Positions 1-64,000 of a DNA stretch of 64,000 nt are shown here, one piece after another. How positions within the stretch are numbered: the stretch's first letter is position 1; every line of letters starts with the position of its first letter. A program made the translations under genes and the position numbers. This DNA is from an uncultured Ruminococcus sp. (GTDB taxonomy: Bacteria; Bacillota; Clostridia; Oscillospirales; Ruminococcaceae), in the NCBI GenBank assembly GCA_902787365.1, contig CADAGC010000035.1, positions 28,996-92,995 on the forward strand. The letters run 5' to 3'. The notes beneath the pieces were generated by a model. It did no database searches, had not been told where the DNA came from, and was given only the letters and a program-made list of their open reading frames with translations.

Positions 1-843
1 CTGTATCGCCTGCTCCTTGCGCACCTGCTTGTCTATGTTGCCGACACCTAAAACTATCCCGTCGTCGTCAGTCATGCTCTTCATAGCTATAAGGTTTAAA
101 TACTGCTCCTTGCCATCAAGCATCTGCCTGTAGACGATAGAGACAGTGCCGTTCTCATCAAGCGCTTTAATAAGGTTATCACGCCTGAGTGCCTGCAGCA
201 CCCTGTAGCAGTCGTCCTCATGGATATATCTTATAACATCCTGCTGCAGCTTGCTGAAGAAATCATCGCCGCCCTTGTCTATGCCGAGCTTTGAATAGCT
301 GTCAGACGATTTGTACTGTGTATAGTGCCCTGTCTTTACGTTTACGTGGAATATGACCTCATAAAGCATTGCGAATGACTGGGCTATCTCGGCGTAGGTG
401 CGTGTCTCTTCACGGATCGCAAGCTCACGCCTGCGCTGTGTGTCAACATTCTGAACGCCTATTACCATACTGTGAGTGCCGCGCCTTATGGCTTTGAGCG
501 CATAGTACTTAGGCTTACCGTCAAACACCAGCCTGTAATCAAGCATATAGCTTCCACCCTCATCAAGCGCCGCCGCTATCTTCTCTTTTTCAAAGGATGT
601 TATGAACTTGTCCCGGTCTTCCTTGTAAACAAGCTTTTTTGCGTTGCCTATCAGGTCATAAAAGAAATCGCTGCCTGACGAGCGCACGGTCATTTCCTTT
701 GTATTGCCCGATGTGGAATATTCAACGTAGCTGTTGTCGTTCATATCGACAACATATATGCTCTCATAGTCGTCTGCAAGTGCAAGTGCGATCTGTAAAA
801 ATGATATGTTCTCGCCGCCTGTGCGGTTATTCTCCTGTGACAA
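1..843 (-). CDS. PAS-like sensor/signalling protein, N-terminal part (runs off the window)
   Basis: An open frame of 281 codons continues past base 1, so only the N-terminal part is visible. Translation probably starts at a TTG at 843, since an AGAGG stands 8 bases upstream and no ATG is suitably placed. The visible protein has two successive segments that read like PAS folds (about residues 12-125 and 135-270), the second ending in the LGVGNID pattern often seen at the end of a PAS domain, and it is soluble with no membrane segment. Clostridia proteins of this kind usually continue into a GGDEF, EAL or histidine-kinase output domain; that part lies outside the window, so the output is unknown. 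It is the last minus-strand gene before the divergent spacing at 850-1020. Confidence 0.6.
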   Translation of the reverse strand, partial: MSQENNRTGGENISFLQIALALADDYESIYVVDMNDNSYVEYSTSGNTKEMTVRSSGSDFFYDLIGNAKKLVYKEDRDKFITSFEKEKIAAALDEGGSYMLDYRLVFDGKPKYYALKAIRRGTHSMVIGVQNVDTQRRRELAIREETRTYAEIAQSFAMLYEVIFHVNVKTGHYTQYKSSDSYSKLGIDKGGDDFFSKLQQDVIRYIHEDDCYRVLQALRRDNLIKALDENGTVSIVYRQMLDGKEQYLNLIAMKSMTDDDGIVLGVGNIDKQVRKEQAIQ

Positions 844-1021
844 AACAAACACCTCTCTTACGTTCGGGTTTTATTTGTTATAGTATACCATATATTTTGT
901 GATGAATTAGTATTTCCTCTTATAATTATTCATAGTATCATTATACCATATATGTCACAAAAAATCAACACCTTATATACATTTTTTGAATACTTTTCCT
1001 ATGTTTTTTACCCCCAAGCGC

Positions 1022-1058
1022 AAAAAGAACACCCTCGCCGCTAAACGACAAGGGTGCC
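1022..1058 (-). terminator. Rho-independent terminator of the sortase-anchored surface protein
   Basis: On the minus strand a GCACCCT...AGGGTGT hairpin (1030-1057) is followed by TTCTTTTTG. It lies 33 bases after the stop codon of the surface protein. Confidence 0.8.
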
Positions 1059-1090
1059 TTTAATTCTATAGGTATTTTAGATAGGTGTTA

Positions 1091-3145
1091 TCACTTTTTC
1101 TTGCGGGCAAATATTGCCATAGCTGCTGCTAATGCAGCTGTGCCGAATGCTGCTGCCGCACCTGTCTTGGGGTTGCTTGTAGCAGCTGCTGCGGTCTGCT
1201 CGGTCTTCTTCTCCTCGGCAGGCTTTACTTCTTCCTCCTCGGGCTCTTCTTCCTCGGGCTCTTCCTCGGGTTCCTCAGCAGGCTCTTCCTCTTCCTCGGC
1301 AGGAGTTTCTTCTTCTGCGGGAGTTTCTTCCTCAGCAGGCTTCTCCTCCTCTACAGGCTCTTCCTCTACAGGAGTTTCCTCGGCAGGAGTTTCTTCCTCT
1401 GTGGGCTGCTCCTCTGTGGGTTCTTCCTCAGGCTCTTTTTCCTCCTCGGGGAGCGGGTTTACCTTGACATAAACATTGGCAACAGAAGAATCTGCAAGCT
1501 CATCTGCCTTAGCAGAGATGTTTATATTGCCGTTATCTATGTCTACTTCATGTGCCTGGAGCTTTATGGTGAAGTCAACGCTCTCGCCGACCTTGAGCTT
1601 TTCAACAGTGCCTATCTCGGTATCCTCAAATGCAGCAACGACATTTGTAAGGTCTGTGTCACCGTTGTTTGTGAGTGTTGCAGTTACCTCGAAAATATCG
1701 CCAACATAGCATTCCTCTACGTTTGACTTTGCTGTGACATCAAGGCTGTAAACAGAAACAGGTTCGGGCTTCTTCTCAAAAGTTACGTTGATGCTCTGAA
1801 GCTCCTTGGTATCCGTAACTGTGAGAGTGTTGTTATAGATATTGTAATCATCAGCATTTTCACCTGCAAGCTCAACTGTATACTCGCCTGTGGGAACGTT
1901 ATATAATGTAACGCCGTCCTCGGGATAATCCATTGAGGCAACTACCCTGTCAACATGAGCGGTAATATCTGCGTACTGGTTGACCTGGCCGCCGCCGTTA
2001 GGAGCGTATGATGTCTGGTACTTGATCTCGGGGCAGTCCTTTTCTACCCATATATCATAGTAAGCTTTACCGCCTTCGGTGGTGAGTATATCAGCAGTTA
2101 TAGCACCGCCCGAATAGAACGGGAACAGCACATATCTATTAAACCCTGTCTCGGGGTCTACATCAAAGTCTGCAACGGGGTAGTAAAAATCGCTGTCATC
2201 GTTGTATATGCCCTTTATGCAGTATTTGCCGTTAACATTTTCTATTTTCGGAAAATCTGTAACGGGAACACGTATCTTTACAAACTCACGGTCATAGTCG
2301 GTAACAACGAGGTCTTTATTAAAGATGTTGCCGCCGTGGAACATTATTCTGTAATCGCCTGTGGGAACAGAACGAAGCGATGTGCCGGGAACCTCGCTGA
2401 AACGGAATGAATCTCTTGTATAGCTCGGGTCATCCCAGTCAGACTGTGTAGTCTCGATAGAAACTGTAGAATCGCTTGCGCCGTTTTTCATAAAGTCGAT
2501 ATAGTCTTCGCTTACATCAACTATATACTGCCCTGCGGGAACTGTCTTGGTATCAACTATCTCATACTTCTCGGTATCGAATGTGCCTATATAGCCTGTA
2601 CCGTTGGGCGCAAGATAGTAGTCATATTCTTCATTGGGGAATTCGCCGCTTATCGCAGTAGCTCTGAAGCCTTCTAAAACAAGTATAGTAAAATCAGTAA
2701 GCTCAGAGAAATCTATAACGTCTGACAGATCGCTGTTAGGTATCGAAAAACCGACAGAGAAAAATGCTGACTTATCATTGTCTGCACCGGTGATATTATA
2801 TACCTTTTGATTTTTTACTGTGTCAGAGTAGGAATTGCCGCTATCAAACGAGAACCGGGAATACGTATTACGGTTGAATTTACCTACTGTCTCACCGTCG
2901 CACTTTATAACGAAATCAAGATCCTCATACGAAAAATCGTTGCACTTTACGGTAACGTTGAGATAAGGCTTGTTTACCTTTAACTCCGCCGTTGCGGGTG
3001 AATTGTCTGCCTTTGCTGTCTCTTCATCGCTTAAATAATGCCAATAGCCCCATGTGGGTACGATAGCATATGCCGACATAGCCGTTGTGCCTGCCATCAT
3101 AAGTGCCGCAGCAGCAACGCAGGCTCTCTTACAGCTTTTTCTCAT
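1091..3145 (-). CDS. Secreted surface protein with NPKTG sortase motif
   Basis: A 684-residue exported protein. The ATG at 3145 is preferred over a TTG 24 bases upstream because GGGAG sits 9 bases before it and the protein then opens with a clean signal peptide (MRKSCKR, hydrophobic core, cleavage near SAYA). The body is beta-rich with no family I can name; a segment around residues 460-565 has the look of a CARDB/Ig-like domain (TATLTNNGDTDLTNV). It is followed by a long Glu/Pro/Thr spacer of EETPAEE-type repeats that would span the wall, then NPKTG, a hydrophobic stretch and ARKKK, the classic cell-wall sorting signal. NP at the motif start resembles class B sortase substrates, and a class B sortase lies at 26.5 kb. 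Its leader is interrupted by a MITE (3176-3375). Surface role is inference; substrate unknown. Confidence 0.8.
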   Translation of the reverse strand: MRKSCKRACVAAAALMMAGTTAMSAYAIVPTWGYWHYLSDEETAKADNSPATAELKVNKPYLNVTVKCNDFSYEDLDFVIKCDGETVGKFNRNTYSRFSFDSGNSYSDTVKNQKVYNITGADNDKSAFFSVGFSIPNSDLSDVIDFSELTDFTILVLEGFRATAISGEFPNEEYDYYLAPNGTGYIGTFDTEKYEIVDTKTVPAGQYIVDVSEDYIDFMKNGASDSTVSIETTQSDWDDPSYTRDSFRFSEVPGTSLRSVPTGDYRIMFHGGNIFNKDLVVTDYDREFVKIRVPVTDFPKIENVNGKYCIKGIYNDDSDFYYPVADFDVDPETGFNRYVLFPFYSGGAITADILTTEGGKAYYDIWVEKDCPEIKYQTSYAPNGGGQVNQYADITAHVDRVVASMDYPEDGVTLYNVPTGEYTVELAGENADDYNIYNNTLTVTDTKELQSINVTFEKKPEPVSVYSLDVTAKSNVEECYVGDIFEVTATLTNNGDTDLTNVVAAFEDTEIGTVEKLKVGESVDFTIKLQAHEVDIDNGNINISAKADELADSSVANVYVKVNPLPEEEKEPEEEPTEEQPTEEETPAEETPVEEEPVEEEKPAEEETPAEEETPAEEEEEPAEEPEEEPEEEEPEEEEVKPAEEKKTEQTAAAATSNPKTGAAAAFGTAALAAAMAIFARKKK

Positions 3146-3175
3146 TATTTTTTTCTCCCAAATTTGCAATATATC

Positions 3176-3375
3176 TTAAGGCAACACCGCACAACCACCG
3201 GCTGAAGCCTTTGTACGCCATCTACTTGCCAAATTTCCGTCATATCCCCCAAATTCGCCTTGTCTTACGCAAGTGAAACTGCGGCGAATATGGGCAATCT
3301 GACGAAAATTTGGCGGTCTCAGCTTCGCTGAGACCACGTATACTGACGTACAATGGTTATGCGGTATTGCCTTAA
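3176..3375 (-). mobile_element. MITE-like element, copy 1 (200 bp)
   Basis: Bounded by perfect 15-bp inverted ends of the type TTAAGGCAAYACCGC and GCGGTRTTGCCTTAA. It contains an internal hairpin (GGTCTCAGC gaa GCTGAGACC) and no reading frame. It matches copy 2 (4020-4185) in inverted orientation over nearly its whole length; copy 2 lacks about 34 internal bases. Copy 3 (9262-9409) is more divergent. Each copy is flanked by or ends in TTAA, so either TTAA or TA may be the target. No transposase is in the window; mobilisation in trans is inferred. Confidence 0.8.
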
Positions 3376-3410
3376 TACTGACGTACAATGGTTATGCGGT
3401 ATTGCCTTAA
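3376..3410 (-). repeat. 35-bp tandem duplication of the MITE end
   Basis: Bases 3376-3410 repeat 3341-3375 exactly (starting TACTGACGTA and ending TTGCCTTAA), so MITE copy 1 carries a second terminal repeat directly behind its own end. A slipped-replication or abortive-excision event would explain it. Confidence 0.9.
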
Positions 3411-3429
3411 TATACTCTATATGTTATTT

Positions 3430-3458
3430 ATTTTAACACTTTTCCACCAAATTGTCAA
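3430..3458 (-). promoter_or_regulatory. Promoter reading through the MITE toward the surface protein
   Basis: Minus-strand TTGACA (3458-3453), 17-base spacer, TAAAAT (3435-3430). Transcription would begin near 3423 and cross the duplicated end and the whole MITE before reaching the start codon at 3145. Confidence 0.65.
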
Positions 3459-3569
3459 TAGTTTTGACGGAATAAATTGTTTAAATTTTTATGATTTTAA
3501 GATGCCCCATTTGTTTATGTTGATATATGATGATAGTTTTGCTATATTTACATCGCCCTCGCCTTATGC

Positions 3570-3609
3570 ATGAAAAAAAGCTCCTCCGCAACGGGAAGAG
3601 CCTTTTTTC
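3570..3609 (-). terminator. Terminator of rnpB
   Basis: Minus-strand hairpin GCTCTTCC/GGAGGAGC followed by seven T, directly after the 3' end of the RNase P RNA. Confidence 0.85.
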
Positions 3610-3950
3610 ATGAGACGGCCTGTAAGCCGGGTTTTGTCGTGTACGGCAATCTATCTGCGCTTTATGTCGCCATAAAGCTTTAGCCCCCTACAGCTTGGGC
3701 CTGACGAGCAGCCATTGACCATGGGCTGCCATTGGGGTTGCATCGGGTAAGGTTTACACGGCAGACGCATCTCTGCGCCTCCGGTGAGCTCTTGCCTCAC
3801 CATTCCACCCTTACCGAAAAATCGGCGGTATCTTTTCTGCTGCACTTGCTCGGGAGTCGCCTCCGGCTGATGTTATCAGCTACCCTGCTCTGTGATGCCC
3901 GGACTTTCCTCACTGACTAAACGTCACCGCTGCCGTATAGCCGTCTCATA
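3610..3950 (-). ncRNA. rnpB: RNase P RNA (bacterial)
   Basis: The catalytic RNA of RNase P, which removes 5' leaders from tRNA precursors. Read on the minus strand it opens and closes with the pairing ends GAGACGGC and GGCCGTCTC, contains the universally conserved GAGGAAAGTCCGGGC near the 5' side, and ends with ACAAAACCCGGCTTACAG, the conserved 3' core. Length about 340 nt is normal. It has its own promoter (3957-3985) and terminator, and is bracketed by two inverted MITE copies. Small open frames across this interval are shadows. Confidence 0.95.
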
Positions 3951-3956
3951 AATTGT

Positions 3957-3985
3957 ATTTTAACATATTTTGAGGGATATGTCAA
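3957..3985 (-). promoter_or_regulatory. rnpB promoter
   Basis: Minus-strand TTGACA (3985-3980), 17-base spacer, TAAAAT (3962-3957), placing the start close to the 5' end of the RNase P RNA. Confidence 0.75.
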
Positions 3986-4019
3986 GGCACGGGGCATTCC
4001 GCCATAACCTCTGAATTAA

Positions 4020-4185
4020 TTAAGGCAATACCGCATAACCATTGTACGTCAGTATACGTGGTCTCAGCGAAGCTGAGACCGCCAAATTTTCGTCAGATTG
4101 CCCATATTCGCCGCAGTATGACGGAAATTTGGCAAGTATATGGCGTACAAAGGCTTCAGCCGGTGGTTGTGCGGTGTTGCCTTAA
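4020..4185 (+). mobile_element. MITE-like element, copy 2 (166 bp)
   Basis: Same family as copy 1 but in the opposite orientation, ends TTAAGGCAATACCGC and GCGGTGTTGCCTTAA. It lacks about 34 bases present in the middle of copy 1 and is otherwise almost identical to it. With copy 1 it encloses rnpB and its promoter and terminator. Confidence 0.8.
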
Positions 4186-4197
4186 TATATTTGGCTG

Positions 4198-4226
4198 TTG
4201 ACAATGCAAGGATTTTGCGTTATACT
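4198..4226 (+). promoter_or_regulatory. Consensus promoter of the dockerin relic
   Basis: TTGACA (4198-4203), 17 bases, TATACT (4221-4226), only 12 bases beyond the end of MITE copy 2. A leader of about 80 bases follows, ending in GGGAGG. Confidence 0.75.
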
Positions 4227-4313
4227 AAATATATTAACAAAAGTGGTCGTCGCTTAAGTGTAAGCGTATAGGGGGGTGCGGCGGCGTGCTTTTAAAGGGA
4301 GGAAACATTATAT

Positions 4314-4507
4314 ATGAAAAAATTCATCTCGCTGCTGACGGCAGCATCGACATCAAAGACGTGACTATCCTTAAGCAGTACCTTGCAAAGTGGAAAGTGA
4401 GCATAAATGCCGAAAATGCCGATGTTAACGGCGACGGTGAGATAAATATCAAAGACCTCACGCTGATTAAACAGTTTATTGCCAAGTGGAAAGTAACGCT
4501 CGGTTAA
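4314..4507 (+). pseudogene. Deletion relic: signal-peptide start joined out of frame to a C-terminal dockerin
   Basis: After GGGAGG (4297-4302) an ATG at 4314 begins MKKFISLLTAA, the start of a signal peptide, but this frame stops at 4362-4364 after 16 codons. From about 4332 another frame encodes the end of a type I dockerin: the first calcium loop is truncated (ADGSIDIKDVTILKQYLAKW) and the second is complete (DVNGDGEINIKDLTLIKQ), with the conserved helix ending FIAKWK, stop at 4507. The two halves meet at gctgacggcagc, which can be read both as L-T-A-A of a signal peptide and as A-D-G-S of a dockerin loop. I infer a secreted dockerin enzyme whose catalytic middle was lost by deletion at a short repeat. 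Promoter, ribosome site and terminator remain intact. Confidence 0.7.
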
Positions 4508-4563
4508 CATAAATAACAACTATCTCCCGCAGGCTATAGGTCGGTACTCATATAGAAATATTG

Positions 4564-4610
4564 CGCCATAGTACTTGTGATTTAAAGTCAGAAGTACTAT
4601 GGCGTTTTTT
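4564..4610 (+). terminator. Strong terminator after the dockerin relic
   Basis: Perfect 13-bp stem CGCCATAGTACTT/AAGTACTATGGCG followed by six T. Confidence 0.9.
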
Positions 4611-4628
4611 CTATTGACAGAGTTTATA

Positions 4629-4657
4629 TTGACAGAGCGGCAATGCCGTGATATAAT
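4629..4657 (+). promoter_or_regulatory. Perfect consensus promoter of the DUF2019 gene
   Basis: TTGACA (4629-4634), 17 bases, TATAAT (4652-4657). A partial duplicate, ctattgacagag, lies just upstream at 4611-4622. Confidence 0.8.
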
Positions 4658-4698
4658 TATTACGAACATAGATCAGAATTTATATCATGGAGTTAATA

Positions 4699-5064
4699 AT
4701 GGAGTCGATAAAAAAATATATTGATTATGCTATTGAATTGGAACAAATCAATCAAATTGGTTTATCTCATGGGAATGATCTCAGACAAAACAACAAGTTA
4801 GCCGGTAAACTTCGTGCAATTGCAAAAAACATAGAATTGAAAACACCTGAATACAAAAAGGCGTTCGCCAAATTACTTAGTCATTCTAATTCAAATGTAA
4901 GAATATGGTGCGCTCATCATATGCTTGAAGTAATGAATTATGATGATGAAGATAGAAAAAACGCCTTGCTCATAATTTTAGGCAGGTCTACCGACAGTTA
5001 TGGTGAAAAGCTTTGGCTAAATGATTGGTTCACCAAAAATCCATTAGACAAACTTTTGCTATAA
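4699..5064 (+). CDS. DUF2019-like small HEAT-type protein
   Basis: A 121-residue helical, soluble protein. I take the ATG at 4699 because GGAG lies 6 bases upstream, while the ATG at 4687 has none. It matches my memory of DUF2019: helical repeats, the VRIWCAHHMLE stretch around residues 75-85, and a Trp-rich C-terminal end. The family is frequently found as single genes in islands and has been suggested to act as immunity proteins, but I see no toxin next to it. The gene is clearly more AT-rich than its neighbours and has its own consensus promoter, both consistent with transfer. Function here is unknown. Confidence 0.6.
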   Translation: MESIKKYIDYAIELEQINQIGLSHGNDLRQNNKLAGKLRAIAKNIELKTPEYKKAFAKLLSHSNSNVRIWCAHHMLEVMNYDDEDRKNALLIILGRSTDSYGEKLWLNDWFTKNPLDKLLL

Positions 5065-5102
5065 ATTATGATTTATCCGAGCAACCAAATAAAAGAGATG
5101 CT

Positions 5103-5131
5103 GCCCCAAAGTAGTTTAGCTGCTTTGGGGC
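5103..5131. repeat. Hairpin GCCCCAAAG...CTTTGGGGC
   Basis: A 9-bp perfect inverted repeat 40 bases after the DUF2019 stop. No T-run follows on the plus strand, so it may be a weak terminator or only a structured spacer. Confidence 0.4.
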
Positions 5132-5192
5132 AAAACTTCTACATGAGCATAAGCCTATGCCGAGCGGGAGATTTAGGCAATATCACCTATGT

Positions 5193-5221
5193 TTGACAAA
5201 TATCATCAAATGCTGTATAAT
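5193..5221 (+). promoter_or_regulatory. Promoter of the DUF3048 lipoprotein
   Basis: TTGACA (5193-5198), 17 bases, TATAAT (5216-5221), 17 bases before the start codon at 5239. Confidence 0.8.
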
Positions 5222-5238
5222 ATATACAGGTGATGTAA

Positions 5239-6372
5239 ATGAACAAGTCTTTTAAAAAGATAATATACACAACAGTTGCCGTGGTAATGGCGCTTAGTGC
5301 TGTTTCCTGCTCAAAGAACACGATAGAGAAAAGCGACAACGCTGTAACTACCACTACTGCAAGCAAAGAAGAGACCGTGACAGCCGCCCCTGAAGAAGAA
5401 CCCACGGGCGGTGAGACACAGGCCAAAAAGACCAAGAAGAAGAAAAAGGTCATAAAGGAAAACTACAACCACCTCACGGGGCTTTATGATGTTTCCGACG
5501 ACGGCAAGGGCAAGCGCCCCTGTGCGGTAATGGTAAACAACATCGAGGCGGCTCTCCCCCAGTACGGCATATACGACGCCGATATTCTCTTTGAGATAGT
5601 GGCAGAGGGCGGCATAACAAGGCTTATGGCGGTATACGGCGACGAGTCTGACATACCTAACGTCTGCTCGGTGAGAAGTGCGAGATACTACTATATGCTC
5701 TTTGCGCAGAGCTTTGATGCGGTGTATCTGCACTGGGGGTCTGACCCGATAATATGCAGGCCGATGTTTGATGAGCTGTCGATCGACCACATAGACGGAA
5801 TGTATAACACCGACATCTATGACCGTGACTATGACCGTATGAATTATATGGATATGGAGCACACAGGCTACCTGAACGGCTCGGCGGTAATGGACGAGAT
5901 ATCAGCCCTCGGCATGAGGCAGGATATCAAGGACGGGTATGAAGACATATTCAGCTTCTATGACGAGTTCACAAGGCCTGCGGGCGATGACTGCGACAAG
6001 GCGACAGTAAACTTCTCCCAGTGGTATTTCTCCGACTTTACCTACAGCGACAAGACCAAGACCTACAAAAAGCTTCACAACGGCAACAAGCATATGGATC
6101 AGGTCAAGAACAAGCAGCTTGAATTCACCAATCTTCTTATCCTCGAAGTGCCCGATATAAAGGTTGCCAATGAAGACAGCAAGATAGTGAAATTTGATAT
6201 GGACGGCGGCAGCGGCTATCTTCTCACAGGCGGAAAGATAAAGCGCATCAACTGGAGCAAAGACGGCGACTTCGGCAAGCTGACTCTTACCGACGAAAGC
6301 GGCAACGACCTTATGTTAAACGTCGGCAAGACCTATATCGGCGTCACAAAGCAGGGCACGCTGAGCTATTAA
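5239..6372 (+). CDS. DUF3048 (YerB-like) lipoprotein
   Basis: A 377-residue exported lipoprotein. The N-terminus has a short basic region, hydrophobic core and lipobox (SAVSC, Cys about residue 24), then a Lys/Thr/Glu-rich linker to about 70. The rest is a DUF3048 domain, recognisable from the HLTG...DDGKGKRPCAVMVNN opening, the VAEGGITRLMAVY stretch and SVRSARYYY. The Bacillus member is YerB, a lipoprotein of unknown function. Own promoter and terminator; monocistronic, convergent with the LCP gene. A GGTGAT stands shortly before the start codon. Confidence 0.85.
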   Translation: MNKSFKKIIYTTVAVVMALSAVSCSKNTIEKSDNAVTTTTASKEETVTAAPEEEPTGGETQAKKTKKKKKVIKENYNHLTGLYDVSDDGKGKRPCAVMVNNIEAALPQYGIYDADILFEIVAEGGITRLMAVYGDESDIPNVCSVRSARYYYMLFAQSFDAVYLHWGSDPIICRPMFDELSIDHIDGMYNTDIYDRDYDRMNYMDMEHTGYLNGSAVMDEISALGMRQDIKDGYEDIFSFYDEFTRPAGDDCDKATVNFSQWYFSDFTYSDKTKTYKKLHNGNKHMDQVKNKQLEFTNLLILEVPDIKVANEDSKIVKFDMDGGSGYLLTGGKIKRINWSKDGDFGKLTLTDESGNDLMLNVGKTYIGVTKQGTLSY

Positions 6373-6387
6373 ATCAAAGTACAGCAA

Positions 6388-6421
6388 AAAAGGTATCGCA
6401 GCTAAATGCGATACCTTTTAT
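6388..6421. terminator. Bidirectional terminator between DUF3048 and LCP genes
   Basis: AAAGGTATCGCA gctaaa TGCGATACCTTT followed by TTATTATTT on the plus strand and by A/T-rich sequence on the other, between two convergent genes. Confidence 0.85.
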
Positions 6422-6434
6422 TATTTATTCTGTT

Positions 6435-8117
6435 TTAACTCCAGGTGTTGGTGTTGCCGCCGTTCCACGCTCGGTCGTCTATCCCGTCGCCGTCAAGGTC
6501 GAGCAGGTTGTCGTCAACGCCGTCGCCGTTGTTGTCAACGAAATAATCGTTTATGCCGTCGCCGTTCTCGTCAGCGAAGGGGCCGCCGCCGCCGTTTGTC
6601 TGCACGTTGCTCTTGCCGTAGATAGTTTCCTGCAAGATGTGTGCGTTCTGTGCAAAGTCAACGCTTAAGCAGTCAAGGCCGTCGATTATCTGGTTTGAGA
6701 ATGTGCCGTTGTAGGGTATCTGAAGCTGATTGATGTCATACTTCATATAGGTGAATGCGCCGAGTATCAGGCCTGCCACCTCGTCCTCGGTGATGTCTGT
6801 CCTTACCTGCTTTGCCACCTTTTCTGCAAGGTCATCAAGCTCTGCAAAGGAAAGACCCTTGGCCTTTGATATCATCTCAACTATCGACTCACGCTGTCTC
6901 TGCGCTCTGCCGTAGTCATCACCGCAGCCGTAGCGGCTTCTTGCATATGCCAGCGACTGGTTGCCGTCAAGGTGAAGCTTTATGGATTTATCCTGCTCGG
7001 AGTTGTATTCTACTGTAGTTCTCAAAGCATCTGCGTCATAGTCGGTGTAGAGGTCTGAGCCGTCCATACCATACTGCTCAAAGTCTACATACCCCGTGCC
7101 TGCCTTGTTGCCGAGGTAGTTGTTCTGCTCGTTGAGCGGGTCACGCATAGCCACAGCCTCGGTGTAGCTTACATCAAAGTCAAGCCCGCCTACTGCATCA
7201 ACTATCTCGATGAACGAGTAGAAGTTGACTATAACGTATCTGTCGATGTTTATCGCATAGTCCTGCTGCAAAGTCTCAGCCAGCAGGTCTACGCCGCCGT
7301 AGCCGTATGCCGCATTTAGCTTTGAAGCGTTCCAGCCTGGTATCTGTGTGTATGTATCACGCAGGAAGGAGGTCATTGTGATCTTCTCCCTGTTCTGGTC
7401 TAAGGATATGAGCATCATAACGTCGGTATTGCCCCTCGACTCGGTGGCCGTGTCACGCAGGTCTTCACCGATGAGCAGGATATTCTGAACGCCGTCTTCA
7501 CTCATAATGCTCTTGGCTATCTTCTGAAGCTCTGCCTTTATTCTGTCTTCCTCGGCCTGTTTATTGACCGTGTCGGCAGATGATGTGTCCTTTTCGAGCG
7601 AGAAGTTTGAATCTATCGCACCGCTGTCGGTCTTTAACATTCCGTGCCATTTGTGGAAGAAGCCGTAAACTACAGCAAACACCGCAAACACGAACACGGC
7701 GATTATGCCGAGAATTATAAGCACTACCTTTGCGGTAGATTTCTTTTTCTTTTTGCGGGGCTTGTCAGACGAAGAAGATGACGAAGCCCTCTGGGTGCTC
7801 TGCGCTCTCGGGCGCTCTTCCCTTGCAGGCGGTGCGGATTTTTTGGGCGAGGGCTCTTTTTCACGCCACGCATCACCGAGAAGGTCTGTGCTCTTTACAC
7901 GCTGCTTTTCCTTGCCGCCGTCAACATTTATCACAAAATGCTCCTGCTCGGCGCTCTCACGCTGGTTTTCAAGCAGCTCCTCCTTGTTTTCCTTGGCATT
8001 CTTTATCGCATCTGCCACCTTGAACTGGAGCGTGCTCGAAAGCTCCTCCTCACGCCTGAAATCTATATCGGGTAAATTATCCTTATCAAGACCGTTTTTG
8101 TTCTTGTTATCTTCCAT
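6435..8117 (-). CDS. LytR-CpsA-Psr (LCP) family glycopolymer transferase with calcium-loop tail
   Basis: LCP enzymes transfer undecaprenyl-linked polymers (teichoic acids, capsule) onto peptidoglycan. The 560-residue protein has a long charged cytoplasmic N-terminus ending in KPRKKKKK, one membrane segment at about 129-152, and an extracellular LCP domain from about 211 (NILLIGEDLRD, TDVMMLISLD, MTSFLRDTY, a Lys/Asn near 266-268, and YARSRYGCGDDYGRAQRQR) to about 460. The C-terminus from 514 holds three evenly spaced loops, DENGDGIND, DNNGDGVDD and DLDGDGIDD, as in thrombospondin type 3 or EF-hand-like calcium sites; I do not know this tail from typical LCP proteins. Promoter at 8206-8234. 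Family call firm; polymer unknown. Confidence 0.9.
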   Translation of the reverse strand: MEDNKNKNGLDKDNLPDIDFRREEELSSTLQFKVADAIKNAKENKEELLENQRESAEQEHFVINVDGGKEKQRVKSTDLLGDAWREKEPSPKKSAPPAREERPRAQSTQRASSSSSSDKPRKKKKKSTAKVVLIILGIIAVFVFAVFAVVYGFFHKWHGMLKTDSGAIDSNFSLEKDTSSADTVNKQAEEDRIKAELQKIAKSIMSEDGVQNILLIGEDLRDTATESRGNTDVMMLISLDQNREKITMTSFLRDTYTQIPGWNASKLNAAYGYGGVDLLAETLQQDYAINIDRYVIVNFYSFIEIVDAVGGLDFDVSYTEAVAMRDPLNEQNNYLGNKAGTGYVDFEQYGMDGSDLYTDYDADALRTTVEYNSEQDKSIKLHLDGNQSLAYARSRYGCGDDYGRAQRQRESIVEMISKAKGLSFAELDDLAEKVAKQVRTDITEDEVAGLILGAFTYMKYDINQLQIPYNGTFSNQIIDGLDCLSVDFAQNAHILQETIYGKSNVQTNGGGGPFADENGDGINDYFVDNNGDGVDDNLLDLDGDGIDDRAWNGGNTNTWS

Positions 8118-8205
8118 AAAACTACCTCATAGGTCAAAAATCGTTTTTTCGTTTTTATTCTTCTCAAAAGCGCAATATACACGCCGCCAATATGTAACCT
8201 ATAAT

Positions 8206-8234
8206 ATTATACAGTATTTTTATGAGTTTTTCAA
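8206..8234 (-). promoter_or_regulatory. Promoter of the LCP gene
   Basis: Minus-strand TTGAAA (8234-8229), 17 bases, TATAAT (8211-8206). Confidence 0.65.
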
Positions 8235-8360
8235 CGATTAATTGTAACAAATTTTACTCATATAGCTATAGTCTTTTGCAAGTTTTAGTATATTTTTCGC
8301 ACATTTTTCACCTGCCTCCCCCGATAACATCATAATTCGGCAAGCCCCGAAAACGGCACA

Positions 8361-8414
8361 TTGATTCTTTTACGAAAAAGTGAATATTTTAACACCGAAA
8401 TTTCGTAGAATCAA
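8361..8414. repeat. Imperfect inverted repeat in the LCP-pilin intergenic region
   Basis: TTGATTCTTTTACGAAA at 8361 faces TTTCGTAGAATCAA ending at 8414, two unpaired bases aside. The wider gap 8235-8489 is AT-rich and otherwise shows nothing I recognise. Possibly an operator or a decayed element. Confidence 0.35.
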
Positions 8415-8489
8415 TCGATTTCGTAAGTTTTAGTTATTATAGACAACAAATGCTGCTAAAATTTGTTAGAGATTTAGCTCTCGTGTTAA

Positions 8490-8518
8490 TTGACAATTAT
8501 CACAGGTTATTGTATAAT
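8490..8518 (+). promoter_or_regulatory. Perfect consensus promoter of the pilin-like gene
   Basis: TTGACA (8490-8495), 17 bases, TATAAT (8513-8518). Confidence 0.8.
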
Positions 8519-8568
8519 GTAGGTGTAAGCATTTGAATATAGGTTTCTTTCATACAGGAGGGATAGTT

Positions 8569-9072
8569 ATGAAAAAAACAACCAAGGGCTTTACTCTCGT
8601 AGAGCTCATCGTAGTCATCGCCATTATCGGCGTACTTGCAGCGATACTTGTTCCGGCTTTAATGGGGTATATAGCCGATGCAAAGGTAAACGCCTGCAAC
8701 GCAAACGCAAAGAACATCTACAATGCCACCGCAGATCTTGCAACAAAGCACGCAGCACAGGGCACTGGCTGTGTAACAGGCAGGATAGTTAAAGATGTTA
8801 ACAGAAATACTGCATATATGACCGGTCTGCCTACCCCTGATGAGATAGACGATCAGCTCGGTTCGGGTTCTGACTATGTATATCTTATCAGATGTACCGA
8901 TGGTTTCCCGGACGTTGTGTTCTGCTCAAAGACAGACAGAGATTATTACGTAGGCTCATATCCTGTAGCTGCTACAGGGAAGTGTGCAAAGCCTATGAAA
9001 GAAATGAATCTCTTAACCGTTTACACAAAATCGCAGAAGGCAAACGATGACGACGTTCTCGGTACAGCCTGA
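8569..9072 (+). CDS. Type IV pilin-like / pseudopilin protein
   Basis: A 167-residue class III signal protein. The ATG at 8569 follows AGGAGG by 7 bases and gives MKKTTKGFTLVELIVVIAII, i.e. a short basic leader, a prepilin peptidase site after Gly7, Glu at mature position 5 and the hydrophobic helix used for assembly. The globular part (about 35-167) contains four or more Cys and is not one I recognise. No prepilin peptidase, ATPase or membrane platform gene is nearby, so this minor or major pilin must be assembled by proteins encoded elsewhere. The consensus promoter and strong terminator make it a single-gene, probably well expressed unit. Confidence 0.85.
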   Translation: MKKTTKGFTLVELIVVIAIIGVLAAILVPALMGYIADAKVNACNANAKNIYNATADLATKHAAQGTGCVTGRIVKDVNRNTAYMTGLPTPDEIDDQLGSGSDYVYLIRCTDGFPDVVFCSKTDRDYYVGSYPVAATGKCAKPMKEMNLLTVYTKSQKANDDDVLGTA

Positions 9073-9093
9073 TAATAACACCCCAAACAATAT

Positions 9094-9129
9094 CCGCCGC
9101 AGACGATAAAGCCTGCGGCGGCTTTTATT
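9094..9129 (+). terminator. Terminator of the pilin-like gene
   Basis: CCGCCGCAG/CTGCGGCGG hairpin followed by CTTTTATTAT. Confidence 0.9.
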
Positions 9130-9201
9130 ATAATGCATAATGCATAATTCATAATGCATAATTAATGTGGCGGCTTCGCCGCAATATGCCCATTCGGGCT
9201 T
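9130..9201. repeat. GCATAAT-type structured intergenic repeat, copy at 9.1 kb
   Basis: Several GCATAAT units, then the GCGGC ttc GCCGC hairpin and an inverted GCCCATTCGGGC hairpin. Same family as copies at 11.1, 22.5, 36.5, 37.6, 39.9 and 59.4 kb. Confidence 0.7.
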
Positions 9202-9261
9202 GTTTCCCTGCTCTTTCCGCTAAAAGAAAGATTTCTGCATAAACAACAAATCCCCCAAAGC

Positions 9262-9409
9262 TTAAGGCAATACCGCACGACCATTGTATGTCAGATGCGC
9301 TGACAAATTTTTCGTCAGATTGCCTATATCCGCCGCAGTTTTACTGGCGTAAGACAAGGTCATATGGCATACAAAGGCGTAAGCCGTTGGTTGTGCGGTG
9401 TTGCCTTAA
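9262..9409 (+). mobile_element. MITE-like element, copy 3 (148 bp)
   Basis: Ends TTAAGGCAATACCGC and GCGGTGTTGCCTTAA as in copies 1 and 2, same orientation as copy 2, interior more diverged and shorter. It lies between the pilin-like gene and the 3' end of the GH13 gene; the remaining space 9410-9547 holds nothing I recognise. Confidence 0.8.
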
Positions 9410-9547
9410 TAGCCTTGGGGGATATTTTTTTAAATCCGTCCTGCGAAGCGCAACGTTTTGCGCAGCAAAACTTGCGATTTATGCGCTTGCGGATAAACCA
9501 ATATCAGCTTGCGGATAAATCAGTACACATTACCCGTTACCTGACGA

Positions 9548-10858
9548 TCATCTTTCCATTTTCCAGACCTGTGCGCTGTAGGGGGGCAGCTCGCTGCCGC
9601 CGCCGAAGTCGTGCTTGGTGCCTGTTATCAGCTCGTCAGCCATGCCGCAGCCTGCGTCAAAGTGCGCAGTAAAGGGCTGGTCGTCAGCGTTAATAGCTAT
9701 CATATAGCGCTCGTCCTCAAACTTACGCTGAATAATGCACTGCTTGTTAGTCAGCACGGGAACGCTTATATCGCCGTAGCAGAGCGCCTTGCTCTCACGG
9801 TGTATCTTTGCAAGCTTTGCGATGTACTGACTAAGCTCATTCTCGATAGGCTCGTCAAAGGAGACTCTGAGTGCGGGGTCGCCGTCTTTCTTGTCGGCCT
9901 CTGCGCCCCATTCGCTGCCGTAGTAAATGCAGGGAATGCCCGGCATACCGAAGAGTATTGCATAGATAAGCGGTATATGCTTTTTGTTTGAGAGTATGGT
10001 CGCAACTCTCGAAACGTCGTGGTTATCAACGAAGCTAAGCAAATGCATACCCCTGTACTGGCACCAGTTTTCGGGGCCGAACTGGTTTTTGAGCGAGTGG
10101 CAGATCTCGAACATATTCATCGAGTTGAAGCTCGAATAAAGCCCCTTGTAGCACTGGTAGTTGGTTGCCGAGTGGAGCATCTCGTTGTTGACAAACTGCG
10201 AGTAGTCGCCGTGGAGAAGCTCACCTATCAGCACAAAATCCTGCTTGAGTGAGTCAGTGTAGCCCCTGAGTCTCTTTAAGAAGTCTTTGTTTAAGCAGTA
10301 AGCCACATCAAGGCGCAGGCCGTCAATGTCGAATTCATCCACCCAGCCCTTGATAGCCGAGAAGATGTGCTCTACAACCTCGTTGTTCCAGAGGTTGAGC
10401 TTTACAAGGTCGAAGTGACCCTCCCAGCCCTCATACCAAAGGCCGTCGTTGTAGTTTGAGTTGCCGCCGAAGTTTATCTGGAACCAGTCCTTATAGCGTG
10501 AGTTCTCACGGTTTTGAAGCACGTCCTGAAAAGCCCAAAAGCCCCTGCCGACGTGATTGAATACGCCGTCGAGCACTACCTTTATGCCCCTCTCGTGGAG
10601 AGCGTCGCAGACTTTTTTGAAATCCTCATTCGTGCCGAGGCGGCAGTCTATCTTTGTGTAATCTCTTGTGTTATAGCCGTGTGTGTCAGACTCGAACACG
10701 GGCGAGAAGTAGACCGCATTACAGCCCATATCCTTTATATGGTCAGCCCAGTCGAGCACCTTTAAGATCCTGTGCTCCTGCACACCGTCATTCTCAAAAG
10801 GTGCCCCGCAGAAGCCGAGCGGATAGATCTGATAAAATACACTTTCATATGCCCACAT
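9548..10858 (-). CDS. GH13 alpha-amylase-family glycosidase (cytoplasmic)
   Basis: A 436-residue (beta/alpha)8 glycosidase that should act on alpha-1,4 or alpha-1,6 glucans or maltodextrins. All four GH13 regions are present: DGVFNH (97-102), GLRLDVA with the nucleophile Asp184, the acid/base Glu213 in LIGEL, and FVDNHD with Asp281. There is no signal peptide, so it acts inside the cell, and at this length it lacks the N-terminal domain of cyclomaltodextrinases. GGAGG lies 10 bases before the ATG. A minus-strand promoter TTGAAA-N17-TATAAT is at 10932-10960. No sugar transporter is adjacent. Exact substrate cannot be told. Confidence 0.9.
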   Translation of the reverse strand: MWAYESVFYQIYPLGFCGAPFENDGVQEHRILKVLDWADHIKDMGCNAVYFSPVFESDTHGYNTRDYTKIDCRLGTNEDFKKVCDALHERGIKVVLDGVFNHVGRGFWAFQDVLQNRENSRYKDWFQINFGGNSNYNDGLWYEGWEGHFDLVKLNLWNNEVVEHIFSAIKGWVDEFDIDGLRLDVAYCLNKDFLKRLRGYTDSLKQDFVLIGELLHGDYSQFVNNEMLHSATNYQCYKGLYSSFNSMNMFEICHSLKNQFGPENWCQYRGMHLLSFVDNHDVSRVATILSNKKHIPLIYAILFGMPGIPCIYYGSEWGAEADKKDGDPALRVSFDEPIENELSQYIAKLAKIHRESKALCYGDISVPVLTNKQCIIQRKFEDERYMIAINADDQPFTAHFDAGCGMADELITGTKHDFGGGSELPPYSAQVWKMER

Positions 10859-10931
10859 AGTTTTAAAACCTCCAGATCAAATAAATACTTTTGTCGGGTG
10901 AATTTTATTTCATATTTTTGCCGACTATAAT

Positions 10932-10960
10932 ATTATACCAAAAATCGGGAATTATTTCAA
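10932..10960 (-). promoter_or_regulatory. Promoter of the GH13 gene
   Basis: Minus-strand TTGAAA (10960-10955), 17 bases, TATAAT (10937-10932). Confidence 0.65.
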
Positions 10961-11011
10961 CCCCAATAATCAATTAATTTTTAGGGATATTTTGTGCAGT
11001 TTACACAATAC

Positions 11012-11040
11012 TTGACTTTTGATTTATATTGTGATATGAT
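11012..11040 (+). promoter_or_regulatory. Promoter of the asparaginase gene
   Basis: TTGACT (11012-11017), 17 bases, TATGAT (11035-11040). A transcript start near 11047 rules out start codons before this point. Confidence 0.6.
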
Positions 11041-11067
11041 AATAATAACCAATGGAACCCCCATAAA

Positions 11068-11156
11068 ACCGCCCGATATGGGCGGATTGGGCAGAGTTGA
11101 ATCCAACATCGCCCGCAGGGCGATACCTCAATTATGCATTATGAATTATAAAAGGA
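11068..11156. repeat. Structured intergenic repeat, copy at 11.1 kb, in the asparaginase leader
   Basis: Hairpins CCGCCC gatat GGGCGG and ATCGCCC gca GGGCGAT, then ATTATGCATTATGAATTA. It lies between the predicted start of transcription and the ribosome site, so it is transcribed. Confidence 0.6.
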
Positions 11157-11164
11157 GTGACCCT

Positions 11165-12142
11165 ATGAAACCTATCCTCGTCCTCTTCACGGGCGGAACT
11201 ATAGCAAGCGTGTCAAGCGGCGGCGTTATCTCGCCCGATAAGGGCAGGGGCGACTATCTGCTTGACCTCTACCGAAAGACATCGGGCGATAATGACACGC
11301 AGTTTGAGACTGCAAGCCCCGTGCATATTTTGAGCGAAAACCTCTGCTTTGACGACTGGAACGCCCTTATAAAAGCCCTCTGCTCATACACTCTTGATGA
11401 CTACTCGGGAGTCATCATCACTCACGGCAGCGACACCCTCGCCTACACCTCGGCGCTGGTGGGTATGCTCTTTCGGCACACGCCCGTGCCTATCATCATC
11501 ACCGCCGCCAACAAGCCCCTTGACGTCAAGGGCACAAACGGGCTTTTCAACTTCTCATCAGCCGTACAGCTGATAAGAGAGCACCGCTATATAGGCGTTT
11601 TCACGGTGTATGAGAAAGTCTGCCTCTCCACACGGCTGCTGCCTGCCGACACGGCGCTCGACAGATTTTCCTGCTACGGCGGCGAGGAGGGCTTTGAGGG
11701 GGTCAGCGAGTTTCGCCTTGACAAGCCCCGTGAGCGGCTGTTAGACCCCGACATAACCCTTAAAAACGATGTGCTGGTCGTTCACCCCTACCCCAACTTC
11801 AATTATAACAGCCTAAGCCTCACCTCACGCCCTGCGGCGGTACTGCACACCCTTTACCACAGCGGCACGGCCTGCACAGACCTCACCCACGGCGGCGAGC
11901 GCTCGCTGATAAGCTTTGCAAAAAAGTGCAAGGCGCTTGACATTCCCCTCTTTCTCTGCGGCACCAAGGGCGGAAAGGCGGACATCTACGAGAGCATGGG
12001 CGAGATAAGGGAGCTTGGCGTTAACACCATTGACCGCATATCCGACGTGGCGGCCTATGTCAAGCTCGTTATCGCATACAATCAGCAGCAGGTGAATCCT
12101 GCGAGGGTAATATATACTAATCTTTTCTTTGAGTTTTTGTGA
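11165..12142 (+). CDS. L-asparaginase, cytoplasmic type I-like
   Basis: Hydrolyses L-asparagine to aspartate and ammonia. The 325-residue protein starts at the ATG at 11165, preceded by AGGAGTG; an upstream extension of the frame is excluded because it would begin before the promoter. Both catalytic signatures are present: FTGGTIAS with Thr12, and HGSDT (87-91) carrying the second Thr and the Asp. No signal peptide, so a cytoplasmic enzyme for nitrogen and aspartate supply. Single-gene unit ending in a strong terminator. Confidence 0.9.
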   Translation: MKPILVLFTGGTIASVSSGGVISPDKGRGDYLLDLYRKTSGDNDTQFETASPVHILSENLCFDDWNALIKALCSYTLDDYSGVIITHGSDTLAYTSALVGMLFRHTPVPIIITAANKPLDVKGTNGLFNFSSAVQLIREHRYIGVFTVYEKVCLSTRLLPADTALDRFSCYGGEEGFEGVSEFRLDKPRERLLDPDITLKNDVLVVHPYPNFNYNSLSLTSRPAAVLHTLYHSGTACTDLTHGGERSLISFAKKCKALDIPLFLCGTKGGKADIYESMGEIRELGVNTIDRISDVAAYVKLVIAYNQQQVNPARVIYTNLFFEFL

Positions 12143-12146
12143 TAGA

Positions 12147-12177
12147 AAAAGCCGACACTAAAGTGTCGGCTTTATTA
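12147..12177. terminator. Bidirectional terminator after asparaginase
   Basis: AAAGCCGACACT/AGTGTCGGCTTT hairpin with T-rich flanks on both strands, between convergent genes. Confidence 0.85.
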
Positions 12178-12186
12178 TTGTCTTAA

Positions 12187-14160
12187 TTATTTGAAATCAA
12201 AATGATCAAGATCAAGGTGGCTTGTGTCAAGCCCGTCCATAAAGCCGCTGGTGCCCGATGCGTCGGGAATGAGGGGCTTTGGCGGCTCCATCTTGCCTGT
12301 GAGGAGATTTACGCTGTTTGCGCCCTGACCATCCTCCTTGGGCTTCTGAATGATCTGCTGCTCGCCGAATATCGAGTCTGCGTTGATGTTCTGCGCAGGC
12401 TGCGGAACTATAGTCGGTGCGGGCTGCTGGGGCTGCTGATTTAGCAGACTGCCGCCGAGCAGGCTGTTTGTCTGCTGTGCCTGACCCTGTGCTGCGGGCT
12501 GTGCCTGCTGCGTGGGCGGTGCAAAGGGGCTTGAAAGCGTGGGTGCAGGCTGCTGCATACCCTGCTGGGGCATAGGCTGCGCCATACCCTGCTGCGGTGC
12601 AGGCCGCTGTTTCTGCTGATACTGCAATACGTCCTGCCCTGCTGCCGCTGCGGCCTTGTTGTTGTCGGTGACTGATGTTCCCTGCGGAACGAAGCCTGTG
12701 TTGTAGCCGCCGGGAGTATACATCGGGTCGGGGTGACAGCCGACGGGCGGGTTAAGGCCGAAGATATTGAACAGCGTGCCTACAAACCTCGTGTCAACAG
12801 TCAGATAGTTGATGAAATTCTTGTGGTTGTAGGTCTTGCGCCTTGCGTCGTAGGTGGTGTTGTCAACCAGCACGTAGTTTTCCATAAACGAGCGTGAGTG
12901 GAAGAGGGTTACCGTGAAGTAATTCGTTCTGCCGCCCGCCGTGATGAGCGCCTGGTTGTTAAATAGCGACATGGGGTCTGCTTCCATAGAGGATTTGAGT
13001 GCCTGTGCATTGACTGCGCCGAACTTGAACTGTGTGGGGTGCTTGATAGCCCAGTCATTGTCAGACTCGATAAAGGGTCTTTGGCACATAGGAATTGCAA
13101 TTGCAAATGCAGGAAGATTTATAACGATAAGCTCGCCTAACCATACAAGCCAGAGCATAAAGCCGTTTACAAGCTCTGCATCTCTTGTAGATGAGTAGGA
13201 GTGTGAGGTGCTGTAAGACCAGCGCCCCTCGGAGTTTATCTGCTTGATATCGCTCATGAGCATTCCGGGGTGAGCCATGAGAGTAAATGCGCTCTTCTGA
13301 TTCTTATAGCCCATATAGTCAAGGAACTCGTCGCCGTGGTAGTCGAGGAGGTATTCCTTAAGGCTCAGCTCGTCAAGCTTTCTTAACGACTCTGCTATCT
13401 CGTCCTCGCTGTTGCCGAACATAGCCGCCATGCCCATAACTTCCCACAGAGAAGCATCGGGGTGACGCTCGAGGTAGTAAGCCGCATAGTCTGTGGTATC
13501 GCCAAGCATACTGCCTGTAAGGCTGCCGACAGTCGAATCACCGAGTGCCGATGATGCGAGAGAATTGCCTTCACCCGACTTTGTAAGCTCCTTGTAGTCA
13601 GTACCGGGCTTTGCCGAATACTCCTTGTATGTAGCTTTCATCGAGTCAAGTGTTTCCTGGCTGAGTATTATCTGTGACATAGTCTGTGTGTTGGGAGTAG
13701 TGCCGTATTTGCTTGCAGCCTCTGCCATAGCATCGTCAAATGCCTTTGTGATAGGCTTGTTAAGGTCTATGCTCACGCCCAAAGAAGAAAGGCCGTCAGA
13801 AAGATCATCAAGCCCGTCCTGCACCCAGTCGGCAACATAATCATACTGATCCTGCCTGTCAAAGCTGTCATACAGCGCCCATTTAAAGTATGTGGTAAAA
13901 AGCAGCGCCATACTAAGCGATACTATTACCATCATGGGGCTTCTGAGCTTAAACTTTTTGATGAAGAAATAAGCCACACCGCCCATAGCGCCGCCGTAGA
14001 GAACTGCCATAAGTATGCAAAGGTAGACGATAGGGCACACGCCGTTGACCTTAAGGTAAATAAAGGTTATACCCATGCCCACTGCGATCGTGCAGACTAT
14101 CATCAGTATAAGACCCACCACCGAAAATTTATCGGAGGGCTTATAGTATTTTTCGTTCAT
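12187..14160 (-). CDS. Large membrane protein with Gln/Pro-rich tail, function unknown
   Basis: A 657-residue protein. I use the ATG at 14160, which has GGGGGA 9 bases upstream, not the ATG at 14223. Membrane segments are visible at about residues 12-36, 44-68 and 75-95, and a further pair near 310-350; the region between about 100 and 310 is hydrophilic and includes a possible GXXXD-poor helical segment. After a folded stretch to about 470 (NPLSFTVTLFHSR-like beta sequence) the C-terminus is a low-complexity Gln/Pro/Ala domain (PQQGM, QPAPT units), probably cytoplasmic and disordered. I do not recognise the family. Monocistronic. Confidence 0.65.
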   Translation of the reverse strand: MNEKYYKPSDKFSVVGLILMIVCTIAVGMGITFIYLKVNGVCPIVYLCILMAVLYGGAMGGVAYFFIKKFKLRSPMMVIVSLSMALLFTTYFKWALYDSFDRQDQYDYVADWVQDGLDDLSDGLSSLGVSIDLNKPITKAFDDAMAEAASKYGTTPNTQTMSQIILSQETLDSMKATYKEYSAKPGTDYKELTKSGEGNSLASSALGDSTVGSLTGSMLGDTTDYAAYYLERHPDASLWEVMGMAAMFGNSEDEIAESLRKLDELSLKEYLLDYHGDEFLDYMGYKNQKSAFTLMAHPGMLMSDIKQINSEGRWSYSTSHSYSSTRDAELVNGFMLWLVWLGELIVINLPAFAIAIPMCQRPFIESDNDWAIKHPTQFKFGAVNAQALKSSMEADPMSLFNNQALITAGGRTNYFTVTLFHSRSFMENYVLVDNTTYDARRKTYNHKNFINYLTVDTRFVGTLFNIFGLNPPVGCHPDPMYTPGGYNTGFVPQGTSVTDNNKAAAAAGQDVLQYQQKQRPAPQQGMAQPMPQQGMQQPAPTLSSPFAPPTQQAQPAAQGQAQQTNSLLGGSLLNQQPQQPAPTIVPQPAQNINADSIFGEQQIIQKPKEDGQGANSVNLLTGKMEPPKPLIPDASGTSGFMDGLDTSHLDLDHFDFK

Positions 14161-14348
14161 TGATATTTTCCCCCAAAATACATAGTATAGATATATTATA
14201 TCATATCGTGCGTTTTTTTTCAATAGAAATAGTGTAAAAACTTTTGACCTTTGTCAAAGCACAATGCACAAGAATAATGCATTAAACCCGTGCATTGTTA
14301 TCGACAATTGTAAGGTTTTTTTACAGCTGTACAAATTTCAAAAATCGC

Positions 14349-14377
14349 TTGCATTGATTAATAATGTGTGATATAAT
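14349..14377 (+). promoter_or_regulatory. Promoter of the Asp23-FakA operon
   Basis: TTGCAT (14349-14354), 17 bases, TATAAT (14372-14377). Confidence 0.6.
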
Positions 14378-14413
14378 ATTAAAGGTTATAAATAAGTGTA
14401 AAGGAGTGTTTGT

Positions 14414-14767
14414 ATGATAAAGGTAAAAAACCACCTGGGAACTATCGGCATATCTGACAGGTATCTCAAAACGCTTGTTTCAAAGACAGCCGAAAGCTGC
14501 TTCGGCGTGGCGGATATCAACCGTGCCGGCGCCGTTCAGGGTATCGAGGGCTTTATTAAGCGCAGAAGAGCCGAGAATTTCGGCGTTTCTATAAAGCATA
14601 CACCTTCGGGCAGGCCGATAATAGGGCTGCATATAACTGTGACCTACGGTGTCAACCTCAATGCGATAGCAAACAGCATTATACATAAAGTCGAGTATGT
14701 TCTCGAGAGCGAAGCAGGCGTAAAGCCCGAAAAGGTAAGCGTCTTTATAGACAAAATGCTCGGTTAA
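14414..14767 (+). CDS. Asp23/Gls24 family protein (YloU-like)
   Basis: A 117-residue Asp23/Gls24 (alkaline-shock) domain protein, recognisable from GTIGISDRYLKTLVSKTAESC at the start and the VTYGVNLNAIANSIIHKVEYVLE helix-rich end. In Firmicutes this gene (yloU) almost always precedes the DAK2 gene yloV/fakA, as here, with 22 bases between stop and the next start. Proposed roles are cell-envelope homeostasis and support of fatty-acid kinase. GGAGTG lies upstream of the ATG. Confidence 0.85.
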   Translation: MIKVKNHLGTIGISDRYLKTLVSKTAESCFGVADINRAGAVQGIEGFIKRRRAENFGVSIKHTPSGRPIIGLHITVTYGVNLNAIANSIIHKVEYVLESEAGVKPEKVSVFIDKMLG

Positions 14768-14789
14768 TATGATGGTAGGAGGAAAAACG

Positions 14790-16430
14790 GTGATAACTGG
14801 TAAGCTTCTTCGTGACGCTTTTATAAGCGGTGCGAATGGTATTGCAAATAATAAAAAATCGGTGGATGAGCTCAACGTATTCCCTGTGCCTGACGGTGAT
14901 ACAGGTACGAATATGGCTATGACGACATCAAACGCCGTAGCAGAGCTTAAGCACTTAAAGGACGACTGCACAGCAGGCGAGGCCGCAAAGACTATGGCGG
15001 CAGGCTGTCTGCGTGGTGCGAGGGGCAACTCGGGCGTTATAACCTCGCTTATTTTCAGAGGCTTCTCAAAGGCCTTGAAGGGTGAGGATAAGTGCGACAG
15101 CGAGCTGCTCGTCAAGGCTCTTGAACTGGGTGTCGAGGGCGCATACAAGAGCGTTATGAAGCCCACCGAGGGCACTATACTCACAGTAGCAAGAGAGGCC
15201 GCAGAGCGTGCAAGAGAATTCTCCCGCTCGACTAATGACCCGCTGCTGGTATGGGAAGAGGTATGCAGAGCTGCTGCTATATCCTTGGAGAACACGCCGA
15301 AGCTTCTGCCCGTGCTTGCAAAGGCAGGCGTGGTAGACGCAGGCGGCAAGGGTCTGCTTGTGATATTCGAGGCTATGCTTCACACATTCAAGACAGGTGA
15401 GATATTAGAGAGCACCGCCGACAAGGCTGAAGCTGTAGTAACGGTAGAAACATTTGCCGACACGGTAGGCAAGTTCGATTCAGAGATAACATTCACCTAC
15501 TGCACAGAAATGCTCATCACCAAGAAAAAAGACTGCGCAGACCCCTCGAAGCTGCGTGCTTACTTGGAGACTATAGGCGACTGCGTGGTAGTTGTTGACG
15601 ATGATGAGATAATCAAGGTTCACGTTCACACTAATGACCCGGGTCTTGCTATACAGAAGGGTCTTGAATTCGGCCATATCAACCTGCCGAAGATAGAGAA
15701 CATGAAGCTCCAGCACGAGAACGCAAAGAAGCAGGCCGACACACCCGAGTTCAAGCCTGTAAAGCCCGACAAGAAATACGGCTTTGTGACAGTTGCGGCA
15801 GGTGCAGGCATTGAGAATATGTTTGCAGACCTCGGCGCTGACTGCATAGTCAAGGGCGGGCAGACAATGAACCCCTCGACAGATGATATACTTAAGGCAA
15901 TACTCGCCTGCCCCGCAAAGAACGTGTTCGTGCTGCCCAACAACAAGAACATCATCATGGCGGCAGAGCAGGCTATGAAGCTTTGCGACGACAGAAAGGT
16001 GACTGTTTTACAGACACGCACCATTCCGCAGGGCATTTCGGCAATGCTTGCCTTTGACCCCGACGCTGACACCAAGTCGAACATATCGAACATGACAGCC
16101 GCACTCGAAGGCGTGTCAACGGGTACTATAACCTTTGCAGCCCGTGACAGCGACTTTGAAGGCCACAACATCAAGAAGGGCGAGATCCTTTGCATGGATA
16201 ACGGCAGGCTCTCATTCGTTGAGAAAGACCTTGCCAAGGGCGCATACAAGCTGACAAAGAAGCTCGTAAAGGGCGACAGCTCGTTTGTAACGATAATCTA
16301 CGGCGCAGATGTCACCGAAGAAGCAGCCGAAGCGCTTGCCGAGCAGGTAAGAAACAAGTACGGCAGCCTTGATGTAAACCTGATAAACGGCGGCCAGCCT
16401 GTTTATTACTACATCATATCAGTTGAATAA
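14790..16430 (+). CDS. fakA: DAK2-domain fatty acid kinase-like protein (YloV/FakA)
   Basis: A 546-residue protein. FakA phosphorylates fatty acids held by a FakB protein, feeding exogenous fatty acids into phospholipid synthesis. I choose the GTG at 14790: AGGAGG (14777-14782) is 7 bases upstream, and the protein then begins ITGKLLRDAFISGAN, as in the family; the ATG at 14769 overlaps that ribosome site. The N-terminal DAK2 nucleotide-binding domain shows NVFPVPDGDTGTNM, whose aspartates bind Mg-ATP, and ARGNSGVI; the rest is the YloV C-terminal domain. No FakB is in the window. Confidence 0.85.
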   Translation: MITGKLLRDAFISGANGIANNKKSVDELNVFPVPDGDTGTNMAMTTSNAVAELKHLKDDCTAGEAAKTMAAGCLRGARGNSGVITSLIFRGFSKALKGEDKCDSELLVKALELGVEGAYKSVMKPTEGTILTVAREAAERAREFSRSTNDPLLVWEEVCRAAAISLENTPKLLPVLAKAGVVDAGGKGLLVIFEAMLHTFKTGEILESTADKAEAVVTVETFADTVGKFDSEITFTYCTEMLITKKKDCADPSKLRAYLETIGDCVVVVDDDEIIKVHVHTNDPGLAIQKGLEFGHINLPKIENMKLQHENAKKQADTPEFKPVKPDKKYGFVTVAAGAGIENMFADLGADCIVKGGQTMNPSTDDILKAILACPAKNVFVLPNNKNIIMAAEQAMKLCDDRKVTVLQTRTIPQGISAMLAFDPDADTKSNISNMTAALEGVSTGTITFAARDSDFEGHNIKKGEILCMDNGRLSFVEKDLAKGAYKLTKKLVKGDSSFVTIIYGADVTEEAAEALAEQVRNKYGSLDVNLINGGQPVYYYIISVE

Positions 16431-16435
16431 AAATT

Positions 16436-16470
16436 ATCCGAAGAGGCATCACGCTTCTTCGGATTTTTGT
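16436..16470 (+). terminator. Terminator of the Asp23-FakA operon
   Basis: ATCCGAAGA...TCTTCGGAT hairpin followed by TTTTGTTTG; it overlaps the end of the convergent acetyltransferase gene. Confidence 0.8.
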
Positions 16471-17021
16471 TTGTATTCGTCTTTGAGCAGCAGATTAACG
16501 CAGTCGGTCTTGACTTCATTGTTAGCCGTCTTGTATTTGCTGTATTTAATAAACTTAAACCCGCACTTTTGCTGTACTCTCTTTGACTGCGGGTTGTCGG
16601 CAAAGTGTCGGCAGACTATGAAATCAAGCCCCTGCTCACCAAACAGCCAGCTAATGACCTCGCTCACCGCCTCGGGGGTCAGCCCCCTGCCCCAGCAGGC
16701 CTTTGAGAGAACAAAGCCAATCTCCCTGCCCTTTTTGTCAGAAAGATTCGGCAGCAGCCGCTCGTCATACTTTTCAACCCCCAGCGAGCCTATCACCTTG
16801 CCCTCGTGCTCAATGGCAAAGGTCTTTCTGCCTGCTATGAACATATCAAGTATAGCCTGCGTGTCGGCCTTGGTCTTGTGGTGCGGCCAGCCTGCCATTT
16901 CGCCCACGCCCTCGACGCTTGCATACTCAAAGAAATCATCAAGGTCGCTCTGCCGCCACGGGCGCAGGGTAAGGCGTGAGGTGCGCAGTATAACATTTGA
17001 AATATCTATCTCGGCGTTCAT
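16449..17021 (-). CDS. GNAT acetyltransferase, RimJ/RimL type
   Basis: A 190-residue acetyl-CoA-dependent N-acetyltransferase. It has the RimJ/RimL-type layout: TSRLTLRPWRQSD near the N-terminus, GREIGFVLSKACWGRGLTPEA carrying the acetyl-CoA pyrophosphate loop (GRGLTPEA), and the DNPQSKRVQQKCGFK motif typical of the C-terminal part. The substrate may be a ribosomal protein N-terminus or a small amine; the sequence does not say. The start codon lies one base after the stop of the phosphoesterase gene, so the two form an operon with likely coupled translation. Confidence 0.85.
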   Translation of the reverse strand: MNAEIDISNVILRTSRLTLRPWRQSDLDDFFEYASVEGVGEMAGWPHHKTKADTQAILDMFIAGRKTFAIEHEGKVIGSLGVEKYDERLLPNLSDKKGREIGFVLSKACWGRGLTPEAVSEVISWLFGEQGLDFIVCRHFADNPQSKRVQQKCGFKFIKYSKYKTANNEVKTDCVNLLLKDEYKQKSEEA

Positions 17022-17022
17022 T

Positions 17023-18150
17023 CTATCGCTTTCCCTCTATGTCTATCACCACATACTCGGACTTGCAGCCCGTCTTGAAAGCTATCTCCCAGTCGGAAAT
17101 GCCCGATGTGATGATGAAATCCGTGCTGTCGATCGTCTTGTGGCCGTAGGTGTAGTCGTTGGCGCCTATCAGCTCGCCTATGCGGTTTATGGGCAGCATC
17201 TGCCCGCCGTGAGTGTGCCCCGAAAGCACAAGGTCAGCCCCCGCCTCGGCCTCGGCGGTGTAGTCGTTGGGCTGGTGGTCAAGAACTACCGTGTAGGCGC
17301 TCTTGTCAACTCCCTGCATAAGCTCGGCTATGCTCTTGCGGCTGCCGTTTCTGTTTTCAAGCTCTTCCGATTTGTCGGCACGGCCTATTATGCATACGTT
17401 GTTATCTAAGAATACAAGCTCGTCCTCCAGTACGGTGACGCCGTTTTTTTCAAGCTCGGCCTCTAAGTCATCTTTGGTGTAGCCACGCTGCTCGTTGCTG
17501 TAGTAGCCCTTGTCGTGGTTGCCGAAGCAGAAATACACTCCCTGCTTGGTCTTAAGCCTGCCAAGCGCTGCGCAGGCGTCGATCATATCCTGCTTCATAG
17601 TGCCGTCGTCAACAAAATCGCCCGTTATCACCACGATGTCGGGGTCTTTCTCGTTCATCTCGTCTACGTATTTGCCCAAGCCCTTGCCGTCAAATGTCGT
17701 GCCGATGTGCGAGTCTGCAAGCTGAATTATGCGAATGTTGCCTGTGCTCTTGTCGGTGCTAAGTGTGTAATTTTTCTCCCATACGTTGTTTGCAAGAAAG
17801 TAGCCTATGCACAAATACACAGCACACAAGATAAGTGCTATGCCGCCCTCAATATACAGCCTGCGCTCTTTCTTAAGCGCCTTTCTCACCGCAAACGCTA
17901 TTATATTTGCGATAATAAAGAACAGCATAAGATTTACTATCACTATGACGGCATTTACAAGGCTGAACACTAAACACAGCGCCGTGCCGAGAACGGCAAC
18001 ACATAAAAGTCCAAAAATCTTCTCTTTTTTCTTGCTCTCGCCTGCAAGCTTCTTGATAAGCGAAAACCGTGAGAAGCACACCGTCATATATACAACGCCT
18101 GCCCCCAGCATAACTATAGCTACGAGCAGGATAACTATCCACATTCCCAT
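17023..18150 (-). CDS. Membrane-bound metallophosphoesterase (YkuE/YaeI-like)
   Basis: A 375-residue protein whose start at 18150 has GGAG 7 bases upstream. Four or five hydrophobic segments occupy the first 130 residues, followed by a calcineurin-like phosphoesterase domain with the full metal-binding set: ADSHIG, GDFVDDG, GNHDKG, and GHTHGGQ near the C-terminus. Relatives hydrolyse UDP-diacylglucosamine-type or other envelope phosphodiesters, but this one could have another substrate. First gene of a two-gene operon with the acetyltransferase. Confidence 0.85.
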   Translation of the reverse strand: MGMWIVILLVAIVMLGAGVVYMTVCFSRFSLIKKLAGESKKKEKIFGLLCVAVLGTALCLVFSLVNAVIVIVNLMLFFIIANIIAFAVRKALKKERRLYIEGGIALILCAVYLCIGYFLANNVWEKNYTLSTDKSTGNIRIIQLADSHIGTTFDGKGLGKYVDEMNEKDPDIVVITGDFVDDGTMKQDMIDACAALGRLKTKQGVYFCFGNHDKGYYSNEQRGYTKDDLEAELEKNGVTVLEDELVFLDNNVCIIGRADKSEELENRNGSRKSIAELMQGVDKSAYTVVLDHQPNDYTAEAEAGADLVLSGHTHGGQMLPINRIGELIGANDYTYGHKTIDSTDFIITSGISDWEIAFKTGCKSEYVVIDIEGKR

Positions 18151-18289
18151 AAACTCTCTCCTTATATTTCCTGTTTTAAGAATTATACTATATTTCGCCG
18201 CACCTGTCAATGATTTGGGTTATTTTTACATTTTGCCATGAGATCCGGGAAAGCTTTTTATAACTTTTCGCCTTTCTTTCACGCCGATT

Positions 18290-18465
18290 TCACATTGAGG
18301 GGTTATTATATATATAGGCTAAGGGACAGCCCGGATAATTTCGACGGCTTGGAGCCAATGTCAATGTTTATTGCAAATCGTCCCGACTACATATTATTTT
18401 CTTCATCCATATATATTTACCGTTAAGGCCGTAGTGTTCCCCCCTTCGCTACGGCCTTATTATTT
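18290..18465 (+). ncRNA. Possible small transcript ending in a hairpin terminator
   Basis: The 485-base gap between the phosphoesterase and ilvE has no convincing gene. It contains a terminator-like hairpin AAGGCCGTAG...CTACGGCCTT followed by ATTATTT (18425-18462), although the nearest plus-strand gene upstream ends at 16430. Upstream of it are pairing-capable stretches (GGCTAAGGGACAGCC at 18318-18332) and a TATATATATA tract. This could be a short RNA gene; no known family is recognised. Confidence 0.25.
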
Positions 18466-18571
18466 GCAGCCGTTTTGGCGTGATTTTTCATCTTCGGGCT
18501 TGATTTGCTCGTAAAACAGGCTGTAATGAAAGATTTTAGGGCAAAAAATTCATTTTTTAGGTAAAAAGGGC

Positions 18572-18600
18572 TTGAAATCTCTGACAAAAAGTATTATAAT
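18572..18600 (+). promoter_or_regulatory. Promoter of ilvE
   Basis: TTGAAA (18572-18577), 17 bases, TATAAT (18595-18600). Confidence 0.65.
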
Positions 18601-18635
18601 ATAGGTAGATTATTTTTTGAAAGAAGGATAAAACA

Positions 18636-19700
18636 ATGGAAATAAGGTTTGAACAGACAAAAACCCCTAAGGCTAAGCCTACCGATGAGACTAAGCTCGG
18701 CTTCGGTCATATCTTCACAGACCATATGTTTGCGATGAATTATGACGCAGGTCAGGGCTGGCACGACGCAAGGATAGTTCCCTACGGCGAGATAAGCCTT
18801 TCCCCTGCTGCTATGTGCCTGCACTACGGTCAGGAGATATTCGAGGGTCTTAAGGCTTACAGAACAGCTGACGGCACAGTTCAGCTTTTCAGACCCGACG
18901 AGAACTACAAGAGAATGAACACATCTGCTGCACGTATGGTTATCCCTGCAATTGATGAGGAATTCATGGTTGAAGCTACAAAGAAGCTCGTTGAGATAGA
19001 GAAGGACTGGGTGCCCCACACAGACGGCGCATCGCTCTATATCAGACCTTTCATCTTTGCGACTGACCCGTTTGTTGGCGTTAAGCCCGCAGACCACTAT
19101 CTCTTCCTTATAATCCTCTCACCCTCCGGCCCCTACTACAGCACAGGTCTTGACCCCGTTAAGATCTATGTTGAGCAGAAGTATGTCAGAGCAGTAAGAG
19201 GCGGCACAGGCTTTGCTAAGACAGCTGCTAACTACGCTGTATCCCTTAAGGGTCAGGACGAGGCTCACAATCAGGATTACGAGCAGGTTCTCTGGCTTGA
19301 CGGTGTTGAGCAGAAGTATATCGAGGAAGTTGGCTCTATGAACATCTTCTTCGTTATCGACGGCGAGGTTATCACTCCCGAGCTGACAGGTTCAGTTCTC
19401 CCCGGCATCACAAGAAAGAGCGCTCTTGAAGTATGCAAGTCCAAGGGCATCAAGGCTACCGAGAGAAGAATAACCATTCAGGAAGTTGCAGACGCTTACG
19501 ACGCAGGCAAGCTTGACGAGGTATTCGGCACAGGCACAGCCGCAGTTATCTCCCCTGTTGGTCACTTAAAGTGGGGCGACAAGGTAATGACTATCAACGA
19601 CAACAAGATAGGGCCTATCTCCCAGATGCTTTACGACACAATGACAGGCATCCAGTGGGGCAAGATCGAAGACACCTTTGGTTGGACTGTTAAGATCTGA
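18636..19700 (+). CDS. ilvE: Branched-chain amino acid aminotransferase
   Basis: Transfers the amino group between glutamate and the 2-oxo acids of valine, leucine and isoleucine; PLP enzyme of fold type IV. The 354 residues match the larger, eukaryote-like BCAT subgroup: LHYGQEIFEGLKAYR (62-76), the Schiff-base Lys195 in GTGFAKTAANYA, EVGSMNIFF, and GTGTAAVISPVG near the end. GAAAGAAGGA precedes the ATG. Monocistronic with its own promoter and terminator, and codon use is that of a strongly expressed gene. No T-box leader is visible in the 35-base 5' region. Confidence 0.95.
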   Translation: MEIRFEQTKTPKAKPTDETKLGFGHIFTDHMFAMNYDAGQGWHDARIVPYGEISLSPAAMCLHYGQEIFEGLKAYRTADGTVQLFRPDENYKRMNTSAARMVIPAIDEEFMVEATKKLVEIEKDWVPHTDGASLYIRPFIFATDPFVGVKPADHYLFLIILSPSGPYYSTGLDPVKIYVEQKYVRAVRGGTGFAKTAANYAVSLKGQDEAHNQDYEQVLWLDGVEQKYIEEVGSMNIFFVIDGEVITPELTGSVLPGITRKSALEVCKSKGIKATERRITIQEVADAYDAGKLDEVFGTGTAAVISPVGHLKWGDKVMTINDNKIGPISQMLYDTMTGIQWGKIEDTFGWTVKI

Positions 19701-19713
19701 CAGATATAAATAT

Positions 19714-19742
19714 AAGGCAGGACTTATGTCCTGCCTTTTTTG
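19714..19742 (+). terminator. Terminator of ilvE
   Basis: AAGGCAGGAC ttat GTCCTGCCTT followed by TTTTG. Confidence 0.9.
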
Positions 19743-19755
19743 TTTGTATGATAGG

Positions 19756-20352
19756 TCAATACCCTAAGATCATCACCCTTGCACTCTTGCCCTTGGGAAT
19801 GTATCTGATGTTGATATAGCCGCCCATAGCGTATGCTGCGTCGCTGTGAAGTGTTACGTTGCAGTCGATGCCGTCAGCACGCTGGAAATTGATCGTACAC
19901 TGCTTCGTTTCGGGGTCGTAGTTTATCACCTGTGCCCTTGCGGTAACGCCGTGAGCACCTACCGAGTTGCGCAGATACAGGCTTCTAAGCAGCCTGCACA
20001 GGCCGTACCACCCTATAAAGGTGAGCAGCAGCAGTATGCCGTAGAGCGTCCATTTGAGCGAGTTCTTGGCGGGCAGCGTGACCTTTTCGGGGTCGTCGGG
20101 CAGGTATTTGCCCTCAAACGTTCTGCCGACGTTTGTATTGCCGTCGTTGATTATGGCCTTTGCCTTTACAGTCTCGCCCTTGTCGTTGACATACTCGGCC
20201 TCGACGTTATTGCTCTCTGATGAAACTATCGTCGCCTGAACTGTTATGCCCTCGTTTCTGAGCGTCTTGTCGTTTTTATACATCACCTGCATAACTATCG
20301 GCATACCGACTGCAAGGCATATAAACAGTATTATCAAAACTATCCTTTTCAT
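19756..20352 (-). CDS. DUF3592-like membrane protein
   Basis: A 198-residue protein with two membrane segments (about 3-22 and 95-115) separated by and followed by small beta-rich domains (VQATIVSSESNNVEAEYVN; ARAQVINYDPETKQCTINF). This two-helix, beta-strand layout with a KYLPDDPEKV stretch is that of the DUF3592 group. I place the start at 20352 because GGGGGAG lies 5 bases upstream. Function unknown; single gene between ilvE and the nucleoid operon. Confidence 0.55.
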   Translation of the reverse strand: MKRIVLIILFICLAVGMPIVMQVMYKNDKTLRNEGITVQATIVSSESNNVEAEYVNDKGETVKAKAIINDGNTNVGRTFEGKYLPDDPEKVTLPAKNSLKWTLYGILLLLTFIGWYGLCRLLRSLYLRNSVGAHGVTARAQVINYDPETKQCTINFQRADGIDCNVTLHSDAAYAMGGYINIRYIPKGKSARVMILGY

Positions 20353-20371
20353 CTCTACTCCCCCGCACACA

Positions 20372-20408
20372 AAAAAGCAGACTGCACATTGATGTGCGCA
20401 GCCTGCAT
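20372..20408 (-). terminator. Terminator of the HU/H1-like operon
   Basis: Minus-strand hairpin GCAGGCTGCGCACAT/ATGTGCAGTCTGC with a small bulge, then TTTTTTGTG. It overlaps the ribosome site region of the next gene. Confidence 0.8.
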
Positions 20409-20420
20409 ATTTGCTAAGTA

Positions 20421-20855
20421 TTAAAGGTCAACCTTGCCCTCTACCTTGTCATTTACAACATAGTAAGCAGCATTGTCCTCAGGCTTGATGTAAACCTTAA
20501 CACTCTTTACAGCGCCCTTGTTGTTAGCCTTGAAATCAGCCTTTACAGCCTCTAAAACGTCAAGAGCTGCAACTTCCTTGTCGCCGTACTGTACGAATAC
20601 AGCCTGCTTGTTCTCAACTGCCTTCTTAGCAGCTGTCTTAGCCTTAGCAGCAGTTGTCTTAGCTGTTGACTTAGCCTTAGCAGCAGTCTTCTTAGCAGCT
20701 GTCTTTGTTGTAGCAGCAGCCTTCTTTGTAGCTGTCTTTGCCTTAGCAGCTGTCTTCTTAGCAGCTGTCTTAGTTTCCTTAACAGCCTTTTCTACCTTTT
20801 CAGCAGCTGCAGCCTTAACCTCTGTAGCCACCTCTGAAACCTTCTTATCAGCCAT
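20421..20855 (-). CDS. Histone H1-like Lys/Ala/Thr-rich protein with DUF6465-type C-terminus
   Basis: A 144-residue basic protein. Residues 1-85 are almost entirely Ala, Lys and Thr in AAKKTAAKAKT-type repeats, as in eukaryotic H1 tails and bacterial H1-like proteins, and would bind DNA without sequence preference. The last about 55 residues (QAVFVQYGDKEVAALDVLEAV to the end) form a small alpha/beta domain common in gut Clostridia (DUF6465 type, from memory). It lies 24 bases behind an HU gene, sharing promoter and terminator, so both probably act on the nucleoid. AAAGGAG precedes the ATG. Confidence 0.8.
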   Translation of the reverse strand: MADKKVSEVATEVKAAAAEKVEKAVKETKTAAKKTAAKAKTATKKAAATTKTAAKKTAAKAKSTAKTTAAKAKTAAKKAVENKQAVFVQYGDKEVAALDVLEAVKADFKANNKGAVKSVKVYIKPEDNAAYYVVNDKVEGKVDL

Positions 20856-20879
20856 GGTGATTATCTCCTTTACTATAAA

Positions 20880-21158
20880 TTACTTCTTATCTACAGCGTC
20901 CTTAAGAGCTCTGCCAGCCTTGAAAGCGGGAACCTTCTTAGCGGGAACCTCGATAGGCTGCTTTGTAGCGGGGTTGATGGACTTCTTAGCAGCCCTGTCT
21001 CTAACCTCGAATGTACCAAAGCCTACGAGTGAAACCTTGTCACCGTTCTCAAGTGTCTGTGAGATAGCGTCTATAACTGTACCGAGAGCCTTGTTAGCTT
21101 CAGCCTTTGTGTAGCCGCCTTTCTCAGCGATAAGTGCAACCAATTCTGACTTTTTCAT
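20880..21158 (-). CDS. hup: HU family DNA-binding protein
   Basis: A 92-residue histone-like protein that bends and compacts DNA as a dimer. Full-length HU: helices MKKSELVALIAEKGGYTKAEANKAL, the VSLVGFGTFEVRDRAAKKSINPATKQPIEVPA beta-arm with the intercalating Pro, and the C-terminal helix AGRALKDAV. It is the first gene of an operon with the H1-like protein and has a perfect consensus promoter, as expected for an abundant protein. Confidence 0.95.
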   Translation of the reverse strand: MKKSELVALIAEKGGYTKAEANKALGTVIDAISQTLENGDKVSLVGFGTFEVRDRAAKKSINPATKQPIEVPAKKVPAFKAGRALKDAVDKK

Positions 21159-21193
21159 AAATCAACGACCTCCGTTTTTAAATTTCTGTATGT

Positions 21194-21222
21194 ATTATAG
21201 CCTATTTTACGCCGTTTGTCAA
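21194..21222 (-). promoter_or_regulatory. Perfect consensus promoter of the HU operon
   Basis: Minus-strand TTGACA (21222-21217), 17 bases, TATAAT (21199-21194). The remaining gap to 21486 shows nothing I recognise. Confidence 0.8.
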
Positions 21223-21486
21223 ACAAAAACCGCCTATTTAGGGGCATTTTTAATAATATTTGGCGTTTTACATAAATAATCTGTGTGTTTTGGCTGTGAG
21301 TTTTGTATTTATTCACATATTATAAATTAACCGCTTCAAACATCACGCCCGCCGCTTTTCAAAACTGCGCAGATAAGCGCTTTTGGTGGCCTGTACGTTT
21401 TTTTACTCATTTGATATATGTTTACATTTTATTTATAAACCGAGGTTTTGATTTTCGGGGTGAAAGTTGTTCACCTTTCATACAAT

Positions 21487-21798
21487 TTACTGCCGCAGCT
21501 TTGAATAATAAGCTATCGCATGAACACTCCTGCCCTCGGCGGTCACTCCCTTGATGTCAACGCCGTTGCCGCTCATAAGTGTCGCCATAACTGCGCCCTT
21601 GGTGCTTATGCGCAAAGCCTGTGAGCCGTTGCATACCACGACTATCTCATCGTCCTTGACCGTGATAGCCCCTGTGCGGCCTATTATCTGCTCGTCGCCG
21701 CCCTCACGCAGAACGATGTGAGATATGGCCTTTTTGTCAAACTCACGCAGCTGCGCAAGGCTCATGCCCTTATTCTTTTTCGGTGAAAACAGACCCAT
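21487..21798 (-). CDS. Small conserved-looking protein downstream of maf, function unknown
   Basis: A 103-residue soluble protein with a short basic N-terminus and a beta-rich body (GRTGAITVKDDEIVVVC, GNGVDIKGVTAEG). The strand pattern is vaguely like YabP/YqfC sporulation proteins but too weak to claim. Its start lies 29 bases inside the end of maf with GGAGGG upstream, so the two are co-translated. Confidence 0.6.
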   Translation of the reverse strand: MGLFSPKKNKGMSLAQLREFDKKAISHIVLREGGDEQIIGRTGAITVKDDEIVVVCNGSQALRISTKGAVMATLMSGNGVDIKGVTAEGRSVHAIAYYSKLRQ

Positions 21799-22441
21799 AT
21801 AAACTGCCCTCCGTGCTCAGAAACGCTTCAGTAAGCAGCGTCAGCTCCTCAACAGGCAGCCCCACGACATTTGAATAGCTGCCAATGTCGATATGCACCT
21901 TGCTATCTTTAAAATCCTGAATGCCGTAGCCGCCCGCCTTGTCAAAGGGCGCACCCGAAGCGATGTATTCATTTATCTCGGCGCTCGTCAGCTTTGCAAA
22001 GCCTACCACCGTCGTGTCCGAGGAGCTTTTCGTCCTGCCCATGCAGGATATGGCTATGCCGCTTATAACGCTGTGCTGCCTGTCTGATAGCCGCTCAAGC
22101 ATCGAGTAGGCTTCCTTTTTGCCCGAGGGCTTGCCGAATATCTCATCATCTACCACAACGGTAGTGTCAGCCCCTATCACAAAGGCGTCGGGGTAAAGCT
22201 CTGCCACAGCTAAGCATTTTTTCCTTGCGAGGTATTCACTCGCCATTCTCACAGGGATATAGTCAGGCAGCGTTTCGTCAACGTCTGCGGGAATTATCTC
22301 AAAATCCCCCGCCATGCACGAGAGAAGCTCCTTTCTTCTCGGCGAAGCGGAAGCGAGTATCACCCGCCGCCCCTCAAGAAGTTTTTTTATCCTGCCCGCC
22401 CGTTCAAGCGTGGCAATGTCACATCTGATAAGGTCTTGCAT
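21770..22441 (-). CDS. maf: Maf-family nucleoside triphosphate pyrophosphatase
   Basis: Maf proteins hydrolyse non-canonical or modified NTPs (dTTP/UTP type) to the monophosphate and in Bacillus affect septum formation. The domain begins near residue 25 with VILASASPRRKELL and contains the catalytic GADTTVVVDDEIFGKP (Asp general base) and DKAGGYGIQ near the C-terminus. The N-terminus is about 24 residues longer than usual; GAGG 10 bases before the ATG at 22441 supports this start. Overlaps the next gene by 29 bases. Confidence 0.9.
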   Translation of the reverse strand: MQDLIRCDIATLERAGRIKKLLEGRRVILASASPRRKELLSCMAGDFEIIPADVDETLPDYIPVRMASEYLARKKCLAVAELYPDAFVIGADTTVVVDDEIFGKPSGKKEAYSMLERLSDRQHSVISGIAISCMGRTKSSSDTTVVGFAKLTSAEINEYIASGAPFDKAGGYGIQDFKDSKVHIDIGSYSNVVGLPVEELTLLTEAFLSTEGSLYGSVFTEKE

Positions 22442-22470
22442 TTTGTCTTAACCTCTTACTGTTGGATTTA

Positions 22471-22679
22471 TTCAATGCACAATTAACAATGCATAATGCA
22501 AAATGCATAATGCATAATTGAGGTGTGCGGCTGCGCCGCAAATTATGGGTTGTAAGTTGTGAATAGCTAATTCAGCCGCCGCAGGCGGCTCGCCCGAATG
22601 GGCATCTTATCGCCAAAATGGCGATACATTCATTGTGCATTGTGCATTGTGCATTGTGCATTGTGGATTGTGCATTGGT
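22471..22679. repeat. Structured intergenic repeat, largest copy (22.5 kb)
   Basis: Left arm of GCATAAT/GCAAAAT units, hairpins GTGCGGC tg CGCCGCA, GCCGCC gca GGCGGC, GCCC GAAT GGGC (22592-22603) and TATCGCC..GGCGATA (22608-22626), then five ATTGTGC units. The arms are roughly inverted, so the whole block can fold as one long structure. It fills the gap between the zinc-ribbon gene and maf. Confidence 0.75.
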
Positions 22680-22732
22680 TGCACATTCACAACTAACGGC
22701 AGCACCCCCAAAGGAATGCTGCCGTAAAAAAC

Positions 22733-23487
22733 TTATTCTAAAACAGCACCGCATTCGGAGCAGAATCTTGTGCCTGCTGCCTCCTTGTTTCCGCAGCTTG
22801 TGCAGAATATGAACTGACCGACATTAGCCGCAGGTGCAGGTGCAGGCTGCACGGGCGGTGCCATAGGTGCCGGCTCGGGTATCGGCATAGGCTCGGGAAG
22901 CGGCTGCATCTCGGGCGGCTGATACTCGGGTATCGGCGGCAGCTCGTTTGCAGGCTGCTCAGGCTCGCCAACCGGTTCAATTATCTCCGTGGGGCCTATG
23001 CCCTCGGGCTTCTCTATCGGTGCGGGCTCGGGGATAGGCAGCGGAGCAGGCTCGGGTATCGGCAGCGGTGCAGGCTCAGGAATGGGCTGTGCATACTGCG
23101 GCATAGGTGCAGGCTGCAGTATAGGCCGCTGCATCATAGGCTGCGGTATCGGCGCAGGCTGTGGAACAGGCTGCACGGGCGGTGCCCAGGGGCTGGGCTG
23201 GGGCTGCTGTGCCATAGGCTGCTGCTGAGGAGCCATAGGCTGAACAGAGGGCTGTACTATAGGCTGCTTTGCGCCGCAGTTGGGGCAGAACGCCACGTTG
23301 GTGCCTATCTGCATCTTGCAGTTTACGCACTCTCTTAAGCCCTTAAGCTCGTTTATCTGCTTGGTCATCAGCTGAAGATTTGCAAGCATGGTGTCTATCT
23401 CGCCCGCAAGTCTCTTAACGTCGGGGTCATTGATGTTGTCAAGATATTTGAGCTTGGCTATACGGCCTTGGTGTTAAAAAATGCCAT
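22733..23487 (-). pseudogene. Double zinc-ribbon, proline-rich protein with an early frameshift
   Basis: The natural start is the ATG at 23487, preceded by AGGAGGAG, giving MAFFNTKA and then a stop. A second frame beginning in the same stretch continues as RIAKLKYLDNINDPDVKRLAGE and stays open to 22733. One extra base within 23464-23475 (ACC AAGG read as ACC CAAGG) would restore a single protein of about 251 residues. The downstream part has a zinc ribbon (CVNCKMQIGTNVAFCPNCG), a long Pro/Ala/Gln/Glu region, and a C-terminal ribbon (CTSCGNKEAAGTRFCSECG). Such proteins are usually scaffolds or regulators of unknown role. Real lesion or sequencing error cannot be separated; an internal ATG at 23389 could give a shorter product. 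Confidence 0.6.
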
Positions 23488-23525
23488 GGTTCTTCTCCTC
23501 CTGGTGTATGTAAAGTAAAGATTAT

Positions 23526-25100
23526 TTACACTTGTTCATCGTCCTCGGACATAACCTCGTACTGCTCGTCGGGCTGTACTTCCTGCTCCTCGGTGTAATC
23601 GGGCTCCTCGGTCTGCTCTTCGGTGTACTCGGGCTGCTCCTCGGTATATTCGGGCTGCTCGGTCTGCTGAGTCTCCTCGACAGGCTGCTGCTCCTCGGGG
23701 GCAGTTGTAACTACAGGCTCCTGCGTCTGCTCAGGCTCGGCTGCGGCAGTCTCTTCGGGCTGCTGTGTCTGCTGCTCCTGTGCTGCAGCTTCATCGGCCT
23801 GCTGCTTCTGGGTGGCTTCCTCGGTCTCCTTGTCCAGCTGATCCTGCGTCATCTTTGCACGCTCTGCGGCGTGAGTGTTGACGCCCGACACGGCAATAGT
23901 CGTGCCTGTGTAGTAATGCCTGAGTATCTGGTCATAAGTGTAGCCTGCCTGTGCATAGTAGCAAGCGCCCCACTGGCTCATGCCCACGCCGTGACCCCAG
24001 CCGAATGTCTTAAAGGTGAACACGCCGTCGTCATAAGATATCTCAAAGGCTGTGGACTTTAAGTTGTCAACGCCCAAGATGTGGCTTCTCATAAGTGCGC
24101 CCGTAACTCGTCTGGGCTGGCCGCCTACGCTGATATACTGCTTGCCGTCAAGCTTCATTGTGTCTATATACTTGCCGCTGAACACGCTCTCTATCTCAAA
24201 CCACTTCATCGGGTCGTCAGAAAGCTTAAGCCCTGTGTTCTTCTCGATTATGGCTTTGAGCTGTTCTTTGGTGAATTTCTTAACAACGCCGTAGTTGGGG
24301 TCTTTGTAGTCGTACTTGCTCTCAACAGCCTTAAGGTAAGGGTGAGCGCCGCCCCATATCTTCTCGCTCGGTGCAGATGCGCCTGCGCTCGATGCGGAAT
24401 AAACTGCGTCTATAATGCTGCCGCCGTAATAGATGCACTCGCCCTCTATCTCGGAAACGCAGCTTTCAAGCTTTGCGGAATAACCTGCCTTAAGGCCAAC
24501 GCTTGGCACATAGCCGTGCTCGTCATTGTATCTTACGTATGAGTAAGCAGCCACCGCCTGCGCCTTTATGGCCTCTTTGCCCCAGGAATCGCCTATCTCG
24601 CTGTTGACTATGCGGCAGATAAGCTCGTGGCCGTTAAGGGTAACGTGTCCGCCCGATATCTCGTCATAAACGGTGTAATACTCCCCTGCTATGCTCCTTG
24701 AGCCGGGGTAGCTTGCAGCAGCCTTTTCGGGCTTTAGTATCACCGACTTATCCTCGGGCAGCCTTACCACGAAATGGTTCGGGGTGTTTGGCTTTTCCTC
24801 TTCTTTTTTCTTCGTTTCGGGAAGCTTTATATCGGCTGCCACGAAATCCATATCATACTCCTCGACACCCGCTTTTTTAAAGCTTATAAAATCGTCAAGC
24901 ACTATGTATTCATCTGCCGCCTCAACGCTCACAGGCTTCTCCTTTGCCTGCACAGCGCCCACAACAGATGTTTCAAGGCTTGTTTTCTCCTCGCCGCCGC
25001 TAAGTGCTACGGCAGTTCCCACGCCGCCCACGCACACAAGCGCAGCAGCAGCGGTGATTATAGCCTTTTTCCTGCTAAGTTTCAAGCTATGAAAATTCAT
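23526..25100 (-). CDS. SpoIID/LytB-domain protein with acidic Gln/Glu tail
   Basis: A 524-residue exported protein, N-terminus with one membrane-spanning signal (about 12-32). The SpoIID/LytB domain (about 140-400) is clear: LICRIVNSEIGDSWGKEAIKAQAVAAYSY containing the catalytic Glu, YYGGSIIDAVYSASSAG, and GWGHGVGMSQWGA. SpoIID is a lytic transglycosylase acting on denuded glycan strands during engulfment; LytB relatives act in vegetative wall turnover. The C-terminal 110 residues (TEEQPEY, QQPEET repeats) are low-complexity and atypical for SpoIID proper, so I call it a paralogue rather than SpoIID itself. Confidence 0.85.
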   Translation of the reverse strand: MNFHSLKLSRKKAIITAAAALVCVGGVGTAVALSGGEEKTSLETSVVGAVQAKEKPVSVEAADEYIVLDDFISFKKAGVEEYDMDFVAADIKLPETKKKEEEKPNTPNHFVVRLPEDKSVILKPEKAAASYPGSRSIAGEYYTVYDEISGGHVTLNGHELICRIVNSEIGDSWGKEAIKAQAVAAYSYVRYNDEHGYVPSVGLKAGYSAKLESCVSEIEGECIYYGGSIIDAVYSASSAGASAPSEKIWGGAHPYLKAVESKYDYKDPNYGVVKKFTKEQLKAIIEKNTGLKLSDDPMKWFEIESVFSGKYIDTMKLDGKQYISVGGQPRRVTGALMRSHILGVDNLKSTAFEISYDDGVFTFKTFGWGHGVGMSQWGACYYAQAGYTYDQILRHYYTGTTIAVSGVNTHAAERAKMTQDQLDKETEEATQKQQADEAAAQEQQTQQPEETAAAEPEQTQEPVVTTAPEEQQPVEETQQTEQPEYTEEQPEYTEEQTEEPDYTEEQEVQPDEQYEVMSEDDEQV

Positions 25101-25232
25101 TTTCAGCAGACCACCCTTGTTTTTTAGTTTTTCTTTTTCTCTTTAACGTCTACCTAAAAACAAACTCTAAAGCTCCCCGAAGCCTCTCCAAACTCCGAGA
25201 AATCACATTAACTCATTTTTATTTTACCATAC

Positions 25233-25276
25233 ACACAAAAAAAGTCAAGACATACAATTGGTACGTCCTGACTTTT
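25233..25276 (-). terminator. Terminator of the SleB-type hydrolase gene
   Basis: Minus-strand AAGTCAGGACGTAC/GTATGTCTTGACTT hairpin followed by TTTTTGTG. Confidence 0.85.
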
Positions 25277-25325
25277 CGTAAATTTACACAAATAACAAAT
25301 CTATATTTTGTAGGGTATTACCATA

Positions 25326-26456
25326 TTACTTGAAATACCTCTGCCCGTCGATCTCCAGGCAGAATGTGAGTGACTCAAACCATGCAGCTGTAGCGCCGCC
25401 GCAGTACTTGGGCGCATAGTAGTATGTAGCGCCGTTTGAGTTGTCCTCGCCCTGTAAAGCTCTGAGTGCGCAGTCTCTTGTGTTCTGCGAGGGCACCTTT
25501 GAGCCGTCATAGTAGCCGCTTATCGCAGTAAACTGATTGGGTGCTGTGAGTACAGCCTTTATGTTAGCGCCGAAGCGGCCGCTCTTTACTCTGTTGATAA
25601 CAACATTTGCAACGGCTATCTTGCTCTCCTCCGAGCAGTTGCCTACCTCGCCCTGAAGCACGTAGCAAAGCATCTCAAACTCCTCGTCTGTGTAGCTTAT
25701 AGTTGCCGACTTAACAGTCTTGGGGGCTGCTGTTGTTGTGGTTGCTTTCTTCTTTGCTGTAGTTTCAGCTGTTGTAGCCTTAGTTTCTTTCTTAGCAGCC
25801 TTTGTGGTAGCTGCTGTTGTAGCTGCTGCGGGCTTTTCCTCTGTAAAGTATTCAGCACTTACATAGCCTGTCTTGTCGCCGTACTTTATTCTGTACCAGC
25901 CGTTTGCAGTCTTGCCTGTAACGCTTACCTCTGTGTCGGGCGAAAGTGTGCCCAGCTTGTCGTATGAAGTATCTGCGCCGCTTCTGACATTTACTGCCGC
26001 AGTTGCATAGACCTTAAGACCGTTTACCTCCTCGACTGTTGCCTTCTTTTTCGAGGCAGCCTTTGTGGTGGTCTTCTTTGCAGCCTTGGTAGTTTCCGCC
26101 TTGGTCGTCGTTGTCTTCTTTGTTGTAGTAGCCGCAGCAGCTGCCTGTGTGGTAGTTACCTCTGCGAAGTCGTAATCCTCAACGCCTGCCTTCCACCATG
26201 TTACAGTCTCGGAATACTCGCCGTCAGGCTCGTAAACTTCGACCTCTTCGGGCACATCTTCTGTCTGCGGGGCTGTTGTTGCAACAGGCTCTTTATCATC
26301 TGTAGCTATTCCGCCCTTATCGGTGGCATAGCCGTAATAGCCTACCGCACCTACAGCCGCAAGTGTGAGCACCAGACCGAATGCAGCCGATACTTTCTTA
26401 AGGTTGGCTGATCTGACCTGCGCCCTGACACTCTGCTTACTTTTTGTCTGCTTCAT
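25326..26456 (-). CDS. SleB-like cell wall hydrolase with SH3 domain
   Basis: A 376-residue exported protein. After a signal anchor (about 20-40) come Thr/Ala/Lys linkers (TTTKKTTTTKAETT type), a bacterial SH3 domain (about 145-210: VNVRSGADTSYDKLG, GWYRIKYGDKTGYVS), a second linker and a hydrolase-2 (SleB) domain (about 255-376: LCYVLQGEVGNCSEESKIAVANVVINRV with the catalytic Glu, and the closing YCLEIDGQRYF-like end). SleB enzymes cleave spore cortex or vegetative peptidoglycan. The start at 26456 gives MKQTK; GTG codons at 26465 and 26471 are alternatives because the ribosome site AAAGG is ambiguous. Neighbour of the sortase gene. Confidence 0.85.
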   Translation of the reverse strand: MKQTKSKQSVRAQVRSANLKKVSAAFGLVLTLAAVGAVGYYGYATDKGGIATDDKEPVATTAPQTEDVPEEVEVYEPDGEYSETVTWWKAGVEDYDFAEVTTTQAAAAATTTKKTTTTKAETTKAAKKTTTKAASKKKATVEEVNGLKVYATAAVNVRSGADTSYDKLGTLSPDTEVSVTGKTANGWYRIKYGDKTGYVSAEYFTEEKPAAATTAATTKAAKKETKATTAETTAKKKATTTTAAPKTVKSATISYTDEEFEMLCYVLQGEVGNCSEESKIAVANVVINRVKSGRFGANIKAVLTAPNQFTAISGYYDGSKVPSQNTRDCALRALQGEDNSNGATYYYAPKYCGGATAAWFESLTFCLEIDGQRYFK

Positions 26457-26510
26457 TGTAATCACTTTCACCTTTCGACCCCAAGCCGTGAACGCTGTTA
26501 CGGGGTGATG

Positions 26511-27632
26511 TCACGACCCTACGATGACTTTTCTGTTGCCGTAGGTGTCTCTCCAGGCCTTGAAGAAGTAAATATCCTTATCCGCCTTGTCCTTATAGGA
26601 CTCGACTATTTCATCAAGGCTGTCTCTGACTGTCATTTTCTTTGCTACTACTACCCACCTTACCGTTCTCTGCGAGCCGAGCTCGTAGGTGCAGGTGGAC
26701 ATTGTGAGGAAATCATCATCCTCATTGAAATCTATCGAATTGTCTATCCAGGAATACTTGAGTATATTCGATTTCCAGGTCTCAAAGCTGTAATGCCCGT
26801 CGGGTGTGAAGTTTCGGTAGTTCCAGTAATCGAAAGCACCGTCGCCGCCGTCCTGGTCGGGGGCATCTATGCCGATGAATGTAGCAAGCACTACATACAC
26901 CTGGTTTCTCTCATATATCGTATTGAACTCGATAAGAGGGTTTTGCTTTATAAAATCTGCGCCCTTCTTGAATTTCTGTAATGACGCAAACTGTGTGCCG
27001 TTCATCATATTGTGTCCGTAGAGCGTGATGTTGTTTGCCTGCCCTTCAAGGGTTATGGGCATCACGCAGTCAGCAAATATGCTTCCCGACTCGGTCTGCG
27101 CACCGTCGATATTGTGGTGCAGATAATACTCGTTGCTCGATTCGTGCTGCAAAACGGGGTAATTGATTATCGCATTACCGTCAGACCCCGTGATGCCCGG
27201 CACCTTTATCCAGCCTACCACATCATCATTTCTCTCCAGAAGCGGGAGCGCCCATTCCTGAAGCTCTCTCGGCTCGACTGTGATGACAGGGTTTTCTATC
27301 TTGGTAATCTTGCCCTTCTTTTCAGACGTATCTATCGTATCGCCGTTGCCGTTAGAAGAAGCGGGGCTTGATGTTTTGCCGCTGTTGCCGAAATCAGGCT
27401 CCAGAGAGCGAAGCTCTTCAAAATAAGTAAGCTCCTGCTCATCGGCCCTCAGATAATCCGAAAGCGAATCAAGCGACACCGCAAATACTGCGATAGAGGC
27501 TATAAACATCAGCTTTCTGAATACTTCCGAAATGCCGTCGCCCTTCCAGGGAATAAAGTATTTTGCAGCCCTCAGGAAGAAGTTCTCCTTCTCCTTTACA
27601 TGGGTCGTATTTATCTCATTTGCCATAGACAT
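26511..27632 (-). CDS. srtB: Class B sortase
   Basis: A transpeptidase that cuts NPxT[GSN]-type sorting signals and links the protein to the cell wall. The 373-residue protein has a membrane anchor at about 41-59, a linker, and a class B catalytic domain with NNITLYGHNM (His207), FLTMSTCTYE (Cys314) and GSQRTVRW (Arg322). Length and the extra helix between His and Cys match class B. Three proteins in the window end in NPKTG, NPKTS and NPQTG and are plausible substrates. It starts four bases after the CinA stop, using GAGGG inside that gene. Confidence 0.9.
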   Translation of the reverse strand: MSMANEINTTHVKEKENFFLRAAKYFIPWKGDGISEVFRKLMFIASIAVFAVSLDSLSDYLRADEQELTYFEELRSLEPDFGNSGKTSSPASSNGNGDTIDTSEKKGKITKIENPVITVEPRELQEWALPLLERNDDVVGWIKVPGITGSDGNAIINYPVLQHESSNEYYLHHNIDGAQTESGSIFADCVMPITLEGQANNITLYGHNMMNGTQFASLQKFKKGADFIKQNPLIEFNTIYERNQVYVVLATFIGIDAPDQDGGDGAFDYWNYRNFTPDGHYSFETWKSNILKYSWIDNSIDFNEDDDFLTMSTCTYELGSQRTVRWVVVAKKMTVRDSLDEIVESYKDKADKDIYFFKAWRDTYGNRKVIVGS

Positions 27633-27636
27633 TTAT

Positions 27637-28173
27637 TCAGCCCTCATCTTTCATGATCGTTTCAAGCATTTCAAGCGACTTAACTGCCGCAAGATAACGG
27701 ACCTTTTCTCTGTCTAACTTTTCATATTCCTTATAAAGCGCCAAGTCCTTAACAAGCTCTCTGCCGCCCAGTCTCACCGAAACGTAGACAGTTCCTACAG
27801 GCTTCTCATCACTCCCGCCGTCGGGGCCTGCGATACCTGTTATGCCTATTGCAGCGTCGCTGCCCATAAGCTTCATAACGCCCTCGCTCATAGCCGAAGC
27901 CACCTGCGGCGAGTAGACTGTATACTTTTCAAAAAGCTCATAAGGCACGCCAAGCACCTTTCGCTTTATCTCCTCGCTGTAGGAACACACGCCGCCTTTG
28001 AAGACCGCCGACGCCCCCGACACCGAGGTTATGCTCTGGGAAACAAGACCGCCCGTACAGCTCTCGGCTGTGGATAGACTTAGCCCCATGCTTTTCATAT
28101 ATTTTACTACACGTTGTGTAACTATGTCAAGGGTTTCTGTTACCAGTTTGTAAGGCTTAGCAAAATCATTCAT
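27637..28173 (-). CDS. pncC: CinA C-terminal-domain nicotinamide-nucleotide amidase
   Basis: A 178-residue stand-alone CinA C-terminal domain. The family deamidates NMN to nicotinic acid mononucleotide in pyridine nucleotide salvage. Diagnostic stretches are LSTAESCTGGLVSQSIT (catalytic Ser and Thr region), VCSYSEEIKRKVLGVP and GITGIAGPDGG. The ATG at 28173 follows AAAGGGG; the frame also has a TTG one codon earlier. Translation is coupled to the sortase gene downstream, though the functions are unrelated. Confidence 0.9.
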   Translation of the reverse strand: MNDFAKPYKLVTETLDIVTQRVVKYMKSMGLSLSTAESCTGGLVSQSITSVSGASAVFKGGVCSYSEEIKRKVLGVPYELFEKYTVYSPQVASAMSEGVMKLMGSDAAIGITGIAGPDGGSDEKPVGTVYVSVRLGGRELVKDLALYKEYEKLDREKVRYLAAVKSLEMLETIMKDEG

Positions 28174-28450
28174 CAATAAAAGCCCCTTTCAAGCAATATT
28201 GCACATATATTTTGCCTGCATTTTGTACTAAATGTTAACTCCGATTTTGTTAAAAACTTATTCTCATTGTATTTTGTTTACATATCGGTTACGGCTGTAA
28301 ACCGTTTGTATTCGGTTTCGGGCATAATAGTCCCTAACAGGCCGCTCACCCTCATTATTCCAAAAGCCCTTTAATACGCACTTTTGAAATTTACAGCAGG
28401 GATTCAGCAGTCCGTTTTTTATCCCGTTATATGATTAACAGATTTAATTT

Positions 28451-28467
28451 CGGTAACATTGTTACCG
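28451..28467. promoter_or_regulatory. Perfect palindrome CGGTAAC att GTTACCG
   Basis: A 17-base inverted repeat in the 320-base gap between thiI and the CinA-domain gene. It could be a repressor site acting on the CinA-sortase operon. The rest of this gap (28177-28499) is AT-rich and shows nothing else I recognise. Confidence 0.35.
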
Positions 28468-28499
28468 CTCTGTAACCATTCTAAAGTACAAAATATTTC

Positions 28500-29675
28500 T
28501 CAGCTATTCTTGATATAATATGTGTTGGTGTTGTTTACCGCAGTTTCCACCATCTCCGAGAAATCAAATCTGCCCTGCTCCTTTTCAACGTCGGCAAGTG
28601 TCGGCCTTGTCTTGGGGTGCTTGGGGGTGAATACCGTGCAGCAGTCCTCATACGGCTCGATAGACGTTTCAAAGGTGTCTATCTTTCTCGATATCTCAAC
28701 TATCTCGCTCTTGTCCATACCGATGCAGGGGCGAAAGACGGGAAGCGTGCTCACAGCGTCTGTGCAGACCATAGCATACATCGTCTGGCTTGCGACCTGA
28801 CCGAGGCTCTCGCCCGTAACGAGGCACTGGCAGTCCTCTTTCTCTGCGATTTTTACAGCAATTTCCATCATCAGCCTGCGCATGATGATTGTAAAGTATT
28901 CTTCTTTACAGCTGTCTCTGATTGCTTCCTGTATCTTTGTAAAGGGCACGCAGTGGAATTTTATGTCGCCGCAGTAGCCTGCCATTATCTCGGCAAGGCG
29001 CTCGACTTTCTGCCTTGCACGCTCTGATGTGTAGGGGGGCGCCTCAAAATGCACTGCCTGCACGGTCGCACCTCTCTTGGCGATCATGCACCCTGCAACA
29101 GGTGAGTCGATACCGCCCGACAACAGAAGCAGCGCTCTGCCGCTCGTTCCTATCGGAATACCGCCTGCGCCCTCGATAGCCCCTGCGTGAACAAAGGCGT
29201 TAGTCTCCCTTATCTCGACTATGACTGTAACATCAGGCTCGTGAACATCAACTGTCAAGTGAGGGAACCTTTCACATATCACATGACCCATTTCTCTGCA
29301 TATTTCAGGCGACTTCAAGGGGAAGTGCTTGTCGCTCCTCTTGGCGTTTACCTTGAAAGTCTTGGCATTTTCAAGCGCCTCACGCAGATATTCGGTAGTC
29401 TCCTCCGACAAAACGCCCTCCATGCTCTTGTCAACTTTCTTGGCACGGCAAAGCTTGACGATACCGTAGACCTTTCTTAACCTGTCTATAACCTCGTCGA
29501 TGTCCACGCTCTCCTCCGGCTCGACATAGAGTGTTGACTGCGAGCGGCTGTAGCTTATCTCTCCGAGTTCTTTGAGTCTTTGCTTGATGTTTTTCTGCAT
29601 AACCGACTCAAAGGTGCTGCGGTTGAGTCCCTTAAGGGCTATCTCGCCGTATTTGCAAAGTATTATCTCTTTCAT
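28500..29675 (-). CDS. thiI: tRNA 4-thiouridine synthase ThiI
   Basis: Adenylates and thiolates U8 of tRNA, and donates sulfur in thiamine thiazole synthesis. The 391-residue protein has the N-terminal ferredoxin-like and THUMP domains (KYGEIALKGLNR near 8; THUMP about 60-165) and a PP-loop ATPase with SGGIDSP (186-192) and the downstream Cys-containing FRPCIGMDK. No rhodanese domain is present, as in most Gram-positives, which use a dedicated cysteine desulfurase; that gene lies directly upstream. Start ATG at 29675 with GGAAAG upstream. Confidence 0.95.
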   Translation of the reverse strand: MKEIILCKYGEIALKGLNRSTFESVMQKNIKQRLKELGEISYSRSQSTLYVEPEESVDIDEVIDRLRKVYGIVKLCRAKKVDKSMEGVLSEETTEYLREALENAKTFKVNAKRSDKHFPLKSPEICREMGHVICERFPHLTVDVHEPDVTVIVEIRETNAFVHAGAIEGAGGIPIGTSGRALLLLSGGIDSPVAGCMIAKRGATVQAVHFEAPPYTSERARQKVERLAEIMAGYCGDIKFHCVPFTKIQEAIRDSCKEEYFTIIMRRLMMEIAVKIAEKEDCQCLVTGESLGQVASQTMYAMVCTDAVSTLPVFRPCIGMDKSEIVEISRKIDTFETSIEPYEDCCTVFTPKHPKTRPTLADVEKEQGRFDFSEMVETAVNNTNTYYIKNS

Positions 29676-29746
29676 TTTCTCTTTCCTTTCCTGTCATTTT
29701 TCGACACGTCTTATATATATAATAGTACAAAACATATTTTCGAGAG

Positions 29747-30877
29747 TTATTTCATCTTGGCAAGGTTTGCCTGCCCCTCCAAAAGTGCCGCCGCAAAGGC
29801 GTCAATATCCTCGGCAGTATTTTCAGCGCAGAGTGATACTCTGATAGTCGAGTCAAGATATCTGTCGGGTATTCTCAGCTCGCTTAGCACGCCGCTCTTT
29901 TTGCCCTTTGAACAGGCCGAGCCGGAAGACACGTAGATATCCCTGCTCTCTAAAAAGTGCAGCATCGTCTCGCTCTTTATCCTTTCTACTCCTATGCTTA
30001 TAACATAGGGCGAGCAGTCCTCCCCCGAATGAATCCTTATCCCCTCTTTGCCCGAGAGGGCAAGGGCCAGCTTGCTTTTAAGAGCACTTACTGTTTCATA
30101 TCTTTGCACGACTATGGGTGATAATTTGCCCACCGCTGCCGCAAAAGCATTTATAAGTGCGACATTTTCTGTACCCGAGCGCATACCACCCTCCTGCCCG
30201 CCGCCTAAGATAAACGAGGGCAGATGAACACCGCTTTTTATGTAAAGAGCGCCTATACCCTTGGGTGCGTGCAGCTTGTGGCCGCTAATTGATATAAAGT
30301 CAGCGCCGATGTCTTTGGCCTTGAATGGCAGCTTCATAAAGCTCTGAACACAGTCACAATGTGTCAGCGTTTCGGGGCTTATGCGCTTGACCGCCTTGAA
30401 TATCTGCTGCACTGGCAGAATGTAGCCGGTCTCGTTGTTTGCGTGCATAACGCTCACAAGCAGGGTGTTCTTGTCAACCTGCGAGGTTATCATTTCGGGG
30501 GTGATGACGCCGTTTTCATCGGGCGACACACGCACTACTTCAAAGCCATGCTCCTCCAGCGCCTTTATCGGCTCGGCCACCGAGGGGTGTTCGATAGTCG
30601 TGGTGATTATCTTTTTGCGCCTTTTGCCGCCTGCCTTAGCAGCGCCGAAAATGACCGTGTTGCTGCTCTCGGTGGCGCATGAGGTGAAGGTTATCTCCTT
30701 GTCCTTAACGCCCAGCGCACGGGCAATTTCGCCCCTTGCGTTCCTTATTATGTTTTCCGCCTTAAGCCCTGCGCCGTGCAGCGATGAGGGGTTGCCGAAG
30801 CACTCAAAGCCCTCATTTGCGGCCTTTACCGCCTCGTCACACACCGCCGTGGTTGCGGCATTGTCAAGATATATCAT
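29747..30877 (-). CDS. Cysteine desulfurase (NifS/IscS-like)
   Basis: PLP enzyme that removes sulfur from cysteine as an enzyme persulfide. The ATG at 30877 gives the canonical MIYLDNAATT start. Lys201 in SISGHKLHAPKG forms the Schiff base and Cys322 in SSGSACSKGKKSG is the persulfide carrier, in the long mobile loop typical of group I (NifS/IscS) enzymes. Being immediately upstream of thiI in one operon, it is probably the dedicated sulfur donor for tRNA thiolation (NifZ-like role in Bacillus). GGGAG stands 11 bases before the start. Confidence 0.9.
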   Translation of the reverse strand: MIYLDNAATTAVCDEAVKAANEGFECFGNPSSLHGAGLKAENIIRNARGEIARALGVKDKEITFTSCATESSNTVIFGAAKAGGKRRKKIITTTIEHPSVAEPIKALEEHGFEVVRVSPDENGVITPEMITSQVDKNTLLVSVMHANNETGYILPVQQIFKAVKRISPETLTHCDCVQSFMKLPFKAKDIGADFISISGHKLHAPKGIGALYIKSGVHLPSFILGGGQEGGMRSGTENVALINAFAAAVGKLSPIVVQRYETVSALKSKLALALSGKEGIRIHSGEDCSPYVISIGVERIKSETMLHFLESRDIYVSSGSACSKGKKSGVLSELRIPDRYLDSTIRVSLCAENTAEDIDAFAAALLEGQANLAKMK

Positions 30878-31052
30878 TATGTTTTTCGCTCCCATACACA
30901 ATAGTTAGATTTATTATACCACATATTTATGAATTTTTCAAACACCGCCGTGTATTTTTTGTCAGAATTCGGGAACATTAAGATAAAAGTACCGATTATT
31001 GTACTGCTTTGTAATTCTATACATTATTATGTACTGTTAAGGAGAATGAACA

Positions 31053-32387
31053 ATGACAATCTCAAACCGTTTTATCGTAAGAGCCGTGGGGCTGACGGCA
31101 GCTGTTATCGCAGTTTTGAGTGTAAAAGCCGCAAGCTTTCACGCAAGAGCAGAGGAGAGTGAAGAAGCCCTCAAATATAGCTATACAAGGGCAATAGAAG
31201 ACCTCTCGCAATCAGCCGACAGCATCAACTCCACCCTCGAAAAGGAGCTTTACGCAGGCACACCGCTCATGCACGCAAAGCTCTCGTCGCAACTGATGAA
31301 CTACGCATCAGACGCCAAGGCGGCGCTGACACAGTTGCCAATCGAGAGCATGGGGCTTGAAAACACCTGCAAGTTTCTTTCGCAGGTGGGAAATTTCTCG
31401 CAGGCGATGAGCGAAAAGCTCGCACGGGGCGACAAGCTGACGAGCGAGGAGTATAACGACCTCAAAACCCTGCACAGCTACTCGCAGTCGCTCTCGGATA
31501 TGCTGTGGGCACTAAACGAAAAGGCTGCCACCGGTCAGACGGCGATTCTCGAAAGCCCCGATAGCAAGGGCGCAGTACCCATATCCGAAAGCGCCGATAT
31601 CAAGGACTATGAGAACAGCTTTGAAAACTACCCAAAGCTCATCTACGACGGCCCGTTTTCGGATAACATTTTAGATAAGGAGTCTTCGCTTTTACAGTCG
31701 CTCCCCGAGGTGAGCGAGGAAGCCGCCAAGCAGAAATGTATAATGGTGCTCGGTCTTAATGCCAAGGATATCCCCAATATGTCTATGGAGTACGGAAAAA
31801 TGCCCTCTTATCATTTTTATGATGATAACGGCGAGGTGTGCTGCTCGGTCACAAAGCAAGGCGGGCTGGTTTCATATTTTCTTAAGTCAAGGCGTGTGAA
31901 TTCCTGCGACATCACTGCCGAGCAGGCAATTGACTACGCCGAAAAATTCCTCGACACCCTCGGCATGGTAGATATGGAATCGACCTACTATGAGATCTAC
32001 GACAACGTCTGCACGATAAATTTTGCCTGCACCAAAGGCGACATCATCATGTATACCGACCTTGTCAAGGTGCAGGTCGATATGTCTGACGGCGGCATTG
32101 TCGGCTACGACGCAAGGGGCTATATCGTCAACCACCGTGAACGTGACAAGGGCGAGGGCGTCATCTCACCCCGCCGTGCCGCCAAAGAGGTAAGCCCCGT
32201 GCTTAAGCAGCAGTCACACAGGCTGTGCTTTATCCCCACGCAGGGCGGCAGAGAGGTGCTGTGCTACGAGTTTCTCTGCCTTTCCGACACGGGCAGAAAG
32301 GTGCTCGTCTATATCAACGCCAAGACCGCCGCCGAGGAACAGATTCTGATGATAACCGAGAATGAGAGCGGCGTGCTGACAATATAG
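31053..32387 (+). CDS. ypeB: Germination protein YpeB
   Basis: YpeB is a spore-coat/cortex protein needed for the stability and localisation of the cortex hydrolase SleB. The 444-residue protein has an N-terminal membrane segment, a helical domain (about 35-200, e.g. ALKYSYTRAIEDLSQSADSI) and two or three C-terminal PepSY-type repeats (about 210-440; ITAEQAIDYAEKFLDTLGM). TAAGGAG precedes the ATG. In Bacillus it sits directly behind sleB; here the SleB-type gene is 5 kb away on the other strand. No clear vegetative promoter is visible, in line with sporulation control. Confidence 0.85.
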   Translation: MTISNRFIVRAVGLTAAVIAVLSVKAASFHARAEESEEALKYSYTRAIEDLSQSADSINSTLEKELYAGTPLMHAKLSSQLMNYASDAKAALTQLPIESMGLENTCKFLSQVGNFSQAMSEKLARGDKLTSEEYNDLKTLHSYSQSLSDMLWALNEKAATGQTAILESPDSKGAVPISESADIKDYENSFENYPKLIYDGPFSDNILDKESSLLQSLPEVSEEAAKQKCIMVLGLNAKDIPNMSMEYGKMPSYHFYDDNGEVCCSVTKQGGLVSYFLKSRRVNSCDITAEQAIDYAEKFLDTLGMVDMESTYYEIYDNVCTINFACTKGDIIMYTDLVKVQVDMSDGGIVGYDARGYIVNHRERDKGEGVISPRRAAKEVSPVLKQQSHRLCFIPTQGGREVLCYEFLCLSDTGRKVLVYINAKTAAEEQILMITENESGVLTI

Positions 32388-32471
32388 CTGTCAATAAACG
32401 CAAGAACAGCGCAGTCATATAGGCTGCGCCGTTCTCGTTGTGGAAATATAGGGAAGTATTAGGGATATAGC

Positions 32472-34583
32472 TTAGTTGTTCCTCTGCCCCCTGCCGCCCT
32501 GACGGTTGCCGCCGAAGCCGCCGCCACCAAAGCCGCCTGTGGAGTTTGAGGTGTTTATAGAATCAAGGGTCACAGTCTCCGACTGGTCGCCTGCCGTTAT
32601 GGTGTATGTGCTGCCCTGTGTGAGCTTGTCGCTTGTGAATACCATGCTCTGCCAGCTTTTTGCAGGGGTGTATGTGGCTATCACGTTGCCGTCCTCGTCC
32701 TTGACGGTGACTTCTGTTCCTGCCGCCACGGAAGATGTGAAGTTGTGCAGCAGGCTCACCTGTGCCGAATCATCAGTAAAGCCCTCTTCCATGCCTGTAG
32801 CACCGAATGCCGCCAGCGTGCCGCCCGTCACGGTCAGCAGGTAGTTGCCGTCGCCCTTGTCAAGTGCGCCGTTGCCGCCGTTTGTGGGGCCGTCAACCGT
32901 TATCTCGCCGCCCTCAACAAGTATGCTGCCGTTTGAGTCAAGGCCGTCGCCGTTTGCATTGACGTAGAGGGTGCCGCCTGTTATTTTGAGGTAAGGTGTG
33001 TCGCCCGACTCTGCGGCCTGCTGGTTGCCCTTGCCGCCGAATCCGCCAAAGTTCTCGCCCGAGCCGTCTGACGCATTAAAGCCGTCATCTGATGCGTTGA
33101 CCGTGATATTGCCGCCGCTTACGGTTATATATTTCGCCTCAACGCCCTCGTAGGACTTGCTTATGTTCACAGTTCCCGAGGAAATCTCAACAATTTCGTC
33201 TGCGTGTATGCCGTCATCCCCCGAGCTAAGCTCAAAGCTGCCGCCGCTTATCACAACGCTCCCGCCCGAGTGTAGGGTATCGTCTGCCGAATCTACGGTT
33301 ATCTTGCCGCCCGTTATTGCTATGGCATTTCCTGCCTTTAAGCCCTTGCGGCTCGCCGAGTCGGTAAGGTCTGCGTCCTTGCTGTCAGTCTGTGTGTCGG
33401 CAGTTTCGGTCTTTGTGTCAGCCTTACTGTCGGTGTCATTGCTGGCTGTTTCAAGCTTGTTGGTCACATCACCCTCTGCCGCTGTCTGCTGTGTGGGCGG
33501 CTGCATATCGCCGCCAAAGTCGGGCATCTCGCCGTCAGGCATTTCGGGTCTTTCCCCGTCAGACATTTCTGGCATCTCGCCGTTGTCGGGCTTCTGGAAG
33601 TTGCCGCCGTCAGGTCGCTGACCGCCGCCGAAGTTTCCGCCGCCCTTGCCACCGAAGTCATTCTGCTTCTTTGTGGCATTTGCCGAGCCGCCGCCTGTAA
33701 CGATATTAAGCTCGCCGTTCTCTATCGTGAGCAGCGTCTGCGCCTGTATGCCGTCTGTGCCTGCGGTTATATCAAAGCTGCCGCCTGCGATGTATACAAA
33801 GCCCTTGCTCGCATCGTCCTCGCATGAGGAAACTATGCCGTTAGTGCCTGCGTTTATCTTGAAGCTGCCGTCTGCTATCTTGACAGAATCCTTGCCCTCG
33901 ATAGCCGTCTTTGCAGCAGTTATCTCGATATTGCCGCCTGTGAACACCAGGTCGTCCTTTGAAACTATGCCGTGCTTGTAGCCCGCCTCGATCTTAAGCG
34001 TGCCGCCGCCGTTTATCGTCAGATCGTCCTTTGAGAATATCACCGCATCGGGGCTTATGTCGCCGTCTGCCGCATATTCCTTGCCCGAGTCGGTCAGCGT
34101 GTTGGTCGTGCCGTCTGCAAGGGTTATAAACACTTTCTCGGCGCTCTTTACATATATTGCAGCGCCGCTGTTGCAGTTGAGCGTAACATCATCGAGCACC
34201 AACTGCACCTTGGCATCATTTCCTGCGTCTATGATTATCTGCCCGTCCGACTGACAGCCTGTTACGATGTAGCAGCCCGCCGCCGATATCGTCACATTCC
34301 GCCCGTCTGCCGCTGCGCCCTCGCCCGTTACTGTGGGTGTGTCGGCCTCGTAGACTATGGCTGTTGCGTTTGATGCATCATAGCCCACATCAAGGTCATT
34401 GGCCGTGAATTCAAGGTCAAGCTGCGACAGGGTATCGTCAATGTTTGTCTCCTTTGAGTTTATCTGCACCGCCGAGCTGCTGTCTGCCTTATCCGATGAG
34501 CTGTCACTCCCCGAACAGCCTGCAAAACTCATAGCCGCCATACTCAGCGCAAGTGCGAATGCTATTATCTTTCTTGTTTTCAT
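32472..34583 (-). CDS. Carbohydrate-binding beta-helix lipoprotein (DUF4353/Cthe_2159-like)
   Basis: A 703-residue lipoprotein: lipobox FAGC (Cys about 23), Ser/Asp linker, then repeated right-handed beta-helix turns of the form DGIQA, DDGIHADE, DGFNASDGS and GDGLDSNG from about 80 to 640. This is the pattern of the Cthe_2159 family, shown in Clostridium thermocellum to bind cellulose and acid sugars. The middle (about 300-400) is a Gly/Pro/Asp/Met/Gln-rich insert, and the end is a Gly/Arg/Gln tail. It lies behind DUF4956 and VTC genes, a grouping also seen elsewhere in Clostridia, and may share their promoter across a 226-base gap. Confidence 0.8.
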   Translation of the reverse strand: MKTRKIIAFALALSMAAMSFAGCSGSDSSSDKADSSSAVQINSKETNIDDTLSQLDLEFTANDLDVGYDASNATAIVYEADTPTVTGEGAAADGRNVTISAAGCYIVTGCQSDGQIIIDAGNDAKVQLVLDDVTLNCNSGAAIYVKSAEKVFITLADGTTNTLTDSGKEYAADGDISPDAVIFSKDDLTINGGGTLKIEAGYKHGIVSKDDLVFTGGNIEITAAKTAIEGKDSVKIADGSFKINAGTNGIVSSCEDDASKGFVYIAGGSFDITAGTDGIQAQTLLTIENGELNIVTGGGSANATKKQNDFGGKGGGNFGGGQRPDGGNFQKPDNGEMPEMSDGERPEMPDGEMPDFGGDMQPPTQQTAAEGDVTNKLETASNDTDSKADTKTETADTQTDSKDADLTDSASRKGLKAGNAIAITGGKITVDSADDTLHSGGSVVISGGSFELSSGDDGIHADEIVEISSGTVNISKSYEGVEAKYITVSGGNITVNASDDGFNASDGSGENFGGFGGKGNQQAAESGDTPYLKITGGTLYVNANGDGLDSNGSILVEGGEITVDGPTNGGNGALDKGDGNYLLTVTGGTLAAFGATGMEEGFTDDSAQVSLLHNFTSSVAAGTEVTVKDEDGNVIATYTPAKSWQSMVFTSDKLTQGSTYTITAGDQSETVTLDSINTSNSTGGFGGGGFGGNRQGGRGQRNN

Positions 34584-34636
34584 AACGCTCTACACCCTCT
34601 TTTTTTGTGTTGTCTCGTGTTCTTATGTGCTCTCTA

Positions 34637-34709
34637 ATTCCTAATGGGGGCATTTCAACCAATTATTCCTAATGGGGGCACGGCCCCCGGTGTCAGCTCT
34701 GCTGACACC
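34637..34709. repeat. 16-bp direct repeat and hairpin before the beta-helix gene
   Basis: ATTCCTAATGGGGGCA occurs twice (about 34637 and 34663), followed by the hairpin GGTGTCAGC tct GCTGACACC (34689-34709). The gap 34584-34809 separates DUF4956 from the beta-helix gene; the hairpin lacks a T-run, so read-through is possible. Confidence 0.5.
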
Positions 34710-34809
34710 AACCCCCGAGCCGACCCACTCGGCGCCTGAAAGGCTTTGGAATTTTTGGTGAACGTGAACGTCCCCCAAAAATCCCAAAAAGTCACCTCGG
34801 GGTCGTCTC

Positions 34810-35520
34810 TTACAGCTCTTCTCTGAAATCAAACTGTCTTCTGAGCAGCGATATCTCTAAGTTGCCGTTTCTTTCTCTTATCTCATCTATGAGCTTCTTT
34901 TCGTCCTCCAAGCTCTTTGCCTTAATCGTGTAGTCAAGCTTGAAAAGGCTGCCCATGTTTGTTGTCTTAACGCTGTCAAGCGAAACCGATGTCAAATACT
35001 TTTCAAAAAGGTCGTCAAATACATTTGTGTAGTCAAGCCCCTCGGGGATAGTGACTTTAAGCACCTTTTCATCAGATGCATTCTTGTCAAGGGGGATCAT
35101 CGTGTAGATCACATTGAGCAGGCAGATGAATATTGTGAACACAAACGCCACCGCTATGTAACCCGTTGCCGCTGCAAGGCCTGCCGCCATAGCTATGAAG
35201 ATAGCGCATATGTCCTTAGCCGAGCCGGGGACCGAACGGAATCTCACCAGCGAGAATGCGCCCATTACCGCAAGGCCCGTGCCTAAGTTGCCGTTTACAA
35301 GCATTATCACAAGCTCGACTACCGCAGGCAGAAGTGCCAAGGTCACGGTAAAGCCCTTTGTCATCTTGTGGCGGAAACGAAAAGCCGCCGCTATTATAAG
35401 CCCTAAAGCCACCGCCGTAAGGGTGCATATCACAAAATCGCCGCCCGTAAGGTTTACGGTAGTAGTTCCCGAAGAAGTAGTTGTCGTATCAAGTACAGTT
35501 TCAAATAAATTATCAAGCAC
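34810..35520 (-). CDS. DUF4956 membrane protein
   Basis: A 236-residue protein with four membrane segments (about 28-48, 55-78, 82-105 and 115-140) and a soluble C-terminal alpha/beta domain (about 155-225). The LAVMGAFSLVRFRSVPGSAKDI motif between helices is the hallmark of DUF4956, whose genes are regularly next to VTC-type polyphosphate polymerases; the family may form the membrane part of a polyphosphate-related complex, but this is unproven. It overlaps the end of the VTC gene by 8 bases, so the two are translationally coupled. Confidence 0.85.
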   Translation of the reverse strand: MLDNLFETVLDTTTTSSGTTTVNLTGGDFVICTLTAVALGLIIAAAFRFRHKMTKGFTVTLALLPAVVELVIMLVNGNLGTGLAVMGAFSLVRFRSVPGSAKDICAIFIAMAAGLAAATGYIAVAFVFTIFICLLNVIYTMIPLDKNASDEKVLKVTIPEGLDYTNVFDDLFEKYLTSVSLDSVKTTNMGSLFKLDYTIKAKSLEDEKKLIDEIRERNGNLEISLLRRQFDFREEL

Positions 35521-36235
35521 AGTTAGTCACCTTTCCTTTGTCGTTTTGTAATGCCGTCACCCTCATATAAGCCTTGCCGTATTTAGAAAAGCTTGTGGGG
35601 AAAATGCCGAGCCTTGAAAGCTCTTTTGAAAGCCACAGCGGCATAACGCCGGGTATCTTTATCTCCATAAGCGTCTGCCCAGGCTCTAACAGCTGCTCGC
35701 CGTAGTCGCCTTTGTCGAGCTTCAGGTCATACTGCCTGTAGCGTATGTTCTCATCAAACGTTATGCGAAGCTCGCTGTTTTCCACGCCGTACATCGCTAT
35801 CCTGTCATAGCCTATATACATCGCAGGGGCTATGCCCTTGTAGAGCTTCATAAAGTAGAGTATCTCACGCTCTATCTGCGGGTTTTTCTTAGGCTCTCTG
35901 TTGCCGCTAAGAAACGCCCTGCTGTGGCGCAGTTTCATATTCGTGCGCCTTTTGTAGACTATGCCCTTATACTTTTTCTTAAGTTCAATGAACACCTGCG
36001 TTTCCGAATCCGCCGTACCGTAGCTGCGAACTCTCAGCTTTTCCTTGTAAACGGGCTTTTCTATCGAGCGCCTTATCAGCAGATGCTCAGGCGTGTCGAA
36101 ATAGATGTTGTTGATAGTCGTTCTGCCGTAGTTATCTATCACAAATCTGCCCTTTAACACCTTTTGCAGCTCTGTGTACTGGTATTCACCAAGGAGATAT
36201 TTCTTTTCAAATCTTTCAAATATCTGTCCTGCCAT
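35513..36235 (-). CDS. VTC-domain protein (polyphosphate polymerase-like)
   Basis: A 240-residue CYTH/VTC tunnel-fold protein. The eukaryotic homologue Vtc4 makes polyphosphate from ATP. Basic and acidic residues expected to line the tunnel are visible: FEKKYLL (Glu-x-Lys start), KEKLRVRSYG, VFIELKKKYKG, KRRTNMKL, RIAMYG, RITFDENIRYR and LMEIKIPG. There is no membrane segment; the partner DUF4956 would supply membrane attachment. First gene of an operon driven by two similar promoters at 36275-36430. AAGGAGTG precedes the ATG. Polyphosphate synthesis is inference from the family. Confidence 0.85.
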   Translation of the reverse strand: MAGQIFERFEKKYLLGEYQYTELQKVLKGRFVIDNYGRTTINNIYFDTPEHLLIRRSIEKPVYKEKLRVRSYGTADSETQVFIELKKKYKGIVYKRRTNMKLRHSRAFLSGNREPKKNPQIEREILYFMKLYKGIAPAMYIGYDRIAMYGVENSELRITFDENIRYRQYDLKLDKGDYGEQLLEPGQTLMEIKIPGVMPLWLSKELSRLGIFPTSFSKYGKAYMRVTALQNDKGKVTNCA

Positions 36236-36280
36236 ATATGTTCACTCCTTTATGTGGGTCATTTTCTTTGCTATGATTAT

Positions 36281-36336
36281 ATTATACTACCGCTTCCTTA
36301 AGCTTACTTTAAATCAAACCTAAAGTTTAGTTAAAG
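36281..36336 (-). promoter_or_regulatory. VTC operon promoter P1 with CTTTA direct repeats
   Basis: Minus strand: three repeats of 11, 11 and 12 bases (CTTTAACTAAA, CTTTAGGTTTG, ATTTAAAGTAAG), then CTTAAGG, 9 bases, TATAAT (36286-36281). There is no TTGACA; the repeats occupy the -35 region, the layout of promoters activated by an OmpR-family regulator. Confidence 0.65.
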
Positions 36337-36374
36337 ATTTGCGGATTTTTATCTTTTCTCTCTGCTATGGTCTT

Positions 36375-36430
36375 ATTATAACCCACTATCCTTAAACGTA
36401 CCTTAAAGCGAAGCTAAAGTTTACCTAAAG
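36375..36430 (-). promoter_or_regulatory. VTC operon promoter P2 with CTTTA direct repeats
   Basis: Same 41-base layout as P1: CTTTAGGTAAA, CTTTAGCTTCG, CTTTAAGGTACG, TTTAAGG, then 9 bases and TATAAT (36380-36375). P1 and P2 differ in sequence between repeats but keep every spacing. Confidence 0.65.
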
Positions 36431-36489
36431 TTTCCCCAAAATATCGTGCAGCGTTCATAACGTATTAATAATTGTAGTGTATAATATAA

Positions 36490-36612
36490 TAATGCACAAT
36501 TAGGGTGTCGCCTATTTAGGCGATTTTGCAGGATAGCAAGCCCGAATGGGCATCTTATCGGCGTAAGCCGATACATTAATTGTGCATTGTCTAATTGTGC
36601 ATTGTTGCATAA
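36490..36612. repeat. Structured intergenic repeat, copy at 36.5 kb
   Basis: ATAATGCACAATTA, a GTCGCCTA ttt AGGCGAT hairpin, GCCC GAAT GGGC (36540-36551), TATCGGC gtaa GCCGATA (36556-36573), and ATTGTGCATTG units. It lies between the VTC promoters and the next plus-strand gene. Confidence 0.75.
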
Positions 36613-36654
36613 TGAATTTTAAGTAGATTTAAGCAAAGGTGTGTATAATAAAAA

Positions 36655-37617
36655 ATGCAGGATAACAAAAACCTTATCCCCGACGAAGATTTTGAATATG
36701 AAAAGGAACTTGCAAGAAAGCGTAGACTTGAAGAAGAAGACGCCGAGAAAGCAAGGGAAATTGAAGAGAAAGAGCGCATAAAAGCCGAGCGTGACAAGGA
36801 ACGTGCCCGTGAGCAGCAGCTTGCAAAAGAGCGTGTTGAGCTTATGAAGATGAAAAACGGCGTTATCGAGCATTCTGACTCTATAAGCGAAACGCCCGAT
36901 ACTACCCGTGAGGTAAAGGGCTTTGAGAAAGTCACTAACTTCTTATACCACTATAAGATACTTGTGATTTTCGTGCTGGGGCTTATGGCGGCGGCGGCTT
37001 ATATAATCTATGACGCCGTAACAAGGAAAAAGCCCGATATGACCGTCGTGATGATAGCAAACAACGGCCTTGAATTCCGCACAGAGGAGCTTGCCGATTT
37101 CTTTGAGAAATATATTGATGACCGCAACGGCGACGGCGAAGTTTACGTGCAGGTGATCTCCTGCCCGCTAAACCCCAACAGCACCGATATGACACAGACA
37201 TCTAATCAGGCAAAGGCTCTTGCACAGCTTCAGACGGCGGAAAACCTCTTTATGATAGTCGATTCAAACACCGACCCCGATTTCCTCGATGTGCTCTATC
37301 ACGAGTTCCCGAATGACTACCCCGATAATAAGTATATGACCGAAAACGGCCTGTCGCTCAACTTCAAATTCTTCGCAAACGAGATAAAGTATGAGTCTAT
37401 GCCCTATGATGTGGTGCTTGGTATGAGAGCGCCCATAAAGACTGTGCAGGACTCAAAGGAAGATATGCAGAGCAACTTTGAGCGTGATCTGAAAGTCTTT
37501 GAAAAGATAGCAGATGACCTTAAGACCAAGGCCGAGGAAACAGGCGACACAGGCCTTGAAACACCCCCTGCAAAGATGAAAAAGAATGACGACAGCTCAT
37601 CAGACAGCAGTAAATAA
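36655..37617 (+). CDS. Membrane protein with charged coiled-coil N-terminus, function unknown
   Basis: A 320-residue protein. Residues 8-70 are a highly charged Glu/Arg/Lys coiled coil (EKELARKRRLEEEDAEKARE), a membrane segment sits at about 100-120 (ILVIFVLGLMAAAAYIIY), and the outer part (about 125-285) is an alpha/beta domain starting KPDMTVVMIANNGLEFRTEEL, with a Ser/Asp tail. I do not recognise the family. No clear ribosome site precedes the ATG and a TATAAT ends only 5 bases before it (36644-36649), preceded by two TTTAAG boxes. Upstream of the two-component genes, separated by a structured repeat. Confidence 0.65.
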   Translation: MQDNKNLIPDEDFEYEKELARKRRLEEEDAEKAREIEEKERIKAERDKERAREQQLAKERVELMKMKNGVIEHSDSISETPDTTREVKGFEKVTNFLYHYKILVIFVLGLMAAAAYIIYDAVTRKKPDMTVVMIANNGLEFRTEELADFFEKYIDDRNGDGEVYVQVISCPLNPNSTDMTQTSNQAKALAQLQTAENLFMIVDSNTDPDFLDVLYHEFPNDYPDNKYMTENGLSLNFKFFANEIKYESMPYDVVLGMRAPIKTVQDSKEDMQSNFERDLKVFEKIADDLKTKAEETGDTGLETPPAKMKKNDDSSSDSSK

Positions 37618-37627
37618 ACGAAATAAT

Positions 37628-37707
37628 ACTCCCATGGCCGAATGGCCATACGTGCGGCAAAGCCGCACACCACAATTGTGAATTGTGCATTGTGCATTGT
37701 GCATTGA
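37628..37707. repeat. Structured intergenic repeat, copy at 37.6 kb
   Basis: Hairpins ATGGCC GAAT GGCCAT (37634-37649) and GTGCGGC aaa GCCGCAC (37652-37668), then AATTGTG/ATTGTGC units. It ends about 15 bases before the start codon of the response regulator and so forms its leader. Confidence 0.75.
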
Positions 37708-37722
37708 TAGGAGGTAACTACT

Positions 37723-38397
37723 ATGAAGATACTCTTAGCCGAAGACGAAAAGGAAATGGCAAACGCCATAACCGCAGTACTAAAGCACAACAACTACTAC
37801 GTTGACGCCGTGTATAACGGCGAGGACGCTTACAACTACGGCCTTGCAGACGATTATGACTGCATAGTGCTCGATATAATGATGCCCAAGATGAACGGCA
37901 TTGAGGTGCTGAAAGCCCTGCGTGAAAAGGGCATAGCCGCCCCCGTGCTTTTCCTCACGGCAAAGAGTGATGTCTCCGACAGGATAGAGGGGCTTGACGC
38001 AGGGGCAGACGATTACCTCACAAAGCCCTTTGCTATGGGCGAGCTTCTTGCCCGCATAAGAGCTATGTGCAGGCGCAAGGCAGAGATTGCCCCCAATGAC
38101 CTTAAAATGGGCAACGTCACCCTCAACCGCTCGACATTTGAGCTTTGCACCGACAAAGGCAGTCTGCGCCTTGCGAGCAAGGAATTCCAGATGATAGAGA
38201 TGCTTATGAACAACCCAAACGTCCTCATCTCCACCGAGCGCTTTATGGAAAAGATATGGGGCTATGACTCGGAAAGCGAGATAAACGTGGTATGGGTCTA
38301 CATATCCTACCTGCGCAAAAAGCTCACACAGCTTGACGCCGATATCAGCATTAAGGCTGTAAGAGGTGCAGGCTATACTTTAGAGAAAAAAGCATAA
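37723..38397 (+). CDS. OmpR-family response regulator
   Basis: A 224-residue DNA-binding regulator: receiver domain with acidic pocket (ED at 7-8), phosphorylation site Asp51 in CIVLDIMMPK and the conserved Lys in YLTKPF, then a winged-helix domain (about 128-222; FELCTDKGSLRLASKEFQMIEML, VWVYISYLRKKL). AGGAGG precedes the ATG. It is followed after 62 bases by its histidine kinase. The CTTTA direct repeats at the VTC promoters 1.3 kb away are a candidate target, by proximity and by the regulator class; this is inference. Confidence 0.95.
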   Translation: MKILLAEDEKEMANAITAVLKHNNYYVDAVYNGEDAYNYGLADDYDCIVLDIMMPKMNGIEVLKALREKGIAAPVLFLTAKSDVSDRIEGLDAGADDYLTKPFAMGELLARIRAMCRRKAEIAPNDLKMGNVTLNRSTFELCTDKGSLRLASKEFQMIEMLMNNPNVLISTERFMEKIWGYDSESEINVVWVYISYLRKKLTQLDADISIKAVRGAGYTLEKKA

Positions 38398-38405
38398 CTA
38401 TGGTG

Positions 38406-38423
38406 TCCGCCTGACGGCGGACG
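38406..38423 (+). other. Small hairpin between response regulator and kinase
   Basis: GTCCGCC tgac GGCGGAC followed by ATTTTATAAT; could reduce transcription into the kinase gene. Confidence 0.4.
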
Positions 38424-38459
38424 ATTTTATAATAACTTTGCCTGAAAGGAGAGTATCTT

Positions 38460-39764
38460 ATGTTTTCAAAGCTCAGAAAAAAATTCGTGCTGATAGTGGT
38501 GCTCTCCCTATTTGCAGTCGAGGCGGTCATTATAGGCACTATAAGCGGTATCAACTACTACAACCTCAACCAGCGTGCCGACTCGCTTTTGCAGATGATA
38601 TCAGAGGGCGGGGGCAAGTTTGACACCTCGCAGAACAAAAAATACACCCAGCCCAAACAGCAGGATAACGAAACACCGCCCGAGCCGCCCGAGAAGAAAA
38701 AGAAAAAGTTATCAAACATTATAGGCGCAGGCGATGTCGATATCGAAACACGCTACAGCACACGATATTTCTATGTGCGAACAGACCTCGAAAACAACAT
38801 CAAGCTTATAAACACCAGCCATATCGCCGCACTGTCGTCAAAAGAGTCCCGTGAATTCGCCGCAGAGATCCTTGAGACCGACAAGGAAACAGGCTTTATC
38901 GACGGCTACAAATTCCTCGTCACCACGAGCGACAAGGACAAGCTGGTGGTTGTTATCGACTTTAATGCAGATATCAGCACCGCTATGAATTTCTTCTACG
39001 TTTCCTGCCTTGTTGGCTTCGGCTCGCTTGTTATTGTGACGGTGCTTGTAGCCCTTCTTTCAAAGCGTGCTATCAAGCCAATGGTCGAGAATATGGAAAG
39101 GCAGAAGCGCTTTATAACCGACGCAGGCCACGAGATAAAGACACCCCTTGCTATAATCTCGGCAAACACCGAGGTCATCGAGATGACAAGCGGCGAGAGC
39201 GAGTGGACGCAGAGCATTAGACACCAGACCAGCCGCCTGACAGAGCTTGTGCAAAGGCTTTTGAAGCTTGCCAAAATGGAAGACGAGGTAAGGAAGGAAA
39301 TGGTCGTCACCGAGTTTAGTATATCCGACGCAGTAGCCGAGGTGGCCGAGCCTTTTATGACCCTTGCGCAAAGCAAGAACAAGGAGCTTGCCCTTGACAT
39401 CACCGAGGGGCTGAACTTTACGGGCGACGAATCGCAGATAAGAGAGCTTACATCTATCCTTACCGAGAACGCCGTAAAGTACGCTGACGAAAACAGCACG
39501 ATAAAGCTCACCCTTGCCCGACACGGCAAGGAAACTGTACTGAGTGTGTTCAACAAGGGCGAGCCGATAGACGAAAAGAGCCTGCCCCACCTGTTTGACC
39601 GCTTCTATCGTGAGGATTCATCACGCACCAGAGAAACAGGCGGAAGCGGCATAGGCCTGTCGATAGCCAAGGCAATAGTTACCGCCCATAAAGGCAGTAT
39701 CAGCGCCAAAAACACCGACGGCGGGATACTTTTCACGGCGACGCTTAAAGCAGTTAATAGTTAA
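38460..39764 (+). CDS. Sensor histidine kinase
   Basis: A 434-residue membrane kinase partnered with the upstream regulator. Two membrane segments (about 9-31 and 178-200) enclose an extracellular domain with a Lys/Pro/Glu-rich section (ETPPEPPEKKKKK at 71-83). The dimerisation and phosphoacceptor helix is RFITDAGHEIKTPLAI with His224; the ATPase domain has the N box (LTENAVKYA), DRFYRED F box and GGSGIGLSIAKAI G2 box. No HAMP domain is obvious. AAAGGAG precedes the ATG. The signal is unknown. Confidence 0.95.
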   Translation: MFSKLRKKFVLIVVLSLFAVEAVIIGTISGINYYNLNQRADSLLQMISEGGGKFDTSQNKKYTQPKQQDNETPPEPPEKKKKKLSNIIGAGDVDIETRYSTRYFYVRTDLENNIKLINTSHIAALSSKESREFAAEILETDKETGFIDGYKFLVTTSDKDKLVVVIDFNADISTAMNFFYVSCLVGFGSLVIVTVLVALLSKRAIKPMVENMERQKRFITDAGHEIKTPLAIISANTEVIEMTSGESEWTQSIRHQTSRLTELVQRLLKLAKMEDEVRKEMVVTEFSISDAVAEVAEPFMTLAQSKNKELALDITEGLNFTGDESQIRELTSILTENAVKYADENSTIKLTLARHGKETVLSVFNKGEPIDEKSLPHLFDRFYREDSSRTRETGGSGIGLSIAKAIVTAHKGSISAKNTDGGILFTATLKAVNS

Positions 39765-39813
39765 CAGGTAACAGTTAAGGAGTCCTGCTTCGCAGGACGT
39801 ATCTAAAATAATC

Positions 39814-39851
39814 CACCCCCAAGGAAAGTGAATTTCCTCGGGGGTGTTTTA
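39814..39851 (+). terminator. Terminator of the two-component operon
   Basis: CACCCCCAAGGAAA gtgaa TTTCCTCGGGGGTG followed by TTTT. A smaller hairpin GTCCTGC ttc GCAGGAC lies at 39782-39798. Confidence 0.85.
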
Positions 39852-39852
39852 A

Positions 39853-39903
39853 CGTTACGGCAAAGCCGTTAATTGTGCATTGTGAACTGTGCATTGTGCA
39901 TTG
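39853..39903. repeat. Structured intergenic repeat, copy at 39.9 kb (partial)
   Basis: Hairpin AACG..ACGGC aaa GCCGT followed by ATTGTGCATTGTGAACTG and further GTGCATT units. Confidence 0.65.
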
Positions 39904-39905
39904 AT

Positions 39906-40592
39906 TCAGATTCCATACTTCACCCTCACCCTCTCAAGCTTCACACCGAAGGGCTTGAATAGCAGCGCTAAAAACAGCACATTCGACACCATGTATGACA
40001 GCGTGTAGGGTATAGCAGAAACAAGCGCTGCGCCGTAAAGGCCTAAAGAAAAGCCCTTGTTGTACCAAAGCACCGTCCATATGTCCATAATAAACGAATA
40101 CATCACGCCGCAAAGTGCGCCGTAGATAAGCAGCAGCGGCATATTGGCTTTGAGCCGCTTTGAGAGCACACCCGCAAAGAAGCCTATCAGCCCCCACGCA
40201 AGCATTTGAAAGACCGTCCAAGGCCCCTGCCCGAAGTAGAAGTTAGAAAGCAAAGCCGCAAGCGAGCCGACTAAAAACCCCGCCTCGCTGCCCATGTAAA
40301 TGCCTGTAATCACCGCCATGGCGGTTATGGGGTTAAGAAAGGGTATAAACCGCCCCGCAAATGCCAAGGCCGTCATAACAGCGCAGATGACCATTCGGCG
40401 GGTGCCTATCTTCTTGCGGTCAAACCCCACCGCAAAGAGCAGCAGCGCAAGCCCTGCCGCCGCTAAAGACACAAGCAGGTGACTTCCGCCGCCGAGTGCC
40501 AATGACCCCGCCACCGCAAGTGACGGCACCAGCAGAAACGGCACACCGTACCTTATCAGCGAGCCCGCACGCTCGTTTTTTATCATCAGCAT
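39906..40592 (-). CDS. ECF transporter S component (probable corrinoid)
   Basis: A 228-residue integral membrane protein with about six hydrophobic segments and the typical S-component layout; RFIPFLNPITAMAVITGIYMG and LSNFYFGQGPWTVFQMLAWGLIGFFAG are characteristic. S components bind the vitamin and dock onto the EcfT/EcfA energising module, encoded immediately upstream and overlapping by 7 bases. Because the operon is led by a cobalamin riboswitch, I infer a corrinoid (CbrT-like) specificity; the sequence alone would not prove it. Last gene of the operon. Confidence 0.8.
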   Translation of the reverse strand: MLMIKNERAGSLIRYGVPFLLVPSLAVAGSLALGGGSHLLVSLAAAGLALLLFAVGFDRKKIGTRRMVICAVMTALAFAGRFIPFLNPITAMAVITGIYMGSEAGFLVGSLAALLSNFYFGQGPWTVFQMLAWGLIGFFAGVLSKRLKANMPLLLIYGALCGVMYSFIMDIWTVLWYNKGFSLGLYGAALVSAIPYTLSYMVSNVLFLALLFKPFGVKLERVRVKYGI

Positions 40593-42220
40593 AGGCTCAC
40601 CCCTTTTCCGTTTTTCAGACAGAGTGATGATAGGTCATCGACTGTGACAACGCCCTCATATTTGCCCCTTGCTATGCGTGAAGCCGATGTGGTGTAGAAG
40701 CTCCCCCTGTCGAAAAACTCCCAAGGCGGCAGCGCACAAACTGCCTCGCCGCCGAAAAGCATAACGCACCTGTCAGCGCAAAGTGCGGCAAACTCAATGT
40801 CGTGCGTCACAAGAATAAGCGTCACGCCCTCGGCTTTGAGCTTATGGAAGATATCGGCAGCCGTAAGCTTCAAGGCGCTGTCCATTCCCTTTGTGACCTC
40901 GTCGAGAATAAGCAGCTGCGGCTTGCTGCCGAGCGCCTTTGCAAGCGCCAAAAGCTGCTGCTCGCCCCCCGAAAGGTCGTAGGGGTGAGTGCCGAGTAAA
41001 TGCCCTATCTCAAAGGGCAGCTCCTCGGGCTTTATGCCTGCTTCATCAAGCTCCTGCTCCACCGTCTGGTGCAAAAAGCAGGTCTGTACGTCCTGCGGCA
41101 CAAGGGTCAGGCACTCTTTGTAAAGGCTCGTGCTCTTGTAGTCCTTAAGTCTCTTGCCAAGCACCTTTATACTGCCGCTGTAGGGTCTTATAAGCCCCGC
41201 CATGCAGCGTGCAGCTGTCGATTTGCCCGAGCCGTTAGCGCCCAGTATGCACACAATCTCGCCCTTGTAAACATCAAGGCTCAGCCCCTTTAATATGTCG
41301 GCCTCTCCCCTGCTGTAGCGAAAATATACGTCTTTGAGTTCAAGCGCCTTATCTGCCGAATGAGTGTATTCTCCACGCTTTGGGGCTTTTGTATCGGCCT
41401 TGTACGGAGCTATGTACTCTCTGCCCTGTGCGACATTGAGCGGGCAATCCCCCGTCCCGCCAAGCGCCTTGAAAAGCCTTGCCGCCGCAGGCATAGCAGG
41501 GGCAACGGGGCTTTTCGGGTCAAGTGCTGCTATCACCTCTCGTGGGCTGCCGTTGTGTATCAGCCTGCCGCCGTCAAGTATCATCAGCCTGTCACTTATC
41601 GGCACAAGCTCATCAAGCCTGTGCTCTGCTATAAGCACAGTAAGCCCCAGCTCGTCGCAGAGCTTTTTTACCGTGTGTATGAATTCCGTGGCCGCTATCG
41701 GGTCAAGCTGTGCCGTCGGCTCGTCGAGTATCAAAAGCTTCGGCTCGCCCATCATAACAGACGCAAGGTTTAAAAGCTGCTTCTGCCCGCCCGACAGCGA
41801 GTCGGTGTCGCTCTCATACCAGCGGTCAATGCCGAAATAGCTCGCCGTCTCCGCCGCACGAAATGCAATAAAGGCCTTGTCAGCCCCTGCGTTTTCGAGG
41901 GTGAACACCAGCTCTGCCCACACCTTGTCGCAGACTATCTGCGCATCGGGCTGCTGCATAACATACCCTATGCCGAGGGCGGCGCTCTTGTCATCAAGCT
42001 CTGCCTGCGGCCTGCCCTCAAAGGTCATCCCGCCGCTTAAGTCTCCCATTGGCGCAAGCTCACGCTTTAACAGCTTAAGCAGGGTAGATTTGCCGCTGCC
42101 TGTACCGCCTGCAAGCAGATTAAAGCTGCCCGCCTCCAAGCTGAAACTAACGTCACTCAAAGCAGGTCTGTCACAGTTCGGGTAGGTAAACGTCACACCC
42201 GACGCTGTAAGTATTTCCAT
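40586..42220 (-). CDS. ecfA: ECF transporter ATPase with two fused ABC domains
   Basis: A 544-residue fusion of two nucleotide-binding domains. Domain 1 (about 1-235) has GGTGSGKST, LSGGQKQLLNLA and LLILDEPTAQLD; domain 2 (about 292-500) has GANGSGKST, LSGGEQQLLALA and LLILDEVTKGMD. In the second Walker B region DEVT replaces the usual DEPT. The fused arrangement replaces separate EcfA and EcfA' subunits and powers uptake together with EcfT. It overlaps ecfT by 28 bases and the S-component gene by 7 bases. Confidence 0.9.
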   Translation of the reverse strand: MEILTASGVTFTYPNCDRPALSDVSFSLEAGSFNLLAGGTGSGKSTLLKLLKRELAPMGDLSGGMTFEGRPQAELDDKSAALGIGYVMQQPDAQIVCDKVWAELVFTLENAGADKAFIAFRAAETASYFGIDRWYESDTDSLSGGQKQLLNLASVMMGEPKLLILDEPTAQLDPIAATEFIHTVKKLCDELGLTVLIAEHRLDELVPISDRLMILDGGRLIHNGSPREVIAALDPKSPVAPAMPAAARLFKALGGTGDCPLNVAQGREYIAPYKADTKAPKRGEYTHSADKALELKDVYFRYSRGEADILKGLSLDVYKGEIVCILGANGSGKSTAARCMAGLIRPYSGSIKVLGKRLKDYKSTSLYKECLTLVPQDVQTCFLHQTVEQELDEAGIKPEELPFEIGHLLGTHPYDLSGGEQQLLALAKALGSKPQLLILDEVTKGMDSALKLTAADIFHKLKAEGVTLILVTHDIEFAALCADRCVMLFGGEAVCALPPWEFFDRGSFYTTSASRIARGKYEGVVTVDDLSSLCLKNGKGVSLC

Positions 42221-43074
42221 TTAAGGCTCACCTCCGCTTTGAGAATAACAGGCAATAAGCTCAGGCCGCAAAACGCCGCCAGCCCCAGTATATCCTTAGT
42301 GCCGTTTGATACTATTCGTGTTTTGGGGTAGAAACTGTATTCAAAGCCGCCTGATACAATACATATGAGAATGACTGATAACAGCCCCGCCATTATGACA
42401 AGCAGCCCCACGTCGCCCCTGTCAATGCGCTTGTTGCGAAAGCAGGTGCGCCTGCCTAACGAAAATCCCCTTGCCTCCATGCTGTCGGCGGTGGTTATTC
42501 CGCCCTCTAAAGCCCATGTTATGAGTATAGAGAATATCCTGATATTTGAGCGTATCTCGTGAGTAAGGCTGTCGTCATTGTAAAGCCCCATAGCACGCTG
42601 TGTTTCCTTTATCTTTCTACGCTGCCTTGTAAACAGCGGCACGAACCGAACCGACATTGAGATTATAAGCGATAAGTTCTTTGATAAGAGTGATGTAAGA
42701 TAAATAAGCTTGTCGCTTGTCAGCACAAAGGTAAGGGTGCGAAACCAGTAAAGTGCCGCAATTATCATAACAGCGCTGTTAAGCCCGAAATAGAAGCTCT
42801 CAAGGGTTATCGGCCGCCCGTTTATAAAAAGCAGCGCCGTGTCGCCCTTGTGCGATACAAGAGGGTTTGCAATAACAAGCAGCAAAAAGAGAATAAACGC
42901 AAATATAGTAAAACTGCCCTTGTGCTCGCCCTTTACCGTGTAAAAATACATCACCGCACCTATCAGCGATATAACGAGCAGCGGCGGGTAAGGCACAAAC
43001 ATAGTGACCCCCGCCGTGCAGGCGAAGTAGAAAAAGGTCACTATGGGGTTTGAGTCCTCTATACGTCTTATCAC
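42193..43074 (-). CDS. ecfT: ECF transporter transmembrane component T
   Basis: A 293-residue membrane coupling subunit. I choose the GTG at 43074, whose GTGA overlaps the stop of the DUF4430 gene and which has AGGGAT 8 bases upstream; longer extensions overlap the previous gene and give a nonsense N-terminus. It has several N-terminal membrane helices and the coupling helices with the EcfT signature, here SMEARGFSLGRRT (an ARG motif) near residue 215. Connects the ATPase with the S component. Confidence 0.85.
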   Translation of the reverse strand: MIRRIEDSNPIVTFFYFACTAGVTMFVPYPPLLVISLIGAVMYFYTVKGEHKGSFTIFAFILFLLLVIANPLVSHKGDTALLFINGRPITLESFYFGLNSAVMIIAALYWFRTLTFVLTSDKLIYLTSLLSKNLSLIISMSVRFVPLFTRQRRKIKETQRAMGLYNDDSLTHEIRSNIRIFSILITWALEGGITTADSMEARGFSLGRRTCFRNKRIDRGDVGLLVIMAGLLSVILICIVSGGFEYSFYPKTRIVSNGTKDILGLAAFCGLSLLPVILKAEVSLKWKYLQRRV

Positions 43075-43838
43075 TCTATATCCCTGCCTATCTCCTTGGT
43101 GTAGCGCCACTCGATAACGTCGCCGTCTTTTGGTGTGTACTGCGAGCTGTTGACCGAGGGGGCCTGCCCGTTTACATAATACATCCACCCCGAAAGCTCG
43201 CCGTGGTCAAATTCATATATGCCTGCTATGCCGCTTACATATATCATCTCGTCGCTGCCCTTGATGTCGAGCAGTATGCCGTTTTCTCTTGCAAGTCTGT
43301 CAAGCAGGTCAAAGGCCGTGTCGCCCTCTTTTATGTCAACCGTCTGCACGGGTATGATGTAGCCGTCCTCGGGAATATCATCACGCATACCCATTATCGT
43401 CAGGCAGTCAACACTCATAGTCACCTGCCCGATGCTCTCGCTTTGTGAGCTGCTGTCAGTCGGTGCAAAATGCTCATCTTTCGTTTCTATATCAAGAAAC
43501 GCAGTCACCGCACACAGCACGCCGCCTATTGCGATTATCAGAATGTAGCTCTTGATGTTGCGCCTGCCCCTTGCAAAGAGTATAACGCAGGCTATCACCG
43601 CCGCACCGCCTATGCCTATGAAGATATATACCTTTATGCTTGTTTCGTGATATATCTCGTCAACCATTCGCTCGGTCACGGCAGTTGTGGTCTGTTTGTC
43701 TGCTTCACTTGCAGCCGCCGTGTCGCTGACTGTCTCTGTTTGCTGTGATGTGGTGGTGCTCTCGCTGTCAGTCACACTCTCGGTAACGCTTTCGGTCTTG
43801 CGCTTCGCTCTCCCGTGTGGTGACGTTTCCGCCTGCAC
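43071..43838 (-). CDS. DUF4430 membrane protein; probably the C-terminal half of a frame-broken barrel-DUF4430 protein
   Basis: A frame of up to 255 codons that opens with a GTG lacking any ribosome site and without signal peptide. It begins in Ser/Thr/Glu-rich sequence continuing the linker character of the preceding gene, then has two membrane segments (about 73-93 and 98-117) and a DUF4430 domain (about 140-250: AFDLLDRLARENGILL, SGWMYYVNGQAPS, DGDVIEWRY). The DUF4430 fold is like the beta domain of intrinsic factor and transcobalamin, which closes over cobalamin. It overlaps the barrel gene by 71 bases in another frame; a single-base indel there would fuse them. In an operon behind a cobalamin riboswitch. 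Confidence 0.75.
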   Translation of the reverse strand: MQAETSPHGRAKRKTESVTESVTDSESTTTSQQTETVSDTAAASEADKQTTTAVTERMVDEIYHETSIKVYIFIGIGGAAVIACVILFARGRRNIKSYILIIAIGGVLCAVTAFLDIETKDEHFAPTDSSSQSESIGQVTMSVDCLTIMGMRDDIPEDGYIIPVQTVDIKEGDTAFDLLDRLARENGILLDIKGSDEMIYVSGIAGIYEFDHGELSGWMYYVNGQAPSVNSSQYTPKDGDVIEWRYTKEIGRDIE

Positions 43839-44946
43839 TCTGCGAGGTCACAGTCTGTGAAGCCGTCTGCTTTGTGCCTGCCGCCGTCGTGCCCGTCTGC
43901 TTTTTGGTGGCGGCCTTTTTGGTAGTCACCTCGGCAGGGGCTTTGGCGGTGGTGGCCTTTGTTGTTACTTTCGGCTTGTCGGTGTCTTGGGGCTTTTCGG
44001 TCTTGGGGGGCTTTTTGTTGTCAAACACAAAGAAAGCGCCCTTGCCTTTGCCCATTCTCTCATATGCTGTAAGGCAATAAAACGCCTGCACGGTCGCACT
44101 CTCGTTAGCGCCCTTGCCCTTTTGGTGCTCAAAGCTGCCGTCACTAAGCGCAAAGCCTGCTATTGCGTCAATTATCGTGCTGCCGCCCTTAATAAAGCGC
44201 TCGTCCTTGCAGGGGTCGATACCGAGCGAAGACAAAGCAAGCAAGACCTGCACCGTGCTCTCGCAGTTCTCAACGCCGAAGCTCTTGTACGCTCCGCTTG
44301 CCTGCTGCGCCTTTGATAAAAAGCCAAGCGCCTTGTCGCAGGCCGCCTTTACCTTGCTGTTACTCCTGACACTTGGCGCAAGCGCTGTTACCGTCATTGC
44401 CGTGCAGTCGGGGTCGCCGTAGTCTCCGATTATCGCAAAGCCGCCGTCTGCCTTTTGCAGGGCGAGAATGTCAGAAATAAGGCTCTTGGCCGTAATATCC
44501 CCCGTCGTAAAGCCGTTATTGACTATATGCAGAGCAAACACAAGGCTCATAAGCCCCTGCTTGCCCGCCGACGAGCCGAGGGCTTCAGTTATGTAACTGT
44601 CACTGCTGCCCGTGCTTATCAAAGCAAGGGCAAGCTTCTCCCTCGTGGTAGCTGATGCGATGTTGTTGTTTGCGATGTAGCTTTTTAGTGCCTTTTGATA
44701 GCGTGAGAAATCATAACTGCCCGACTGTGAAAGCGCCATAACGTACCACTCGCTGCTAACGCCTGCCTTGTCGGTCAGCTCACCGTCTATCCACGCCTGA
44801 ATACTGCCGCCCGAACTCTTATTATCACAAATACCGCCCAGCAATTGCGAGGCGGTATCGTAACTATCTGCATATGCTGTGATCGGTGTGACGATACAGC
44901 TTATCATTATAAGGCAGGCTGCAATAAATGCTGCCGCTTTAGTCAT
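43768..44946 (-). CDS. Secreted alpha/alpha-barrel protein (intrinsic-factor-like N-terminal domain)
   Basis: A 392-residue exported protein: signal peptide about 1-26 (cleavage after TAYA), a helical-repeat domain (about 30-300) with prenyltransferase/terpene-cyclase-type repeats such as LQKADGGFAIIGDYGDPDCTAMTVTAL and SDGSFEHQKGKGANESATVQAF, then a Thr/Lys linker (TTKKAATKKQTGTTAAG). This alpha6/alpha6 barrel is the fold of the N-terminal domain of intrinsic factor. The last about 15 residues (RESEAQDRKRYRECD) are a frame-shifted end rather than natural tail. Its ATG overlaps the TAA of the upstream gene (TAATG). Role in corrinoid binding is inferred from fold, operon and riboswitch. Confidence 0.8.
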   Translation of the reverse strand: MTKAAAFIAACLIMISCIVTPITAYADSYDTASQLLGGICDNKSSGGSIQAWIDGELTDKAGVSSEWYVMALSQSGSYDFSRYQKALKSYIANNNIASATTREKLALALISTGSSDSYITEALGSSAGKQGLMSLVFALHIVNNGFTTGDITAKSLISDILALQKADGGFAIIGDYGDPDCTAMTVTALAPSVRSNSKVKAACDKALGFLSKAQQASGAYKSFGVENCESTVQVLLALSSLGIDPCKDERFIKGGSTIIDAIAGFALSDGSFEHQKGKGANESATVQAFYCLTAYERMGKGKGAFFVFDNKKPPKTEKPQDTDKPKVTTKATTAKAPAEVTTKKAATKKQTGTTAAGTKQTASQTVTSQSAGGNVTTRESEAQDRKRYRECD

Positions 44947-45962
44947 TATCTCTTGCGGCTCTTAGCAGCAACAATGCCTGCAAGTGCTAAACCTGCAAGT
45001 GCGAGCTGAAGCTCAGAAGAAGTCTTGGGGTTAGATGTAGTTGTTGCAGCAGCTGCTGTGTCCTTCTTCTCCTCTGCCTTTGTGTCTTCCTCAGCCTCTT
45101 CCTCGGTATCCTCGTCCTCTGTAGGCTCTTCTGTCTCTTCCTCAGGCTCGTCAGTAGGCTCTTCCTCGGGCTCTACTTCGGGCTCGGGTTCTACCTGCTC
45201 CTCCTCATCCTGCTTAAGTGCAGAAACAACGCATATAGGCGGAACGAGTGTCTGTGTATCCGATACAGCGCTGATAACATAGTCACCGCCCTTGTCGAGC
45301 TTGACTGTTACCTTGCCCTCATCATCGGTCACAAAGTCGGTCTTCTCGCCGTTAATGGTTATGTATGCGCCCTTTGCGGGAAGTGTAACGGAATTCCAGT
45401 CTGCATCATAGCCTGCATAGCTGAGTGTGAGGTCGATAGTGTCCTTCTCATCAAGTACCAGTTCTGTAAAACGTGTGTCAAAATAGCAGTAAGTATCAGA
45501 GAAAGCAGAAGTATCTGTATAAACAAATGCATCAACAAACACGGGTGAGCCATTTTCAGATACCACAGAGTCGGTAAGAGCCCATGCAGATGCGCCGTTT
45601 ACATAATAGCCGTAGCTGCCGCCGTTCTCAACGCCCCAGAGCTTTGCAAGCGAAAGCCCCCACTGTGTTTCAGCTGTGGCAAAACCTGCTGCTGCGCCGC
45701 CCTCATAGTAATCCTCATGTGCTGCATAAAGTGCATCTGCTATTGTGAGTGCGCCGTCATTGTCTGTGTCTGTCACCTCAACCGCCTTCTGCTCAACTGC
45801 AAGCTTACCCTCGCCGTCAGCAATAGTAACATAAGCAGTTACAGATGTAGGAAGAGTCGATGATTCCTCCGTTGTTTCCTCAGCAGATGCCGTAACAGCT
45901 GCTGTGCCTATGCTCATAACGATAGCCATAGTAAGTGCCGAAAGCTTTTTCATTGTCTTCAT
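44946..45962 (-). CDS. Wall-anchored DUF4430-like protein with NPKTS sorting signal
   Basis: A 338-residue surface protein, first gene of the cobalamin-riboswitch operon. The ATG at 45962 has AAAGG 9 bases upstream. After a signal peptide (cleavage near TASA) comes a domain with DNDGALTIADALYAAHEDYYEGG and GGSYGYYVNGASAW, the latter matching the YYVNG motif of DUF4430, then an Ig-like segment (about 190-250), a Glu/Pro/Thr spacer and NPKTS, a hydrophobic stretch and KSRKR. It would present a corrinoid-binding or accessory domain at the outer face of the wall and hand over to the membrane-bound parts. Ligand is inferred. Confidence 0.75.
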   Translation of the reverse strand: MKTMKKLSALTMAIVMSIGTAAVTASAEETTEESSTLPTSVTAYVTIADGEGKLAVEQKAVEVTDTDNDGALTIADALYAAHEDYYEGGAAAGFATAETQWGLSLAKLWGVENGGSYGYYVNGASAWALTDSVVSENGSPVFVDAFVYTDTSAFSDTYCYFDTRFTELVLDEKDTIDLTLSYAGYDADWNSVTLPAKGAYITINGEKTDFVTDDEGKVTVKLDKGGDYVISAVSDTQTLVPPICVVSALKQDEEEQVEPEPEVEPEEEPTDEPEEETEEPTEDEDTEEEAEEDTKAEEKKDTAAAATTTSNPKTSSELQLALAGLALAGIVAAKSRKR

Positions 45963-46097
45963 TCTGATCATCCTTTCCATATCTCACACCTTTTGGCAAA
46001 ACAAAAGCCCCTTTAAAAGCCTAATGCCTTTAAAAGAGCGCACCCAAACAAGCCCCTGAAAGCTTTAGCTTTTCAGAAACTCAAGGCGCACCTTTCA

Positions 46098-46224
46098 TTT
46101 ACCCAAAGGCGGTAGTCTTGCGACAATTGCCTGTCCTCCCCGACGAGCGATCCGACTTCTGACTTGCGTCTTTTTACGGTAGTGGCTGCTGCGGCGGATT
46201 TTCACCGCCATTCTCTCCTATTAG
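46098..46224 (-). promoter_or_regulatory. Cobalamin riboswitch
   Basis: Minus-strand leader with GGCGGTGAAAATCCGCC, then CAGCAGCCACTACCGT (the B12-box region) and GCAAGTCAGAAGTCGG, in the order and spacing of the cobalamin aptamer; it is compact, so possibly a class II type. Downstream, CTGAAAAGCT aaag CTTTCAG and GGTGCGCC/GGGTGCGC-type pairings (45995-46095) could form the expression platform before the start at 45962. Confidence 0.8.
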
Positions 46225-46279
46225 AAATAAAAAGTCACTTCTATTCTTCGGGGAAGCATAAATATTCACTTATAGATTT

Positions 46280-46308
46280 ATTATACCACTTTGATAGTAT
46301 TTTGTCAA
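46280..46308 (-). promoter_or_regulatory. Perfect consensus promoter of the cobalamin operon
   Basis: Minus-strand TTGACA (46308-46303), 17 bases, TATAAT (46285-46280), about 50 bases upstream of the aptamer. Confidence 0.85.
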
Positions 46309-46319
46309 GCACGATCACA

Positions 46320-46350
46320 CAAAAAAATGGCAGCCCCCTGCGAAGCTGCC
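46320..46350 (-). terminator. Terminator of the SPFH operon
   Basis: Minus-strand GGCAGC ttcgcagggg GCTGCC followed by ATTTTTTT. Confidence 0.85.
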
Positions 46351-46357
46351 ATATTTG

Positions 46358-46564
46358 CTAATCAAAGTCCTTAACCTCTATATCGGGCGGTGCGTCAATA
46401 TCCTTGCCCACATAACCCCCGTTTTTGCGGCGCTGCTTGACGCATTCGGTGAGCAGATACTCTATCTGCCCGTTCACCGAGCGAAAATCATCCTCCGCCC
46501 AGCTTGCGAGGTCATTGTATAGCTTCTCCGATAAGCGGAGAGGCACCTGTTTCTTAGCTGCCAT
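46358..46564 (-). CDS. Arc/ribbon-helix-helix-like small protein
   Basis: A 68-residue protein opening with KKQVPLRLSEKLYNDLASWAE, a beta strand followed by two helices as in Arc/MetJ DNA-binding proteins; NGQIEYLLTECVKQ is the second helix. The C-terminal 20 residues are acidic and probably flexible. Its ATG shares bases with the stop of the SPFH gene, so expression is coupled. SPFH plus Arc pairs are common in Clostridia. Probably an autoregulator; inference. Confidence 0.75.
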   Translation of the reverse strand: MAAKKQVPLRLSEKLYNDLASWAEDDFRSVNGQIEYLLTECVKQRRKNGGYVGKDIDAPPDIEVKDFD

Positions 46565-47592
46565 TAGTAAAGCGACCCCGAGTTGACTACGGGCTGTGCG
46601 TCATGGTTGCCACAGAGAACTACCAAGAGATTAGATACCATAGCGGCCTTTCTCTCCTCGTCAAGGTCTACCACCTGCTTCTTTGAAAGCTCCTCCAGAG
46701 CCATCTCCACCATGCCTACTGCGCCGTCAACTATGAGTTTTCTTGCATCTACTACAGCCGATGCCTGCTGTCTTTGCAGCATTGCGGCGGCTATCTCGGG
46801 GGCGTATGCAAGATATGTTATCCTCGCTTCGATTATCTCGATGCCTGCGTTCTTTACTCTTTCCTGTATCTCGTCCTTGATGCGGTTTGCAACTATCTCG
46901 CTCGAACCTCTCAGGCTGCCCTCATCGGGTGAGCCGTCGCCTGTTGTATCAACGCCCTGCGCTACGTCATAGGGGTATATCCTTACAATGTTTCTCAGCG
47001 CCGTGTCGCATTGCAGCGAGAGGTATTCCTTGTAGTTGTCAACATCAAACACAGCCTTTGCTGTGTCAACCACTCTCCACATAACAGCTATGCCTATCTC
47101 GATAGGGTTGCCGAGGCAGTCGTTTATCTTCTGCTTGTTGTTGTTGAGTGTCATTATTTTCAGGGAAATACGCTTGTCAGCCATGCCTGTTGCAGAACCT
47201 ATAGCATCAACACCCGTCTTTATAGCTATCGCTGTAGGGTTTGTTTCGCCGCCCACATCACCGCTCTGACGAAGCTTTGTAGTAGCTGCGGGGTTTACAG
47301 CCGTGCAGAAAGGGTTTACATAGTAGAAGCCGTCGCCCTTAAGTGTGCCTACATATTTGCCGAAAAGTGTGAGCACCAGCGCCTCCTGCGGCTTTAATAC
47401 CTTAAGGCCGAGCCAGAATATCCAGCCCACCAGTATATATGCAAGCCCGCATACTATGCATATTATGCCCCATGTCTCGCTGTCGTTCATTGCTCCGAAC
47501 ACCAGCAGACCGATAGCGCCGAGATACAGCAATATCGTCAGCAAAAGCACCGCCATACCGTTCTTTTTCGTCGAAATAATTTTTTCCTCCAT
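46564..47592 (-). CDS. SPFH/band-7 domain membrane protein
   Basis: A 342-residue protein with two N-terminal hydrophobic helices (about 14-34 and 42-64) and an SPFH domain (about 65-300): VLKPQEALVLTLFGKYVGTLKGDGFYYVNPF at the start, GNPIEIGIAVMWRVVDTAKA in the middle and a long C-terminal helix with AAAMLQRQQASAVVDARK. These proteins form oligomeric membrane scaffolds. Middle gene of a three-gene operon. AGGAGG precedes the ATG. Confidence 0.9.
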   Translation of the reverse strand: MEEKIISTKKNGMAVLLLTILLYLGAIGLLVFGAMNDSETWGIICIVCGLAYILVGWIFWLGLKVLKPQEALVLTLFGKYVGTLKGDGFYYVNPFCTAVNPAATTKLRQSGDVGGETNPTAIAIKTGVDAIGSATGMADKRISLKIMTLNNNKQKINDCLGNPIEIGIAVMWRVVDTAKAVFDVDNYKEYLSLQCDTALRNIVRIYPYDVAQGVDTTGDGSPDEGSLRGSSEIVANRIKDEIQERVKNAGIEIIEARITYLAYAPEIAAAMLQRQQASAVVDARKLIVDGAVGMVEMALEELSKKQVVDLDEERKAAMVSNLLVVLCGNHDAQPVVNSGSLY

Positions 47593-47618
47593 GATTTTTC
47601 TCCTCCTACTTTCAGGTT

Positions 47619-47876
47619 TTACCTGTATATTTTTCTTACAACCTTTATCTCAGCAAAGATAGTAAGCAAAGCGACAGCTGCGGATAATGCGACAACTGCG
47701 ATACTGTCACGGTTCGTCACCGCAAGTGCTATGAACAGACCTGCTATCAGCAGAAACACCACCGAAACAATAGCCGCCCTCACAGCCCTCGGTATACGCT
47801 CGCTCTCATACAAAAGCTCAAACAGGCCGCTTATCAGCTCGCCCACTATCTCAATAATTATTTCCACCTCGCTCAC
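47619..47876 (-). CDS. Small membrane protein preceding the SPFH gene
   Basis: About 85 residues, two hydrophobic helices (about 33-53 and 58-78) after an amphipathic N-terminus. The GTG at 47876 (or one at 47867) is preferred because the promoter at 47899-47927 would put the transcript start near 47892, excluding the ATG at 47897. No family recognised; likely acts with the SPFH protein. Confidence 0.6.
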   Translation of the reverse strand: MSEVEIIIEIVGELISGLFELLYESERIPRAVRAAIVSVVFLLIAGLFIALAVTNRDSIAVVALSAAVALLTIFAEIKVVRKIYR

Positions 47877-47898
47877 CCTCTTTCCTTTTGATATCATT

Positions 47899-47927
47899 AT
47901 GATATCACATTTATTTCAATTTGTCAA
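47899..47927 (-). promoter_or_regulatory. Promoter of the SPFH operon
   Basis: Minus-strand TTGACA (47927-47922), 17 bases, TATCAT (47904-47899). Confidence 0.65.
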
Positions 47928-47969
47928 GAGGTTTTTGGAAATTTTTTCTCGCTCATCGTTATAGGACGC

Positions 47970-47998
47970 AAAAATCCCCTGCCGTTTCCGACAGGGGC
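47970..47998 (-). terminator. Terminator of the membrane protein gene at 48-49 kb
   Basis: Minus-strand CCCCTGTC ggaaac GGCAGGGG followed by ATTTTTG. Confidence 0.85.
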
Positions 47999-48005
47999 GT
48001 GAATG

Positions 48006-49094
48006 TTATTTCTTTTCTATCTCTTCCTTGAGTTTCTGCTGCGACTCTTCCATGAGCTTCATCAGATCCTCGATAGATGTGTCCATAGACTTGGGACGTC
48101 TCGGTCTGGGAGCAGGCTTCTTGACCTGCGGCTTGGGCTGGGGCTTAGGCTGCTCGGGTATCTTCACGGTCTTTACCTCCGGCTCCGGCTCTGCCTTTTC
48201 TACAGGCGGGAGCTTTACCTTGTGTACCTCAGGCTCGGCGGGTTTAACTTCCTCTGCCGCCTGCTCAGGCTCTTCCTCGGGCTCGTCAGCTATCATAATG
48301 GGCTTCTCTTCCTCAGGCTGTTCAGGCTCGTCCACCTCAACTACTGCGCCGATTATATCAGCATCAGTCTCCTCATCAGAGTAATCCTCATCGCTCTGAA
48401 CATACTTAGCTTCTCTCTCGCCAAGCTGCTGTCTTGCGATAGGCGTTGAGTCATCACCCGAGAAGAGTATATCGTCGATAGATGCGGGCTTTTCCTTTTT
48501 ATCATCTACTACAAAGTCGTCTTCATCGTCTTCCTCATACTCCTCATATCCGTCAGAAGAAGCGATAGCAAGTATAAGCTCAATGATTATCATAAGTGCT
48601 ATAGGCGAGCCTATGCATATCACCATACCGAAGCGAGATGTCATAAAGGTTATGGCCTTGCCTGCGGTGGTGTAGTATGTAGTTGCCTCACCTACTACGT
48701 TGCTTGATCTTAGCTCATATGTAAGAGAGGGGTTCTTTTCCTGGTAAACGGTGTAGTAAACGCCGTCTTCACCCTCCTTAGAGCTTACATCAGCGAGCCA
48801 GAAAACGCTCGTTCCAACTCCGGGAACATTCTCGCAAAGCACAGCCTTGCCAAGCTTTTCGGCACTCGGCGTATCATTCGATGCAAGCACCAGCGCACCT
48901 CTCGGCACCTTGTCGAGCATCTTGTCAGAATCCATTATATAAAGGCTGTAGCCCGCCACAGAGGGGGTAACATCTTTATTTTTGAATACATATGAGAGCC
49001 CTATGACAACACCTGCAACAAGTATAGTGAACACCAGAAAGAACACAAAAACGTTTCTTCCTGCGTGTGATTTCTGTTTAGTAACACTGCCCAT
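48006..49094 (-). CDS. Membrane protein with S26-like extracytoplasmic domain and acidic/proline tail
   Basis: A 362-residue protein: membrane segment about 15-37, outer domain about 38-160, second membrane segment about 163-185, then a long cytoplasmic tail of acidic and Pro/Glu/Lys repeats ending in a short coiled coil (IEDLMKLMEESQQKLKEEIEKK). The outer domain (GYSLYIMDSDKMLDKVPRGALVLASN, then VFWLADV, YYTVYQEKNP) follows the strand order of SipW-type signal peptidases, but the Ser-x-Met arrangement is shifted by one residue and I see no convincing catalytic partner. It may be a catalytically dead S26 relative. Promoter TTGAAA-N17-TATAAT at 49135-49163. Confidence 0.6.
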   Translation of the reverse strand: MGSVTKQKSHAGRNVFVFFLVFTILVAGVVIGLSYVFKNKDVTPSVAGYSLYIMDSDKMLDKVPRGALVLASNDTPSAEKLGKAVLCENVPGVGTSVFWLADVSSKEGEDGVYYTVYQEKNPSLTYELRSSNVVGEATTYYTTAGKAITFMTSRFGMVICIGSPIALMIIIELILAIASSDGYEEYEEDDEDDFVVDDKKEKPASIDDILFSGDDSTPIARQQLGEREAKYVQSDEDYSDEETDADIIGAVVEVDEPEQPEEEKPIMIADEPEEEPEQAAEEVKPAEPEVHKVKLPPVEKAEPEPEVKTVKIPEQPKPQPKPQVKKPAPRPRRPKSMDTSIEDLMKLMEESQQKLKEEIEKK

Positions 49095-49134
49095 ATTCGG
49101 CTTCCATTCCTTTCTGCATTATATCGCTCTTTCT

Positions 49135-49163
49135 ATTATAGCACATTATAATGCATTTTTCAA
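49135..49163 (-). promoter_or_regulatory. Promoter of the membrane protein gene
   Basis: Minus-strand TTGAAA (49163-49158), 17 bases, TATAAT (49140-49135). Confidence 0.65.
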
Positions 49164-49179
49164 CTGTTTTCGGGAATTT

Positions 49180-49926
49180 TTAATTATTTCTCGTATACCC
49201 CGAAATATCAGGCATTTCAAAATCCTTGTCATCAGCAGCAGAAACGACTATGTCAGAAACAAGCTCGCTGTCCATATCATCGCTCTTTATCTCAACGCTT
49301 AAGATATTTCTTGTGTTCTCGTTGAAGCTGTAGATAACGCTGCCCTCAAGCCCCTCGAAATCGAGAGCATACTCCTCTATGATAACGCCGTTTTCAACAG
49401 ATGCCTTTACAAACTTGCCGGTCGCCGAAAAGAACGGGTCATACTGGGGGCTTTTGAGTATGGTGTTTCCAAGCTCGCTGCTGTTGTATTTCTCGTAAGT
49501 TGTGGTTGCGTGGTTGATGATATACAGATCGCCCTCTGCGGTGATGAAGCGCTCGGTCATCATGCCCGAAACAGTAGCGCTTGCATACCTTAAGCCGCCC
49601 TTTACCTCAAATACTACGGGATAGCTGTCGCCGCCCTTAACAGAAACTGTGCCTGTGAGCTTGTAGTTGCCCTCATACTGCGACTTAAGGCCATCAAAAA
49701 GCCTTACGTCGCCATTGGGGTCATACTCCTCACGGGAGGAGGAATCAGCGTCAACTGTTGATGATGCATCGCCTGTGCTGCTCTCATCAACACGGTTGCT
49801 CGAATCAAAATCGAAATTAAACTCCATAGAGCTGGGGTCTACTGCGCTGTCGGTGTCGCCGCAGGACGCTAAGCACATACAAAGTGAAAGGCCTGCCACT
49901 ACTGCCGCTATCTTTTTTATGTTCAT
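49180..49926 (-). CDS. Putative lipoprotein, function unknown
   Basis: A 248-residue exported protein with lipobox CLASC (Cys about 22), a Ser/Asp-rich linker to about 70, and a beta-rich domain to the end (YEGNYKLTGTVSVKGGDSYPVVFEVKGG, then VSGMMTERFITAEGDLYIIN, LDFEGLEGSVIYSFN). The layout resembles LppX/LprG-like lipid carriers or LolA folds, but no motif fixes it. It starts 14 bases after the end of the valS region with AAGGAG upstream, so it may be co-transcribed with valS. Confidence 0.65.
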   Translation of the reverse strand: MNIKKIAAVVAGLSLCMCLASCGDTDSAVDPSSMEFNFDFDSSNRVDESSTGDASSTVDADSSSREEYDPNGDVRLFDGLKSQYEGNYKLTGTVSVKGGDSYPVVFEVKGGLRYASATVSGMMTERFITAEGDLYIINHATTTYEKYNSSELGNTILKSPQYDPFFSATGKFVKASVENGVIIEEYALDFEGLEGSVIYSFNENTRNILSVEIKSDDMDSELVSDIVVSAADDKDFEMPDISGYTRNN

Positions 49927-49939
49927 GTTATTCTCCTTT

Positions 49940-50344
49940 TTATTTGCCGAGCGCCGCTATCGACTGCTCGATCTTCTCCATTTTCTCCTTAGCCTTTGCA
50001 AGCTTTTCCTTCTGCTCGTTTATAAGCTTCTCAGGCGCCTTTGCAAGGAAGCCCTGATTTGAAAGCTTGCCGCTTAAGAAGTCAATGTCCTTCTGTGCTG
50101 CTTTCTTTTCTTTGTTAAGACGTGCAAGCTCCTTCTCGGTGTCGATTATCTCCGAGAGGGGTATGAACATTCTTGCGCAGTCGGTTACTGCAACTGCACA
50201 GTCCTTGCCGTCAAAATCATCTGCCGCAAAGCTTATCTCGCTTGCAGATGCAAGGCGCTCAAAGAACATAAAGCCCTTTTCAAACGCTGCCTTGTCTTTA
50301 GTCTCGATAAACAGCTTGGCCTTTACAGAGGGCGGAACGTTCAT
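49940..50344 (-). CDS. valS: Valyl-tRNA synthetase, C-terminal fragment
   Basis: 134 codons beginning MNVPPSVKAKLFIE and ending in a charged coiled coil (ELARLNKEKKAAQKDIDFLSGKL, then LAKAKEKMEKIEQS): the C-terminal tRNA-binding arm of ValRS. The frame is open upstream into [12 protein letters not shown], which belongs just before this fragment in normal ValRS. AGAGG lies 4 bases before the ATG, so separate translation is conceivable. It is separated from the main part by a frameshifting deletion at 50365-50385. Confidence 0.8.
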   Translation of the reverse strand: MNVPPSVKAKLFIETKDKAAFEKGFMFFERLASASEISFAADDFDGKDCAVAVTDCARMFIPLSEIIDTEKELARLNKEKKAAQKDIDFLSGKLSNQGFLAKAPEKLINEQKEKLAKAKEKMEKIEQSIAALGK

Positions 50345-50370
50345 CTCGCCTCTAACGTTTCTTATAGCGC

Positions 50371-52518
50371 TTATTGCCTCTGCTCATATACAGGGAAAGG
50401 CTGTACCATGATAACGCTGCCGTCATCTGTGAGTGTCTGCCATATCTCCTCTGTGATGTAAGGCATAAAGGGGTGTAAGAGTTTGAGCATACCCTTCATT
50501 ACCCATACAAGAACGTGCTGTGCTGTGAGGGCTGTCTCGCCGCCTGCGGCTATGCGGGGCTTTGTAAGCTCGATATACCAGTCGCAGAATACGTCCCAGA
50601 TAAAGTCATAAAGCTTTGCAACTGCCACGCCAAGCTCGAACTTGTCAAGGTTCTCGTTTACCTCTTTTGCAAGGCGGTTGAACTTTGATACTACCCACTT
50701 GTCCTCGGGAGCAAGTGTCTCGGGCAGGCTGTCAGACTTGAAGTCCTCGGGCAGGTTCATCATTATAAAGCGTGAAGCGTTCCACAGCTTGTTTGCAAAG
50801 TTTCTTGATGCCTTTACCTTGTCGTCGATATATCTCATATCGTTGCCGGGGGCGTTGCCCGTAGCAAGCATAAATCTCAGAGCATCTGCGCCGTAGTTGT
50901 CAATAACCTCTAACGGGTCAATACCGTTGCCTAAGCTCTTTGACATCTTAAGGCCGTTTGCATCTCTTACAAGGCCGTGAATAAGTATGGTCGAGAAAGG
51001 CTTCTTGCCCATATACTCCATACCCGCAACTATCATACGGCTTACCCAGAAAGTAATGATATCATAGCCCGTAACAAGTGTGTTTGTGGGGTAGAACTTT
51101 TCAAGCTCGGGTGTCTTTTCAGGCCAGCCCATTACCGAGAAAGGCCACAGAGCCGATGAGAACCAGGTATCGAGCGTGTCGGGGTCCTGACGCATAGGCT
51201 TGCCGCACTTGGGGCAAACTGCGCTGTCTTCCTTGGTAACAACAGTCTCGCCGCAGTCATCGCAGTAGAATGCGGGTATTCTGTGCCCCCACCAAAGCTG
51301 ACGGGATATGCACCAGTCTCTTATATCGTTCATCCAGTTGAAGTAGTTCTTCTCAAACCTCTCGGGCACGAACTTGATGTCGCCGCTCTCAACAGCCTTG
51401 ATAGCGGGCTTTGCAAGGTCTGCCATTTTAACGAACCACTGGAGCGATACTCTCGGCTCAACAGTGGTGCCGCAGCGGTAGCAGGTGCCGACGTTGTGCT
51501 CGTGCTCCTCTGTGTATGCAAGGAATCCGCCCGCCTCTAAGTCTTCAACTATCTTCTTTCTTGCCTCATACCTGTCCATACCTGCGTATGCAGGGTAATC
51601 GTCAACTATCTTTGCGTCCTCTGTAAGAACGTTTATAACGGGCAGGTCGTGTCTTCTGCCCACCTCAAAGTCGTTGGGGTCGTGAGCAGGTGTTATCTTA
51701 ACAACGCCCGTTCCGAAATCCATAGCAACGTAGCTGTCTGCAACTACGGGTATTTCTCTGTTTACAAGGGGCAGGATAAGTGTCTTGCCCACAATGTCCT
51801 TATACCTCTCGTCCTTGGGGTTTACTGCAACTGCGGTATCGCCCAGCAGAGTTTCGGGTCTTGTTGTAGCAAGCTCAAGGTAGCCGCTGCCGTCCTTGAA
51901 GGGATATTTCAGGTGCCAGAAATGGCCTGCCTGGTCTTCATAGTTTACCTCGGCATTTGATATAGAGGTAAGGCAGTGAGGGCACCAGTTGATTATCCTC
52001 TCGCCACGGTAGATAAGCCCCTTGTTATAGTAGCTTACAAAAACTTCCTTAACAGCCTTCGAGCAGCCTTCGTCCATAGTAAAGCGCTCTCTCGACCAGT
52101 CGCAGGAGGTACCGAGCTTTTTGAGCTGGCTTACTATCCTGCCGCCGTATTGCTTTCTCCAGTCCCACGCACGCTCTAAGAACTTGTCTCTGCCGATATC
52201 GTCTTTAGTAAGGCCTTCTTTTCTCATGGCCTCAACTATCTTGGCTTCTGTTGCGATAGATGCGTGGTCAGTTCCCGGCACCCATAAAGCCTCGAAGCCC
52301 GACATTCTCTTATAGCGGATAAGAATATCCTGCAAAGTATTGTCAAGTGCGTGACCCATGTGCAGCTGGCCTGTTATATTCGGCGGGGGTATAACTATCG
52401 AATAGGGCGGCTTTTTGGAATTCACGTCAGCCTTGAAATAGCCGCCGTCAAGCCACATTTTATAGATCCTGTCCTCGAACTCCTTAGGTTCGTAGGTTTT
52501 TGCAAGTTCCTTCTTCAT
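50371..52518 (-). CDS. valS: Valyl-tRNA synthetase, main part (truncated by frame break)
   Basis: Class I synthetase charging tRNA-Val. The 715 residues contain the catalytic domain with [15 protein letters not shown] (HIGH type), the editing domain ([13 protein letters not shown]), zinc-finger-like Cys pairs ([15 protein letters not shown]), [11 protein letters not shown] (KMSKS) and most of the anticodon-binding domain, then end abnormally at [10 protein letters not shown]. Normal enzymes continue through a linker of some 15-20 residues to xAIRNVR and the C-terminal coiled coil, which here lies in another frame at 49940-50370. Promoter at 52556-52584, GAAGGA before the ATG, and no T-box leader. 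Essential gene, so real inactivation is unlikely unless a second copy exists. Confidence 0.85.
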
Positions 52519-52555
52519 TTTGATCGATCCTTTACATTAAAATGGTTTACATATT

Positions 52556-52584
52556 ATTATCGCATATTTTGAGGAAAATGTCAA
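52556..52584 (-). promoter_or_regulatory. Promoter of valS
   Basis: Minus-strand TTGACA (52584-52579), 17 bases, GATAAT (52561-52556). Confidence 0.6.
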
Positions 52585-52621
52585 GTAAAACTAATATTTA
52601 AGGCGAAGAGTTAATAGATAA

Positions 52622-52652
52622 GAAACAAAACCGCCTGCAAAATGCAAGCGGT
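52622..52652 (-). terminator. Terminator of the brnTA operon
   Basis: Minus-strand CCGCTTGCA/TGCAGGCGG followed by TTTTGTTTC. Confidence 0.85.
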
Positions 52653-52666
52653 TTTTACAGCATTGT

Positions 52667-52891
52667 TCAGCCCCACGAAATATCAGGCTTTCTTTTATGC
52701 TTGACGCAGTCACCAAGATACATATTTATAAGTGTCTGATAGGGTATGCCCGTATCCGTTGACAGTTCTTTGAAATAATCTATAGTGCCGCAGTCGATAT
52801 TAATAGTTATCTGCTTTTTCAGCCTGCCCGAATAAGGGTTTTTGCGGGGGTTGAGGTTTTTGATATCATATTCATCACGCATAATTCTCAC
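52667..52891 (-). CDS. brnA: BrnA-like antitoxin
   Basis: A 74-residue antitoxin whose C-terminal part is a ribbon-helix-helix domain (RLKKQITINIDCGTIDYFKEL, GIPYQTLINMYLGDCV), preceded by a short flexible N-terminus. The GTG at 52891 overlaps the toxin stop (GTGA); the ATG at 52882 is an alternative. BrnA neutralises BrnT and represses the operon promoter. Toxin-first gene order is usual for this family. Confidence 0.85.
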   Translation of the reverse strand: MRIMRDEYDIKNLNPRKNPYSGRLKKQITINIDCGTIDYFKELSTDTGIPYQTLINMYLGDCVKHKRKPDISWG

Positions 52892-53178
52892 CAGCCTTCC
52901 TGATATATCCGTTTTTCGTTTTTGGTCGCTTCTCTTGCCGAGATCAGGCGGATAACATTATCAGCCTCTCTGTAACAATGGCTCACGATACATATTTTTG
53001 ATGACTTAAGCATTCCGATTATAAGGAATCTCTCCTCGCCTATCGAATGGTCGGGGTCATCAAATAAGATAGCCGCATCATCATAGAACACCTCACTTGC
53101 GGTCTCAAATGACAAGCCATGTTTTTTCTTATTGATCTCATTTTTATTTTCATCCCATTCAAAAACAAGTTCTTCCAT
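52888..53178 (-). CDS. brnT: BrnT-family (DUF497) ribonuclease toxin
   Basis: A 96-residue toxin starting at the ATG at 53178 (MEELVFEWDENKNEIN). The RelE-like BrnT fold is evident from FEWDENKNEINKKKHGLSF, EVFYDDAAILFDDPDHS, ERFLIIGM and the C-terminal RLISAREATKNE, with the basic and aromatic residues used for RNA cleavage. BrnT inhibits translation by cleaving RNA. There is no ribosome site before the ATG; the promoter lies so close that the mRNA should be leaderless. Confidence 0.9.
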   Translation of the reverse strand: MEELVFEWDENKNEINKKKHGLSFETASEVFYDDAAILFDDPDHSIGEERFLIIGMLKSSKICIVSHCYREADNVIRLISAREATKNEKRIYQEGW

Positions 53179-53184
53179 AATTAT

Positions 53185-53213
53185 ATTATAATGCATTTAT
53201 AATTATTTGTCAA
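53185..53213 (-). promoter_or_regulatory. Perfect consensus promoter of brnTA giving a leaderless mRNA
   Basis: Minus-strand TTGACA (53213-53208), 17 bases, TATAAT (53190-53185). The -10 box ends 6 bases before the toxin ATG, so transcription would start at or next to that A. The element is symmetric and AT-rich, suitable for autorepression by BrnA. Confidence 0.75.
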
Positions 53214-53317
53214 GTACTTTCAGGCAATTATTTCGCTCATCCCTTGCATATTTTCCCTCCCCCATGTCAATAATAATCCCAAAGAGCCGAAAGGCTTACT
53301 GAAAGGAAAGATGCGAA

Positions 53318-54025
53318 ATGAAATTTTTTGGCAGGATAGCAAAGGTACTCGGAACAAAAGGGCTTTACATCACGGCGGCGGCGAGCCTTGCGGTAATGGC
53401 AGGGGCAGGAATGATAGCCTACAATAAGGCCATAGGCTCGGTGAATGAGAGCTTTGAGCTGAATATGCCCGAAAGCTCCCAGACACAGCAGGCAGAAGCC
53501 AAGCAGACAAACGTCAAAAAGCCGCAGCGTGACGAGAGCAGCGAAAAAGAAGTTCTCCCCGAAGAAGATGAGACAGACGTTAAAAACGACAAGGTTTATA
53601 ACACCCAGCCCAATATCATGCCCGTAAACGGCGAGATAATAAACCCGTTCAGCGGCGGCGAGCTGGTAAAGAGCGAAACTTTAGGCGTATGGAAGACCCA
53701 CGATGGCATTGACATCAAGGCAGACAAGGGCACGGCGGTCAAGGCTATGAACAAGGGCGTTGTCACCAAGGTGTGGGAGGACACGCTCTGGGGCTACTGC
53801 GTTATAATCGACCACCAGAACGGCATTGTCGGCCACTACTACAGCCTGACAAGCGCCGTTGCCGTCAGCGAGGGCGACGAGGTCAACTCGGGCGATATCG
53901 TGGGCTATGTGGGCGACTCTGCGATAGTAGAAAACACCGAGGGCGCACACCTGCACTTTGCACTTAAGCAAAACGGCGAATGGATAGACCCCATAGGCTA
54001 TATAAACCCCCTCGGCATAAAATAG
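53318..54025 (+). CDS. M23 (LytM-type) peptidase domain protein
   Basis: A 235-residue protein with an N-terminal membrane anchor (about 15-35), a Gln/Lys/Glu linker and a M23 domain from about 105. Metal ligands are present: His128 and Asp132 (KTHDGIDIKADKGT) and His213 in GAHLHF with His211, so it could be an active endopeptidase, unlike degenerate SpoIIQ. The single-anchor layout and the presence of other sporulation genes make a SpoIIQ-like or vegetative wall function possible. AAAGGAAAG precedes the ATG. Confidence 0.85.
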   Translation: MKFFGRIAKVLGTKGLYITAAASLAVMAGAGMIAYNKAIGSVNESFELNMPESSQTQQAEAKQTNVKKPQRDESSEKEVLPEEDETDVKNDKVYNTQPNIMPVNGEIINPFSGGELVKSETLGVWKTHDGIDIKADKGTAVKAMNKGVVTKVWEDTLWGYCVIIDHQNGIVGHYYSLTSAVAVSEGDEVNSGDIVGYVGDSAIVENTEGAHLHFALKQNGEWIDPIGYINPLGIK

Positions 54026-54032
54026 GCAGCAA

Positions 54033-54060
54033 AAAAGACCGTGTACGAGACACGGTCTTT
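54033..54060. terminator. Bidirectional terminator after the M23 gene
   Basis: AAAGACCGTGT acgag ACACGGTCTTT between convergent genes. Confidence 0.85.
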
Positions 54061-54076
54061 GTATACATATTAAAGA

Positions 54077-54961
54077 TTACTCAGCAGCAGGAACGCCCTT
54101 AACTGTGAATGTTACTTCAAGGCTCTCATACTCGCCCTCGCCTGCGTATGTCTTGATAGCCTCGGGAGCTGTATCGAGAGAATCGCCGTAAGCGTTGTAG
54201 ATCTCGATTCTGATCTTGCCGTTGCCCTCGATATCGCCGAAGAGTATCTCCTCGGGAGCGAACTTGTAAACTTCCTGGCCGTCAGCGGAGAGTGTAAGCT
54301 CTGTTACATCAAAGCCGCTTGTTCTTGCGAAGTCCATCTTATCTGTTGCAGCAGCCTTGTTGGGCTTGATGCCCTTGTCTGTGCAGTAAGCTTCCCAAGC
54401 GTCACCGTCTGTGGAAACGCCAAGCTTTGTAGCAAGCTCTGCGATATCAACGTTAAGAACTGTAATGCCGAATGCAGGATCGCCGACCTCCATAGGCTCC
54501 TTAACGTTGGGAGCGGAGTTCATCCATGCAACTGTGTCCTCGATATTTACGTCAACTGTGTATGTGCCGTCCTTATCAACGTTGCAGGTAGTACCACCCT
54601 CGGGAAGAGGACGGCCGTTAGCATCATCGTTCATGTTGGAATATGTCCAGCTGCCGTCAGCGAGCATCAGGAATGTGTTGTGGCCTGTGCGGTCGATAGG
54701 AGCCTTCTCCTCCTTGCTGGAATCATCAGCAGCGGAAGAATCAGCCTCAGAAGATGCGTCAGCCTCGCTTGAAGCATCAGCCTCAGAGGAAGCGTCAGCA
54801 GCGGAAGAATCAGCTGTAGACTCTGCAGCAGAAGATGAAGCAGCAGCGGAAGAAGATTCCGCAGCCTTGCTCGAGCTGCTGTTGTCATCACCGCAGGCTG
54901 TGAACATAGCGCCCGAAACGGCAAGTGCAAATACAAGTGCTAAGATCTTTCTTGTCTTCAT
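54077..54961 (-). CDS. Ser/Ala-rich lipoprotein, function unknown
   Basis: A 294-residue lipoprotein: lipobox MFTAC (Cys about 22), a long Ser/Ala/Asp/Glu low-complexity linker with ASSEAD repeats to about 90, and a globular domain with GHNTFLMLADGSWTYSNM at its start and YNAYGDSLDTAPEAI near the end, which looks like a carbohydrate-binding-type beta sandwich. GGAGG 8 bases before the ATG at 54961 supports that start. Probably wall- or membrane-surface exposed. No family assigned. Confidence 0.65.
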   Translation of the reverse strand: MKTRKILALVFALAVSGAMFTACGDDNSSSSKAAESSSAAASSSAAESTADSSAADASSEADASSEADASSEADSSAADDSSKEEKAPIDRTGHNTFLMLADGSWTYSNMNDDANGRPLPEGGTTCNVDKDGTYTVDVNIEDTVAWMNSAPNVKEPMEVGDPAFGITVLNVDIAELATKLGVSTDGDAWEAYCTDKGIKPNKAAATDKMDFARTSGFDVTELTLSADGQEVYKFAPEEILFGDIEGNGKIRIEIYNAYGDSLDTAPEAIKTYAGEGEYESLEVTFTVKGVPAAE

Positions 54962-55187
54962 AATTGTTACCTCCAAAAAAGTTTATATTTCCAAAGTTAA
55001 TACGCCGTTAATATTTCGGCTCATATATAATGATACAACTTTTTTCCCTGCAATTCAATTGATATTTTAGCCAAAAAAGCACCCACAAAGCTATGCAACA
55101 CGCCGATTAAACGTTTAAGAAATATAAATATTTTAAACTTTAGCTGTGATATTAAATGAGCTTTTTTGCTCCCTATAAATATGATCA

Positions 55188-55219
55188 GGCAGGAGCCGTA
55201 AATGCAGCTCCTGCCTTAT
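55188..55219 (-). terminator. Hairpin after the cohesin gene
   Basis: Minus-strand GGCAGGAGC...GCTCCTGCC, with only a weak T-rich tail and a second small hairpin GAGC aaaaaa GCTC behind it. Confidence 0.6.
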
Positions 55220-55250
55220 CTGCTAATCAAGCTTCCTTCAAAAAGCCATA

Positions 55251-56996
55251 TCAGCCTTTGTTCTTTCTGCCTGCGATAAGCCTGTTTATAAGTATCGCAG
55301 CGCCCGAATATACCAGCACGCTTGCCGAGATGAGCATTATGAGCATTCTTATCCTGCCCTGTGTGCTGTCGCCCGTCTGGGGGTTAGCGCCTGCCTGCTG
55401 TGCGGCGTCAGCCACCTTGTTTTCGATAGCAGCCTTGTCGGTCGCAACAAGTGTGGCATCGCCGTCAGCACTCTCGCTGCTGCTTACGACCTCGCCCTCG
55501 TCATACTCATCTTCGTCCTCATCGTCCTCGAAGATGTCCTCGGTAGCGTTGTCGTCGTCTTCGTATTCTTCATCCGTATCATCATCGGCAGCAGCATCGT
55601 CGTCGTCGCCGTCTTCATCATCTGTCAGAACTTCTTCGCCTGCTGTGTCGTCATCATCATCGTCATCGTCAGACTCGTTTACGACCTCGGTAGTATCGGT
55701 ATCATCATTTCCGCTGCCGTAAAGCTTTATGCTTACCTCGTCAACGCTTACCTCAGCGCCGTCCTTTATGTAGTAGAACTGAACCGCTGCTGTGCCGTTG
55801 AGAGTTGAGAGATCAACATCATTTGCCTGCCAAACGTTCTCTGTGCCGCCTGCTGTGGAGTTCTCATAAGACTCCCACTCGCCGCCATTTGTGCCGAAGC
55901 CGAGCGCACCTGTTACGTTCTCGCTCGATGCAACCTTTACCTCGATGTCAGCCTTGCCCTCAAGCTCGCCTGCATATTCGCTCAGGTCAAATACATACTG
56001 TACGGTGCTTTCAGAATTGAAATCGCCGCCCTCCTGAGTGTAGCTGTAAAGCACCTCGCCTGCGGGTGAAGAGATGACCTCGGGCTGCTCGATCTCGTCG
56101 GGCTCTTCGGGTAATACCTCTATCTCCTTAACAGTAGTTGTCTGAGCCTTTGTGGTAGTCTCAGCCGCCTTTGTTGTAGTAACGGCCTTTGTGGTCGTTT
56201 CGGGAGCTTTTGTTGTGGTCGCTGCCTTGGTAGTAGTTTCAGCAGCCTTTGTAGTAGTCACCGCCTTGGTCGTAGTAGTTGTTTCGGGGGCTTTGGTCGT
56301 TGTTGTAGTGGTTTCCTCAGCCTCTGTTGTTGTCGCCTTGGTAGTGGTAGTTGCCTTAGTTGTTGTGGTCGCCTTAGTTGTAGTTGTGGCCTTTGTTGTA
56401 GTCGTGGCCTTAGTTGTTGTAGTGGCCTTTGTAGTCGTGGTTGTTACCTCAGGCTCCTCCTGCTGTGTGCCCTTGACCTTTACGCTCACAGGCTCGTTTG
56501 CTGTAGGCACCTTATAATCAGCATTGACATAAGCGCTGCTCGAATCAGCAACCATATTCTCAACATCTATCCAGTAATCAAAAGTACCGGTAGCGGTGTC
56601 CTTAACGTCAAAATAGAGTGTGGTTATCTTGCCGTGGCTTGTTACATTTGTGCCGCTCATATTAGCGCCGACTATCTTGATAACGCCGTTGTCAAACTCA
56701 TTATTGGTGACTACCGAGAAGGGGCCGCCTGCGCTCATATCCTCCTTGGGAACATAAACGCTTACAGCATTCGGGTCATAATGAACGTCGATAGTAAAGC
56801 CCGCAACGCCTGATTCAGACGGTGAATAGTCAAGTGACACAGCTATTCTGTCGCCGGGTTTTATCTCATATTTATCGGGAGTAAGCGTCAGCCTGTTAGC
56901 GCTTGACGCTGATATAACAGGGGTCAGCAGGCTCGTTGTCATAAGTACTGCTGTCGATATAGCTATCGCTGCCTTGCTTACCTTTAGCTTTTGCAT
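55251..56996 (-). CDS. Wall-anchored cohesin protein with NPQTG sorting signal
   Basis: A 581-residue surface protein. The ATG at 56996 follows GGAGG by 8 bases. After the signal peptide comes a cohesin-type domain (about 30-180: LTPDKYEIKPGDRIAVSLDYS, GVAGFTIDVHYDPNAVSV, ITTLYFDVKDTATGTFDYW), a Thr/Lys/Ala linker of about 90 residues (TTTTKAT repeats), a second beta domain (about 310-440), a very acidic Asp/Glu spacer, NPQTGDS and a membrane/basic tail. Single-cohesin anchored proteins are used in ruminococci to hold dockerin proteins at the cell surface. A dockerin enzyme is encoded divergently next door. Confidence 0.8.
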   Translation of the reverse strand: MQKLKVSKAAIAISTAVLMTTSLLTPVISASSANRLTLTPDKYEIKPGDRIAVSLDYSPSESGVAGFTIDVHYDPNAVSVYVPKEDMSAGGPFSVVTNNEFDNGVIKIVGANMSGTNVTSHGKITTLYFDVKDTATGTFDYWIDVENMVADSSSAYVNADYKVPTANEPVSVKVKGTQQEEPEVTTTTTKATTTTKATTTTKATTTTKATTTTKATTTTKATTTEAEETTTTTTKAPETTTTTKAVTTTKAAETTTKAATTTKAPETTTKAVTTTKAAETTTKAQTTTVKEIEVLPEEPDEIEQPEVISSPAGEVLYSYTQEGGDFNSESTVQYVFDLSEYAGELEGKADIEVKVASSENVTGALGFGTNGGEWESYENSTAGGTENVWQANDVDLSTLNGTAAVQFYYIKDGAEVSVDEVSIKLYGSGNDDTDTTEVVNESDDDDDDDDTAGEEVLTDDEDGDDDDAAADDDTDEEYEDDDNATEDIFEDDEDEDEYDEGEVVSSSESADGDATLVATDKAAIENKVADAAQQAGANPQTGDSTQGRIRMLIMLISASVLVYSGAAILINRLIAGRKNKG

Positions 56997-57259
56997 AAGA
57001 ATTACCTCCTTAGGTGGCATGGGGAATGCTTGAAGCTCAGAGCGGGCAGGGGGCTTTCTTGTATCTTAGCCCCCGCCCATTCATCCGCTCCGAAATTTTT
57101 ACACACTTGGGAAAAGCGGGAAATTTTGTACGCTTTGTATTTTGTGCCGTGACTCGTTTCACGCTCAACCCCCGAAAACACCGATATTTCGAGTGCTGTC
57201 GGTAAAACATATTATAACAAAAGATTCCAAAAAAATCTATTGTTAATCCATACAAAAAA

Positions 57260-57336
57260 GTGTCCGAAATTTTGGTTACTATTTGACGAGTATGCTCAAA
57301 AAACTAAATATCGGTGCCGACCCGTTTATCGGACAC
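57260..57336. repeat. Inverted repeat GTGTCCGA...TCGGACAC in the cohesin-glucosaminidase divergent region
   Basis: 8-bp arms at 57260-57267 and 57329-57336 around a smaller TTTGA/TCAAA pair. It lies between the two divergent surface genes and may bind a common regulator; otherwise the region 56997-57420 shows only AT-rich sequence. Confidence 0.35.
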
Positions 57337-57420
57337 TAAATGTAGTTGTAACCGTTTTGTAATTATTAAAAAAGCCGTAGTTTCGTTCTATTGTAAACTT
57401 TCTATGAACAATTTTCGCTC

Positions 57421-57449
57421 TTGACAAAAAGCGACACTCCTATTATAAT
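57421..57449 (+). promoter_or_regulatory. Perfect consensus promoter of the dockerin glucosaminidase
   Basis: TTGACA (57421-57426), 17 bases, TATAAT (57444-57449). It excludes any start codon for the protein before about 57456. Confidence 0.8.
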
Positions 57450-57481
57450 AATAAATACACCCCCTCAAAAAAGGGAGATCA

Positions 57482-57514
57482 ATGATAAAAAGCAAGGAAG
57501 TGAGCAGAAAATGA
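57482..57514 (+). CDS. Short upstream reading frame (10 codons) overlapping the glucosaminidase start
   Basis: GGGAG four bases upstream, ATG at 57482, codons for MIKSKEVSRK, TGA at 57512-57514. The stop overlaps the main start as ATGA, the arrangement of translational coupling. Possible leader peptide; expression unproven. Confidence 0.35.
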   Translation: MIKSKEVSRK

Positions 57515-59313
57515 GCCTTATAAGTCGTGCGCTCGGCACGGTAAGCGCATTGGCATTCGCTTTTACACTCTGTCAGGGGCTTGATATCAAAGCATCAGCC
57601 AAGACGGGCGTAGTCACAGCAGATTCTCTCAACGTAAGAACAGGTGCAGGCACCAACAATTCGATAATAACCTCGATAAGCGAGGGCACAAGCGTTACCA
57701 TAAACGGCTCTGCAAGCGATTCGTCGGGGCAGACTTGGTATAAGATAACCGCAAACGGCACGACAGGCTATGTCAGCTCATGGTACATAGATGTAGTTGA
57801 TTCGGGCTCTACTGCTTCATCAAGCAGCACAACTACCACAAAGACTACCACCACCGCTTCAACCGGCATGAGCGACAAGGAATTTGAAAGCTACATGAAG
57901 TCACAGGGCTTCCCCGAGAGCTACAAACCGATGCTCAGGGAGCTTCACAAGGATCACCCCAACTGGATATTCATGGCGCAGAAAACAGGCCTTGACTGGA
58001 ACTACGTGCTCGAAGAAGAGTGCGTGCTTGGCAGAAGCTTAGTTCCCTCATACGCTTTAGATTCGTGGAAGTCGATGAAAGAGGGCGCTTACGACCCTGC
58101 TACCGGCACATGGTACGGCCTTGACGGCAGCTGGGTGCAGGCATCTGACGAGATAATCGCCTACTACTTAGACCCCCGCAATTTCCTTGATGACACTAAC
58201 ATTTTCATGTTTGAAAACCTTTCATACAACCCGAACGTTCACAACATAGAGGGCGTAAAGGCAATACTTGCCGACACCTTTATGAAAGGCAGCTTCACAG
58301 CCCCCGATACAGGCGTTAAGTACAGCTATGCGCAGACGTTTATGGACGCAGCAGCGCAGTCGGGCGTTTCACCCTATCACCTTGCAGCAAGATGCCGCAA
58401 CGAGCAGGGAGTATCGGGCGCACCCCAGTCGCTCGGCACTACCCCGGGTTATGAGGGGTATTACAACTTCTTTGACGTGCAGGCATTTGCCACCGCAAAG
58501 CTCACAGCCGCACAGATGGGCTGCAAATACGCCATGACCACCAACCCCACCTATATGCTCCCCTGGACTAATCAGTACAAGTCGATAGTCGGCGGGTCGA
58601 TATTCTTGGGCACGGGCTACATATCAAAGGAGCAGGACACACTTTACTTACAGAAATTCGATGTTGCCGACGGCGGCAACGGGCTGTTCTTCCACCAGTA
58701 CATGACCTGCATATTCGGTCAGGCAACAGAAGCGGTATCGCTCAAAAACGCCTACTCCGACAAGGTGCTTGCATCTGCTATGGAGTTCAAGATACCCGTA
58801 TACAACAATATGCCCGACACTATATGCTACAAGCCGGGCAGCGAGAACAACAACAATAACTACCTTAAGAGCCTGTCCGTCAAGGGGCAGAAGCTCTCGC
58901 CCACGTTCAGCACATATACGCAGGACTACAAGCTGACAGTTGACAACTCGGTATCGAGCATAAAAGTCAGCGCCGCCACAAGCGACAGCGGTGCAAAGGT
59001 CAGCGGCACGGGCACTAAATCTCTTAAGGTAGGCAATAACACCATAAAGCTCACAGTAACAGCTCCGAGCGGCGTCAAGCGTGTCTACACGCTGACGGTC
59101 ACGAGAAAAGAGGCCGAGAAAAAGACCGTAAAGGGTGATGTGAGCGGCAACGAAAAGCTTGACATTACCGACGCTCTGATGATAATGAAATACTCATCGG
59201 GCAAGACAAAGCTTAGCAAAGATCAGCTGAGTGTTGCCGACTACAACGGCGACAAGGCTGTAAACGTGGTAGATGCTTTATCTATCATGAAGAAGCTTAG
59301 CAAATCGAAATAG
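57511..59313 (+). CDS. Secreted SH3-glucosaminidase with C-terminal dockerin
   Basis: A 600-residue exported wall hydrolase. Order: signal peptide (about 1-30), SH3 domain (about 35-95: SLNVRTGAGTNNSII, GQTWYKITANGTTGYVSSWY), Ser/Thr linker, a glucosaminidase domain (about 125-400: HPNWIFMAQKTGLDWNYVLEEE, SPYHLAARCRNEQGVSG, YYNFFDVQAFA) of the LytD/N-acetylglucosaminidase type, a cadherin-like beta-sandwich (about 425-520), and a dockerin (about 535-600) with DVSGNEKLDITDALMIMK and DYNGDKAVNVVDALSIMK. The dockerin could bind the wall-anchored cohesin encoded divergently, placing a peptidoglycan hydrolase on the surface scaffold. Confidence 0.85.
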   Translation: MSLISRALGTVSALAFAFTLCQGLDIKASAKTGVVTADSLNVRTGAGTNNSIITSISEGTSVTINGSASDSSGQTWYKITANGTTGYVSSWYIDVVDSGSTASSSSTTTTKTTTTASTGMSDKEFESYMKSQGFPESYKPMLRELHKDHPNWIFMAQKTGLDWNYVLEEECVLGRSLVPSYALDSWKSMKEGAYDPATGTWYGLDGSWVQASDEIIAYYLDPRNFLDDTNIFMFENLSYNPNVHNIEGVKAILADTFMKGSFTAPDTGVKYSYAQTFMDAAAQSGVSPYHLAARCRNEQGVSGAPQSLGTTPGYEGYYNFFDVQAFATAKLTAAQMGCKYAMTTNPTYMLPWTNQYKSIVGGSIFLGTGYISKEQDTLYLQKFDVADGGNGLFFHQYMTCIFGQATEAVSLKNAYSDKVLASAMEFKIPVYNNMPDTICYKPGSENNNNNYLKSLSVKGQKLSPTFSTYTQDYKLTVDNSVSSIKVSAATSDSGAKVSGTGTKSLKVGNNTIKLTVTAPSGVKRVYTLTVTRKEAEKKTVKGDVSGNEKLDITDALMIMKYSSGKTKLSKDQLSVADYNGDKAVNVVDALSIMKKLSKSK

Positions 59314-59398
59314 CAGATTACTTTAACTGACCATAACGACCACCTTATAAAGGACTCCCCTCACGAAAACCGCAACCTTTCGTGAGGGGAGAACTTTT

Positions 59399-59431
59399 TA
59401 ATGCATAATGCATAGTGCATAATGCATTATT
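59399..59431. repeat. GCATAAT repeat, copy at 59.4 kb (partial)
   Basis: TAATGCATAATGCATAGTGC and further GCATAAT units without the hairpins of larger copies. The stretch before it (59345-59395) holds a CCCCTCACGAAA/TTTCGTGAGGGG hairpin that should terminate the glucosaminidase transcript. Confidence 0.6.
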
Positions 59432-59502
59432 ATGGGGGGGGATAAGAAAACCGCCTGACTATTCAGACGGTTTATTTCAAATATCTGCGGCAGCGGCATT
59501 GT

Positions 59503-60195
59503 TCACTTCTGCCCATAATATGCATTAGCGCCGTGTTTTCTCAGGTAGTGCTTATCGAGCAGTTCCTGCTGCATAAAGCCTATTTCGGGATTCATTGACT
59601 GGGCGTGGTAGTTCATAAAGGCTACCTCTTCAAGCACAACGGCGTTATGAACGGCGTTTATGCTGTCTGTGCCCCATGTGAACGGCCCGTGGCTCATAAC
59701 CAGCACAGCGGGGATATCGGCAGGGCTCTTGCCCTTAAAAGTCTCGATGATGACTGTGCCTGTTTCCTTTTCATACTCCCCTGCTATCTCCTGCGGGGTC
59801 ATCTTACGGGTGCAGGGAATCTCGCCGTAGAAATAGTCGCCCTGCGTCGTGCCGAGAGGGATTATACCCTTGCCTGCCTGCGCAAACGACGTCGCCCAGC
59901 GGCTATGGGTATGCACGATACCGCCTATATCGCCAAAGGCCTTATAAAGCTCAAGATGCGTAGGCGTATCGCTGGAGGGCTTATACCTGCCCTCAACGAC
60001 CTTGCCCGTTTGCAGGTCAACTACCACCATATCATCAGCGGTCATAGTATCATACTCAACGCCCGAGGGCTTTATGACAACAAGGCCGCTCTCACGGTCT
60101 ATCTCCGAGGCGTTGCCCCAGGTAAATGTCACCAGCCCGTATTTGGGCAGCATAAGATTAGCCTTTAAAACCTTTTCCTTTAACTGTTCAAGCAT
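59503..60195 (-). CDS. araD: L-ribulose-5-phosphate 4-epimerase (AraD-like)
   Basis: Class II aldolase-fold epimerase converting L-ribulose-5-P to D-xylulose-5-P in arabinose use. The 230-residue protein starts at 60195 (AAGGAGAG upstream). Typical AraD features are [39 protein letters not shown], the zinc ligands in [21 protein letters not shown] and the downstream His near AVHNAV. No araA or araB is adjacent, so it is a single-gene unit here. Confidence 0.9.
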
Positions 60196-60349
60196 TTTCT
60201 TCTCTCCTTTCATATACTACTATTATACCTCTTTTTTGCAAGCTTTGCAATATGATTTTCTTAGGGTTTTATATTGATTATTTGAGCCCACCGCCTATAA
60301 ATTAACTATGCCGACATATATTATTCACATTTTAGTGCGGCAGATGTAG

Positions 60350-60355
60350 TATAAT
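60350..60355 (+). promoter_or_regulatory. -10 box of the tRNA-Ala gene
   Basis: TATAAT 21 bases before the tRNA; no good -35 element at 17 bases. Confidence 0.4.
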
Positions 60356-60376
60356 ATTACTTGTGAAAAGAATAAT

Positions 60377-60452
60377 GGGGTTATAGCTCAGTTGGTAGAG
60401 CGGTTGCTTCGCATGTAACAGGTCAGGGGTTCGACTCCCCTTAGCTCCACCA
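60377..60452 (+). tRNA. tRNA-Ala (anticodon CGC)
   Basis: 76 nt including encoded CCA. Cloverleaf: acceptor GGGGTTA/TAGCTCC with the G3:U70 pair that identifies alanine tRNA, D stem GCTC/GAGC, anticodon stem GTTGC/GTAAC with loop TTCGCAT (anticodon CGC), T arm GGGG TTCGACT CCCC. Reads GCG codons. Single gene. Confidence 0.95.
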
Positions 60453-60454
60453 AA

Positions 60455-60489
60455 ACCCGCCTCGGCAAAACGCCGGGGCGGGTTTTTTG
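60455..60489 (+). terminator. Terminator of tRNA-Ala
   Basis: CCCGCCTCGGC aaaac GCCGGGGCGGG followed by six T. Confidence 0.9.
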
Positions 60490-60495
60490 TGTTAT

Positions 60496-60702
60496 TCACT
60501 CAATATCTATCGCTTTCTGTATATGTACTGACCCAGTACAGTTCGGATCTTCACAATGAAAATTATTAGAAACACTTCTTATTTCAGAACTCACATCAAA
60601 ATAATGCTTTTTACATACCCCACATAAGATTTTTTCACCACGGCGAAGTCTTTCAATTAAATCATTAGCTTTTGGTGTTTCTATCACTGTATCTCGAACC
60701 AT
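60496..60702 (-). CDS. Small zinc-ribbon protein
   Basis: A 68-residue protein with two Cys pairs (CGVCKKH and CEDPNCTG) in a zinc-ribbon-like spacing, preceded by a helix (KANDLIERLRRGEK). GAGGGG lies before the ATG at 60702; a TTG at 60720 overlapping the Uma2 stop is possible. AT-rich relative to neighbours. Probably co-transcribed with the Uma2 gene; role unknown. Confidence 0.6.
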   Translation of the reverse strand: MVRDTVIETPKANDLIERLRRGEKILCGVCKKHYFDVSSEIRSVSNNFHCEDPNCTGSVHIQKAIDIE

Positions 60703-60716
60703 ATACACACTACCCC

Positions 60717-61259
60717 TCAAAACATCTCATCCACCCTGATACTCACCTCGCCGCCGTAGATACCTACGGGGATAGGCATATCAAAGGTGTATATATTCAG
60801 CTCATACTGGGGCGAGAAGATGTAAACCACGACACGCTCGCTGCCGGGGTCAATTATCCAGTATTCACGCACGCCGCTGCGCTTATAAAGGTCGAGCTTG
60901 CGGGAGTAGTCGTCGGTTGCATTTGTGGAGACTATCTCGATCACGAAATCGGGTGCGCCGTTGTATTTCTGCTTGTCGAACTTGTCGGGGTCGCAGCCGA
61001 TGAAGATATCGGGCTGAACGACGTTCTCATCATCTATCAGAACATCTGTAGGTGCGCTGAAAACCTCGCACTTTCCGCCTTTTGAGAGGATAAAGTTGTC
61101 AAGCTTAGATGTTATCCTCTTTGATATCCTCTGATGCATAATGTTAGGCGCTGCCTGCATCACTACCTCACCATCGAGCAGCTCGCACAGCTCATTTGTT
61201 TCGGGAACGAGGGCTAAGAACTCCTCGGCGGTGTATCTTTTGTTTTCGGTTAATGGCAT
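60717..61259 (-). CDS. Uma2-family (DUF820) PD-(D/E)XK nuclease-like protein
   Basis: A 180-residue protein of the Uma2/DUF820 family: YTAEEFLALVPETNELCELLDGEVV at the N-terminus, VVQPDIFIGCDPDKF with the catalytic Asp, PDFVIEIVSTNATDDYSRKLDLYKRSGVREYWIID with the Glu-x-Ile and downstream Lys, completing the PD-(D/E)XK core. Often multi-copy in genomes and loosely linked to mobile DNA; true function unknown. GGAGG precedes the ATG. Confidence 0.85.
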   Translation of the reverse strand: MPLTENKRYTAEEFLALVPETNELCELLDGEVVMQAAPNIMHQRISKRITSKLDNFILSKGGKCEVFSAPTDVLIDDENVVQPDIFIGCDPDKFDKQKYNGAPDFVIEIVSTNATDDYSRKLDLYKRSGVREYWIIDPGSERVVVYIFSPQYELNIYTFDMPIPVGIYGGEVSIRVDEMF

Positions 61260-61362
61260 AAGTAAGACCTCCTTGCTGTTATATTCTCATTTTCTTATAT
61301 GCATTATACCACAAAGCGAGCAAAAATGCAATAGACACGGCCTGCATAACTATTTTGGGGGC

Positions 61363-61390
61363 AAAAAAAATGCAGCACTTAAAGCGCTGC
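61363..61390 (-). terminator. Terminator of a minus-strand transcript without a recognised gene
   Basis: Minus-strand GCAGCGC tttaa GTGCTGC followed by ATTTTTTTT. Confidence 0.75.
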
Positions 61391-61524
61391 GAAGATAAAA
61401 TAAAAAAACTATGTGTAGAACAAAAGAAAGGAGACAACAAAACGGATGTGATTACAAAATATACCAGCTCATATCAAAGATATAATCAGATCAACGTATC
61501 TGATACACTTTGTAAACTAACATC
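61391..61524 (-). ncRNA. Candidate small RNA with own promoter and terminator
   Basis: The stretch between a minus-strand promoter (61531-61559) and a terminator (61363-61390) holds no convincing reading frame; frames on this strand stop within a dozen codons. The transcript would be about 160 nt. No RNA family recognised. A 60-codon plus-strand frame here is not supported by coding character. Confidence 0.4.
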
Positions 61525-61530
61525 ATATAT

Positions 61531-61559
61531 ATTATAAGTCATTTTAGACCTTTAGTCAA
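61531..61559 (-). promoter_or_regulatory. Promoter of the candidate small RNA
   Basis: Minus-strand TTGACT (61559-61554), 17 bases, TATAAT (61536-61531). The -35 box overlaps the T-run of the preceding terminator. Confidence 0.6.
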
Positions 61560-61589
61560 GAAAAAAGACCGAAATTCTCGTTATTTCGG
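61560..61589 (-). terminator. Probable terminator of the DUF378 gene
   Basis: Minus-strand CCGAAAT aacgaga ATTTCGG followed by TCTTTTTTC. Confidence 0.75.
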
Positions 61590-61666
61590 AAAATTTCGGC
61601 AGTTTACACAAACTTATCACATTTAATTAGGGCGTGTTGACACCGGGAGGTTTTAGCGCCCTGATT

Positions 61667-61767
61667 CTTTGGAAAAAGGGAAAGAAACCGGATAATGCTT
61701 AAGCGGCGCTCAAGCCCGATATACAGCGCCCTGCCGCATTATCCGACTCCCTTCCCTCAGGCCAAAG
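61667..61767. repeat. 101-bp imperfect palindrome after DUF378
   Basis: Two 32-base arms (61667-61698 and 61736-61767), 24 of 32 positions complementary including CGGATAATGC/GCATTATCCG, with an inner GGCGCT/AGCGCC stem (61705-61710, 61725-61730). It ends 3 bases before the DUF378 stop codon. Could be a small mobile repeat or a structured 3' UTR. Confidence 0.65.
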
Positions 61768-61770
61768 GGG

Positions 61771-61977
61771 CTACTCGACGGCCAGTACTCTGCTGTCCTT
61801 AAAGAACAGGCTGATGCACCAGACAGCTGATACAGCCACAAGCGTATAGATTATCCTGCTTATCACCGCTGCCGACCCGCCGAACAGAAACGCCACAAGG
61901 TCAAAGCGGAAAATACCGATAAGTCCCCAGTTGATACCGCCGATGACCAGCAGCGCAAGTGCTATTCTATCAAGCAT
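61771..61977 (-). CDS. DUF378 small membrane protein
   Basis: A 68-residue protein with two membrane helices; the INWGLIGIFRFDLVAFLFG stretch between them is the DUF378 hallmark. The ATG at 61977 follows AAGGGAA. Function unknown; single gene followed by a large palindrome and a terminator. Confidence 0.85.
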   Translation of the reverse strand: MLDRIALALLVIGGINWGLIGIFRFDLVAFLFGGSAAVISRIIYTLVAVSAVWCISLFFKDSRVLAVE

Positions 61978-62215
61978 TCTATCATTCCCTTTCAATGTTT
62001 TTTGCCGATGCTTTCGGCGTGATATTATTATGGGCAGCCAAAACGGTATTATGCATTTTTATTTTTGAAAATTTTGTTCACGCAGGTATATTTGCAAAAA
62101 TGGCCGTCACCTACGCATCGGCAGGCAGCGGCAGGACGTTTGGAGCAAGAAGACGTGGCAGGCATCAGAGGACGAGCTGAAAGCCCGAAAGGAAGCCGAA
62201 GCGGCGTCTAAGCCT

Positions 62216-62932
62216 GTGGTGAATAGTAAGGAGCAGGCGAAGGAGCTGGAGGCAAGGGTGCTTGACAAATCGGGGGAAAGTGGTATAATAGATACAACTC
62301 TAAAAATGTCTGCAAGCATTCAGCAGCCGCCTAATTTTAGCAAATATGCTGTTAAAGAAGATCATGAAACAGTCGAAAGGGTTAAAAATACTATTATCGA
62401 AAAGCTCGGAATACCTAAATCGGATGTGGATTTAACTGGAATTAAAAATGCAGATGTTCTTGAGCCTTTTGTAAATCAGTTAGTGAGAATACAAAAAGAG
62501 ACTGAAATGAGCTTCCCTGCAATAGCAGCTACAGAGATCATCGACGGAGACCCTTGTTGTATTGCTGGATTTAAGCCCTTTGAAAACAGACTTTATATAT
62601 CAAGTAGATTCTTTAATAGTAAAGAGGCGTTGCTTGACACAATGAAAGACTGGGTACAGAAAGGTGTTCTTCCAAAACAAGCAAAGACTATTAGGTATCT
62701 TGCAGAACACGAGGCGGCGCATATCAGAATACCAGAAGCAGTATTAAATAATTCTGAGGCTCTTAATATATATAGAGCTTTTAAGAATTCATCATATTTA
62801 AATCAAAACAGTATTAGTAGTATCTATGAGTTTTATGCAGATAGTGTTGCGTGTCACAGAATTTCACCAAGTAAATTACCAAAAGAAATGATAAAGGCTA
62901 TAGATTATTTAGAGAAAGAAGGGGTATCATGA
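62216..62932 (+). pseudogene. 5'-truncated phage/polymorphic-toxin-type protein with HEAAH metalloprotease-like domain
   Basis: The visible frame has a GTG at 62216 but stays open upstream to about 62050, reading QRQDVWSKKTWQASEDELKA and then AT-rich sequence with no start, so the N-terminal part is missing. LEARVLDKSGESGII is, from memory, a junction common in phage minor-capsid proteins carrying C-terminal toxin domains. The C-terminal domain (about 55-238) contains RYLAEHEAAHIRIP, an HExxH zinc-peptidase-type motif, and YEFYADSVACHR, whose Glu could be a third ligand. AT-rich compared with neighbours. It overlaps the next gene by ATGA. I read it as a toxin domain left behind after loss of its carrier; activity unknown. 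Confidence 0.5.
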
Positions 62933-63135
62933 TTGGAAAACATACTTGTTTACGATGTAAGAATTATATTGATACAGATACAGCCGAAAATGGTGAATTT
63001 GGTTATTGTAGAGCATATCCGAATGGTATTCCTGATACAGTCTATGCTTTTATGCATCATTGGGATACACCAAAAGACTGTAACAACGGTATAGGTTTTG
63101 AGCCTAAAGAGAATAGTGACAAACCGTCTGAATAA
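62929..63135 (+). CDS. Small Cys-containing protein, putative immunity partner
   Basis: A 68-residue protein with HTCLRCKNY at the N-terminus, YCRAYPNG in the middle and DCNNGIGFEP at the end; the four Cys could bind zinc. Its ATG overlaps the stop of the HEAAH-domain gene, the usual toxin-immunity arrangement, and it shares the AT-rich composition. No family recognised; immunity function is inference from position. Confidence 0.55.
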   Translation: MIGKHTCLRCKNYIDTDTAENGEFGYCRAYPNGIPDTVYAFMHHWDTPKDCNNGIGFEPKENSDKPSE

Positions 63136-63151
63136 TCAGGCGGTTTTCTTA
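63119..63151 (+). terminator. Terminator of the toxin/immunity pair
   Basis: AAACCGTCTGA ataa TCAGGCGGTTTT followed by CTTAT; it overlaps the immunity stop region. Confidence 0.8.
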
Positions 63152-63213
63152 TACCCATTTTAGGGGTGCCGACTCTTACCCCTTACTTCTCCCCTCTTAC
63201 CTCTAAACCGCAA

Positions 63214-63242
63214 ACCCCCCCGACACCAAACGATGCCGGGGG
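63214..63242 (-). terminator. Terminator of the PFOR gene
   Basis: Minus-strand CCCCCCGGCATCG tttgg TGTCGGGGGGG followed by TTTGCGG. Confidence 0.75.
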
Positions 63243-63259
63243 GAAAACTAACTATTCAA

Positions 63260-64000
<741 letters not shown>

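Follow-up and report, generated by a model that had tools for sequence, protein, structure and literature searches.

A riboswitch-led operon for predicted surface capture and ECF import of corrinoids in an uncultured Ruminococcus

The locus described here, which lies in a 64,000-nucleotide stretch of DNA from an uncultured Ruminococcus sp. (hereafter the window), is in all likelihood a cobalamin-riboswitch-controlled operon of a Gram-positive gut bacterium for surface corrinoid capture and ECF import, the binding of corrinoids by its surface proteins being predicted. Six overlapping frames, all on the minus strand, span 46308 to 39906 together with a promoter and a riboswitch, and encode in this order a DUF4430-like protein with a cell-wall anchor, an alpha/alpha barrel protein, a DUF4430 protein of the membrane, EcfT, the fused EcfA-EcfA' ATPases and an S component (Table 1). 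The first-pass annotation had placed a consensus promoter and a cobalamin riboswitch ahead of these frames, and this layout was confirmed with corrections to the gene assignments. The concept of transcobalamin-like B12 capture by bacteria is not new. As far as the available part of their paper goes, Burroughs et al. (2007; PMC1796856) predicted this protein class and proposed it as the source of animal transcobalamin, and the operon is very probably a clear example of that idea. The riboswitch link, the link to CbrT, the proposed hairpin clamp and the calcium-type loop are added here. Little work has been done on corrinoid capture outside the membrane by Gram-positive gut bacteria, which are also a proposed origin of animal transcobalamin and intrinsic factor; the operon family offers a defined protein for both questions.

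Table 1 Features of the operon and associated elements (positions in the window)
Feature	Position	Strand	Description
Sigma-70 promoter TTGACA-17-TATAAT	46280-46308	(-)	12/12 consensus positions
Cobalamin riboswitch aptamer, AdoCbl-II type (predicted)	46070-46247	(-)	RF01689, leave-window-out model, covariation
Terminator-like hairpin, T-rich tail	46007-46039	(-)	Between aptamer and gene 1
Gene 1	44946-45980	(-)	Signal peptide, divergent DUF4430/beta-grasp-like domain, Ig-like domain, NPKTS sorting signal, hydrophobic tail, basic end
EF-hand-like acidic loop, gene 1 residues 71-82	45735-45770	(-)	Within beta-grasp-like domain
Capture gene, first part	43768-44946	(-)	Signal peptide, alpha/alpha barrel, Ser/Thr-rich linker
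Capture gene, second part (other frame)	43071-43838	(-)	Linker, transmembrane hairpin, DUF4430 domain
EcfT (CbiQ family)	42193-43074	(-)	PF02361 32.1 bits, cut-off 25; longest frame 42193-43188
EcfA-EcfA' fused ATPases	40586-42220	(-)	Two ABC_tran stretches in single frame
CbrT-like ECF S component	39906-40592	(-)	Profile match to 6FNP chain A
Terminator-like hairpin, 14 pairs	39814-39846	(-)	3' of last gene
Sortase	26511-27632	(-)	PF04203 42.1 bits; only sortase found in genome

Promoter and leader

The window contains 21 sites of the sigma-70 type at no more than one mismatch, against 0.3 expected, and a perfect promoter is therefore the local norm. Judged by its sequence, the leader is a divergent cobalamin riboswitch for which control by ligand is predicted. 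Rfam models recognized it below their gathering scores: RF01689 (AdoCbl-II) gave 29.8 bits at 46137-46227 (-) against 36.5, and RF00174 gave 23.8 bits against 31.5, the leader being the sole RF00174 match at E ≤ 1 in the 2.9-Mb genome. A leader from the same genus cleared the RF01689 gathering score with 36.8 bits. Our own alignment A6 comprised 34 of the 54 leaders that a pattern search had yielded, with one duplicate, one near-copy and the longer or more divergent types omitted. Since matches of the resulting model R1 to its own 34 training rows are not independent, a second model, R2, was built from the leaders of 33 relatives with the window excluded. It scored 88.4 bits at the window leader and gave no second match at E ≤ 1 among the 150 of 413 first-look candidates scored in the genome.

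The conserved core and the covarying helices of a cobalamin riboswitch were present in the leader alignment. Over 26 pairs, 23 of them predicted from this very alignment and 3 chosen by a scan, 95.4% of the cells were paired in the 34 leaders (87.1% in shuffles), and changes on both sides occurred at 19 pairs (8.9 in shuffles); neither the paired fraction nor the count of both-sided changes was matched in any of 500 shuffles. The downstream aptamer hairpin carries a loop able to pair with the core loop, and the loop-loop pair 66-170, in a helix chosen by the scan, was UA in 15, CG in 10, UG in 8 and another combination in 1 of the 34 leaders. The terminator-like hairpin ahead of gene 1 is a possible expression platform. 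Terminator-like sites are frequent in the region (24 versus 7.0 expected in shuffles), and such a hairpin alone is not conclusive.

Surface proteins

The domain architecture of gene 1 was derived from the alignments A1 and A5, the latter consisting of 43 orthologues and the window sequence, and 208 of the 344 residues of its predicted model have pLDDT of at least 90. The claim that the first frame encodes a wall-anchored DUF4430-like protein was supported as to the anchoring: the frame carries an NPKTS sorting signal, and the one sortase detected in the genome is a candidate for the enzyme attaching the protein. Pfam made no DUF4430 (PF14478) call on the window copy, and one of the 44 family sequences matched this model (L118, 35.5 bits). 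Among the PDB matches of the gene 1 model, the transcobalamin beta domain (5NO0) first appeared at rank 45 (E 4.4e-3, target TM 0.49), and the comparison of the gene 1 profile with that of the fused capture proteins yielded a 13-column match only. A strict 12-residue EF-hand-like pattern was found in 39 of the 44 gene 1 sequences.

The capture gene combines a barrel frame, which remained below the Pfam cut-offs (SQHop_cyclase_C 22.0 versus 26.1 bits; Prenyltrans 19.2 versus 26.5), with a frame assigned to PF14478 (67.8 bits, cut-off 23.8). In the nearest relatives, a single protein carries the barrel and DUF4430 on either side of a transmembrane hairpin, with both domains predicted outside; more distant relatives have them as two proteins, each with a membrane anchor. 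Alignment A4, made of 60 of the 77 single-frame fused proteins, showed PF14478 at E ≤ 0.1 and a hairpin turn with at least three K/R and no D/E in all 60 sequences, and the Ser/Thr-rich linker between the domains had a median length of 96.5 residues (range 6-178). Both capture domains are thus predicted to be extracellular. The membrane-tethered barrel/DUF4430 pair proposed in the first-pass annotation is in agreement with this topology of the relatives, with the reservation that the two frames of the window are a split of what is one frame in the nearest relatives.

The split raises the question of whether the window copy functions. Its two frames overlap by 71 bases and break inside the linker, whereas L032, a relative from the same genus, has barrel and DUF4430 in a single frame, as do 77 of the 78 complete named copies, a set picked with a fused query. 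The break precedes the C-terminal hydrophobic segment that the barrel proteins of the separate-gene relatives keep in 15 of 15 loci. This would deprive the barrel of its membrane anchor and leave the DUF4430 half with no signal peptide, and the importer may still work alone. A programmed frameshift was rejected as unlikely, since the window copy and the other split copy (L142) break at different places. Both halves are nevertheless open and well conserved (438.5 bits for the barrel and 164.1 bits for the DUF4430 half against the profiles of the relatives), which argues for a recent change or an assembly error, and 15 of the 36 stretches picked by DUF4430 alone make do with separate genes (15 others fused, 6 with DUF4430 only). 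Inactivation of the window protein is a possibility to be reckoned with, though less likely than not.

ECF importer, homologous operons and substrate

The ECF module, i.e. EcfT and two EcfA ATPases, is present in the operon in full. The EcfT frame shares a 4-base GTGA overlap with the DUF4430 frame, from which a GTG start at 43074 was inferred. The NCBIfam ECF ATPase models gave 292.9 and 267.4 bits on the fused ATPase, under their cut-offs of 315 and 330. The S component was assigned by Pfam to ECF-ribofla_trS (38.3 bits, cut-off 26.7), and a profile of 13 homologues retrieved 6FNP chain A from the PDB with E 1.5e-16, far ahead of the next S component, 4HZU (E 0.0013). The entry 6FNP is ECF-CbrT, and CbrT is a proven cobalamin S component according to the portion of the source available (PMC5997447). 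In locus L040, the DUF4430 domain and the S component share one frame, which suggests a direct working contact between them.

Homologous operons were sought behind riboswitches in two sets. Of 73 family genomes with DUF4430, 40 stretches were examined; 5 had no operon gene by single-sequence search, 28 of the other 35 had at least two ECF parts, and 2 of these had no upstream sequence, leaving 26 evaluable operons. Rfam placed a cobalamin riboswitch on the same strand and no more than 3 kb ahead in 20 of the 26, in 14 cases within 0.7 kb. Six operons had none by Rfam, and four of these (L035, L044, L053 and L055) had none by R1 either. The Rfam search of L048, L053, L049 and L044 found no riboswitch; the one at L048, itself a training row of R1, was detected by R1, indicating that Rfam is limited on these leaders. 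The second set consists of the 80 top-ranking named loci among 253 matches obtained with a fused query, and so favours fused copies; it has four records in common with the first (L042/L085, L048/L084, L050/L109 and L053/L088). Gene 1 was present at 67 named loci, 3 of them with no upstream sequence, and at the 64 evaluable ones R1 detected a riboswitch in 53 and Rfam in 2 more, with none at 9. The order gene 1, fused capture gene, EcfT, EcfA, S component on one strand occurred at 50 of the 80 named loci, with no gap above 300 bases in 46 of them, and the operon family occurs in named Ruminococcus flavefaciens strains. The gene set thus recurs behind cobalamin riboswitches, as expected, in 20 of the 26 operons, and these operons are not consistently led by a different riboswitch. 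Together with the CbrT-type S component, the riboswitches support corrinoid import.

In the host genome, CbiC and CobS were not found, and one B12-binding protein was found. CbiC was present in 22 of the 40 named operon-bearing genomes, and the operon is therefore not tied to auxotrophy; according to the available text of Burroughs et al. (2007; PMC1796856), by comparison, the hosts usually have no key B12 synthesis enzymes. The same machinery might serve an incomplete corrinoid or another cobamide, such as cobinamide, rather than cobalamin itself. The CbrT of Lactobacillus delbrueckii carries cobinamide too, as stated in the accessible part of the report (PMC5997447), and salvage would be a use for the operon in the genomes that also have CbiC. 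Against this, CobS was absent from the host genome and from 12 others of 19, so these genomes could not use CobS to complete cobinamide, and the leader is of the cobalamin-riboswitch type. We consider such a substrate unlikely.

Relation to cobalamin binders and known transport systems

Structure prediction, for which the absence of a barrel or of an intrinsic-factor beta fold had been named as the refuting outcome, gave both in the fused orthologue L072, which was modelled instead of the split window protein. Its 14 best Foldseek matches in the PDB were all transcobalamin or intrinsic factor (E 1.7e-6 to 4.0e-5), which bears out the intrinsic-factor-like two-domain architecture. The beta domain superimposed with TM 0.73 and rmsd 2.8 A, while whole-chain matches had rmsd 14.8-19.4 A, the domains of the model being undocked. 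In this model the barrel comes first and the beta-grasp second, as in animal transcobalamin, intrinsic factor and haptocorrin. The animal proteins are soluble and compact, whereas here a Ser/Thr-rich linker and two membrane helices part the barrel from DUF4430.

In sequence comparison, PF01122 gave no match at E ≤ 1 in the window frames, and one of 10 relatives matched it at E 0.017; the family was not among the matches listed (25 of 76 families) for the 60 fused orthologues. HHalign aligned DUF4430 with the transcobalamin beta domain at E 0.0012 (probability 19.5%), and the barrel with the transcobalamin barrel out of register and not significantly (E 0.031, probability 1.6%). The barrel profile placed terpene cyclases on top in the PDB, with no transcobalamin in 30 matches up to E 10. 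Six inner-helix windows of transcobalamin, a protein whose cobalamin-contact positions include His173, were also scanned; the best score was reached by 7 of 300 shuffles for the fifth, 22 of 300 for the fourth and 65 to 285 of 300 for the other four. As the best places give no single register, the scan was rejected as evidence of contact residues, and the literature search for such residues yielded nothing useful. That the surface proteins are general scaffolds, such as receptors for other nutrients or wall-binding parts, which share a corrinoid operon would suit the kinship of the barrel sequence to terpene cyclases, the non-significant barrel profile and the inconsistent register, but is very improbable given that the two domains are paired and ordered as in transcobalamin, and given the recurrent linkage to a CbrT-like S component and cobalamin riboswitches.

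For surface corrinoid capture coupled to ECF import, the following sequence of events may be envisaged. At low intracellular cobalamin the leader would permit expression, the wall protein would concentrate the corrinoid, and the barrel and DUF4430 domain would close on a single corrinoid molecule at the membrane; this would be passed to the S component, imported by ATP hydrolysis and used by B12-dependent enzymes, of which the single B12-binding protein found in the genome would be an example. More tentatively, and with rather less than even confidence, we suggest that the capture protein is a membrane-tethered B12 clamp acting as a part of the transporter. The barrel and its beta-grasp lid would sit outside on the ends of the transmembrane hairpin, which would be the product of a fusion between a barrel protein's tail anchor and a DUF4430 protein's head anchor; both closure and hand-over to CbrT would take place at the membrane face, fed by the wall receptor with its calcium-type loop. 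If so, the protein would represent an extant relative of the ancestor of intrinsic factor, with a mode of action not described for ECF systems in the literature examined.

The SLBB transcobalamin-like clade (Burroughs et al. 2007; PMC1796856), as presented in the available sections, shares with the present family the DUF4430-type domain, signal peptides, Gram-positive anchor motifs, an alpha/alpha toroid fused on either side, a second paralogous extracellular SLBB protein (with gene 1 as its putative counterpart here) and operons with CbiO-like and CbiQ-like genes, for which B12 scavenging and a transfer to animals were proposed. A toroid likewise stands in or beside the DUF4430 protein here, the window copy being split. 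Those sections make no mention of a riboswitch, calcium, EF-hand or CbrT, and the word transmembrane appears only in methods and references. The ECF-CbrT system of L. delbrueckii has a homologous S component, EcfT and EcfA genes in common with the operon; from what is accessible of that study (PMC5997447), one ECF module is common to several S components there, whereas here the module lies in the operon, EcfA-EcfA' is fused and surface capture proteins are added. Among the literature matches listed, which included few subscription journals and no preprints, none was a functional study of a bacterial DUF4430 protein or a bacterial intrinsic factor. In Lacticaseibacillus rhamnosus, a surface "additional lipoprotein component of putative cobalamin ECF transporter" and the DUF4430 protein LGG_02295, whose gene adjoins rtpR, were reported with annotation and abundance, and the part of that report available mentions no barrel and states no relation between the two (PMC9963975). 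Bacteroides BtuG, as described in the accessible text, is also a surface protein capturing B12 before transport, but it has a different fold, a beta-propeller, and works with BtuB (PMC6977713).

Operon and leader

The operon, read by the first-pass annotation as a relay carrying corrinoids from the wall to an ECF importer, comprises six overlapping frames downstream of its leader on the minus strand, the last ending at 39906. The features observed and the reasoning of that reading were sound, but its concept is 19 years old. In Burroughs et al. (2007; PMC1796856), domains of the DUF4430 type were already reported together with toroids, anchor motifs, pairs of surface proteins and operons of the CbiO/CbiQ kind; the authors predicted a role in B12 scavenging and suggested a transfer to animals. 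In a lactobacillus, one protein carries the annotation 'additional lipoprotein component' of a putative cobalamin ECF transporter (PMC9963975). Searches of open-access literature yielded no study that tested the function of a DUF4430 protein from bacteria. New here are the strong riboswitch link, the assignment of the S component to CbrT, the membrane-hairpin topology, which likely arose by the joining of two anchors, the calcium-type loop of the wall protein and the correction of the two middle frames to one split gene.

Features of the operon and other features of the window
Feature	Position	Strand	Remark
Promoter, TTGACA-17-TATAAT	46308-46280	-	12/12 consensus bases
Cobalamin-type leader	46247-46070	-	between promoter and gene 1
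Frame change in capture gene	43768-43838	-	71-base overlap of two frames
Terminator-like hairpin	39846-39814	-	14 pairs; 3' of last gene
Terminator-like hairpin	46352-46327	-	upstream of promoter
Ribbon-helix-helix protein and SPFH/Band 7 protein	46358-47592	-	immediately upstream of operon
Sortase	26511-27632	-	
RNase P RNA	3607-3948	-	260 bits
tRNA gene	60377-60449	+	

The terminator-like hairpins at both ends make a closed transcription unit plausible. Throughout the window, 21 sites match TTGACA-17-TATAAT with one mismatch or none, versus 0.3 expected, which indicates that the promoters of this organism stay near the consensus.

The leader scores below the Rfam cut-offs for both RF01689 (AdoCbl-II; 29.8 bits, cut-off 36.5) and RF00174 (cobalamin riboswitch; 23.8 bits, cut-off 31.5). 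Judged by its sequence, it is nevertheless a real cobalamin-type leader, because it shares a conserved core with many leaders of orthologous operons, the leader of a same-genus relative exceeds the RF01689 cut-off (36.8 bits) and a model of 33 relatives' leaders, with that of the window left out, gives it 88.4 bits. The same model had no second match at E<=1 in the 2.9-Mb genome (150 of 413 first-look candidates scored). Six helices placed on 34 leaders were paired in 95.4% of cells, and shifting the partners by one column cut this to 58.2 or 40.6%, an excess which is partly due to construction since this alignment also served for the structure prediction and the loop-loop helix was chosen by a scan. 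This does not apply to the compensatory changes, which were two-sided in 19 of 26 pairs versus 8.9 in shuffles, with none of 500 shuffles as high. A kissing loop-loop contact is known for this riboswitch class, and the variation of one loop-loop pair (UA 15, CG 10, UG 8, other 1) is as expected for it. The terminator-like hairpin that separates the aptamer from gene 1 would fit an OFF switch. Related operons carry either this short leader or a long one of the classical type (RF00174 scoring up to 126.4 bits, next to the operon of locus L039). Locus L147 has a second leader match between the capture gene and ecfT (10524-10682), in addition to that before gene 1.

Riboswitches in related operons

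Family genomes were picked by DUF4430 alone (73 of 148 positive; 40 stretches fetched), and 26 operons could be evaluated, having two or more ECF parts and upstream sequence that could be used. Upstream of the first gene recognised, in the same orientation and no more than 3 kb away, Rfam placed a cobalamin riboswitch in 20 of the 26 (the match at L043 being sub-threshold), with 14 of them within 0.7 kb. Each of 41 genomes contained at most three RF00174 matches. Model R1, trained on 34 leaders, added L048, itself a training row, and L063; neither Rfam nor R1 detected a riboswitch at L035, L044, L053 and L055. The L053 genome has CbiC, and a divergent gene at 1277-2296 may encode a LacI-type regulator, judging from its start.

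In the named set (80 loci, the best of 253 matches to a fused query), R1 detected a leader at 53 of 64 evaluable gene 1 loci and RF00174 added L104 and L112. The other nine had none, seven and L088 (same record as L053) by Rfam as well and L130 by R1 only. R1 also found no leader at L077, L082, L085, L090, L109, L141 and L142. These loci hold lone pairs of a barrel-DUF4430 gene and a CbrT-like S component without EcfT/EcfA and are perhaps satellites that use a shared ECF module or serve another ligand.

Putative capture and wall proteins

The barrel and membrane DUF4430 frames, listed at first as two frames, are one split gene, as the same-genus locus L032 has both domains in a single protein, and so do 77 of the 78 complete copies in the named set, which was collected with a fused query. 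The break lies in the Ser/Thr-rich linker ahead of the first anchor. Near relatives have intact single-frame copies, and the frame change may be either a true mutation or an assembly error. A programmed frameshift is unlikely because the other split copy, L142, is broken at a different place.

In a wider set of 36 stretches, 15 were fused, 15 had two genes and in 6 DUF4430 alone was found. Barrel proteins of the two-gene form end with a hydrophobic segment in 15/15 loci and their DUF4430 partners start with one, so in fused proteins the transmembrane hairpin is best interpreted as a pair of membrane anchors that became joined. The turn of this hairpin contains at least three K/R and no D/E in 60/60 fused proteins; by the positive-inside rule the turn is predicted to be cytoplasmic, with both domains extracellular.

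A structure model was made of the fused orthologue L072 (mean pLDDT 80.6; 407 of 652 residues >=90), and the 14 top-ranking PDB entries were all transcobalamin or intrinsic factor (E 1.7e-6 to 4.0e-5, target TM 0.38-0.49). For a beta domain on its own, 5NO0, the fit had a TM of 0.73 and an rmsd of 2.8 A across 114 columns. Whole-chain rmsd was 14.8-19.4 A and the lid was not docked on the barrel, and the likeness to intrinsic factor seen in the model thus covers domain folds, not the interface. The barrel sequence itself comes closest to terpene cyclases and shows no significant similarity to that of the transcobalamin barrel.

The wall protein (gene 1; 41-59% identity to eight orthologues) consists of a signal peptide, a beta-grasp-like domain and an Ig-like domain, the last matching CarbopepD_reg_2 in 28 of 44 sequences (E<=0.1). 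Pfam did not call DUF4430 in the window copy; it did so in orthologue L118 (35.5 bits). An xPxTx motif occurs within the last 60 residues in 33/44 (NPKTS in the window), and the sole sortase found in the genome is encoded within the window. A strict EF-hand-like loop, putatively calcium-binding, is present in 39/44 sequences, with a near variant in four more and a plain turn in L118.

Transporter and host

Besides EcfT and fused EcfA-EcfA', the operon encodes an S component. A profile of 13 such components matched 6FNP chain A with E 1.5e-16, the next S component being 4HZU (E 0.0013). The entry 6FNP is ECF-CbrT, for which uptake and ITC have demonstrated cobalamin and cobinamide handling (PMC5997447). 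The natural fusion of a DUF4430 domain with an S component in one 626-residue frame (L040:3374-5254) hints at direct hand-over.

The host looks B12-auxotrophic, since CbiC and CobS were not found in its genome (93.75% complete). The one B12-binding protein found there is encoded in a frame of 817 residues and, from that size, may be methionine synthase. Among 19 genomes, CbiC occurred in 5 and CobS in 6. CbiC was present in 22 of 40 named genomes with the operon, which by gene content is thus not confined to auxotrophs and occurs also in B12 producers.
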